Position numbers and translations under genes: made by a program
In this document: piece after piece, positions 1 to 38,664 of the stretch
Numbering within the stretch: the stretch's first letter is position 1
Layout of the letters: each line of letters begins with the position of its first letter
Source: Candidatus Poribacteria bacterium
GTDB taxonomy: Bacteria > Poribacteria > WGA-4E > UBA9662
Assembly (NCBI GenBank): GCA_002709695.1
Contig: PAQF01000026.1
Span: 277,396 to 316,059, forward strand
Reading direction: 5' to 3'
DNA length: 38,664 bases
The notes under the pieces: generated by a model
Told to the model about the DNA's origin: nothing
The model's input: the letters and a program-made list of their open reading frames with translations, nothing else
Database searches by the model: none

Positions 1-152
1 ACCGTAAAAATCTTACTGTTAACCCTAGCGAGAAACGAGGGGGTAGCCTCCACATCATCCCCGTTTCCTTGTGACCAGACAGGTAATGCCCACGAAACTA
101 ACGCAAAAACAAGGATCAAGACTCCTGCAAATACTTTTCTATTGTCAGACAT
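1..152 (-). CDS. Partial CDS: N-terminus of a signal-peptide protein, function unknown
   Basis: Only the first 50 or so codons lie in the window; the gene runs off the left edge. It starts with ATG at 152, preceded by a purine-rich AAGGGGATC about ten bases upstream. The N-terminus is MSDNRKVFAGVLILVFALVS followed by a small polar stretch, a typical signal peptide or single anchor. After it the chain reads ARVNSKIFTV. This faintly recalls the start of SurA/PpiC-type periplasmic chaperones, where a segment like VAVVNGEVIT follows the signal, but that is a guess. It lies 83 bp downstream of the lipoprotein gene on the same strand and may belong to the same transcript, although a weak promoter-like pair can be seen in the gap. 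Confidence 0.6.
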   Translation of the reverse strand, partial: MSDNRKVFAGVLILVFALVSWALPVWSQGNGDDVEATPSFLARVNSKIFT

Positions 153-235
153 CAATTTTTGGTGATCCCCTTGGTCTTAATTAGATTACAATTATGTCAC
201 ATATACCAACATGTTAAACAACTATTTCTCGAAGA

Positions 236-994
236 CTATTTCTTTTCTCCTATAATCTGTCGGAAGTCGAAGGCAAAATCCATTTTTGTTTTCAACCGAT
301 CCTGATCAAAAACCATAACTTCTGGCACAATCAACTTAAGATCTCTTGCATCCCGGTCAAGCAAATCAAAAACCAGTAGCCCTGATCTCTGACCATCTCG
401 AAACACCTTTCCACCATCGAAGACCGTCTCTCTGGCAACCATTTGGGCACTATTTCCCTCCATAACACCATAACTCGTAGTTTGAGAAATTCGATTCTCA
501 TAGTACGGATCATAATACGGCGTGCCCAAACGACCATATTGGTATCGGTAAGGATAAGCATTTTGATAAACGTTTGATGTTCTAACATTGCTGTATAAAT
601 CCTTGAAATAATCATAAGGCAATGCCCCATATTGGGTACCATCTTCGTCGATCAAAATAGCCATGTTATCAATGGCGACTCTTGGATGCCCCAAATTCTT
701 AACGCGTATTTCAAAAACTGTGTATAACGGATCCACCCTGCCCCAACGGCTGATCCTCAAATAAGGGTTGATTTCATCTCCGGTCACCAACTCATAAATT
801 TCGACCTCATCGAGTGGTTCAATCATAATAGCAACGCCATTTTGCTCAATGGAAACGCTACCAAATTTCTGATTTACTTCTGTCCCTTCCCGACCTGCAA
901 CTGGTTCTATGTATACGTCAATCTCTGGTTTAGCAGCACATCCAAAAAAAACGCAGATCAGACCAACCAAGTAGAAAATCCCTAAAGGCCGCAT
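236..994 (-). CDS. Tyr-rich lipoprotein of unknown function
   Basis: The 252-residue product starts with a short basic n-region, a hydrophobic stretch and a lipobox-like VFFGC, so Cys19 is the probable lipidated residue. The protein would therefore be anchored to a membrane and face the periplasm or surface. The body looks like beta-rich sandwich sequence. Around residues 125-170 it has a loop very rich in Tyr, Asn and Arg. I do not recognise a family. The start is well supported by GAGGGAG a few bases upstream. It sits 52 bp after the methyltransferase gene and is probably the distal gene of the lptF-lptG transcript. An envelope role is suggested only by this context and the signal. Confidence 0.75.
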   Translation of the reverse strand: MRPLGIFYLVGLICVFFGCAAKPEIDVYIEPVAGREGTEVNQKFGSVSIEQNGVAIMIEPLDEVEIYELVTGDEINPYLRISRWGRVDPLYTVFEIRVKNLGHPRVAIDNMAILIDEDGTQYGALPYDYFKDLYSNVRTSNVYQNAYPYRYQYGRLGTPYYDPYYENRISQTTSYGVMEGNSAQMVARETVFDGGKVFRDGQRSGLLVFDLLDRDARDLKLIVPEVMVFDQDRLKTKMDFAFDFRQIIGEKK

Positions 995-1046
995 TATATT
1001 CTCCCTCTTCCAACCTGTCTAACAAGTACGCCAGTCTAGCACAGGT

Positions 1047-1640
1047 CTATGAAATTTTCAATTGTGAAAACCCAATGATCAACGTAACGACTAGCGATAT
1101 AGCCATAAAAGTGCGACGTTCGCTCCAGAGGGCACGCGAGAGTGAAAAACGGTGATTCGACGGATTGCCATAGGCCTTAAATCTCAAACCGAACCTAGGA
1201 ACAATTTTAAGATAGTCTTCATATACTTCACCACACTGTTGCCGCAAATGATTCTCCTCGGACAAAATAATGGGTAAATATTGGAGAAAAAAGGCGATAA
1301 GTACCATAATCGTCAACCACCAAACGTTTGCTATAATGCAAATACCTGCACTGATCAGGAAATTCCCAAGGTACAGTGGATTGCGGCTGTATGCATACGG
1401 TCCAGAAGTCACAAGAACTTGGCTATCACTCATAGACCTGGTGCGAGTTCGGCCACCTGCGTAACCTACCGCCCAAACCCGTATCAGCTCACCAACCAAT
1501 AATACCAAAACACCAACTGTTAACAAAAACCAAGACAGTTGCGCAAAGTAGACCGCTAGCACAATAAAAGGAATTGGTGTATAACTCCTTAGCATAAAGA
1601 AGGAAGCCCCTATCTTTTTTATCACTTGGGAGTTCTCCAT
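1047..1640 (-). CDS. Isoprenylcysteine/phospholipid methyltransferase-like integral membrane protein
   Basis: The protein has about four membrane segments. Its C-terminal half carries the family signature: a TSGPYAYSRNPLYLGNFL segment, then a glutamate-rich EENHLRQQ and a YxxYxxxVPRFGLRF tail. This pattern is typical of the ICMT/PEMT superfamily, which moves a methyl group from S-adenosylmethionine to lipid or prenyl substrates at the membrane. The substrate cannot be told from sequence. I chose ATG 1640; the reading frame is open to 1688, but those codons overlap lptG. With ATG 1640 the gene overlaps the lptG stop by about 19 bp, which suggests translational coupling. Its place directly behind lptFG hints at modification of an envelope lipid. 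Confidence 0.75.
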   Translation of the reverse strand: MENSQVIKKIGASFFMLRSYTPIPFIVLAVYFAQLSWFLLTVGVLVLLVGELIRVWAVGYAGGRTRTRSMSDSQVLVTSGPYAYSRNPLYLGNFLISAGICIIANVWWLTIMVLIAFFLQYLPIILSEENHLRQQCGEVYEDYLKIVPRFGLRFKAYGNPSNHRFSLSRALWSERRTFMAISLVVTLIIGFSQLKIS

Positions 1641-2683
1641 AACAAGACAACACCAATAACGCCATAGATTACATTTGCCGCCCAACACGCAATAACAGGA
1701 TGAAGCTTTCCACCTTCACTAAGTCCCTCAAATGTAGCAAAGGAAACTCCCCAATAAATAAAATTGAGGAAAAACGCAATTACTAATCCGGCAAAAAAAC
1801 CTATCCGGCCAAAGCGGATAGCTATTGGAGCAGCTATTAAGACAACCACAAATCCCGCAAACGGATATGCCATCTTATGATGCAACCGCACCTCTTCACG
1901 CCGAGTCACTTGACGAGATTTTTTTTTGTAAGATATCTGTTGCCGGAGTTCTTTGACCGTCATCCCGCGAAGATCTTTAAGACTTCGGGCAAACTGGACA
2001 GGATTTTCAAATCGCTCAATCTGCTTAGAATCGAACCGATTAAACGAGATTTCTATACCATTGTCAAACTTGCGGGTGAACCCTACAGCTAAGTTCCATT
2101 TTCCTGGCTCCCAACTCACTGTTTTAGCAAAAGTCTCTTGTGTCAAGTTCCTATCATCGTCAAATTCGTAAATAGTCATTCGGTCGATGACCTGATCCTC
2201 AAGATTGAGATTAAATATATAAAACAGATTCCCATCTACACCTTTGAAAACAATATTTCGGTTCAAACGAAGTGGGATTTTTCTTTCTAGTTGATATGCT
2301 AAGTGATACGCTGGTGAAGCAATCTTATTGTAAAAAATTGCAAAACCCACACAAATAATCAAAGTTGACAGTATAATTGGGGCAACAATACGGGATACAC
2401 TTATCCCAGCAGACTTCATTGCTAAGATCTGATTATCACGCCCCATACGTCCCAAAACAAAAAAAGCTGCTAGAAAACCTGCTACCGGCATAATCTCCGC
2501 GATTCGCCTTGGCATTCGGTAGGAAACAATCTTAACAATGGTCCAATATGACATATCATCTTCAAACTTTTTGATATCCTTATCAAGTAAACGAACCACA
2601 ACCACTAATGTGGTCAAGAAGACAAGACCTAGGAGGAAAGCACGCAGGTACTCTTTTAGAATATAATAATCTAGTATTCTCAA
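1622..2683 (-). CDS. lptG: LptG, LPS export ABC transporter permease
   Basis: This 353-residue YjgP/YjgQ-family permease has the usual layout: N-terminal MRILDYYILKEYLRAF leading into TM1, two more helices with the RRIAEIMPVAGFLAAFFVLGR segment, a large periplasmic beta-jellyroll region (about residues 130-260), and three C-terminal helices. In Gram-negative bacteria LptF and LptG form the membrane part of the LptB2FG pump that pulls lipopolysaccharide from the inner membrane toward LptC-LptA-LptD. The ATG overlaps the end of lptF by four bases, as expected for a coupled pair made in equal amounts. No lptB, lptC or lptA is present in the window. Assignment as G rather than F rests on gene order and the N-terminus. 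Confidence 0.88.
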   Translation of the reverse strand: MRILDYYILKEYLRAFLLGLVFLTTLVVVVRLLDKDIKKFEDDMSYWTIVKIVSYRMPRRIAEIMPVAGFLAAFFVLGRMGRDNQILAMKSAGISVSRIVAPIILSTLIICVGFAIFYNKIASPAYHLAYQLERKIPLRLNRNIVFKGVDGNLFYIFNLNLEDQVIDRMTIYEFDDDRNLTQETFAKTVSWEPGKWNLAVGFTRKFDNGIEISFNRFDSKQIERFENPVQFARSLKDLRGMTVKELRQQISYKKKSRQVTRREEVRLHHKMAYPFAGFVVVLIAAPIAIRFGRIGFFAGLVIAFFLNFIYWGVSFATFEGLSEGGKLHPVIACWAANVIYGVIGVVLLWRTPK

Positions 2684-3855
2684 TTCGCATCTCCAGAAAA
2701 AGTCTGAGTTTTGCTAACTTTATCTTGAATAATCGATCGAATTAAAAACACACAGCCAATCAAACCTGTAAACATATTAGGTGTCCACATGGCAACCCAA
2801 GCCGTCATTTTGCCATTTATTCCTAAACTTTGACCTAGTTGCAACAATAAATAATAAACAACAATAAGTGTCAGCCCAATCCCAAGGCCAACCATTCGTC
2901 CACTTTTCTTGACCATCAATCCAAGCGGAACACCAATTAAACCAAAAAACAAACAAGCAAATGGAATAGAGAACTTCTTGTGGTATTCAACTTTAGCATA
3001 ACGCAGTTGAATGGCCTGATAGGATCTTGTATCGTTCGGCGTAATCTGCTTTTTCAGCTCACGGATACGACGCCGCAACTTGGCAATTGGCATACTTCTT
3101 GGGCTTTGCGATTCAAATTCCGAGCGTTTCACATCTTCAACCACATCTAACAATATTCTATTCTCTTCAAAAGACGTTATACGATACACTTCTGCCTCAC
3201 CAGGCACACGCTCATAAGTCCGACCGTCATAAAGATCAAGCCAAGCATGCGTCTTCTCAAACGACAAAACAGCCTGTTTAGACTCAACGAAGCGCGGTTT
3301 TCCAGACCAAATAGCATCCCAAAGTTTGACATCTAGCAAGCGCCCAGTCTCCGGATGAGTTCTTTCAAACATCCAGATCTTTCCCTTGCCCTCCATTTCT
3401 TTCATAACTACACCTTCTTCCAGAACAAAAGAGGGATTCTTCCGACTAATATCGCGTTTAAGTGAGGAATATGCTGCATTACCATGAGGAAGCGCATAAT
3501 CCATAAACACGAGATCAGTAATACTCAAGAAGATAGAGGTAATCAACATAGGTACAAGAAGTTGTTGGAAACTTACCCCATGAGCACGCATAGCGGTAAT
3601 TTCATTATCTGTCGAAAGCCGTCCGAAGGCGATTAGGATACCAATCAGCGTCGACATAGGTATCGTCACCACAATCGTTGCTGGTAACACATATATTAAT
3701 AACTCAAGTAAGTAAAACGGGCTCACTCCTTTTTTAACAAATAACCTAGTAAGCCGAAAAATCTCCTCAAGCAACAAAATCAAAGTTAGGCATAACAGGG
3801 AAGCGAAAAAAGGCGGGACAAATTCTCGAATCGTATATTTGGTTAGAATCTTCAA
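2680..3855 (-). CDS. lptF: LptF, LPS export ABC transporter permease
   Basis: The second YjgP/YjgQ-family permease, about 391 residues. Visible marks are the N-terminal helix region, ATIVVTIPMSTLIGILIAFG, the coupling segment GRLSTDNEITAMRAHGVS that contacts the LptB ATPase, a periplasmic jellyroll, and the C-terminal helices with PFACLFFGLIGVPLGLM. It is the partner of lptG for lipopolysaccharide extraction. The frame is open to a TTG at 3882. I prefer the TTG at 3855 because it gives MKILTKYTIREF, which matches the usual family start and leaves a leader of about 30 nt after the predicted promoter. A start at 3882 would leave almost no leader. Confidence 0.87.
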   Translation of the reverse strand: MKILTKYTIREFVPPFFASLLCLTLILLLEEIFRLTRLFVKKGVSPFYLLELLIYVLPATIVVTIPMSTLIGILIAFGRLSTDNEITAMRAHGVSFQQLLVPMLITSIFLSITDLVFMDYALPHGNAAYSSLKRDISRKNPSFVLEEGVVMKEMEGKGKIWMFERTHPETGRLLDVKLWDAIWSGKPRFVESKQAVLSFEKTHAWLDLYDGRTYERVPGEAEVYRITSFEENRILLDVVEDVKRSEFESQSPRSMPIAKLRRRIRELKKQITPNDTRSYQAIQLRYAKVEYHKKFSIPFACLFFGLIGVPLGLMVKKSGRMVGLGIGLTLIVVYYLLLQLGQSLGINGKMTAWVAMWTPNMFTGLIGCVFLIRSIIQDKVSKTQTFSGDAN

Positions 3856-3891
3856 GTTTGATGGTTCCGGTCGCAACTTCAATAATCCAAT

Positions 3892-3920
3892 ATTTTACAA
3901 TACGTACCCCCTCATTTCAA
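3892..3920 (-). promoter_or_regulatory. Predicted sigma-70 promoter of the lptF operon
   Basis: On the minus strand TTGAAA (3915-3920) is followed after 17 bp by TAAAAT (3892-3897). Transcription would begin near 3885, just in front of lptF. The element lies back to back with the promoter of the plus-strand gene pair, only 14 bp from its -35 box. Confidence 0.55.
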
Positions 3921-3933
3921 CGTGCTTTGGAAT

Positions 3934-3962
3934 TTGACACGTTTCATCTAAGGTGTTATAAT
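3934..3962 (+). promoter_or_regulatory. Perfect consensus sigma-70 promoter
   Basis: TTGACA (3934-3939), a 17-bp spacer and TATAAT (3957-3962) match the sigma-70 consensus at all twelve positions with ideal spacing. Transcription would start near 3969, giving a 28-nt leader before the GTG at 3997. It is divergent from the lptF promoter. Confidence 0.8.
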
Positions 3963-3996
3963 TCCTCGCAATTCCATCTAGTGACTCTTATGGGAA

Positions 3997-4788
3997 GTGT
4001 TGGCATTGCTGAATAACCTGACAATCTCCAACCCCCAAATCGAAAGCGATCAACTTCTCTCAATGCCAATTGAAGAAGCTGAGCTCGTGTTTCAGGGGTA
4101 TCCTACCAATAAGCAGTTGGAGATTATATCCGCTACACGCGATCCGCGAAAGCGTGAAGAGTTGTATTATTTTGTGCCGGATTGTACTGAGTTGATTCAA
4201 CTCAGTTCAACTGAGGATGTGTTGCAGATTCTTAGTACATCACTTGGGACTGGGTATGCCTCGATACTAATTCCATGCTTGTCATCTGACCAATTCGAAG
4301 AAATGATGGATATTGTAATATGGAAGAATGGCGAGTTAGATCAAAAAAGTCTAGACATTTGGCTGTTTGAACTTTCCCTATGTGATGATGAGGATCTATC
4401 TCGATTTCTACATCGAATCGACATTGGCATATTAGCTTCCATGTTACGTGGACGGTTCGAGATAAACTCTGAATTCTTAGCTCTGATGATCGAATCAGGA
4501 ACTATCGATCCCTCATCAAAAGAAATTCAGTTCAAGGATGACAGATCAAAACATATTTTGGACGCAGTCTGGGCAGCAGATGAAAATCTTTTCACTCGAT
4601 TATTGTACGAAGTCTTCGAACTTGATAAAGAAGAACTAACGTCAGAGTTTGATGCCTCGCTTGAAAAAGCCAAAGAGGAACGTGATCAACGCGTCGAAGT
4701 GCGAGACCGACAGATGGGCATCCAAGTCACAGAAGAACAAATTCTTCAAACTGTCGATCTCAAGAAACTTGATCTAAAGGACAGGTAA
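3997..4788 (+). CDS. DUF6178-like protein, N-terminal portion
   Basis: This is an acidic, all-alpha, 263-residue soluble protein without signal or membrane segments. It contains leucine-rich helical repeats such as LIPCLSSDQFEEMMDIVIW, KNGELDQKSLDIWLFEL and LSRFLHRIDIGILASMLR. The spacing of Leu, Gln/Phe, Trp and Asp-Pro/Asp-Ile motifs resembles the DUF6178 family, known mostly from deltaproteobacteria, whose members are usually clearly longer. Function is unknown. It starts with GTG at 3997 downstream of a consensus promoter; the ATG at 3990 is in another frame and stops after eight codons. The last helices are charged (KAKEERDQR) and the stop is followed after one base by the GTG of the next gene. 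Confidence 0.6.
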   Translation: MLALLNNLTISNPQIESDQLLSMPIEEAELVFQGYPTNKQLEIISATRDPRKREELYYFVPDCTELIQLSSTEDVLQILSTSLGTGYASILIPCLSSDQFEEMMDIVIWKNGELDQKSLDIWLFELSLCDDEDLSRFLHRIDIGILASMLRGRFEINSEFLALMIESGTIDPSSKEIQFKDDRSKHILDAVWAADENLFTRLLYEVFELDKEELTSEFDASLEKAKEERDQRVEVRDRQMGIQVTEEQILQTVDLKKLDLKDR

Positions 4789-4789
4789 C

Positions 4790-5155
4790 GTGAGCGACAT
4801 TATTGGTTATGAAAATCGGCTTTTTTTAGCAAAGGTAATATCGCACGGAGTGAATACAGATGAAATATCACTTGAACGTGTTGAAGAAATGAAGCAGGAA
4901 GTTGCCGAAATCTCCCATAAACTGGTAGCCATTAAAGCAGACGATTTCAGTTCAAATTTCGAGATCAAACATCACGTTAGAACAGGTATCGAAATGATTA
5001 ATCTGGGACTAGAACACGGTAGCCAAAAAGACATCACAAAAGCAACAAGACTACTAAACAAGAACCACCTGGTCAAATTTTTCCAGATCGGCAACAGCCT
5101 GAAGAAAGAAAGCCGTCATGAAATATCAAGTAGTGAGGAGATATTTCTCAGTTAG
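4790..5155 (+). CDS. Small alpha-helical protein, possibly the detached C-terminal part of a DUF6178 protein
   Basis: The 121-residue product begins with GTG one base after the preceding stop, with AAAGGACAGG upstream serving as ribosome-binding site, so the two are almost certainly co-translated. It is in a different frame from its neighbour. The segment IEMINLGLEHGSQKDITKA followed by LLNKNHLVKFFQIGNSLKK resembles the C-terminal region of DUF6178 proteins, where a leucine-rich helix precedes an LFRxG-type motif. The pair could be a natural gene fission, a frameshifted single gene, or two subunits. No membrane segment or catalytic motif is visible. Confidence 0.55.
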   Translation: MSDIIGYENRLFLAKVISHGVNTDEISLERVEEMKQEVAEISHKLVAIKADDFSSNFEIKHHVRTGIEMINLGLEHGSQKDITKATRLLNKNHLVKFFQIGNSLKKESRHEISSSEEIFLS

Positions 5156-5207
5156 CTATCTGTCACACCAAAATCAGACGAAATGAACCCTACCTGCTAG
5201 CAAGCGC

Positions 5208-6650
5208 TCAACCAATAAACCGATCCAGAGGAAGATCTTTTAGGAAATCATAAGGTTTCCAGTAAATACCAAGCAAAATAGTTGGCACAACAAAGGCCAT
5301 CAACAGTGCCATACTCCCCCTCGAGAAAGAAAGTGTTTCAGCATCTTCAGAAGGATCAAATAACATTGCTTTTACTATTCGGATATAGTAATACAGCGAA
5401 ACCACACTATTAAGTACTCCTACAATGGCCAACCAATAGAGTTTCTTTTCTACTACTGCTGCGAACAGAACCCATTTCCCTGCAAAACCCGCTAATGGAG
5501 GCATGCCAGTCAACGAGAATAGGAATATGACCATCGCAACTGCAACAAACGGAGCGCGCGAAATTAACCCCTTATAACCATCGATGTTTTCGCTACCTAC
5601 TTCCTTAGCCACAAGAATAACGACAAAAAAAGCTCCCAAGTTCATAAACATGTAAATTATCAAATAGAAGAGGACAGCCTTAATCCCATCACCAGACAGC
5701 AAAACCACCCCCATTAATAAATATCCTCCATGGGCTATACTCGAATAAGCAAGTAAGCGCTTGACATTCTGCTGTGGCAAAGCAGCCAAATTTCCAAACG
5801 TCATTGTCAAGGCCGAAACAACTGATAACAGCATCGTCCAATTAACATTAGTTGCACCAAAACTAAAATAAAAAAGACGGATAAACAAAGCAAATCCAGC
5901 AGCTTTCGAAGCTACGGACAAAAACGCGGTAACGGGAATCGGAGCCCCTTCATACACATCCGGTGACCACATATGAAACGGAACTGATGCAATCTTGTAA
6001 CCAACACCAGCAAAAATGAAGATGATAGAGACTAAAACAGCCGTAGGATAAGATGAGGCAATCTCAGGAAGTTGTTGTCCAATCTGCACAATACTAGTCG
6101 TTCCAGTCATGCCAAAAACGAGAGACAAGCCAAAAAGCATTGTTCCTGATGCTACCGCTCCATAAATAATGTATTTGAATGCAGCTTCGCTTGATCTAGG
6201 GTTCCGCGTTAGAAATCCAGCCAAAATGTAGGACGTCAAACTGACTGTTTCCAATGAAAGGTAGGCTATCAAAATGTTCGCCGATGAGGCCATTAGGAAC
6301 ATGCCTAGGTTAATGGCGATTAAAAGTGCATAATATTCCCCTTGCGCCTTCGGATCTAGTTCGTTGGAAACCATCGAAAAAATAATTGTTACAGCCGTCG
6401 CAATTAGAATGATGATCTTAAAAAACGTTGCAAACCCGTCAATACGGACCATACCGAAGAAAAGCGATTGATTCACATTACCAACGACAAGAACCGCAAT
6501 TGTTGCACACAAAAGGCCGAAAAGACTAAGATAAGCTGTCCCATTAGAACTTTGTCCTCGAGATACCAAATCAAACAAAATCACAAGTATGGCAAAGACA
6601 ACGATAATCAATTCAGGAGTAAAATAACGGATGCTTTCTAGATTCCCCAA
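5208..6650 (-). CDS. nuoN: NADH-quinone oxidoreductase subunit N
   Basis: This 480-residue antiporter-like membrane subunit of complex I has about 14 helices. Family marks include the TM5 glutamate in YLSLETVSLTSYILAGFL, the lysine region YKIASVPFHMWSPDVYEGAP and the second lysine motif QQNVKRLLAYSSIAHGGYL. It forms one of the proton-translocating half-channels next to NuoM and NuoK. The start is TTG at 6650, fixed by an AAGGAG Shine-Dalgarno seven bases upstream and the expected N-terminus. It is the last gene of the nuo operon and converges on the DUF6178-like pair, with no hairpin-plus-T-run terminator seen in the 52-bp gap. Confidence 0.93.
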   Translation of the reverse strand: MGNLESIRYFTPELIIVVFAILVILFDLVSRGQSSNGTAYLSLFGLLCATIAVLVVGNVNQSLFFGMVRIDGFATFFKIIILIATAVTIIFSMVSNELDPKAQGEYYALLIAINLGMFLMASSANILIAYLSLETVSLTSYILAGFLTRNPRSSEAAFKYIIYGAVASGTMLFGLSLVFGMTGTTSIVQIGQQLPEIASSYPTAVLVSIIFIFAGVGYKIASVPFHMWSPDVYEGAPIPVTAFLSVASKAAGFALFIRLFYFSFGATNVNWTMLLSVVSALTMTFGNLAALPQQNVKRLLAYSSIAHGGYLLMGVVLLSGDGIKAVLFYLIIYMFMNLGAFFVVILVAKEVGSENIDGYKGLISRAPFVAVAMVIFLFSLTGMPPLAGFAGKWVLFAAVVEKKLYWLAIVGVLNSVVSLYYYIRIVKAMLFDPSEDAETLSFSRGSMALLMAFVVPTILLGIYWKPYDFLKDLPLDRFIG

Positions 6651-6666
6651 AAATGCTCTCCTTTAT

Positions 6667-8166
6667 TTATTGTAAGGGTAACCCTACTACCGAGTTGCGG
6701 AACATTTCAATCGCAAAATGCGGCCAAATCCCCAGTACAATAGTTAGGACACCTAACGGAATGAGTGTCGCAATCTCGCGCATGTTTATTTCTTCAATCG
6801 CTTCATATTTGGGATTCAAATCACCTAGAAAAACTCGCTGGAGAGTCCAGAGGAAATAAGCAGCGCCAACAACAATTCCAATAGTCGATAAAATTGTAAG
6901 TAACTGAAACTTGCTGTAAGCCCCAAGCAGAGAGAGCGCTTCCCCTACAAATCCACTCAGGCCAGGCAACCCAAGTGATGCCATAAAAGCCAATGTTGTG
7001 ATGCCTGTGTAAATAGGCATCTTCGCTCCTAAACCACCAAACCCATTGATATCACGATGATGTGCCCGATCATAGACAACACCAACTAGGAGGAACAACA
7101 TTGCGCTAATCACACCGTGATTCAACATCTGCAAAATTGCTCCGGTCACACCAGCTTCGTTACGTGCAGCAAGACCTAGAATTACAAATCCCATATGCCC
7201 AATACTCGAATAGGCAACTAATTTCTTAAAATCAGTCTGCGCTAGTGCACACAAAGAACCATAGATAATATTAACGACACCAAGTATAGCAAGTGCGTTC
7301 CCCCAACGACCTAAACCGTTGGTAAAAAAGTCCATACCAGCTGGCAACATAGCAAAGTTAATTCGAACTAGACCATAAGTACCCATCTTTAACAGAATGG
7401 CAGCCAAGACAACACTGATTGCCGTAGGCGCTTCCACATGGGCATCGGGCAACCAAGTATGAAAAGGAAAAATCGGCACCTTAACAGCAAAACCAATGAA
7501 GAAACCAAGAAACGCCCAAATTTGGAATGTGGGATCGGCTAGCGCATGCCCTGAGGTTTGCGCCAAACTAATTAAAGTTGGAATATCGAATGTCCTCAAT
7601 CCTGGATCAACACTACTATTGAGATAAACAGCAATCATAGCTATTAACATCAAAACACTACCAAAAAGGGTATACAAGAAAAACTTAATTGCTGCGTATT
7701 CTCGTCGCGGCCCTCCCCAAACCCCAATAAGAAAGTACATTGGAAGCAGAGTCAATTCAAAAAACACGTAAAAAAGGAACAAATCCAAGGCACAGAAAAA
7801 ACCAATCATCCCAGTCTCAAGCAACAGAAATAGGGAAAGATACACTTTAATTCCTTTTTCGATTTTCCACGATGCCCCAACACAGATTGGCCCTAACAAA
7901 GCGGTTAAGAGTATTAGTGTTACACTCAGCCCATCAACTCCGGTATGATATCGAATATTAAATGCTTTGATCCAGCTAGTTTCCACCACTTCCTGAATCT
8001 CAACACTTGTTGGATCATACTGAAAATAAAGTAGAACAGCTAAAAACAGTGGAATTAGTGTAACCAGAAATGCAATCCACTTTGCAGCATCTTCGCGATC
8101 TCGCGGGACAAGCAAGACAATGATAGCACCAACTAAGGGGATAAAAATCATTGATGTTAATAACAT
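6667..8166 (-). CDS. nuoM: NADH-quinone oxidoreductase subunit M
   Basis: A 499-residue proton-channel subunit of the complex I membrane arm. Diagnostic segments are the TM5 glutamate in FFELTLLPMYFLIGVWGG, the lysine/His region KVPIFPFHTWLPDAHVEAPT and FKKLVAYSSIGHMGFVILG. It starts at ATG 8166 behind a full AGGAGG ribosome-binding site and ends 16 bp before nuoN. Length and motif order are normal for the family; nothing appears broken. Confidence 0.95.
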   Translation of the reverse strand: MLLTSMIFIPLVGAIIVLLVPRDREDAAKWIAFLVTLIPLFLAVLLYFQYDPTSVEIQEVVETSWIKAFNIRYHTGVDGLSVTLILLTALLGPICVGASWKIEKGIKVYLSLFLLLETGMIGFFCALDLFLFYVFFELTLLPMYFLIGVWGGPRREYAAIKFFLYTLFGSVLMLIAMIAVYLNSSVDPGLRTFDIPTLISLAQTSGHALADPTFQIWAFLGFFIGFAVKVPIFPFHTWLPDAHVEAPTAISVVLAAILLKMGTYGLVRINFAMLPAGMDFFTNGLGRWGNALAILGVVNIIYGSLCALAQTDFKKLVAYSSIGHMGFVILGLAARNEAGVTGAILQMLNHGVISAMLFLLVGVVYDRAHHRDINGFGGLGAKMPIYTGITTLAFMASLGLPGLSGFVGEALSLLGAYSKFQLLTILSTIGIVVGAAYFLWTLQRVFLGDLNPKYEAIEEINMREIATLIPLGVLTIVLGIWPHFAIEMFRNSVVGLPLQ

Positions 8167-8188
8167 CCAGCAAATTCCTCCTAAAACC

Positions 8189-10345
8189 TCAAACCAATAA
8201 CCTGAAAATGATGATCAACAATATAACACCAGTTAAGATAACAAAAAGGTAATTCTGAATTACCCCCGTCTGGACTCTCCTAACTCTACCACCAAACTTC
8301 CATGTCACTCCAGCCACAGAATTAACCAAAAAATCGACGACTTTGTTATCAAAGAGACCAACTAGAAAAGCAACAATATAGTTCACAATAATTGCGACAA
8401 GATTGACCAAACCGTCCACTAGGTACTTGTCGATACCACCAAAAATTTTCGCACCAATAATAGTTGCCCGCACAATTATCCCATCATAGAATTCATCTAT
8501 AAAGTATTTGTTCCAAAGTATCCTATGCACACCTCTAAACTTATTAGCAATAGTTTCAGCCGAGAATGTTTTCCAATGATAAAACAAGGCTGAAAGCAGA
8601 ATTCCCAATCCCGCCACAAAAATTGACAACCCCATAGCAATGTTGTGAGCTGGACTATGCCCTTTGTGTGCTGTATGACTTGTCGAATCATGATGATCGG
8701 CAGAACCAGCAGCAGCATAAAGTACAAACTGATTGGCATGTTCAGGTGCTAGATGATTATGAACTTGCCCAGGTTGCTCAATATATTTCTTAACAGACCA
8801 TTTGTTAACTATTGGAAAAGACAAGACAGCTAATATAATCAAAGGGATAATCATTGATTTGGGCGATTCATGAGCATGCTCATACATTCCTTGATCTCGG
8901 GGTTGCCCCGTAAAAGTCAAGAAAATCAAACGAAACATATATAGTGCAGTGACTCCAGCCGCCACCAATGCCATGAAGAAAAGGATATAGTAGTGGGCAG
9001 AACCCGACTCCATTGCCCTCTCCAGTGTTGCACCAAGAACTTCATCCTTACTCCAAAAACCTGAGAAAAAAAACGGAACACCAGAAATTGACAAGGTCGC
9101 AATTAACATTGTCCAGAATGTAACTGGCATTTTATGACGAAGCCCTCCCATATTTCTCATGTCCTGCTCTGGAGGGATTCCATCTCGCTCAACAGGTTGA
9201 TCGCTATGCTCATCATCGTGGTGCCCATCATCATGATCGTTATGATGAACATGCAATGCATGAATAACACTACCAGATCCAAGAAACAGAAGCGCCTTAA
9301 AAAAGGCGTGTGTTGTCAAGTGAAAAAGTCCAGCGACATAACTACCCGCTCCTATCGCCAGCATCATATAACCAAGCTGGCTGACTGTTGAATAAGCAAG
9401 TACGCGCTTGATATCCCATCGAACAATGGCAATGGTCGCCGCGAAAATGGCAGTTATACCACCAACATAAGCAATGAACAACGAAGATACATCGGTCAAA
9501 ATTGGAAACATTCGGGCTGCAAGATATACGCCAGCAGCAACCATTGTTGCCGCATGAATTAGCGCACTAACAGGGGTTGGCCCCTCCATAGCGTCCGGTA
9601 ACCAAGTATGAAGCGGGAACTGGGCCGATTTACCTATAGCACCACAGAAAATTAGTATTCCAGCAATTGAAAGCCAAGTTAAATCACTAGATTCTAAATT
9701 ATTGACCAACTCAAAAATCCCATTTTCACCAAAAAGAGTAAATGTATGAAATTTAGTAAACAGCATCATCATACCGATGAACATTCCTACATCGCCAACA
9801 CGGGTTGTCAGGAACGCCTTTTTACATGCATTAGCAGCGGAATCTTTCTCGAACCAAAAACCAATCAGCAAGTATGAACAAAGCCCCACAAGTTCCCAAC
9901 CGATATAAATACCCAACAAATTATCAGCAACTATCAAAAACAACATTGAAAAAGAAAACAAGGAAAGATAAGCAAAAAAACGCGGATATCGTGGGTCTCC
10001 ATGCATATAGCCAATCGAGAAGATATGTACGAGACTACTAACAATTGTTACTACCAACAACATGATCGACGTTACACTGTCAAAAAGAAAACCCATCGGT
10101 AAGGATACATTATCAATTTGTATCCAATCAGTTGTGTGTGTTGAAGCTCCTGCGACCTTGTAGATGCTGGGATTACCAAGCACTTGCATAAATAGCAAAA
10201 ACGCACATGCAAACGCAATTAACATAGCGAAGGTCGAAATCAGATCCTGACGGCTTGATTTGCGACCCATCAAGGAGGAAATTGCGAAGAACGTGAATGA
10301 TGCAAGTGGGCAAATCAAAATAATAAAAATAAACGTTACGATCAT
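8189..10345 (-). CDS. nuoL: NADH-quinone oxidoreductase subunit L, with His-rich loops
   Basis: This 718-residue distal proton-channel subunit has the TM5 glutamate at about residue 151 in IGWELVGLCSYLLIG, Lys239 in KSAQFPLHTWLPDAMEGPTP and a second motif in DIKRVLAYSTVSQLGYMM. The C-terminal region contains the long lateral amphipathic helix and terminal anchor expected for NuoL. Two hydrophilic loops are unusually rich in histidine: residues 362-380 (HALHVHHNDHDD then GHHDDEH) and about 530-570. These may bind metal or simply be low-complexity inserts. It starts at ATG 10345 and is separated from nuoK by 20 bp. Confidence 0.95.
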   Translation of the reverse strand: MIVTFIFIILICPLASFTFFAISSLMGRKSSRQDLISTFAMLIAFACAFLLFMQVLGNPSIYKVAGASTHTTDWIQIDNVSLPMGFLFDSVTSIMLLVVTIVSSLVHIFSIGYMHGDPRYPRFFAYLSLFSFSMLFLIVADNLLGIYIGWELVGLCSYLLIGFWFEKDSAANACKKAFLTTRVGDVGMFIGMMMLFTKFHTFTLFGENGIFELVNNLESSDLTWLSIAGILIFCGAIGKSAQFPLHTWLPDAMEGPTPVSALIHAATMVAAGVYLAARMFPILTDVSSLFIAYVGGITAIFAATIAIVRWDIKRVLAYSTVSQLGYMMLAIGAGSYVAGLFHLTTHAFFKALLFLGSGSVIHALHVHHNDHDDGHHDDEHSDQPVERDGIPPEQDMRNMGGLRHKMPVTFWTMLIATLSISGVPFFFSGFWSKDEVLGATLERAMESGSAHYYILFFMALVAAGVTALYMFRLIFLTFTGQPRDQGMYEHAHESPKSMIIPLIILAVLSFPIVNKWSVKKYIEQPGQVHNHLAPEHANQFVLYAAAGSADHHDSTSHTAHKGHSPAHNIAMGLSIFVAGLGILLSALFYHWKTFSAETIANKFRGVHRILWNKYFIDEFYDGIIVRATIIGAKIFGGIDKYLVDGLVNLVAIIVNYIVAFLVGLFDNKVVDFLVNSVAGVTWKFGGRVRRVQTGVIQNYLFVILTGVILLIIIFRLLV

Positions 10346-10365
10346 GCTATATCTCTCGCTAACCC

Positions 10366-10710
10366 CTAGCCCTTTAAAGTATTGGTTTCGTCTGGACTGA
10401 TTGAATTAAATTCTCGATAGATCGACAGAATTATGGCTAAAAAAACTGCAGCCTCGGCAGCTGCTAACACAATCACGAATAAAGCCATAATTTGCCCTTC
10501 TATAGCCAAACTCACCTCTCCAGCACCTACAGTTGTCGGAGACTTAACAAAACGGGAGAAGGCTATAAAGTTAATGTTGCACGAGTTTAGCATTAACTCG
10601 ATCCCCATCAATATAGTAATTGCATTTCGGCGTGTTAGCACCGCAAAAACACCAAGCGTGAAAAGGATAGAACTGATTAATAAGTAATGTTCAAGAGTTA
10701 TATTAGACAC
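10366..10710 (-). CDS. nuoK: NADH-quinone oxidoreductase subunit K
   Basis: This 114-residue, three-helix subunit has the NuoK pattern MGIELMLNSCNINFIAFSR with its membrane-embedded glutamate in helix 2, and AAAEAAVFLAIILSIYR in helix 3 with a second glutamate. These form the central proton path of complex I. The start is GTG at 10710, sharing its first base with the nuoJ stop (TAGTG), so translation is coupled. It is slightly longer than the usual 100 residues because of an extended loop after helix 2 and a hydrophilic tail. Confidence 0.93.
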   Translation of the reverse strand: MSNITLEHYLLISSILFTLGVFAVLTRRNAITILMGIELMLNSCNINFIAFSRFVKSPTTVGAGEVSLAIEGQIMALFVIVLAAAEAAVFLAIILSIYREFNSISPDETNTLKG

Positions 10711-11225
10711 TACTCCTGTTCCTCTGCGCGTGAAATAAATACCGCTCCAATTAAGGCAATCAAAAGAATAATTGAAGCGACCTCAAACGGTAGCAAGAAC
10801 TTCTTCTGCAAAATCGCTATGCCAATTTGCTCAACAGTACTATCCGATGAATCAACAACCTCTGATAAGACATTCCACGGTGTCTCAAAAGTAAGCAACA
10901 ATAGTACAGCTAAGAGTGCTGAAGAAACGAAAATCCCTCCAAACATCTGCCACATGCTCACCTCAATGCTAACCTTCATTACAAGTTTGCTGCTCGTCAT
11001 CAATACCCCAAACAAAATAAGTACTAGAATCCCACCAACGTAAACAATTACCTGTGTGGCAGCTAAAAAATCAGCTTGCAGGAAAACGTAAAGACCAGCA
11101 ACAGAGAAAAGCGTCACCATCAAGGAAAAAGCCGCGTGCACAACGTTAGGTAAGGTCACAACAGCTAATGCAGACACCACAGTTAATAAAGCAAACAAAT
11201 AAAAAACAAACTCAGAAACTTCCAT
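10710..11225 (-). CDS. nuoJ: NADH-quinone oxidoreductase subunit J
   Basis: A 171-residue membrane subunit with five helices. It shows the NuoJ/ND6 pattern LPNVVHAAFSLMVTLFSVAG, then FLAATQVIVYVGGILVLILF, the helix containing the pi-bulge linked to conformational coupling. It lies between nuoI and nuoK in the standard order and overlaps nuoK by one base. Length is normal and no anomaly is seen. Confidence 0.92.
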   Translation of the reverse strand: MEVSEFVFYLFALLTVVSALAVVTLPNVVHAAFSLMVTLFSVAGLYVFLQADFLAATQVIVYVGGILVLILFGVLMTSSKLVMKVSIEVSMWQMFGGIFVSSALLAVLLLLTFETPWNVLSEVVDSSDSTVEQIGIAILQKKFLLPFEVASIILLIALIGAVFISRAEEQE

Positions 11226-11266
11226 GAATCATCTTCCTTCACAACACCCATTGTTTCGCACAACCA

Positions 11267-11911
11267 TTATTTATACAATTCCGGTTTTACAAAACTGTAA
11301 TTGAGGTTGGCTCGGTCAAACTCAGAATATTCGATGCCTTGCAAGGTGTCAACCATTGTCAAACATTCAGTGGGACAAACTTCAGTACATAGACCGCAAT
11401 ACATACATAGCGCCATATCAATATCAAACCGATCCATATAGAAAGTAACCTTCTTACGTTCGACGATCCGATCAACATCATTACTCGAAACTTTCCTAGT
11501 CTGCCCCGTTGGTACTGTTTGGTTAATAGTAATTTCTGTATCAGGTTCGATTTTTTTTGTGTCCCCTTCAACAATCCCAATAATCTGTTTTCTATCCTTG
11601 AGGTGGACGACATTCATACTTTCCCATAATTTCGCACCGCGACCACCTGAAGGTTTTCGCGAATCAATATAGATACAATCAACCGGACAAATTTGCGCGC
11701 ATTTATTGCAAACGATACAGTCTTCAACACGATTGTGCAACTGACCGCGATTCCCAATTGGAATTTCACGGTAATTATCTTTCCTCTCAAACTCATATTG
11801 ATACGGATATTGGTGCGTTACACGTGGCTTGAACATCTGTTTAAAGGTAATCACCATCCCAACCAAAACCGTATAGACACCAACATATATATTTGAAATG
11901 TATCCAACCAT
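11267..11911 (-). CDS. nuoI: NADH-quinone oxidoreductase subunit I (two 4Fe-4S ferredoxin), with an insertion
   Basis: The subunit relays electrons through clusters N6a and N6b to N2. Numbering from the ATG at 11911, the first cluster motif is CIVCNKCAQICP (Cys65, 68, 71, 75) and the second CMYCGLCTEVCP (Cys149, 152, 155, 159). The stretch between the motifs is about 73 residues, whereas E. coli NuoI has about 28, so an extra charged segment of roughly 45 residues lies here. The frame is open to a TTG at 11920, but the AGAGG ribosome-binding site directly abuts that codon, so ATG 11911 is the better start. An N-terminal helix precedes the FKPRVTHQYPY segment. Confidence 0.93.
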   Translation of the reverse strand: MVGYISNIYVGVYTVLVGMVITFKQMFKPRVTHQYPYQYEFERKDNYREIPIGNRGQLHNRVEDCIVCNKCAQICPVDCIYIDSRKPSGGRGAKLWESMNVVHLKDRKQIIGIVEGDTKKIEPDTEITINQTVPTGQTRKVSSNDVDRIVERKKVTFYMDRFDIDMALCMYCGLCTEVCPTECLTMVDTLQGIEYSEFDRANLNYSFVKPELYK

Positions 11912-11935
11912 AAAAATCAACCTCTTTTCAATTAT

Positions 11936-13195
11936 CTAGCTCGACGGCACTGGAGTAGTTTCTCGTTTGGTTCCCGAAACACCTTTGAACACTTGCTTCA
12001 AAAGGATAAAAACCGCGATAACTATAACAACTAAACTAGGCCCTAAGCTTTTCATATCCATCGTATCGGCCCCAAAAATCAACATCCAGATCCCAACACC
12101 GAGGATATTAAAGAACGAAACAGGAATCAGGTATTTCCAACACAAATTCATCAATTGATCCACTCGTAACCTTGGTAGGGTCCAACGAATCCACATCATA
12201 ACAAATACGAGAAAGAGCGTTTTGAAAACAAAACCTGGTAACCCACCGAGTATATCTATTCCTGGTAGAACACCTTGCCATCCGCCAAGAAAAAGCGTGA
12301 CCGCAATAGCACAGACAGCGAACATATTGGCATACTCAGCAATGAAAAAGAGAGCAAAACGCATGCCACTGTACTCAGTATGAAAACCGGCGACCAACTC
12401 AGATTCAGCTTCAGGAAGGTCAAAAGGAGTGCGATTGACTTCAGCAATAGCTGAAATAAAGAAAACGAAAAAAGCAATAAAACTAAACGGTGTCCGGAAA
12501 ATCAACCAACTATGAAGCCCACCATCCTGTTGGTCAACAATGCCTTGCATATTAAGTGTTTGTACCACCATAATCACGGACAGAATCGACAAACCAACTG
12601 GGATTTCATAGCTAACCATTTGAGCCGCCGACCGCAAAGAACCAAGAAGAGACCATTTGCTGTTCGATGCCCAACCAGCCATAATTATGCCAATAACTAT
12701 AACAGAAGATACGGCCAAAATGTAGAAGATGCCAATATTGAGATTGCTAACAATAAAAACATACCGCTCATCACCCAAATCTATCGCACCAAAAGGTATA
12801 GCAACAAAAGCCGCTAGCGAAAAACAAACAATAATATAGGGAGCCAGACGGAATAGGACTCTATCACCGTATGGAGGAATTAGATCTTCCTTAAAGAGCA
12901 ATTTCACACCATCTGCCAAGGTTTGCAGAATACCCCAAGGGCCAACTCTCATCGGTCCAGTTCGATCTTGAATAAAAGCGGAGACTTTCCTTTCAGCTAA
13001 AACCAATACAAGAGGAATTAATGGGACAACCCCCACGAAAATCCCACAGGCAGTAATCATGGCAAGTAGTTGTTCGTATTCTTCAAGAAACGCCGGTAAA
13101 GGGGGGAGAATCTCTAGCAGCAAGCCAGCCAGTGGTTTGCTTGAACCAACCGTTACTTCAGACAAATTACCAAAAATACCAAAAAACTGTCGCAT
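11936..13195 (-). CDS. nuoH: NADH-quinone oxidoreductase subunit H
   Basis: This 419-residue membrane subunit forms part of the quinone chamber. Family marks are AERKVSAFIQDRTGPMRVGP, GVKLLFKED, the charged loop EVNRTPFDLPEAESELVAGF and GMRFALFFIAEYANMF. It is longer than the 325-345 residues of well-known homologues: about 45 residues precede the conserved first helix, and a short polar tail follows. ATG 13195 is used, but an ATG at 13060 (Met46) would give a more typical N-terminus. The gene follows nuoD directly, where most operons carry nuoE, nuoF and nuoG. Confidence 0.93.
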   Translation of the reverse strand: MRQFFGIFGNLSEVTVGSSKPLAGLLLEILPPLPAFLEEYEQLLAMITACGIFVGVVPLIPLVLVLAERKVSAFIQDRTGPMRVGPWGILQTLADGVKLLFKEDLIPPYGDRVLFRLAPYIIVCFSLAAFVAIPFGAIDLGDERYVFIVSNLNIGIFYILAVSSVIVIGIIMAGWASNSKWSLLGSLRSAAQMVSYEIPVGLSILSVIMVVQTLNMQGIVDQQDGGLHSWLIFRTPFSFIAFFVFFISAIAEVNRTPFDLPEAESELVAGFHTEYSGMRFALFFIAEYANMFAVCAIAVTLFLGGWQGVLPGIDILGGLPGFVFKTLFLVFVMMWIRWTLPRLRVDQLMNLCWKYLIPVSFFNILGVGIWMLIFGADTMDMKSLGPSLVVIVIAVFILLKQVFKGVSGTKRETTPVPSS

Positions 13196-13257
13196 TTTCT
13201 GTTTTGACTCTATAAATAGCTTAAACGAAATCCAAAAAAATCACGGACACAGAAAGC

Positions 13258-14436
13258 TTATCTGTCAATTTCTCCCATAACAATGTCAATACTACCAATG
13301 ATCGCGATAATGTCCGCAACCATCAACCCCTTACTTAATTCTTGCAATGCGCTTAATGCCGTAAAACAGGGTGATTTAGCCTTTAGGCGGACAGGCTTAA
13401 CACTACCATCACTGACAATATAAAAACCGAGTTCCCCTCGCGGAGCCTCGCTTCGGTCAAATATTTCACCAGCTGGTGGGCGCACAGCTTTGTATTGTGC
13501 CATAATCGGACCTTCAGGAATCTTCTGATTGAGAATCTGCCGAATAATTCTAACAGATTCTTTCATTTCGTCCATGCGGACTTTATACCGATTCCAACAA
13601 TCCCCAAGAACAGCACCAATTCTAGGAATATCATGGCCAATAGGAACATCAAAATCAAACCGATCATAAATAGAATAAGGTTCATCCTTCCGCAAATCCC
13701 ACTTCTTGCCTGCACCACGCAAATTAGGTCCTGTTATACCATAGTTGATTGCCATATCTTCATCCAGAACAGCGACTTTAACTGTACGTGCGATAAAAAT
13801 CTTGTTTTCTGTTAACAACGTATTGTACTCATCGACCTTCGGCTCAAAATAGTCAATAAAGTTTTTTACATGATCCAGCCAATTGGGAGGCATATCCCTC
13901 GACACACCACCAATCCGGATATAATTATAAGTCAAACGTGCACCGCAAATCTCTTCAAAAAGTAAAAGGATCTCCTCACGGTCACGGAACGCATACAAAA
14001 ACGGTGTAAAAGCTCCGATATCCATACCATAAGTACCAAAGGAAAGGAGATGACTCGCAATGCGATTCAACTCCCCAACGAGAACACGCAAATACTCAGC
14101 CCTTTCAGGCACTCCAGAAAACTTTTCATCAGCGGCCATCATCTTTTCGACAGCAAGACAGAACCCCCAATTTTGATTCATGGCCGAAATATAATCCATC
14201 CGGTCAGTAAATGGAATAATCTGTGGATAGGATAAATTTTCGGCGTGTTTTTCAAAACACCGGTGTAGATAACCAATATGCGGGATGGCCTCACGAACGA
14301 TTTCACCATCAAGTCTCAACTCCAACTTCAGAACACCATGGGTACTCGGATGCTGAGGCCCCATGCTAAGGACCATCTCATCTGAGAATGGTTGGACTTC
14401 AATAAACTTGCTTTCTTCTGTTGCCATCGATATCAT
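13258..14436 (-). CDS. nuoD: NADH-quinone oxidoreductase subunit D (49 kDa)
   Basis: A 392-residue hydrogenase-like subunit that lines the quinone site. The N-terminal GPQHPSTHGVLKLELRLDGE contains the quinone-binding His, followed by HIGYLHRCFEKHAENLSY and DRMDYISAMNQNWGF with the conserved Tyr. The C-terminus IIGSIDIVMGEIDR is the standard ending, and the gene is separate from nuoC. It starts five bases after the nuoC stop; a second ATG at 14427 is possible. Length is normal. Confidence 0.95.
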   Translation of the reverse strand: MISMATEESKFIEVQPFSDEMVLSMGPQHPSTHGVLKLELRLDGEIVREAIPHIGYLHRCFEKHAENLSYPQIIPFTDRMDYISAMNQNWGFCLAVEKMMAADEKFSGVPERAEYLRVLVGELNRIASHLLSFGTYGMDIGAFTPFLYAFRDREEILLLFEEICGARLTYNYIRIGGVSRDMPPNWLDHVKNFIDYFEPKVDEYNTLLTENKIFIARTVKVAVLDEDMAINYGITGPNLRGAGKKWDLRKDEPYSIYDRFDFDVPIGHDIPRIGAVLGDCWNRYKVRMDEMKESVRIIRQILNQKIPEGPIMAQYKAVRPPAGEIFDRSEAPRGELGFYIVSDGSVKPVRLKAKSPCFTALSALQELSKGLMVADIIAIIGSIDIVMGEIDR

Positions 14437-14441
14437 CCAGT

Positions 14442-14927
14442 CTAATACGGAACTTTCATTCCTCGATATATATCAGGTTCCTTATAATTCTTGCGTAATG
14501 GATACCCTTCCCAATCGTCCGGTAACAAAATCCTTCTAAGGTCACTATGCCCCTCAAAAACAATACCAAACAGATCATAAGCTTCACGCTCATGCCAATT
14601 CGCGGTTTTCCAGATATTCTCTACCGTTGGCAAATGGGGATTTTCCTTCGATACAACGGCTTTGATTGGAACCTTGTGCAGATGAACATCCGAGAAAAGA
14701 TGATAAACAACACTTAAATTCTCATCTTCAGGACTGAGATCCAAACCACTGAGACACATCAGCATGTCAAAAGCCAAACGTTCATCATCATACAAATATC
14801 GGCAAATTACATCAACTGAGGCAGGATCTACAAGGATACACGAATCATGAACAGCATCCGCTTCAAACGGTGATATCTTTTCACCGAATTTTTCGCAAAG
14901 CAACCCTTGAATTTCTTCGATTATCAT
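14442..14927 (-). CDS. nuoC: NADH-quinone oxidoreductase subunit C (30 kDa)
   Basis: The 161-residue product carries the 30-kDa signature WHEREAYDLFGIVFEGHSDL followed by RRILLPDDWEGYPLRKNY. It is a peripheral-arm subunit that packs against NuoD. The family is often slightly longer; the N-terminal part here is short but shows the expected alternating fold. It starts with ATG 14927, 29 bp after nuoB. Confidence 0.93.
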   Translation of the reverse strand: MIIEEIQGLLCEKFGEKISPFEADAVHDSCILVDPASVDVICRYLYDDERLAFDMLMCLSGLDLSPEDENLSVVYHLFSDVHLHKVPIKAVVSKENPHLPTVENIWKTANWHEREAYDLFGIVFEGHSDLRRILLPDDWEGYPLRKNYKEPDIYRGMKVPY

Positions 14928-14956
14928 CTTAAATTTAGCAGTTGGACTCGACTTTG

Positions 14957-15505
14957 TTAACCAGTTTTGAAGAGCTTTTGCAGGAAAGGTACGGTGGCAG
15001 GACCGCTTCTAGTTTGTTCTCGAATCTTCTCTTGTAACTTCATTAGCCCTTCAAGTACGGCCTCAGGACGTGGTGGACAACCAGGCACATAAACATCGAC
15101 TGGAATAATCCTATCAACACCTTTCAGCACATGATAACCATGTTGCCAGTATGGACCACCACTTGTTGCACAACTCCCCATTGAAATCACGTATCTAGGT
15201 TCTGGCATCTGCTCATAAAGGCGAACAATTCGAGTCGCCATTTTCAATGTGACAGTACCCGAAACAATAATTAGGTCTGATTGTCTCGGGCTAGCCCGCG
15301 GAACACCAGCGCCAAAACGATCAAGATCAAAATTAGATGCAGCTGTCGCCATAAATTCAATTGCACAGCAGGCGAGTCCAAAAGTCATTGGCCAAAGCGA
15401 GGACTCCCTAGCCCAATTAGCAACAGCATCAATTGAGGTAACGATAATGTTTTTATCGAAATTTTCATCACTAACAAGATTGATAGGCTGATTTTGTTGT
15501 TGCAT
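14957..15505 (-). CDS. nuoB: NADH-quinone oxidoreductase subunit B (cluster N2)
   Basis: This 182-residue subunit ligates the terminal cluster N2, which hands electrons to quinone. Ligands are visible as the tandem Cys46-Cys47 in [13 protein letters not shown], Cys112 in [13 protein letters not shown] and Cys143 in [11 protein letters not shown]. It starts three bases after nuoA with AGGAG upstream. Length and motifs are typical. Confidence 0.95.
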
Positions 15506-15508
15506 TAC

Positions 15509-15913
15509 TTATGTCTTCTCCTCTTGCACAGATTGAATTGACCGAATCCACTCCAAATCACCTTTTGCCCAAACATAAGCAAGGCCAACCAGAAGAATCA
15601 GGATGAAAACAAACATCTCACCAAAGGCAAGAATACCAGCCCCATCCTCAATTAATTTCCTAAAGACGACCCCCCAAGGAAACAAAAACACAATCTCAAC
15701 ATCAAAAATTAAAAAAATTAACGCAATGACGTAAAAGCGGGTATTAAATTTAATTCGGGTATCGCCAATTGGCTCTTCACCACATTCATATGGCATTTCT
15801 TTTTCTATCGAGGGAAGCCTAGTCTGAAGAAACCGGGAGAGAATTAAGTTTATGGCTACAAATACAAAGCCTCCTATCAGGATTAGGAGAACATTTGCAA
15901 AATTAAATAGCAT
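15509..15913 (-). CDS. nuoA: NADH-quinone oxidoreductase subunit A
   Basis: This 134-residue, three-helix subunit has the signature MPYECGEEPIGDTRIKFNTR, then FYVIALIFLIFDVEIVFLFP. The long loop with its Cys contributes to the quinone site. It is the first gene of the nuo operon. ATG 15913 lies about 30 nt after the predicted transcription start, with AAAGG upstream. Confidence 0.95.
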   Translation of the reverse strand: MLFNFANVLLILIGGFVFVAINLILSRFLQTRLPSIEKEMPYECGEEPIGDTRIKFNTRFYVIALIFLIFDVEIVFLFPWGVVFRKLIEDGAGILAFGEMFVFILILLVGLAYVWAKGDLEWIRSIQSVQEEKT

Positions 15914-15949
15914 CCAATATACAGCCTTTTCAAAAAAATCTCAGCTATG

Positions 15950-15979
15950 ATTATATACTACCAACTACCTGTTTGTAAA
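15950..15979 (-). promoter_or_regulatory. Predicted nuo operon promoter
   Basis: On the minus strand TTTACA (15974-15979), 18 bp and TATAAT (15950-15955) precede nuoA, with a predicted start near 15943. It fills most of the 91-bp gap after the LamG protein gene, so nuo need not depend on readthrough from the upstream operon. Confidence 0.7.
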
Positions 15980-16004
15980 CAATAAAGATTCCTATTATCG
16001 ATAC

Positions 16005-17429
16005 TTAGTCAAACTCACCACTGCACTTACGACAAACAATATAGAATTGCATGTCATCGGTCTGAGCATGTTGTTTGATGAGATCAACGGCAACCTGCGG
16101 AAGTTCCCCCGAACACTTCGGACATTTATATAGCGATCCTTCAGTTTTGGGGACTTCATCTATATTACCAACAATATTGCGCCAATAATTAAATTCCCAA
16201 GGAATTTCTGTCTTTACGCCCTGAGCAATATCATAGCCATGGCGAATTAATCTTTGATACTCTAATAATTCAACAGATTCGAAATGATACTGGAATTCTT
16301 CAGAGATTTCAAGGCCCTTTTTGGCAGAGAAATTCTGCCTAATTTGGTTTTGACTTAGGATGTTATCATAGATACTTAACTCATCAAGAATACCTCCATA
16401 TCGGAAGTACCCCCTAGGGCTAGAACCAATAACCAAGTCTCGTTCATTTGTCATACTTGTGCTAGAAACATGCTGTGTACCAGCATGTTCACCATCCTTA
16501 TAGAAAAATACTGTCTCTCTATCACGGACTACAGCAATATGAACCCATCTATTAGGAACCAAGACCCGATCCGAATAAACACAAGTATACCCACGTTCGT
16601 TTTCAACACCCCCAACACATAATTGGATTGTTCTATTGCCCAATGCAGAAAATTGATAATTAAGAGGATCCCGCTTGGTAACGATAATATCTGAGCGGCC
16701 ATTCCAATAAATCCAAGCACATAATGTCATGTGACCTTCTAAACTCAGACTTTTGTGATGTGGTATAATTATCCGATTTTTTTTTCTGCCACTGAACCTC
16801 AAACCACCACGTATTTTCCCCTGAGCCACCCTTGGGTTACCATCGATTTTACCATGATTCTCTCCCCACACATCTCTAAGCGTCTGGCCTCTAATACTAG
16901 CTAGATCAAAAGACCAGTGGCTCACCAAATTATCAGTTACCATAGCAGTAGTTTTTTCCCAATCACTAGCTTCTTCTTCCAATTGCCTTGCAATATTGTG
17001 AGATTTGGCAATCTGTGTACTTCGGGAATGAAGAACTTCCTCTGTCACGTTGGCAACAAAAAAGCAATCACGAATTCCCACCTTCCACAAATCAAGCAAG
17101 GTAATCATTGCACGTAGGTTGCCATCCGGGCGCTGTCTAGCAATCACTGCTAATACTAAACCTGTATCTTTCGTCCGGCTAACGAAACATTCATAGACTG
17201 GATATTCAGGAGGAAGAAGGGTTCGACTCTTATGAAGGAGGGGAGCATAGTATTTACAGTTTTGATCGCATCCAGGAATCTTAGCCCGCTTAGTACGACA
17301 ACACTCTGGACAAATAACAATATTATTCAACGCAGGACATGTACGTTTACCATTCTCAGACCCACAGCTACGGCACCGGACTCTTTTAATTCGTAACCGA
17401 TGTTTTCTAAATGGATCGGATCTACGCAT
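16005..17429 (-). CDS. Zinc-ribbon protein with central LamG/concanavalin-like domain
   Basis: The 474-residue protein has no signal peptide. The N-terminus is Cys-rich (Cys19, 22, 31, 40, 43, 44, 54, 58), giving one or two probable zinc knuckles. Residues about 80-125 contain ITLLDLWKVGIRDCFF, which recalls an uncharacterised region found in some SEC-C/zinc-ribbon proteins with a VDLWCLGVKDAF-type motif. Residues about 168-370 form a Laminin_G_3-like lectin fold: LVSHWSFD at the start, RGGLRFSG, HMTLCAWIYWNG, RWVHIAVVRD, VFFYKDGE and GILDELSIYDNILSQNQI at the end. The C-terminus has a CPKC...CRKC zinc ribbon (Cys436, 439, 466, 469). A LamG domain between zinc elements in an apparently cytoplasmic protein is odd. 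It is the last gene of the crystallin-flotillin unit, 11 bp after the flotillin gene. Confidence 0.75.
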   Translation of the reverse strand: MRRSDPFRKHRLRIKRVRCRSCGSENGKRTCPALNNIVICPECCRTKRAKIPGCDQNCKYYAPLLHKSRTLLPPEYPVYECFVSRTKDTGLVLAVIARQRPDGNLRAMITLLDLWKVGIRDCFFVANVTEEVLHSRSTQIAKSHNIARQLEEEASDWEKTTAMVTDNLVSHWSFDLASIRGQTLRDVWGENHGKIDGNPRVAQGKIRGGLRFSGRKKNRIIIPHHKSLSLEGHMTLCAWIYWNGRSDIIVTKRDPLNYQFSALGNRTIQLCVGGVENERGYTCVYSDRVLVPNRWVHIAVVRDRETVFFYKDGEHAGTQHVSSTSMTNERDLVIGSSPRGYFRYGGILDELSIYDNILSQNQIRQNFSAKKGLEISEEFQYHFESVELLEYQRLIRHGYDIAQGVKTEIPWEFNYWRNIVGNIDEVPKTEGSLYKCPKCSGELPQVAVDLIKQHAQTDDMQFYIVCRKCSGEFD

Positions 17430-17440
17430 TTTAATTCAGT

Positions 17441-19717
17441 CTAACTATTTTGACGTCCTGCTAACCCTTGCAAATATTCACCAATTTTGTCTGCAATCTG
17501 CTTGGCATCCACATCAGCAAAGTCAAAAAGTTCCTTTAGCATTGGAGAAATCGCTCCAGTATCAAGGATGTTGCTGGCCAGCTTGCCCATATTGCTATCG
17601 CTACCACTCTTGCCGTCTGATCCACCCATGTCAAGAATCTTAATAGAATCAATTTTCTCGACAGGTTTCATCAATCGCTCAGCTAAATCAGGTGAGACTT
17701 CTATAAGTTCCAGTAACGCCTCTTGAACAAGAACACGTTTTTCAGCCACATTTCGCGCTTCCAAATGTACCATCTCCCCTGTAGCTTTGGCACGAGCTTC
17801 AGCCAGAACAGCATCGGCCAAACGTTCGATAGGTTGAGCTTGAGCTTCTCCACCAAGAATAGCTACATCCCGTTGCCATTCGGCTTCTCTAACCCGCTGG
17901 GCAGCAGTAACTTCGACTTGTGCTTCTGCACGTTCCGCTTCAGCAAGTAGTTGCCCTTTCTCAGCTATCGCCGTTGTCACCTGTCTATTAGCAACATCAA
18001 TCTTCCGATCCTCGTCTTTGAGTTGAACAACCAATTCCTTATCAATTTGAGATTGTTCGACGGTACGAGTCCTTTCAATCTCTGTCAGTTCAACCTGTCG
18101 TCCCTGACCAATTTGCGCCGTCTCAACTACCAAGTTCTTCTCAATATCACGCTGCTGGACTTGTTGTTCCTGACCAATCTTGGCCGTTTCAACTACCAAG
18201 GTCTTTTCAACGTCTCTTAAGCCTACACCCTCTTCCATCGCAAGCTTAGCACGCTCGACCTCCAACAGCTTCTCCTGCTCACGAATACCAACTATTTCTT
18301 CCTGTGACAGTTTAGCTACATCCACCGTCTGTGTCTTCTCAATCTCTGTCAGTGATACTTGGCGTTCCTGACCAATTTGTGCCGTCTCAACTACCAAGTT
18401 CTTCTCAATATCACGCTGCTGGACTTGTTGTTCCTGACCAATCTTGGCCGTTTCAATTACCAGAGTCTTTTCAATATCTCTTAGACTTACACCCTCTTCC
18501 ATCGCAATTTTAGCACGCTCGACCTCCAACAGCTTCTCCTGCTCACGAACTTCAACTTGCTGTTCCATTTCGATACGTTCCAAAGAAACGACAAGATTAG
18601 CTTCAAGTTCGGCAATCTGAACCTTTTGAGTCTGCTCAATCTGTTTTGTTTCAATGACCAAGTTCTTTTCAATTTCGCGTTCAGCAACTACTTGTTCCTG
18701 TTCAATTTTAGCTGTTTCAACCATTTGCATAGCTTCAATCTCTCGTTCCTGAACAGCCTGCTCCTGCGAAACTCTTGCCTTCTCAACTTCTTGCTTCATC
18801 AGATATTCACGTTCTTGGACATCCTGTTCCATTTCAAACTGAAATTGCAGTGTATCTGCCTCACGTTCAGCAGCATAAATGGCTATATTCTTTTGCTGGT
18901 CAGATTCAGCCCATGCCTGCTCCTGCTCAGCTTCCAGCTTCTGAATCTGTGCTTCAACATCAATCTGAACGATAGCTACTTCCTTTTCCTGAATAATCCT
19001 TTCTTTCTCACGAGCTTGCTCGGCAGTAATTTCAGTAATCGTTCGGATCCCAATTGCATCAAAACGGTTCTCCGTATCCAATGTATCAATCTGTGTTTGG
19101 TCAACTCGAATTATAGATACTGATTCAAGTTTAAGTCCATTTTCCATTTGCAGGTTAACACCAACGGCCTCTTGGACTTTGTCAGCAAACTCTTCCCTTT
19201 TCTGCAATAAATCCTCAATGTCACTCTCAGCAGCCACACTCCTCAAAGCACCTTCAAGCTTCTGTTCAATCAAGTCTCGAATGGTTTCTGGCGTCATATT
19301 CTTATCACCAAGAGATTGAGCAGCCCGTAAAATATCATCTTCCATCGGCTGAACTTGAAGGTAGAAAACAGCTTCAACATCCGCACGATTGAAGTCTGCA
19401 GTAATAAACGCGTCCTGACCTTCACGAAGTATCTCAAGCCTCATAGTGTTGAGTGACACTTCCCTAACTTCATGGATGATAGTGTTCAACCATAACCCAC
19501 CAGTAATATTAATCTTTTCTCCGCTACCTCCAGTTCTGACTAGAGCTACGTCCGCCTTAGGTTTTTTGTAGCGGATCACAGCAGCGATGAACGCCACACT
19601 GATAGAAGAAGCGATAACCAATGAAATAATTAAGGCATTAGCAAATTGCTGTAAAGCAAAGAAGCCAACAGTCCCTGCCACAGCGATAAGAATTAAAATG
19701 AGAGCAATTAAGCGCAT
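17441..19717 (-). CDS. YqiK/flotillin-type SPFH membrane protein with long repeat coiled coil
   Basis: The 758-residue protein starts with two membrane helices (about residues 4-21 and 28-49) and continues with an SPFH/band-7 domain at about 52-225. That domain contains ADVALVRTGGSGEKINITGG and later TIRDLIEQKLEGALRSVAA, closely matching the YqiK group of bacterial flotillins. Residues 304-589 are 13 consecutive 22-residue repeats of the type DIEKxLVVETAxIGQEQQVQ, a predicted very long coiled coil. After that come an Ala/Glu-rich flotillin-type helix with GGEAQAQPIERLADAVLAEA and a Gly/Ser linker to a small terminal helix. Family members scaffold membrane microdomains by forming rings. Four of the repeats are duplicated at DNA level. 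The gene lies 25 bp after the second crystallin gene. Confidence 0.85.
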   Translation of the reverse strand: MRLIALILILIAVAGTVGFFALQQFANALIISLVIASSISVAFIAAVIRYKKPKADVALVRTGGSGEKINITGGLWLNTIIHEVREVSLNTMRLEILREGQDAFITADFNRADVEAVFYLQVQPMEDDILRAAQSLGDKNMTPETIRDLIEQKLEGALRSVAAESDIEDLLQKREEFADKVQEAVGVNLQMENGLKLESVSIIRVDQTQIDTLDTENRFDAIGIRTITEITAEQAREKERIIQEKEVAIVQIDVEAQIQKLEAEQEQAWAESDQQKNIAIYAAEREADTLQFQFEMEQDVQEREYLMKQEVEKARVSQEQAVQEREIEAMQMVETAKIEQEQVVAEREIEKNLVIETKQIEQTQKVQIAELEANLVVSLERIEMEQQVEVREQEKLLEVERAKIAMEEGVSLRDIEKTLVIETAKIGQEQQVQQRDIEKNLVVETAQIGQERQVSLTEIEKTQTVDVAKLSQEEIVGIREQEKLLEVERAKLAMEEGVGLRDVEKTLVVETAKIGQEQQVQQRDIEKNLVVETAQIGQGRQVELTEIERTRTVEQSQIDKELVVQLKDEDRKIDVANRQVTTAIAEKGQLLAEAERAEAQVEVTAAQRVREAEWQRDVAILGGEAQAQPIERLADAVLAEARAKATGEMVHLEARNVAEKRVLVQEALLELIEVSPDLAERLMKPVEKIDSIKILDMGGSDGKSGSDSNMGKLASNILDTGAISPMLKELFDFADVDAKQIADKIGEYLQGLAGRQNS
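17951..18808 (-). repeat. Thirteen 22-codon (66-bp) repeats inside the flotillin gene
   Basis: Residues 304-589 divide without gaps into 13 units of 22 residues. Examples are EQEKLLEVERAKIAMEEG.., DIEKTLVIETAKIGQEQQ.. and DIEKNLVVETAQIGQERQ... Twenty-two residues is two hendecads, which suits an unusual straight or slightly right-handed coiled coil. The repeat is exact in length but diverged in sequence. Confidence 0.85.
18075..18549 (-). repeat. 264-bp period tandem DNA duplication
   Basis: The segments 18075-18285 and 18339-18549 are nearly identical and exactly 264 bp apart, that is four 66-bp units. The stretch CAATATCACGCTGCTGGACT and its surroundings occur unchanged in both. This is a recent in-frame duplication of 88 codons within the coiled coil. 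Confidence 0.85.
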
Positions 19718-19742
19718 TGATTTCTCCTAATACTTTTTCCCA

Positions 19743-21182
19743 TCATCTCATGACCGAACGCCAAGCCCCGGAACTCGGTATTGAACGCGATCGCCCCTTC
19801 AACGGTTGGCGAGGTGATGTTTGCCAAGCCAAATTTGCCAAGTAACAGAGAGCATTTTCAATTAGTGTTTTTGCCATTGCCGTTTTCATTGCATCTCGAG
19901 TATCAATTGCAAAAGTAACATAATAACCATCCCCATAACGAAGTTGGAATCCTATGGGAGCGTTATTGTCATCACCATGAATTGCAAGCCTAACATATTC
20001 CTGCTCCTCAGTCACCCAATGATCATCAAGAACTAAAGCATTCACATCTATCTTGTGCGGCCAAGCGAATATGCCGGTTTGATGTCCTTCAGACGTAATG
20101 TTAGCTTTGACATCACCCGCATTCACCACACGGATTGGATGTTGATCGACTGGTAGCCAATCACCACGCCAGCTAGGTTCATGAGTGTGAACCCCATCAG
20201 GCGCCACAATATTGTCATCCATTGCTGATGCCCAAACGACTCCTCCTCGCCTAACAAATTCCCGAATTTCTTGCTCTGAACCTTCAACAAAATACTCACG
20301 ATCATGCGCTGGAGCATTCCAAGTAAACCACACAATATCATACTCAGACAATATAACACTGGAAAGTTTACGAGCATTGTTAGAATCTCCATGGTTATCC
20401 GGGTTTGAGTTGATATTAATAATCGTGTACTCAAACTCGTGACCTTCTACCTCGACAAGCGACTCCAAAACGGCCGGTTCATTTGTACGACTATCAGAAA
20501 CCACGACAAGAATCCGGAAGGAACCAACAGGAACCACTTTTACAGAAGAAACTACGTTTGAAAAAGGTTGAGTAGAACTACGTAACCCCCTAGCATCATG
20601 CAAATTCCGGAGCCTAACTTGAAAATCTCGCGGCCCTAATGGCACAATCAAACGTTGTCCTTCAAAATTGGGTTGCTGGTAAAAGATTGCACGGCAACCA
20701 CCAGAAGGAAAATTTGGTCCACGCTGTATTTGCATTGAAGAAACTGAATTGTCCAGACCAATCTCGCGAAAATCACTTACATCTCGCATAATTACTCCCC
20801 TTTTACCCCGAAAATCGATGTCACGATAAACCTGAACAACAAGTGGAATCGCCCCATATTCTGGAGGTGTGGGATTAGCGGCCGGAGTAAAACTAATTGA
20901 CGAAATGACATCGCCAAAATTATATGGGATTTCGTGGATGCTCGGATAATAACCAGGAGCTAGGATGAGTTTCCTCCCCTGATGATTAACATGCTCATGG
21001 AAGATCGCTTTGTAATTCGGCGCGGATCTAAAACCTGGTCCCTTGTAAATCTTAATAGAAGAAATAATATCTTGAAGCCCTACTTCCTCTGTATTTACAA
21101 CAGAATCAATGACTGTTACCTTGCGTCCTTTATAATTGATGTGTTCAAAAACCTCCACAACCAATCGAGGTGTTAATGCCAT
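19743..21182 (-). CDS. Beta/gamma-crystallin protein with ThuA/glutamine-amidotransferase-like domain
   Basis: The first 210 or so residues hold four Greek-key motifs, each ending in a crystallin signature: DIISSIKI, DVISSISF, NSVSSMQI and NVVSSVKV. In microbial beta/gamma-crystallins the (N/D)(N/D)x(S/T)S motif binds calcium, but several copies here have lost one acidic residue. Residues about 225-455 form a class I glutamine-amidotransferase-like fold of the ThuA type: RILVVVSDSR, YDIVWFTWNAPAH, EIREFVRRGGVVWASAMDD and ALCYLANL. No obvious Cys nucleophile elbow is visible, so enzymatic activity is doubtful. There is no signal peptide. The N-terminal half is a clear paralogue of the upstream gene, 24 bp away. 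Confidence 0.8.
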   Translation of the reverse strand: MALTPRLVVEVFEHINYKGRKVTVIDSVVNTEEVGLQDIISSIKIYKGPGFRSAPNYKAIFHEHVNHQGRKLILAPGYYPSIHEIPYNFGDVISSISFTPAANPTPPEYGAIPLVVQVYRDIDFRGKRGVIMRDVSDFREIGLDNSVSSMQIQRGPNFPSGGCRAIFYQQPNFEGQRLIVPLGPRDFQVRLRNLHDARGLRSSTQPFSNVVSSVKVVPVGSFRILVVVSDSRTNEPAVLESLVEVEGHEFEYTIININSNPDNHGDSNNARKLSSVILSEYDIVWFTWNAPAHDREYFVEGSEQEIREFVRRGGVVWASAMDDNIVAPDGVHTHEPSWRGDWLPVDQHPIRVVNAGDVKANITSEGHQTGIFAWPHKIDVNALVLDDHWVTEEQEYVRLAIHGDDNNAPIGFQLRYGDGYYVTFAIDTRDAMKTAMAKTLIENALCYLANLAWQTSPRQPLKGRSRSIPSSGAWRSVMR

Positions 21183-21206
21183 ACTAACTTCCTCAGCCTA
21201 ACAATT

Positions 21207-22592
21207 CTAAACTAGGTCCCGCACTGCACGTGCTCTCTGTTGCTGATCTAGTCTTTGCCTTTCGTAATCGGTCATCTGATGAGCGCTCTGGGCCATTCTG
21301 AGACCATATTTAGTCGCTTCACCCCTACGCTTAAACAGGCGAAAATACTCAAAACGGGTAAGAGTAGGTGGGATGTTACCAGGGCAGAGTGTATGCAATC
21401 CAACTTGAACGGGATCTCCCATACCAACATTTGTTTGCCCACAACTCAACCAGCGAGAACCATCGGGACTCGCGTAACCCAGAAATTGGTTGCCACGCCT
21501 TTCAAGCCTGAGATAAAGTTCTCTAACATTAACCAAACCGGCCCCCCGTCCAACCAAGGAATAAACACGATTCACATGTCTTTCAAATCTAACATCGCCT
21601 CTAAAACCATGCGGCCCTGAAGTTTTCTCGAGACGAACAAATGAATGAGGACCTTTCCAAACAATAAGCCCTCCATGCTCTTTCAAATCAGGAGAAACAC
21701 GAATCCGGCACTCAATGGCAAAGTCGCCTGAGACATCCATCAACAAGCGGGGCGCATCCATGTTACCTCCACTACCTGGAGGGCTACCATGCCAAAGATC
21801 CTGCCCTGGGTCAGCACGCATCTCCAAGTACCCTTGTCGCTCGGACCAAGCCCCACCACCACCGGGATCCTCCCATCTCCACTCCGGTCGCATTTCATTG
21901 CCGATAAATTCATCTTCAAATATAATCTCGTTAAACTCGGAGGACGAGGACCAACCCTCTATTTTAACGGAAGAGACAACATCATTGAAACGACCTGGAA
22001 GAAAAGCAAAATTTGGTATTTCCTTCTTATAATCCATGGGTTCCATTCTTATGGAAAATTGGGCACCTTCAAAATCAACGTGTTCGAAAAACATAACGTT
22101 CGCTCCCTCACGTGGAAAATCTGGCCCCTTGAATATACGAACAGAAGAAATCATATCATGTAACCCAAGATTTCCTGTATGTGCAACATCACGCAAGATA
22201 GTTATCTTTCGACCTTGAAACTCCGCATGCTCATAACATTCAACAATCAGTGGCACTGTCCCCCACTCGGGCCCAGCCGTGTCCAAGACAGAGGCAAACC
22301 CTATCGAAGAAATATTATCCGTAAAATTATATATCATATCATGCAGATTAGGATAAAAACCTGGCCCAAGTGCAAGCTTCCGCCCTTGGAAATGCCAATG
22401 CTCATGCAAAATAGCCTTATAATTAGGATTGGATTTGAAGTTAGGGCCTTTGTAAATTTTAACCGAAGAAATGTTATCCTGAAACCCTATGTCAGCAGTA
22501 AAACTGACAGGCTCGAAAACATACCCTCTTCTACCACCAAAATTAGTATGTTCGAAAACCTCAACGATGAGACGTGGTATAACAACCGGCAT
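21207..22592 (-). CDS. Beta/gamma-crystallin protein with DUF1349/LamG-like C-terminal domain
   Basis: The first 210 or so residues carry four Greek keys with calcium-type signatures DNISSVKI, DNISSIGF, DMISSVRI and DVVSSVKI, better preserved than in the paralogue. Residues about 228-415 resemble a concanavalin-like DUF1349 domain: EDEFIGNEMRPEWRWEDPGG, then FAIECRIRVSPD, GGLIVWKG, FLGYASPDGSRWLSCGQ and VQVGLHTLC. A charged helical tail rich in Arg and Gln ends the protein. No signal peptide is present. It is the first gene of the four-gene unit. ATG 22592 is backed by GAGGC eight bases upstream and a strong promoter, with a leader of about 50 nt. Confidence 0.8.
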   Translation of the reverse strand: MPVVIPRLIVEVFEHTNFGGRRGYVFEPVSFTADIGFQDNISSVKIYKGPNFKSNPNYKAILHEHWHFQGRKLALGPGFYPNLHDMIYNFTDNISSIGFASVLDTAGPEWGTVPLIVECYEHAEFQGRKITILRDVAHTGNLGLHDMISSVRIFKGPDFPREGANVMFFEHVDFEGAQFSIRMEPMDYKKEIPNFAFLPGRFNDVVSSVKIEGWSSSSEFNEIIFEDEFIGNEMRPEWRWEDPGGGGAWSERQGYLEMRADPGQDLWHGSPPGSGGNMDAPRLLMDVSGDFAIECRIRVSPDLKEHGGLIVWKGPHSFVRLEKTSGPHGFRGDVRFERHVNRVYSLVGRGAGLVNVRELYLRLERRGNQFLGYASPDGSRWLSCGQTNVGMGDPVQVGLHTLCPGNIPPTLTRFEYFRLFKRRGEATKYGLRMAQSAHQMTDYERQRLDQQQRARAVRDLV

Positions 22593-22648
22593 TCGCGCTG
22601 CCTCACAAATCTTTATCAGGCTTTTCTGGAATGGACTTAATGCGGGGT

Positions 22649-22678
22649 ATCATATCATTGATCCACATAATCTGTCAA
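22649..22678 (-). promoter_or_regulatory. Strong predicted promoter of the crystallin-flotillin operon
   Basis: On the minus strand TTGACA (22673-22678), 18 bp and TATGAT (22649-22654) give a predicted start near 22642. No other promoter of this quality was seen in the short gaps between the four genes, which supports a single transcript. Confidence 0.75.
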
Positions 22679-22742
22679 AGATTAAAGACTAGGCCACCGG
22701 CTCAAAAACAGAACCAATATTCATCAATTGTTTAATTTAAAA

Positions 22743-25421
22743 TTAGCTTACGGCCCTTGCTTGAAGTTTGTAAATCAAATTCAGTGCATCCATCGGTGTT
22801 AGTTGGTTTAGATCAAGATTCTGGAGTTCTTCAACAATTGGATGCGTTTTAGGGGTAAACAACGCCATCTGAAGAGAGTCATCTTGAAAGGTTTTTCGTG
22901 AAACTCGCTTCCTTTTGTGCGGGATACCTCTGGTTACCAAGTCAGGAAGAGGAGCAGAAGCGTCTTCTGATTGGTTACTTTCTACAGATAGGTTATGTTG
23001 CTCAAGTACAGCTAAGATCTGATTAGCTCGATCAACAACAACTTGTGGTAATCCTGCAAGCCGTGCCACATGGATTCCATAACTTTGATCAGTACCTCCC
23101 TCAACGACTTTGCGTAAAAACGTGATTTTTTCACCATCTTCATGCACTGCAACATTGTAGTTTTCGACATTATCATATTTGTTGGCCAGTTCGATTAACT
23201 CATGATAATGTGTGGCAAATAAGGTTTTAGCACCAATCTTTTTATCATCAAGGATATATTCTGCCACAGCCCAAGCAATACTCAAACCATCAAAAGTGCT
23301 AGTTCCACGACCGATCTCGTCAAGAATAATCAAACTCTTAGAGGTCGCATTATTAAGAATATTTGCGGTTTCATTCATTTCAACCAAGAATGTGCTCTGC
23401 CCCATCACAAGATTGTCCGACGCTCCAACACGTGTAAAGATCCTATCAACCACACCAATTTTAGCTTTTGATGCCGGTACAAAACATCCTACTTGAGCCA
23501 TCAATACAATTAGAGCTGTTTGACGAAGATAAGTCGATTTGCCACTCATATTTGGACCGGTAATGATATGCATTTGTTGATTGGTACAATTGAGTTCTGT
23601 ATTATTAGGCACAAACCCCTCTCCAGTAAATAATTGCTCTACCACAGCATGGCGGCCATTATCGATGATTAAATCACTACTATCATCGATAATTGGCTTT
23701 GAATAATCATATTTTGAAGCAATGTAGGCAAAATTAGCAATCACGTCAACCATCGATATAGCAGACGCGATTTTTTGTATACAATTGGTTCGACTGGAAA
23801 CCTGATTCCGTATATCACAAAAAAGATCGTATTCAAGCTGATGAATTCGTTCTTCCGCATTCAGAATCTGTGACTCACGCTCTTTCAAATCCGGCGTAAT
23901 GAACCTCTCAGAATTGGTCAATGTTTGTTTGCGAATATAGTGATCAGGTACAAGGTCAAGATTAGGTTTAGTGACGTCAATATAGTAACCAAAGACTTGG
24001 TTATAACCAACCTTCAACGAATTAATGCCCGTCCGTTCACGTTCACCTTGTTGTAATTCAGTTATCCAGTCCTTGCCAGACAACGTGATTCCTCTTAGAC
24101 TATCAAGTTCTTCACTGTAACCATCTCGTATAATGTTTCCTTCCTGAATAGTTACTGGAGGTTCTGGATGAATCGAATTATCAATCAGATCCGCTAAATC
24201 TGTCATAGGATCAAGCTTGTGATTCAGATCCGCTAAAAACAAGACGGAACAATCTTCAAGTTGAAGTTTAACTGATGGAATAAGTCTCAGAGAATCTTTC
24301 AATGCCAATACTTCACGTGCATTCGCCGTCCCAAGGCTAATACGCGAGATTAGGCGTTGAATATCGTACATCTGTCTTAATGCATCACGCAGCTCTTCTT
24401 GTAGTACAATCCGGCTCTTCAGCTCATCAACAGCCTCAAGCCTTTGATTAATTAAGTCCGTTTTTAGATGTGGCTGAAGAAGCCATTGTTTAAGACAACG
24501 TGCACCCATTGAAGTCATAGTCTGATCCAGCATTTCCAACAAGGTCCCTTTTGATGAACCATCTCGCATAGATCGTGTCAATTCAAGATTCCGTAGAGTA
24601 TCTGCATCTAATACCATAAAACTATGGTTGGTATACGTGCGAAGCGATTGAATGTGCAGGACTTCTTGTTTTTGTGTCTCATGGAGATAGTAAATCAATG
24701 CCCCAGCTGCACATGTTGCTGCTGGCATATTCTCACACCCAAAACCATCAAGTGAAAGAATACTAAAATGATCAAGTAATTCAGACCGAGCTGATTGGTG
24801 ATCAAAACGCCAGTCTGGAAGATAGTTAACTGTAGCCTTGAGTTCGATATTAATTTGATCCAAAATCTCCTGATTCTCAAAATCTTCGGAAAAGAGACAT
24901 TCCGCTGGGCCAATACGGTTAACTTCCGACCAGAGGCCTGATAGATCCTCTAATTCTGTAACAGCAAACTCTCCAGTGGAAACATCGACCGAAGCAAGGC
25001 CATAGATAGCCCCAATTTGATGAGCAGAAATCAGGTAATTATTAGACTTTTGGTCTAGAGCGCTTGAGTCCGTTACTGTGCCAGGAGTAACTATGCGAAC
25101 AACATCCCGCTTGACCAGTCCTTTAGCCTGTTTGGCATCCTCCATCTGTTCAACAATCGCAACTTTGAGTCCTTCTTTTACAAGTTTGTAAAGATGCGAA
25201 TCCAACGAATGATGTGGCACCCCAGCCATGGGTATAGAAGTACCCGCAGTATTCTTGTCTCTGGCAGTAAGAGCGATTTCCAACACCCTCGAAATTGTCT
25301 CAGCGTCCTCGCCAAACGCCTCATAAAAATCACCGACGCGACATAAAACAATCGTATCTGAGTATTGGTCTTTGACACGATTGTATTGTTGCATTAAGCT
25401 GGACTTTTTTTTCGTGCCCAC
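22743..25421 (-). CDS. mutS: DNA mismatch repair protein MutS
   Basis: An 892-residue MutS of normal length. The mismatch-reading motif is visible as GDFYEAFG (Phe32-x-Glu34). The ATPase has Walker A GPNMSGKSTYLRQTA near residue 625, Walker B SLIILDEIGRGTSTFDGLS and the ATHYHELIEL motif. The clamp and lever helices lie between them. Near the C-terminus SLQMALF looks like a sliding-clamp-binding motif, and the last 25 residues match the tetramerisation helix region. The start is GTG 25421; ATG 25394 is a shorter alternative. It recognises mismatches and hands over to MutL, which is not in the window. Confidence 0.96.
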   Translation of the reverse strand: MGTKKKSSLMQQYNRVKDQYSDTIVLCRVGDFYEAFGEDAETISRVLEIALTARDKNTAGTSIPMAGVPHHSLDSHLYKLVKEGLKVAIVEQMEDAKQAKGLVKRDVVRIVTPGTVTDSSALDQKSNNYLISAHQIGAIYGLASVDVSTGEFAVTELEDLSGLWSEVNRIGPAECLFSEDFENQEILDQINIELKATVNYLPDWRFDHQSARSELLDHFSILSLDGFGCENMPAATCAAGALIYYLHETQKQEVLHIQSLRTYTNHSFMVLDADTLRNLELTRSMRDGSSKGTLLEMLDQTMTSMGARCLKQWLLQPHLKTDLINQRLEAVDELKSRIVLQEELRDALRQMYDIQRLISRISLGTANAREVLALKDSLRLIPSVKLQLEDCSVLFLADLNHKLDPMTDLADLIDNSIHPEPPVTIQEGNIIRDGYSEELDSLRGITLSGKDWITELQQGERERTGINSLKVGYNQVFGYYIDVTKPNLDLVPDHYIRKQTLTNSERFITPDLKERESQILNAEERIHQLEYDLFCDIRNQVSSRTNCIQKIASAISMVDVIANFAYIASKYDYSKPIIDDSSDLIIDNGRHAVVEQLFTGEGFVPNNTELNCTNQQMHIITGPNMSGKSTYLRQTALIVLMAQVGCFVPASKAKIGVVDRIFTRVGASDNLVMGQSTFLVEMNETANILNNATSKSLIILDEIGRGTSTFDGLSIAWAVAEYILDDKKIGAKTLFATHYHELIELANKYDNVENYNVAVHEDGEKITFLRKVVEGGTDQSYGIHVARLAGLPQVVVDRANQILAVLEQHNLSVESNQSEDASAPLPDLVTRGIPHKRKRVSRKTFQDDSLQMALFTPKTHPIVEELQNLDLNQLTPMDALNLIYKLQARAVS

Positions 25422-25454
25422 CGCTCATTTTCCCTTATTGTCAGATATTCGAAT

Positions 25455-25483
25455 AGCATAGCAGAGTAAGGTATTCATGTCAA
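25455..25483 (-). promoter_or_regulatory. Predicted mutS promoter
   Basis: On the minus strand TTGACA (25478-25483), a 17-bp spacer and TATGCT (25455-25460) predict a start near 25448, giving a 27-nt leader to the GTG. Confidence 0.7.
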
Positions 25484-25496
25484 TGTGGAATTGAGG

Positions 25497-25524
25497 TTGA
25501 AGATCCTACAATTTATGATATAAT
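25497..25524 (+). promoter_or_regulatory. Predicted promoter immediately before the membrane flippase-like gene
   Basis: TTGAAG (25497-25502), 16 bp and TATAAT (25519-25524) predict a transcription start near 25531. The GTG start codon is at 25533, so the message would have almost no leader. Its -35 box is 13 bp from that of mutS. Confidence 0.55.
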
Positions 25525-25532
25525 CTGGCTCT

Positions 25533-26513
25533 GTGATTCCGCGATCTCAGGTCTTTAGATTTGTGATAGCATTATTAGTTGCTATCTGCGTTAGCTTTGT
25601 GCTTTTACACCAAATCGAAACTGGGCTTATACTGGAGACGATACAAAGGATATCTCCCTCAGCGATGTTAGTTGGATTTATCCTTTACTGCATTTTTATT
25701 CTGTCAAAGACTCTCCGGTTTCGCCAATTGCTTGCCATTGACCGATCAACTTTTAAACTCTTGCCTATATTTGCGCTACATACATTTTGGGGAAATGTCT
25801 TACCCTTTCGAAGTGGAGATCTGTCATACATTTTCCTGATGAAATCACAAGAACAGGTTGCAGGCACAAAAAGCTTAGCTTCACTAATGCTGGCTAGCAT
25901 AATTGACTTGACATTGCTAATCGGTCTAATAAGTATAACAAGTCTTCTATTAAGATCAAATTTGGCTGGACTTTCGTACTTTGGGCTTCTTGTTTTACCA
26001 ATATTGTTTGGCATCAGTATACTTGGTCTCATGGGATCAGCGCTTTTTGCCCGGAAGAAACTGAATTGTTTAATTAACACATTCGAAAACTGGGTTCAAA
26101 ACTTCACTTTTCGTCCAATTCAATGGATAATTGCAAAGGTTTTAGCAATTATAAAAGAACTACTGTCAACTAGCTTGGATCGACATTTTCTGTTGACGTG
26201 GGTGTACTCGATTATCAGCATGACTATTCGTTTAGGATTTCAGATTTACCTGATTGTTGAAATGGGAGTAGAGATTCCAATCATAAACCTGATCTTCGCT
26301 TTGGTCTTTACAAATATTTTTAACCTTTTACCAATCCAGAGCATCGGAAATTTTGGGACAATCGAAGCACCATTTTCTTGGGCATTGATTCACTTTGGAA
26401 CCACAAAAGAAGTCGCATTGGTTACCGCCTTTAGCTTGCATATTATTATCCTCGCTTACTGCTTGCCAATTGGCCTTTATGGACTAATTTCCCGAAGAAG
26501 AACAAAGGCTTAA
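25533..26513 (+). CDS. LPG synthase TM-domain/AglD-type membrane protein (putative flippase)
   Basis: The 326-residue protein has about eight membrane helices. Family marks are LSKTLRFRQLL, the segment HTFWGNVLPFRSGDLSYIFL and NLLPIQSIGNFGTIEAPFSW. These identify the lysylphosphatidylglycerol synthase transmembrane family (PF03706-like). Members without a synthase domain are thought to flip or transfer lipid-linked compounds, as proposed for AglD. The substrate is unknown. The start is GTG 25533, with no Shine-Dalgarno and a predicted leaderless message; the next Met codon lies well inside the second helix. It stands about 50 bp before a ceramidase-fold gene on the same strand, so a lipid role for the pair is a fair guess. 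Confidence 0.75.
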   Translation: MIPRSQVFRFVIALLVAICVSFVLLHQIETGLILETIQRISPSAMLVGFILYCIFILSKTLRFRQLLAIDRSTFKLLPIFALHTFWGNVLPFRSGDLSYIFLMKSQEQVAGTKSLASLMLASIIDLTLLIGLISITSLLLRSNLAGLSYFGLLVLPILFGISILGLMGSALFARKKLNCLINTFENWVQNFTFRPIQWIIAKVLAIIKELLSTSLDRHFLLTWVYSIISMTIRLGFQIYLIVEMGVEIPIINLIFALVFTNIFNLLPIQSIGNFGTIEAPFSWALIHFGTTKEVALVTAFSLHIIILAYCLPIGLYGLISRRRTKA

Positions 26514-26571
26514 ATTTGTAAGCGTCTCTCGACACTATTACTATAAATCTGATTTCCATAAGGTGAAGTTG

Positions 26572-27807
26572 ATGACTCAAACTGGATTCATTGCATCATC
26601 CGTGATTGCGTTAACATTATTGAATGTAAATAGTTCACTGGCGTTGCTTCAGGCAGGAGCAAGCAGCCAAATTATCACTCCCTCTAATCCCACCTATCTT
26701 GCAGGGCTAAGAAATAATCGCTTGAGCCAAGGGGTTCATGATGATCTTTTTGCCCGGTGTTTGATCCTTGATGATGGGAAAACACAAGTGGGATTTGTTT
26801 CCACTGACTTGATCGGCTTAACATCTACTGATATTACTGAGATTCGAAACCGAGCCAAACTGATTGGATCGTCAGCTGAAAATGTAATTATTACCGCAAC
26901 ACATCAGCATTCCGGCCCTGATACAATTGGACTCTGGGGAAAGAGCGAATATTACTCTGGAGTGGATCTAAACTACACCGATTTCCTTTATAATCAAATT
27001 GCATCTGCTATAAAGGAAGCAAGAGACAGCCTCGAACCTGCTGAAATATCGTTTGGCTCCTCCCAGATAAAGGAATCAGATCAGGTCTCACGAAATGCAC
27101 GAGAACCAAATTTAATCGATCGCAAACTTGGTATAATCAAAGTCGACAACAATCACGGAAAAACGATAGCAACCATAGTTAACTTTACCGCACACCCCGA
27201 AATCATGTGGTCTGAGAATCTTCTTTTGACAGCAGAATATCCTGGTGTTGTCTACCGTGAATGTGACGAGAAAATTGGAGGGATAACGCTTTTCATCAAT
27301 GGAGCCTTAGGAGGAATGATCACAACTGACAATCAGTTTAATACTTTTGAGGAAGTTGAACGCATCGGTGGAATCATTGCCCAAAAAGCAATTGAAGCAG
27401 CCAAGTCGGCAGAAAAACAAGTTAACCCCAAAATACAACACTCGTTTGAACTACTTGAAATTCCTCTTGAAAACCAACACTTCCACACACTTATAGGTTC
27501 AGGTATTTTACCGAAAGAAATGCTAATAAATGATAATATCCATACCGAAGTTCATCTAATTGAGATTGGGAATGCCCAGATTGCAACCTTCCCAGGAGAG
27601 GTTTTGCCCAAACTAGGTTTCCGTATTAAGAACAACATGACATCGGACTATAATTTTATTTTTGGTCTAGCTAACAATGAACTTGGTTACATCTTGGCCA
27701 CTGAGGATTATGAGAAGAAACTATATAAGTATGAGAAATCAATGTCTATTGGATCACAAATAGGTCCCATAACAACAAACGCCTTAGTAGAGCTTCTTAG
27801 GAAGTAA
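26572..27807 (+). CDS. Secreted neutral ceramidase-fold protein
   Basis: The roughly 411-residue protein begins with a signal peptide ending near NSSLA. It matches the N-terminal domain of neutral/alkaline non-lysosomal ceramidases (PF04734-like): AGASSQIITPSNPTYLAGL, DDLFARCLILDDG, the zinc-binding ATHQHSGPD, NFTAHPEIM, FPGEVLPKLG and GYILATEDYEK. These cover the usual His, His, Glu and Tyr metal ligands. The segment that carries the catalytic serine in true ceramidases (NxGDxSPN) is replaced by NGALGGM, so ceramide hydrolysis is doubtful and another amide or ester may be the substrate. It also lacks the C-terminal Ig-like domain. ATG 26572 has AAGGTGA upstream; GTG 26563 would add a Lys to the signal n-region and cannot be excluded. 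Confidence 0.75.
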   Translation: MTQTGFIASSVIALTLLNVNSSLALLQAGASSQIITPSNPTYLAGLRNNRLSQGVHDDLFARCLILDDGKTQVGFVSTDLIGLTSTDITEIRNRAKLIGSSAENVIITATHQHSGPDTIGLWGKSEYYSGVDLNYTDFLYNQIASAIKEARDSLEPAEISFGSSQIKESDQVSRNAREPNLIDRKLGIIKVDNNHGKTIATIVNFTAHPEIMWSENLLLTAEYPGVVYRECDEKIGGITLFINGALGGMITTDNQFNTFEEVERIGGIIAQKAIEAAKSAEKQVNPKIQHSFELLEIPLENQHFHTLIGSGILPKEMLINDNIHTEVHLIEIGNAQIATFPGEVLPKLGFRIKNNMTSDYNFIFGLANNELGYILATEDYEKKLYKYEKSMSIGSQIGPITTNALVELLRK

Positions 27808-28233
27808 TTGGTTTAGCCTTCTTAGCTTGATTTGAGATATAATTTCAGTGAATAGCATCCAAAGAAGGATGCAAAATTATGCTATACTGTTCATTAGGAT
27901 AAAGATGCTCACCACTCCATATATTCCCAAAATGATATAGACTTAAATATTAATCTAGTTGAAGATTCCCCATCAAATGACAACCAAATATTTTTCAACT
28001 TAAGCTGAAATCGGCATTAACAACTGAGTAAACAAACATTATGATTAAGTTCGCGTTCAAGAATGAGAAAACTTAAATCTCACCAAGCTGTCTCCCTCAA
28101 CAGCGCATTCGATGATTGATCTACAGATAAAAACTGAGGTGAAATTTCAGTACAAAACATTATTTTAGCCAAACCAACATTTTAAGTTATCAGGAGATTT
28201 TATTGCTCCATTTGAAATTCTGAAAAACGAGGT
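27808..28233 (+). other. 426-bp AT-rich gap with a hairpin and a tiny upstream ORF
   Basis: No gene of normal size is found. A stem GCATCC (27855-27860)/GGATGC (27867-27872) overlaps an alternative stem TAGCAT (27853-27858)/ATGCTA (27879-27884); the two exclude each other. No T-run follows, so it is not a canonical terminator. At 28192 AGGAG precedes TTG 28203, which opens a six-codon frame ending at TGA 28221-28223, just before the export gene. Confidence 0.4.
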
Positions 28234-29346
28234 TTGAAACTGAAAACACGTGAAAAGTTAACGCTCTTTTTGATATGTATTTTAATTCCCCACCTGCTAT
28301 TTGCTGATACTTATCAAGTTCAAGTTGGTGATGAGATTATGATCTTCGTTCTAGGTCAACCTGAATTTAGCCAAACGTCAAAGGTACGTCCAGACGGGGT
28401 GATTAGCTACTTTGGTAAAGACATCAAAGTAGAAGGGAAAACCACAAACGACATTCATCATCTAGTCTACAACCACCTTATTCAACAAGGCTTGTTGAAA
28501 AAGCCAATTATTATGTTGACCGTAACTTCGACACAAGATATTTTTGTTGGTGGAGCAGTTAGAACTCCCGGACGCTACCCATTGAATTCTCAGCAAGAAA
28601 TTGGGCTTCAGCGAGCGATTGCATTGGCCGGGGGCATGCTTGAAACTGGAGATTTTTATAACGTGCAGGTCATTCGAAGAAACCAAAAAATAGAAACATT
28701 AGATCTCTCACCCGGAACTAAATACCAGCACGTGGCGATTCAAAGCGGAGACTTAGTTTTCGTACCAACGTTAGCCCAAATCGAAATACAGGGTCAAGTA
28801 CAGATTCCTGGAAAAATATTGATTCGACAAAGGATTAGAATTGACCATGCCCTAACTCGAGCTGGAGGCCCAATCTATGATGAAGCTGACCTAGCAAGGC
28901 TTGTGATTAAAAAATCAGACGGAAAGCAAGTCGAGATTGGGGTTTCTGAGCAATTCTGGGAGGATCTTAATAAAGACGAAAACAAAGAATATTATTTGAA
29001 AAATGGCGATGTATTATATGTCCCAAACGCTTATAAAGTTGAGCGAATTTATGTGCTAGGGTACGTTCACCAACCCGGTGCCCATAAGATACGCACCTCC
29101 ATAACAGTCCAGCAAGCACTCGCACTAGCTGGCGGTGCAGATGAAAGAGCCAATCGAAAAAAAGCAATAATTCGCAGACTGAACGGTGAAATTGAACATG
29201 TAACGCTTAGCAGCAACAATAATTCGACAATCTTAATTCAACCAGGAGACTCAGTTGAAGTCCCTAAGAAATTTGAAATGAACTGGTCCCTGATCCTGAG
29301 CTTTATTTCGGTTACCTCTGTAGCACTCAGCATTTTGAGAAGATAA
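28234..29346 (+). CDS. Polysaccharide export protein with SLBB domains (Wza-like)
   Basis: The 370-residue protein has a signal peptide ending at LLFA and a Poly_export domain at about residues 25-105 (DTYQVQVGDEIMIFVLGQ...SKVRPDGVISY). Three soluble-ligand-binding-beta-grasp (SLBB) repeats follow, with FVGGAVRTPGRYPL, EIQGQVQIPGKILI and YVLGYVHQPGAHKI at their starts, and a single C-terminal helix before RR. Wza-type proteins form the outer-membrane channel for capsule or exopolysaccharide. There is no lipobox Cys here. No polymerase, chain-length regulator or glycosyltransferase is nearby, so it is an orphan copy. The start is TTG 28234; an ACGAGG lies too close to it (one base), so the start is uncertain. 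Confidence 0.82.
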   Translation: MKLKTREKLTLFLICILIPHLLFADTYQVQVGDEIMIFVLGQPEFSQTSKVRPDGVISYFGKDIKVEGKTTNDIHHLVYNHLIQQGLLKKPIIMLTVTSTQDIFVGGAVRTPGRYPLNSQQEIGLQRAIALAGGMLETGDFYNVQVIRRNQKIETLDLSPGTKYQHVAIQSGDLVFVPTLAQIEIQGQVQIPGKILIRQRIRIDHALTRAGGPIYDEADLARLVIKKSDGKQVEIGVSEQFWEDLNKDENKEYYLKNGDVLYVPNAYKVERIYVLGYVHQPGAHKIRTSITVQQALALAGGADERANRKKAIIRRLNGEIEHVTLSSNNNSTILIQPGDSVEVPKKFEMNWSLILSFISVTSVALSILRR

Positions 29347-29371
29347 ACAACTTCCCCTTAAAACAAAAATC

Positions 29372-29401
29372 TTGACGCTTTCATTCAACCTATTGTAGAA
29401 T
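29372..29401 (+). promoter_or_regulatory. Predicted promoter of the TPR-PorV pair
   Basis: TTGACG (29372-29377), 18 bp and TAGAAT (29396-29401) predict a transcription start near 29408 and a short leader without a clear Shine-Dalgarno before the TPR gene. Confidence 0.5.
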
Positions 29402-29444
29402 TGGTCTCCAACGCACTACAGTTCAACGTGCAGTCTTGATTCAA

Positions 29445-30191
29445 ATGGACAGCTTAGACTTAATCGGAAACCTTGATAACCCCACACCATTTAATATAGC
29501 TAAATCTGCATTAGGTTATGTTGGACGTGGGTATGCGCACCTCGATCAAGCCAAACTGGCTAAAAAAGAGGAGCAAAAACACAGAGAATACCGAGATGTC
29601 ATTGATAGCTGGAATTGTGCTATTGCAATTGGACTCCATACAGTGCCTGCAATCATGAAATCCGTTGATCCGGACATCCATCACGTGCTTAGCGTAAAAT
29701 TAATGGAATCTTCAGGTAATCTTGATCAAGCGATTATAGACCTTACTCATACCATCAAATCTGATTCGAGACATACAAAATCATACATCAAGCGAGCCGA
29801 GATCTACGAAGAACTCTCAGTCTACAGAAAAGCAATAAACGATTTAACAACTGCCATTGAGATCGCTCCAGAAATTGGTGCTCCCTATGAAGCAAGAGCA
29901 AGAAATCACCTGAAATTACAGCAATATAGAGATGCTACTGCAGACTTGGGAATGGCCATTGAAAAACGCCCGAAAAAAGCGTCTAACTATTATAAACGAG
30001 CAAATGCATATCGTTTACAAGCCAAACTTGATCTTGCTCGTTTGGACTATTTAAAAGTTGTAGAACTCACACCTCAATCTTCGCTGAGCAAGCTTGCCGG
30101 CATTCGGATCAAAGAAATCCCTGAAACATTAATACCCAAGAAAGAAAAGTTGAGCAAATGGAATTGGTTTCAGAAAAACAAAGAAGAATAA
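29445..30191 (+). CDS. TPR-repeat protein
   Basis: The roughly 248-residue soluble protein has at least four tetratricopeptide repeats in residues 75-215: GNLDQAIIDLTHTIKSDSR, SVYRKAINDLTTAIEIAP, QQYRDATADLGMAIEKRP and AKLDLARLDYLKVVELTP. The N-terminal part also looks helical and the tail is basic. TPR domains act as protein-docking surfaces; no partner can be named except by position. ATG 29445 is used; a TTG at 29436 in frame would add three residues. The stop overlaps the next start by one base (TAATG), which points to a functional link with the PorV-like barrel. Confidence 0.8.
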   Translation: MDSLDLIGNLDNPTPFNIAKSALGYVGRGYAHLDQAKLAKKEEQKHREYRDVIDSWNCAIAIGLHTVPAIMKSVDPDIHHVLSVKLMESSGNLDQAIIDLTHTIKSDSRHTKSYIKRAEIYEELSVYRKAINDLTTAIEIAPEIGAPYEARARNHLKLQQYRDATADLGMAIEKRPKKASNYYKRANAYRLQAKLDLARLDYLKVVELTPQSSLSKLAGIRIKEIPETLIPKKEKLSKWNWFQKNKEE

Positions 30192-31141
30192 TGAAGAAAA
30201 CTACGCTGTCATTTCAAAAGCTAGTTTTACTTTTAACAATATGCCTAATCAATTTTTCTACCATGGTTGTTAGCCAAAACATCCATGAAAATGCAGGAAC
30301 GCGTGCCATGCCATTTCTAAAAATCGGTATCGGGGCAAAAGGAATTAGCATGGGCGACTCACAAGTTGCACTAGCGAACGACATGTATGCAACGTACTGG
30401 AATCCAGCTGGGCTCTCGCGTGTAAAGCAAACCCAATTCGCAGCTATGCACAATAACTGGTTTGAAGGAATCAGTCACCAATTTATTGGGATTTCGCAAC
30501 CTATTGGGAAAGGTGTAATAGGCACAAGTATTATTTCTCTTTCATATGGAACAATTACGGGAAGGGATGCAAATGGCAAAGAGACAAAAGAGTTCCGACC
30601 TCGTGACCTAGCAGTGTTGTTGTCCTACGGCCAAGAATTCGGAAATACTGCCCTTGGTTTAAACCTTAAATGGATAAGTGAGAAGATCATCGATAATATC
30701 GGTGCACAGGTCATCGCTTCAGATTTAGGCATCTTACATTCTATCCCAGCTAGAAATCTCGCCATTGGCCTCAATGTTCAGAATATTGGAACAAAAGCCA
30801 AGTTCGTTGAGGATTCAGAAGAAGAGTTCAGTTTGCCAGTGAATATTAAACTTGGACTTGCTTATCGCGTGCCAGGGGACAGACTAGCGCTCACCGCTGA
30901 TATAAACAGACCATCAGATAACGATTTAACGCTTGGTTTTGGAGTTTCTCTTACTGTTCTTCAAAGGCTTCATCTACGAACAGGATACAAATACGAACTT
31001 GGCGGCAATGACCTAGGCACAGCATCTGGTATTGCCACTGGTTTTGGTATTAATGTAGGTGACTTTGGCCTTGACTATGCCTTGGGAACCCTAGGTAAAT
31101 TCGGCACAGTCCATCGTTTTTCGCTGTTATCCAACTTCTAA
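30191..31141 (+). CDS. PorV/PorQ-family outer-membrane protein
   Basis: The 316-residue protein has a signal peptide ending near MVVSQ and then the family opening GTRAMPFLKIGIGAKGISMG, DSQVALANDMYATYWNPAGL. The rest alternates hydrophobic and polar residues with frequent Gly, as in a FadL-like 14-stranded barrel, and ends in an aromatic (LLSNF). In Bacteroidetes PorV works with the type IX secretion system, but related proteins occur in many phyla without it. ATG 30191 overlaps the TPR stop as TAATG; the frame runs upstream to 30158, but that start would lie inside the TPR gene. It converges on the VWA gene with a 14-bp gap. Confidence 0.82.
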   Translation: MKKTTLSFQKLVLLLTICLINFSTMVVSQNIHENAGTRAMPFLKIGIGAKGISMGDSQVALANDMYATYWNPAGLSRVKQTQFAAMHNNWFEGISHQFIGISQPIGKGVIGTSIISLSYGTITGRDANGKETKEFRPRDLAVLLSYGQEFGNTALGLNLKWISEKIIDNIGAQVIASDLGILHSIPARNLAIGLNVQNIGTKAKFVEDSEEEFSLPVNIKLGLAYRVPGDRLALTADINRPSDNDLTLGFGVSLTVLQRLHLRTGYKYELGGNDLGTASGIATGFGINVGDFGLDYALGTLGKFGTVHRFSLLSNF

Positions 31142-31155
31142 AATTCAGGCAGAAG

Positions 31156-33480
31156 TTATTCCCTGCTCAACACCTCAATCTCAGTTAGAATCTTATCGAT
31201 GTCTTGATTGACATCACTTTCCTGATTGAATTCTTCCACCTGTTTATCATCAAGACCCTGAATCGGATCCTCGTCTTCATGGCCGCCATCAACTATGTCC
31301 ATAGCAACATCATCAATGCCCAAGCTGTCAGCATCAACTATATTTTGGATATCTGATAGGAATTTCCCTATATACCAATCTATTCCTTCATCTTCTGACT
31401 GCTGTGTTGGTTCATCTATCTGCTGTTTGTTTGAAGTTTCGGTCTGCACTGTTGCAACAGTATTATTCCTGACTTCAATTTCTTCCTCATCTGGTGAGGT
31501 GATGATGTCACTATCAGAATGCACTTCGCTTATAGTAGCCAAGGACTCATCTTCAGACATAGGATCTTCTACCTCCACATCTGAATTAATACTAGTATCT
31601 TCGATAATATCTGGTTCTGCACTGCCCGTATTCTGATTTTCCTCATTTCCTATTTGCTGATTTGACAGAACATTATCCTGATTGGATTCTAAAGTATCTT
31701 TTGTCTCTACTGTCCCCTCCGAAATTTCGTTTTCGGAACCGAAGCCAGCAGAAACTTCTTCAGAACCGAGTGTAACCTCCTCTACCATTGGCTTGATAAC
31801 ATTATCAAAATCTTCGAGTTCTAATGACTCTGATTCCGCTGATAAATCAGCAAAAGCGTCGTCATTACTAACTTTCTGATTTAAATTACCATCTACTGGT
31901 TTGGTACCCTCAGGTTCAACTGGTAGGGCCAACACTTCACCTTGAGCATGAACTGTCGGTGTCCCTTCAATACTTTGCGTACTTGAACCTTCTAGATCTT
32001 GTTGTTTTTTTTCAGCTGTATTAGGAATTGGTTTTTGCTCTATTTTTTGTTGGTCAGGAACTCCCAGTTTTTTTTGTTTTGCAATAATACTATGTAACTC
32101 CGAAATTTCTGCACGTGGATTAATTTCAATTTCATTTCCTGTTTCATCGTCTGTTTCACCGTCTTCAACTTCATTCCGAGTCGACCTCCTGCGCAAAAAG
32201 ACAAAGAGCAAAAGGACGATACCTCCAATGCCAATACCACCCGAAATAACTGAAAACAACATCCAAACAGGAAATTGAGACATCTCCAATTCAACTGTAC
32301 GAATTGGAGGATTAGTAATATAGTCTCGGCTTGGATCAATAATGAATTTGTGTTTACCCGCTTCTTTGGGTACGTATTTCGCCACATATAGAGTTTGATC
32401 AGAAGTCTGAAGAAAAACTATTTCTTCTTCCACCCCCTGTCGAATTACTTTGCCATGAACCTGATTAAATGAATGCTTACCTGCCACTAAACGAATCTGC
32501 AGGTCTATTTCACGTCCAGTTACATAGCTAAGAGGTGGTGGTACAAACTCGAGCTGACCTATAGAGACACTTGGCTTTTCCTTTTTAAAAGCCAATAACT
32601 CTACTTGATTACGATTCTCAAGTGAAACCTGCCAATATCCAAGAGAGGGTTGTGGAATCCAATAAGAGGTACAATAACTAGTTTCAAAATAGGGAAAGAT
32701 ATGATTCCCTTGCGAATCCTTGATTTCAATCTCAGGTTTTCGCTTTTGGGATGAAGTAAACTGCAGTTCTAAATTCTCTATCCTTGGATCGTGCAGAAAA
32801 ATATGTTGCTTGGATACAATTTTCTTCTGTTCATACAATTGGTACCCATCTATATCATTCACAGCATACAAAAACGCAGTCAACAGATTATTATGGGATC
32901 GTTTCTGGCCATTGGATACAGAAATTGACTTATCCTGATAAGTCGTTAGAACAAAGCTCTTACGATTAGAACTGTTTTTTAAGAATTGTTTCCACTCTTC
33001 TCTCGTAAATTCTGCTTTATCATCAGTTATTAAAATTAGTGCCTGAGGTTCACTGGAGGACATACTTTGGAACGTCTTTTCTGCACTAAATAATGCCTGG
33101 CTGAGAATTCCACCTTTCTTTTCCTTCTCATTGAAAGGCACAGATAATTTACGCTCCAACTGAGACTTCTGTTCAATACTACCAATAATTTGTGTTGGTC
33201 TAATAACAGGTAAAACGGAATCAGCAAATCCCATAACACAGACCCACTGACCAATTTGAAGGCGATTTACCAAAATTTCGGCTGACGACCACCTCCATTT
33301 TTGTATGTCCGTCATGCTCATACTTTTAGAGTTATCAATCAGGAAAATGATACTTTGGAATTCTGAGTCACCAAAGCACCAAGAATCAAAAGAAAAAAAT
33401 AAGCAGAAGATAAAAAGGGAGAGGGTAAGAAAACGGATGGCAATCAAAATACGATGAGGGCATGAACGGACACTCTTCAT
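31156..33480 (-). CDS. Membrane-anchored VWA-domain protein with long acidic tail
   Basis: The 774-residue protein starts with a signal peptide or anchor (about residues 11-36). A von Willebrand A domain follows, with the metal site DNSKSMS (Asp49, Ser51, Ser53) and the later ILITDD. The usual MIDAS threonine is not obvious in KKGGILSQAL. Residues about 310-400 look like an Ig-type beta sandwich (GREIDLQIRLVAG, YVPKEAGKHKFIIDP). A membrane helix at 404-429 is followed by RRR and a tail of some 345 residues rich in Glu, Asp, Ser and Asn, probably disordered and cytoplasmic. VWA proteins with this layout resemble BatA-like or MoxR-associated proteins. It follows a small unknown gene by 43 bp. 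Confidence 0.75.
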   Translation of the reverse strand: MKSVRSCPHRILIAIRFLTLSLFIFCLFFSFDSWCFGDSEFQSIIFLIDNSKSMSMTDIQKWRWSSAEILVNRLQIGQWVCVMGFADSVLPVIRPTQIIGSIEQKSQLERKLSVPFNEKEKKGGILSQALFSAEKTFQSMSSSEPQALILITDDKAEFTREEWKQFLKNSSNRKSFVLTTYQDKSISVSNGQKRSHNNLLTAFLYAVNDIDGYQLYEQKKIVSKQHIFLHDPRIENLELQFTSSQKRKPEIEIKDSQGNHIFPYFETSYCTSYWIPQPSLGYWQVSLENRNQVELLAFKKEKPSVSIGQLEFVPPPLSYVTGREIDLQIRLVAGKHSFNQVHGKVIRQGVEEEIVFLQTSDQTLYVAKYVPKEAGKHKFIIDPSRDYITNPPIRTVELEMSQFPVWMLFSVISGGIGIGGIVLLLFVFLRRRSTRNEVEDGETDDETGNEIEINPRAEISELHSIIAKQKKLGVPDQQKIEQKPIPNTAEKKQQDLEGSSTQSIEGTPTVHAQGEVLALPVEPEGTKPVDGNLNQKVSNDDAFADLSAESESLELEDFDNVIKPMVEEVTLGSEEVSAGFGSENEISEGTVETKDTLESNQDNVLSNQQIGNEENQNTGSAEPDIIEDTSINSDVEVEDPMSEDESLATISEVHSDSDIITSPDEEEIEVRNNTVATVQTETSNKQQIDEPTQQSEDEGIDWYIGKFLSDIQNIVDADSLGIDDVAMDIVDGGHEDEDPIQGLDDKQVEEFNQESDVNQDIDKILTEIEVLSRE

Positions 33481-33523
33481 TTCATGGTCTGCAGTTTTCT
33501 ATTGCCACCAAAACATAAATCTG

Positions 33524-33988
33524 TCAGCGGCTTACTATCTTTTCCAGAACTCTCTTAGAAATCGACAAAGTTGTTTCAACGGGTACTTGTTTGCCAGACT
33601 CCGTTACCAACACAGCAATATCATCAATGCTGAACAGGAAATTATTATCGGCTTGCCACACTAATCCATTGAAGATTTTTGTCGGATCAGTATATGGCTG
33701 GTAAATCGGTTCACGCTTTCCATTTACTATCACACTCCTGCTAGAAAGACGTGTTCTCCCCTCCTCCACAGCAATTCTTGCATCTTCCTCCGATTCAAAC
33801 AACCAGTAGTTGATAGCAAGATTTTGCCCCGGTTTTCCCTGCAACCACCATCGGTCACGCCATCCAATCACACAAGAAGGGGCTTTCGGTGACGATGGCG
33901 AGTAAATCTGCTGCACTGAGGATAAATAAGGTCGATAATCATGCAGATCACTTTCTGTTAGCCGAATTGATTCTAATGTAATAGGCAT
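33524..33988 (-). CDS. Conserved-looking hypothetical protein
   Basis: The 154-residue product has no signal peptide or membrane segment. Aromatic motifs WRDRWWLQGKPGQN and INYWLFESEEDARIAVEEGR suggest a small alpha/beta fold of the dimeric-barrel kind, in which a monitored value is followed by an amphipathic helix; this is only a resemblance. I do not recognise a family. It is the first gene of a two-gene unit with the VWA protein. Upstream on the minus strand a weak TTGTTG-17-TAGAAT pair may be its promoter. Confidence 0.6.
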   Translation of the reverse strand: MPITLESIRLTESDLHDYRPYLSSVQQIYSPSSPKAPSCVIGWRDRWWLQGKPGQNLAINYWLFESEEDARIAVEEGRTRLSSRSVIVNGKREPIYQPYTDPTKIFNGLVWQADNNFLFSIDDIAVLVTESGKQVPVETTLSISKRVLEKIVSR

Positions 33989-34414
33989 TTATAACGACAA
34001 TGTTCTTTATATAGTTATGATGTTAAAATCATTCTAGCATAGACTAAACGGTTCAACAATTAAAACAACGTATGATTTGATTGAAGGATTCAACGATTTT
34101 GTGTTACGATTATGCTGATCCTAATTAAGGAGTTGGATGTAATTAACAGATGGTAGCAAGCCTGTAGTTGCCATTGAAGGTTCCTTGGACATTTAAGTAG
34201 CATTCCATACACGAATCAATATTACAAAACATATGTTGGCCGAAAACTCCAACAAGTTATGTAATAAAGAAAAAAGTGTCTCGCACAGAAGAAATACTTA
34301 AGTTAACCGAAGAACCATATCTAACTTCCCACGTATTCTTTAAAATTGGTAATTCGATGATCCACATACTCCCCCAAGATCAATTTTTGTAAGAAGGATA
34401 ATAAAAAAATCACT
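33989..34414 (+). other. 426-bp divergent gap with traces of coding sequence
   Basis: It separates two divergent units and must hold both promoters, but no consensus pair is visible on the plus strand. From 34201 to 34392 one frame is open without an early ATG, and a short peptide-like stretch in another frame ends near 34196. This may be decayed coding sequence. Confidence 0.35.
34276..34392 (+). CDS. Possible 38-residue ORF before the clamp-like fusion gene
   Basis: GTG 34276 opens a frame beginning MSRTEEILKLTEEPYLTSH and ending KIGNSMIHILPQDQF and one Leu. The KIGNSxxxxLP pattern faintly recalls AbrB/MazE swapped-hairpin proteins, but the peptide is too short to be sure. It ends 22 bp before the next gene. 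It could be a leader peptide, a remnant of a longer gene, or chance. Confidence 0.22.
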   Translation: MSRTEEILKLTEEPYLTSHVFFKIGNSMIHILPQDQFL

Positions 34415-36133
34415 TTGCAGTTCCGTGCTAATTCCTCTGAGTTACTGAAAGCCATTCAAGCTCTGCAATCAAGAGCAGGTGCGCATAATCGATTGAACAA
34501 GTTGTCCCATGTCGACTTCCGTTCATTGGAAAATAACAAGGTTGAGATATCAGCTAGGAATATCCTAGCTGATGCAAAAATCCTTATCGATGCTGTAATT
34601 GTCTCTTCTGGGGCATCTAAAATCCCTATTTTCTGGCTCAGTAACACTATTCGTCAAGCGAACTCTGAAAGCATTGAAATTGAATCTACGGGAAGTCAAC
34701 AGATCCAAGTCACTTGTAATAACCAAGTTCACACTTTTAGTGCCACCGACCATCAATCTTCCGCTATTATCTTAGCAACAAATTGGTTAGATAAAAAGAA
34801 TTGGAAAAGAACCTCACCAGCATTCACAATTTCATTCATCGCCCACATCATTTTTGTGATTTATATTGCATTGACAATAAAAACTAAAGTACCTAGCGAA
34901 TCCATCCCCATCAATATGATAAATGCTCCTCTTCCGACTATTCGCAGGGTAAAAAAACCAATTGTGGACCGTGTTCAACGACGGGTCACGCTTAAACCAT
35001 CATTACGCAAGACTCCTCAACCCCAAGTGCAGATTACCGCTCCAACTCAAGTTGCAGAAACAGCTAAATTATCTGCAGCACCAATACACCAAAATTTTTC
35101 TCGCAACCCAGAGTTACCTGACAGAATCCCGGACCCAATGTCAACTACAGCAAAACTGCCGGCAAAAACCAGGGAATATACACTAAAGCGATCTGGAGGA
35201 TCTCCAACTAAAATTAAAAGTGGCTCAGGGTTAAAAACTGGCCGGTTTCGTGCCCAAAGCCAAGGACGAAAAGACTCAAAAGGAATCTCATCTATTCTCG
35301 AGACAACAGGTGCAACCGATTCGGCAAATCTATCAGCATCAAAATTTCAGGATTTAATAAAGGTACCTGATAACCGGCTTGGCGCTATCATTGTCGGTCA
35401 GGGCAAGGACGTACAAGGACACATCCGATTGATTCGTCTCAAGCATTCCCTCTCAGACTGGTGGCAGGACCCAACCGCAATTCCAAGTTTTATGACATGG
35501 CTAGGTGATCATACGCGATTAAAAGCAGATATGAAGTTCGCCGGTGGAGCCCTACCACTAACAGACAAAAAAATATTGGACGCTCCCATCATTTTCATGA
35601 CGGGGCATGATAAAGATATCACAGTAGGACGTAACATGGTAAAGGGGGGCCCCCTAACCGATGGATTCAGTCCGGAAGAACGAGCCGCTTTACGGGAATA
35701 CCTAGTCGAACGTGGTGGAATGCTTTATTTTGATGATTGTGGTTTCAACGGTCTTTTCGCCAGGCAGGTCGAGTTCGAACTCGGCCAAATCCTTCCTGAA
35801 TACCCACTCGAAAACATACAATACAACCACGAAATTTATAAAGCTTACTACGAACTTTCAGTACCTCCTAATGGTGGCGATGTATATTGGGGAAGTGAAA
35901 ACAAACCGAAAGCCACAAAATTCAGGTTTCATAAAGGAATTACAATTGGGCGGCGGTTGGCTGTAGTTTATAACCGAAAAGATTATATGTGTGCCATGGA
36001 AACGGCAGAAATTAATAGCCGAACCATGTTACGTATGCGGAGGTCAGCAGACGTACACCGTTTTATGACAAACCTACTGTTTTATACAATGAAGTACGGA
36101 GGTAATGTAGATCGGTCACAATATAAAAATTAA
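34415..36133 (+). CDS. DnaN-domain-like/TonB-like anchor/DUF4159 fusion protein
   Basis: This 572-residue protein shows three parts. Residues 1-113 read like domain 1 of the DNA polymerase III beta clamp: MQFRANSSELLKAIQALQSR, then LSHVDFRS, VEISARNILADAKI, SGASKIPIFWLSNTIRQ and IQVTCNNQVHTFSATD fall in the same order and spacing as in DnaN. Residues 136-156 are one membrane helix (FTISFIAHIIFVIYIALTI). Residues 157-320 are a basic, Pro/Thr-rich linker of TonB type. Residues about 322-565 form a DUF4159 domain (DWWQDPTAIPSF, APIIFMTGHD, LREYLVERGGMLYFDDCGF). DUF4159 has a glutamine-amidotransferase-like fold of unknown activity, often near MoxR/VWA genes; a VWA gene is divergent here. The start is TTG 34415, with AAGAAGGAT 15 bases upstream. 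The clamp assignment is by eye. Confidence 0.75.
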   Translation: MQFRANSSELLKAIQALQSRAGAHNRLNKLSHVDFRSLENNKVEISARNILADAKILIDAVIVSSGASKIPIFWLSNTIRQANSESIEIESTGSQQIQVTCNNQVHTFSATDHQSSAIILATNWLDKKNWKRTSPAFTISFIAHIIFVIYIALTIKTKVPSESIPINMINAPLPTIRRVKKPIVDRVQRRVTLKPSLRKTPQPQVQITAPTQVAETAKLSAAPIHQNFSRNPELPDRIPDPMSTTAKLPAKTREYTLKRSGGSPTKIKSGSGLKTGRFRAQSQGRKDSKGISSILETTGATDSANLSASKFQDLIKVPDNRLGAIIVGQGKDVQGHIRLIRLKHSLSDWWQDPTAIPSFMTWLGDHTRLKADMKFAGGALPLTDKKILDAPIIFMTGHDKDITVGRNMVKGGPLTDGFSPEERAALREYLVERGGMLYFDDCGFNGLFARQVEFELGQILPEYPLENIQYNHEIYKAYYELSVPPNGGDVYWGSENKPKATKFRFHKGITIGRRLAVVYNRKDYMCAMETAEINSRTMLRMRRSADVHRFMTNLLFYTMKYGGNVDRSQYKN

Positions 36134-36134
36134 A

Positions 36135-36803
36135 CTAGATTGGTAGGATACAGTCCGAAGAGTCGTTTCTGGGTGAATTAACATATGATGATACTTTGTA
36201 TCCAACTAAGGTTTCCGATTCATATGGTTTCAACAAACCTTGTAATTGGTCTGAGTTTTTTTCCTCAGGAGTAAGCCACTGACCAAAATCTTTGGTATCA
36301 AGAATCACTGGCATCCGATGGTGAATCTGCGACATGAATGTGTTAGCATTGGTAGTAATTATAGTACAGGATCGAATTGGATTGCCTTTCGGTGGATCCC
36401 AACTTTCCCATAATCCGGCAAAGGCAAAAGGTGCGCGTGATATTGTTTGAATATACATCGGTGATTTGCTACCGTCTTCGTTTCTCCTCCATTCGTAAAA
36501 GCCATCGGTAAGTACTAAGCAGCGCTGGCGTTGATAAGCAACTCGAAAAGAAGGCTTCTCTGCGAGAGTTTCAGATCGGGCATTAATCATTTTGGAGCTG
36601 ATCTTGTGATCCTTAGCCCAATGAGGTATTAACCCCCAATGAAAGTATTCAACCTTACAATCTCCTGTGTTGGCCACAACAGGAATTGGTTGCGATGGTG
36701 CGATATTGTACCGAGGGGCATAATGATAACCGGAAAACTTGAATTCAGGGAAAGTCTCGGTTAAAGTTTCTTGATCAGTTACAAATGTAAAACGACCACA
36801 CAT
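36135..36803 (-). CDS. yedK: SRAP-family protein (YedK/HMCES), abasic-site DNA-protein crosslinker
   Basis: The 222-residue protein begins MCGRF, so Cys2 becomes the N-terminal nucleophile after Met removal. The other active-site elements are present: MINARSETL (Asn75), DGFYEWRR (Glu104) and IHHRMPVIL (His161/162). SRAP proteins form a thiazolidine crosslink with abasic sites in single-stranded DNA and shield them during replication. The gene converges on the DUF4159 fusion with one base between the two stops. AGGA lies upstream of ATG 36803. No LexA-type palindrome was noticed in the upstream region. Confidence 0.93.
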   Translation of the reverse strand: MCGRFTFVTDQETLTETFPEFKFSGYHYAPRYNIAPSQPIPVVANTGDCKVEYFHWGLIPHWAKDHKISSKMINARSETLAEKPSFRVAYQRQRCLVLTDGFYEWRRNEDGSKSPMYIQTISRAPFAFAGLWESWDPPKGNPIRSCTIITTNANTFMSQIHHRMPVILDTKDFGQWLTPEEKNSDQLQGLLKPYESETLVGYKVSSYVNSPRNDSSDCILPI

Positions 36804-37029
36804 ATGATAATAATCCTAGAAGAGAATCAACTGATTATTGCGAAAGGCGAAACTACTCTATGCTTAGGAATACTATCATAATGTAAGTGATATTCTCAAC
36901 CAACCTGAGCAAAACACATCTGATATTTATTTCAGAAAGCTATAAATTAAATCGGTCACTCATGCAGATGAAGGTTATCAGTATCCTATTATTACCACAT
37001 CAGAAAAAATAATAAATGCAGGAAAAAAA

Positions 37030-37476
37030 ATGTTTAAAGTTACTGAAAGAGTGATTACTGCGAATGACGTCATCCAATCTGTCGAAGCCAACGATGCCGG
37101 AGCAATTATTACCTTTCTTGGTACAGTCAGGAACAACACAGGGGGACGTCAAACCGCTTATCTTGAATACGAAGCCTATATTCCCATGGCAGAAAAGAAA
37201 ATGGCTGATATTGCCGATGAAATACGAGATGAATGGGGAATCGAAAAGGTCGCTATTTTGCATCGTATCGGCCGTCTTGAAATAGGTGAAGTCAGTGTAG
37301 CGGTGGCAGTAGCATCTCCACATCGTAAAGATGGATTTGAAGCTTGTAAGTACGCTATGGATCGGCTCAAACAAATCGTTCCAATCTGGAAACGCGAAGT
37401 CTGGTCAGATGGTGAGGAAGAATGGGTAAGCCCCGACCCGATTTACTTTAAAAATGAAGAACATAATCGAGATTAA
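37030..37476 (+). CDS. moaE: Molybdopterin synthase catalytic subunit MoaE
   Basis: This 148-residue protein matches MoaE: GAIITFLGTVRNNTGGR, LEYEAYIPMAEKKM, ILHRIGRLEIGEVSV, SPHRKDGFEACKYAMDRLK and PIWKREVW. Lys114 and Lys121 correspond to the catalytic lysines. With MoaD it inserts two sulfurs into cyclic pyranopterin phosphate to make molybdopterin. No moaD or other molybdenum cofactor gene is in the window. AGGA lies eight bases before ATG 37030. It overlaps aroA by 23 bp. A weak TATAAA lies upstream but no convincing promoter pair. Confidence 0.93.
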   Translation: MFKVTERVITANDVIQSVEANDAGAIITFLGTVRNNTGGRQTAYLEYEAYIPMAEKKMADIADEIRDEWGIEKVAILHRIGRLEIGEVSVAVAVASPHRKDGFEACKYAMDRLKQIVPIWKREVWSDGEEEWVSPDPIYFKNEEHNRD

Positions 37477-38664
37477 ACCAATTGAGAGACCTATTGATGC
37501 AACTGTAAAGGTTCCTGGCTCAAAGAGTTATACGAACCGCGCTTTGTTGATTGCTTCATTGGCAAAAGGGAAATCACACTTATCTGGTGCATTGTTCAGC
37601 GACGATACAGATCGTATGGTCGATTCACTACGGAAGTTGGGTGTATCTATCTTAGCAGATCCAGAAAACTGCACTTTTGAGGTTGTGGGCAATGGAAATG
37701 ATATCCCCATCAACCAAGCGGATCTGTACATCGGTAATGCAGGAACTGCTGCTCGCCCACTTGTTAGCTATGTTGCTTTGGGAAACGGTAGATTTCGTAT
37801 TGATGGGGATCCTCCAATGCGTGAGAGTCGTCCAATCGGAGATTTACTGGATGCTCTTAGAAAACTTGGGGTTGAAATTCGATCAGAATTGAATAATGAC
37901 CGCTTCCCCTTGATTGTTGAGGCAAAAAAACTCAGAGGAGGAAAAACCCGTCTCAATGCCAATAAAAGCAGTCAGTTCCTAACTTCGCTATTAATGATTG
38001 CTCCAGTTACCCAACTTGGCATAGAAATCGAGCTTGAGGGTAATTTAATTTCAAAACCGTATATCGACATTACTATTTCGGTCATGAACGCATTTGGAAC
38101 AGATGTCTTTAACAAAGACTATCATGCATTTAAGGTTTATGGCAACCAAGCCTACAAACCACGGAATTATCAGATTGAACCAGATGCATCGAATGCATCT
38201 TATTTTTTCGCTTTAGCTGCAGTCACTGGTGGAAGGGTTCGGCTCGAGAATTTGAGCCTTAATTCTGCACAGGGGGATATACGTTTTGTTAATGTGCTCC
38301 AAGAGATGGGATGCCAAGTTATTTCAAAAGATAATGCGACTGAAGTGATTGGAACAAACAGGTTGACAGGCGTTGATGTAGACATGAACGAAATCTCTGA
38401 TACATCACTTACACTGGCAGCTATCGCCCCGTTTGCAGAAGGGAAAACAACTATTCGAAACATTGAACATATCCGTTGGCAGGAAACCGACCGCATACAT
38501 GCAGTAGTAACCGAGTTACGAAAACTCGGTGTCAACGTTACCGAATACGATGACGCCATTGAAATTGAGCCAGTATCAGAGATCCTACCGGCCGAAATTG
38601 ATACGTATCACGATCACCGAATAGCAATGAGCTTTTCACTAATCGGCACCAAAAAACCCGGAAT
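37454..38664 (+). CDS. aroA: 3-phosphoshikimate 1-carboxyvinyltransferase (EPSP synthase), C-terminus cut by window edge
   Basis: About 403 codons are present and the frame is open at the right edge; perhaps 20-30 residues are missing. EPSP synthase joins shikimate 3-phosphate and phosphoenolpyruvate in the shikimate pathway. Motifs: VPGSKSYTNRALLIA (Lys24, Ser25, Arg29), YIGNAGTAARPLV, DGDPPMRESRPIGDLLDAL, SSQFLTSLLMIAP, PDASNASYFFALAA, DMNEISDTSLTLAA, and HDHRIAMSF near the end. The segment usually read as R-x-K-E-(S/T)-D-R is IRWQETDRI, with Gln343 in place of Lys. ATG 37454 lies inside the end of moaE, so translation is probably coupled. Confidence 0.93.
   Translation, partial: MKNIIEIKPIERPIDATVKVPGSKSYTNRALLIASLAKGKSHLSGALFSDDTDRMVDSLRKLGVSILADPENCTFEVVGNGNDIPINQADLYIGNAGTAARPLVSYVALGNGRFRIDGDPPMRESRPIGDLLDALRKLGVEIRSELNNDRFPLIVEAKKLRGGKTRLNANKSSQFLTSLLMIAPVTQLGIEIELEGNLISKPYIDITISVMNAFGTDVFNKDYHAFKVYGNQAYKPRNYQIEPDASNASYFFALAAVTGGRVRLENLSLNSAQGDIRFVNVLQEMGCQVISKDNATEVIGTNRLTGVDVDMNEISDTSLTLAAIAPFAEGKTTIRNIEHIRWQETDRIHAVVTELRKLGVNVTEYDDAIEIEPVSEILPAEIDTYHDHRIAMSFSLIGTKKPG

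Follow-up and report, generated by a model that had tools for sequence, protein, structure and literature searches.

Sliding-clamp domains are known as components of rings on DNA, and in the DnaN dimer domain I meets domain III. In phage T4, the late sigma factor gp55 is paired with the clamp gp45. In Escherichia coli TonB, Ser16 and His20 of the Ser-x3-His motif contact ExbB (PMC12215075). GltG of the Myxococcus gliding machinery has a cytoplasmic FHA domain before a TonB-like transducer that binds AglR, and AglR is a motor subunit of the ExbD/TolR type (PMC3169522).

Here we describe a protein that combines a clamp domain with a TonB-type anchor. It is encoded in a stretch of 38,664 nucleotides of a Candidatus Poribacteria genome (the window), by an open reading frame with a TTG start (34415-36133, +) that gives a fusion protein of 572 residues. 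Its coordinates and domain order agree with a previous annotation made from the letters alone (the sequence-only reading). We could confirm the order, which runs from clamp domain I through a cytoplasmic junction and a single TonB-type helix to a Pro/basic linker and DUF4159, as follows:

34415..34750 (+), domain resembling domain I of DnaN (beta clamp), residues 1-112 (hhalign, PF00712 in orthologues, AlphaFold and Foldseek)
34751..34816 (+), basic junction, predicted cytoplasmic, residues 113-134 (pLDDT below 50 for 114-133; KKNWKR before the helix)
34817..34885 (+), TonB-type transmembrane helix, residues 135-157 (S140-x3-H144 motif and flanking charges)
34832-34834 and 34844-34846 (+), codons of S140 and H144, the Ser-x3-His motif of the helix
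34886..35362 (+), Pro-containing, basic, disordered linker, predicted periplasmic, residues 158-316 (composition and pLDDT)
35363..36130 (+), DUF4159 domain, residues 317-572 (PF13709 and Foldseek)

Identity of the domains

The sequence-only reading had taken residues 1-113 for DnaN domain 1. This could not be decided from the window sequence alone because the Pfam and PDB single-sequence searches gave nothing useful: the N-terminus had no Pfam hit at E<=1, with nothing reliable ahead of DUF4159, and the window protein as a single query retrieved nothing useful among the PDB sequences. Homology to DnaN emerged only through orthologues and profiles. The orthologue in G021 matches PF00712 over residues 1-113 (E 2.4e-8, 34.6 bits versus a cut-off of 24.4), that in G005 barely reaches the same cut-off (24.6 bits), and NCBIfam TIGR00663 (dnaN) matches the same N-terminal stretch of the orthologues. 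Using an alignment of the five orthologous N-termini (window, G001, G002, G005 and G021) as the basis of a profile, we obtained a profile-profile match with domain I of Poribacteria DnaN in hhalign (P=99%, E=2.1e-18). Domains II (E 0.28) and III (E 0.049) were rejected as the source on this comparison. When the alignment was searched through 85 Poribacteria genomes, dnaN genes were found and the register was always that of domain I.

Structure prediction gave the same picture. AlphaFold models residues 1-111 at a block-mean pLDDT of about 82-96. In the full-length model the values are about 89-96 across residues 1-110, and the clamp domain alone, modelled from a six-sequence input, reaches a mean pLDDT of 87 and a pTM of 0.80. 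DnaN clamps account for 49 of the best 50 Foldseek matches of the modelled domain (TMq 0.70-0.81), a fold test that partly depends on the sequence test because AlphaFold has seen DnaN. By profiles, orthologue Pfam match and predicted fold, the assignment of residues 1 to about 112 to DnaN domain I is confirmed. The first refutation named in the sequence-only reading, a profile search placing residues 1-115 outside the DnaN superfamily, was put to the test, and the outcome favoured its claim. The normal dnaN whose presence it had suggested verifying was detected elsewhere in the same genome (G000:C19; 370 residues, three domains).

The KKNWKR stretch lies immediately N-terminal of the helix, and the net charge on this side is +3. 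Among 45 aligned proteins H144 is invariant and S140 is found in 41. Over 15 flanking residues the mean charge is +3.8 on the N side and -2.2 on the C side, and since it is higher on the N side in all 45 proteins, an N-in topology is predicted. With this charge distribution the clamp domain would be cytoplasmic and DUF4159 periplasmic. The single N-in helix of the TonB type and the sidedness of the two domains, both proposed in the sequence-only reading, thus gain support. Besides an ExbB-ExbD-ExbD cluster (G000:C43), the genome encodes other proteins of the MotA/ExbB type and three with TonB_C; none of these genes adjoins the fusion gene. Elsewhere, at L189 (4248-5228, +), an ExbB-type protein encoded ahead of two ExbD genes has a long N-terminal extension that by eye comprises a signal peptide and a carboxypeptidase-regulatory-like region.

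The linker of 159 residues contains 16 Pro, 29 K/R and 11 D/E, and pLDDT is below 50 over residues 182-312. DUF4159 itself, also recognised in the sequence-only reading, is matched by PF13709 over residues 338-559 (E=1.8e-27, 96.6 bits versus a cut-off of 25.9). At the C-terminus Pfam detects only PF13709, and TonB_C (PF03544) is absent there. The nearest solved structure, and best Foldseek hit, is 4i66 (Hoch_4089; E 2.5e-10, TMt 0.80). Our search of the open-access literature found no paper that mentions DUF4159 by name.

Distribution and conservation of the fused clamp domain

The full-length fusion is present in five genomes from four genera and two families (the window genome, G001, G002, G005 and G021), so the domain order of the window protein recurs in four further genomes. 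Its nearest relative, in a genome of the same genus, shares 88% identity. The other 54 relatives searched have TonB-DUF4159 proteins without a clamp domain; their best match starts at about residue 104 and their ORFs begin shortly ahead of the helix. Our contig scan for relatives comprised 80 loci among the matches listed, all in Poribacteria.

These late starts, together with the TTG codon and its Shine-Dalgarno-like stretch at a distance, could point to an annotation artefact, in which the true start would lie after residue 120 and the upstream frame would be accidental or a decayed neighbour. We consider this extremely improbable. The frame is free of stops in five independently assembled genomes, the clamp fold is modelled with confidence, and the start codons of the five fusions (TTG, GTG, ATG, ATG and ATG) align with Met1 of DnaN. 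Ka/Ks between the window and G001 is 0.139 for the clamp domain, 0.128 for the linker and 0.017 for DUF4159. The clamp domain is under purifying selection, with a constraint far weaker than that on DUF4159. An accidental upstream frame is ruled out by this omega and the conserved starts, and the artefact is refuted in substance. The sequence-only reading had named relatives with a DUF4159 protein starting after residue 120 as evidence against itself. Such starts are literally found in most relatives, but they do not refute the claim because the domain is in-frame, conserved and under purifying selection in five genomes. The architecture is genuine and apparently new to the literature. In agreement with the previous statement that no such protein was known, we found no description of clamp fusions, of TonB with DnaN, or of an ECF sigma factor with a clamp in the open-access literature.

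Between genera the fused clamp domains share 23-38% identity, with fold and length kept. The clamp-domain tree, in which long branches were flagged, separates them from all DnaN sequences as a single clade (100/100), which suggests a single old capture of the 5' part of dnaN and makes a single origin likely. In the best tree built from the C-terminal region that all share, the fusions are split over two places, but a single clade is not rejected (p-AU 0.114). The patchy spread over three families may reflect loss or transfer. The third family is represented by a decayed copy in G076, in which one frame holds the clamp domain and another the linker with the beginning of DUF4159, while the remainder of DUF4159 is missing:

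L181:4527-5572 (+), decayed clamp-TonB-DUF4159 copy (frame change after the clamp domain, DUF4159 truncated)

An integrase-like ORF is encoded downstream of this copy (L181 6003-6962, -).

Around the five fusion genes we found no neighbours shared between genera; neighbours are retained only within the same genus. An assembly accident at one locus does not explain the fusion, because its copies occupy different neighbourhoods except in the same-genus pair. Beside the fusion gene, in the window and also in G001, are a membrane protein that has a VWA domain and ends in a long acidic tail (31156-33480, -) and a small protein that matches nothing in Pfam (33524-33988, -), neither of which is kept beside the fusion in the other genera. 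Further away in the window, two adjacent proteins start with a beta/gamma-crystallin domain (19743-21182, - and 21207-22592, -), and this pair adjoins a flotillin/Band 7 protein (17441-19717) and MutS (22743-25421).

Comparing the six fused domains (decayed copy included) with 12 Poribacteria DnaN at 41 invariant domain-I positions, we found 30 of these lost in at least five of the six, including G23, R24, T47-D48-L49-E50, K73 and K107. Seven are kept in at least five of the six (M1, L10, Q15, Q18, L27, L30 and G65). The conserved sets G23-R24-N25, L27-P28-I29-L30 and T47-D48-L49-E50 that characterise DnaN are not preserved in the fused domains. Invariants specific to the fusions are K12, A60 and Q104, of which Q104 lies at the edge strand. 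To these the five intact copies add an Arg or Lys at position 20. Surface conservation draws on two to six sequences from four genera, too few for a reliable map. Instead of three tandem clamp domains, the protein has domain I alone, followed by the membrane helix, and with domains II and III absent there is neither a ring nor a peptide cleft. Because 30 of 41 DnaN-invariant positions are lost despite the kept fold, the fused domain is very unlikely to function as a clamp; a dimeric ring around DNA, or processivity, with one domain is unlikely. Judging from these alignments, the kept fold, the lost positions and the new invariants together form the pattern expected when a fold has been recruited to a different function.

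Possible roles of the fused domain

With moderate confidence, we propose that the protein is a TonB-like, ExbB/ExbD-coupled transducer whose borrowed clamp fold serves for docking or regulation in the cytoplasm. The gene product would be an inner-membrane transducer similar to TonB/TolA, in which DUF4159 takes the place of the TonB C-terminal domain, and a minority of Poribacteria would have gained a domain derived from DnaN domain I at the cytoplasmic N-terminus. The Ser-x3-His helix would dock onto a proton motor of the ExbB/ExbD type, a coupling suggested by the motif and by the encoded ExbB/ExbD. The long linker probably spans the periplasm, and DUF4159 may bind or act on an envelope partner. 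The former clamp fold would serve for self-association or for capture of a cytoplasmic partner, and the residues most likely to form the new contact are K12, A60, Q104 and Arg/Lys20. This proposal builds on the architecture, the domain-I specificity, the purifying selection and the loss of most DnaN-conserved positions, all of them established by comparison of sequences and predicted structures. Against it, the gene neighbourhoods of the five fusions give no hint of a partner, and by our reading the C43 ExbB has no obvious counterpart of the Trp with which E. coli ExbB contacts TonB His20.

As the protein of most relatives works without a clamp domain, the domain may be dispensable or passive. 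A captured 5' fragment of dnaN could simply form a folded N-terminal plug that affects topology, expression or stability and has no partner of its own. The missing domain in the 54 clamp-less relatives, the much weaker constraint relative to DUF4159, the fast evolution between genera and the decay in G076 would all fit such a plug, but fold and length were kept over four genera despite this divergence, omega is well below 1 and the fusion-specific residues are invariant. We find the plug doubtful. That the domain binds DNA or anchors the nucleoid at the membrane has little probability. The fused domain is less acidic than DnaN domain I, with a net charge of -2 to +2 compared with -3 to -8, and all five intact copies have an Arg/Lys on helix 1; however, this charge is only near neutral, five of the six rows lack the R24 conserved in DnaN, and a single domain is unable to encircle DNA.

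The sequence-only reading had also suggested that the domain tethers replication or repair proteins to the envelope. Domain I would then still bind proteins associated with the clamp or, at a dimer interface that has opened, domain III of the genuine DnaN. Such tethering is conceivable because domain III is contacted by domain I in the clamp, and it is specifically domain I that was fused; the interface edge strand is retained as a hydrophobic strand with the new invariant Gln104, and the cell also has a normal DnaN. The majority of the DnaN-invariant positions are lost, however, among them the G23-R24 loop as well as K73 and K107, which lie within the interface or beside it. Clamp-binding peptides could not dock in the usual way without the domain II/III cleft, and no adjoining replication or repair gene conserved between genera was found. 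Replication tethering has no specific support, and we judge it unlikely. The other suggestion of the sequence-only reading, that the domain was co-opted to bind something else, is the better fit. Its interpretation as a whole is partly supported.

Other clamp fusions and comparison with known systems

The clamp-domain profile search of the phylum also surfaced other DnaN fusions. In one Poribacteria family, at least 11 genomes encode a protein of 575-603 aa that joins an ECF sigma factor (regions 2 and 4) to a whole DnaN with all three domains. DnaN is also fused to FtsZ (tubulin and FtsZ_C), and an ECF sigma-FtsZ fusion was found through FtsZ:

L165:2179-3906 (-), ECF sigma-DnaN fusion
L166:2004-3746 (+), ECF sigma-DnaN fusion
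L167:3784-5511 (-), ECF sigma-DnaN fusion
L168:1056-2789 (-), ECF sigma-DnaN fusion
L169:2823-4556 (-), ECF sigma-DnaN fusion
L170:1675-3483 (+), ECF sigma-DnaN fusion
L171:2998-4809 (-), ECF sigma-DnaN fusion
L172:2791-4521 (-), ECF sigma-DnaN fusion
L173:2129-3862 (+), ECF sigma-DnaN fusion
L175:2241-3968 (+), ECF sigma-DnaN fusion
L177:1634-3391 (+), ECF sigma-DnaN fusion
L176:2426-4507 (-), DnaN-FtsZ fusion of G046, 693 aa
L199:1030-2907 (-), DnaN-FtsZ fusion of G071, N-terminal part beyond the end of the stretch or contig
L197:949-2604 (-), ECF sigma-FtsZ fusion of G030, 551 aa

The ECF sigma-DnaN genes at L165 and L177 adjoin a gene for a MacB/FtsX-like permease. G046 and G071 each encode a separate FtsZ, G046 also has a separate dnaN, and a second FtsZ gene is present in G030. 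None of these three kinds of fusion was described in the open-access literature that we searched. Several genomes of the family with the ECF sigma-DnaN fusions carry dnaN in two or three tandem copies, for example two at L178 (1533-2642 and 2817-3920) and three at L180 (2514-3635, 3698-4804 and 4835-5938).

The window protein is a clean case of a replication fold reused: one third of a clamp was moved into an envelope protein of the proton-motor type and stayed under selection while its clamp surface was lost. With whole clamps fused to ECF sigma and FtsZ in the same phylum, direct physical links between replication, transcription and division would become testable. It is a long shot that the anchored domain binds its own DnaN or another replication protein and couples replication to an envelope apparatus driven by the proton motive force, with Poribacteria repeatedly recruiting clamp domains for signalling (TonB, ECF sigma and FtsZ).

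The ECF sigma-DnaN fusions resemble gp55 and gp45 of T4, a clamp-activated late sigma factor, as one polypeptide. The window protein shares with DnaN domain I (PF00712) the fold, the order of strands and helices, the length and the start at Met1, and its profile match is specific to this domain, but it has one domain of three, no ring and a membrane protein fused to it, and most clamp-conserved positions are lost. Its TonB-anchored DUF4159 counterparts in other Poribacteria have the same helix, linker and DUF4159, with about 44-53% identity over the shared part, whereas they start just before the helix, without the clamp domain. With TonB and TolA it has in common a single N-in helix with Ser-x3-His, a long basic, Pro-containing linker and a C-terminal domain predicted to be periplasmic; it differs in having DUF4159 instead of TonB_C and a folded N-terminal domain of about 112 residues instead of a short tail. 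Among the designs described so far, GltG is the nearest, as it also places a folded cytoplasmic domain ahead of a TonB-like membrane transducer, although with FHA rather than a clamp fold, with TonB_C rather than DUF4159, and with a motility cluster that is not found at the fusion gene.
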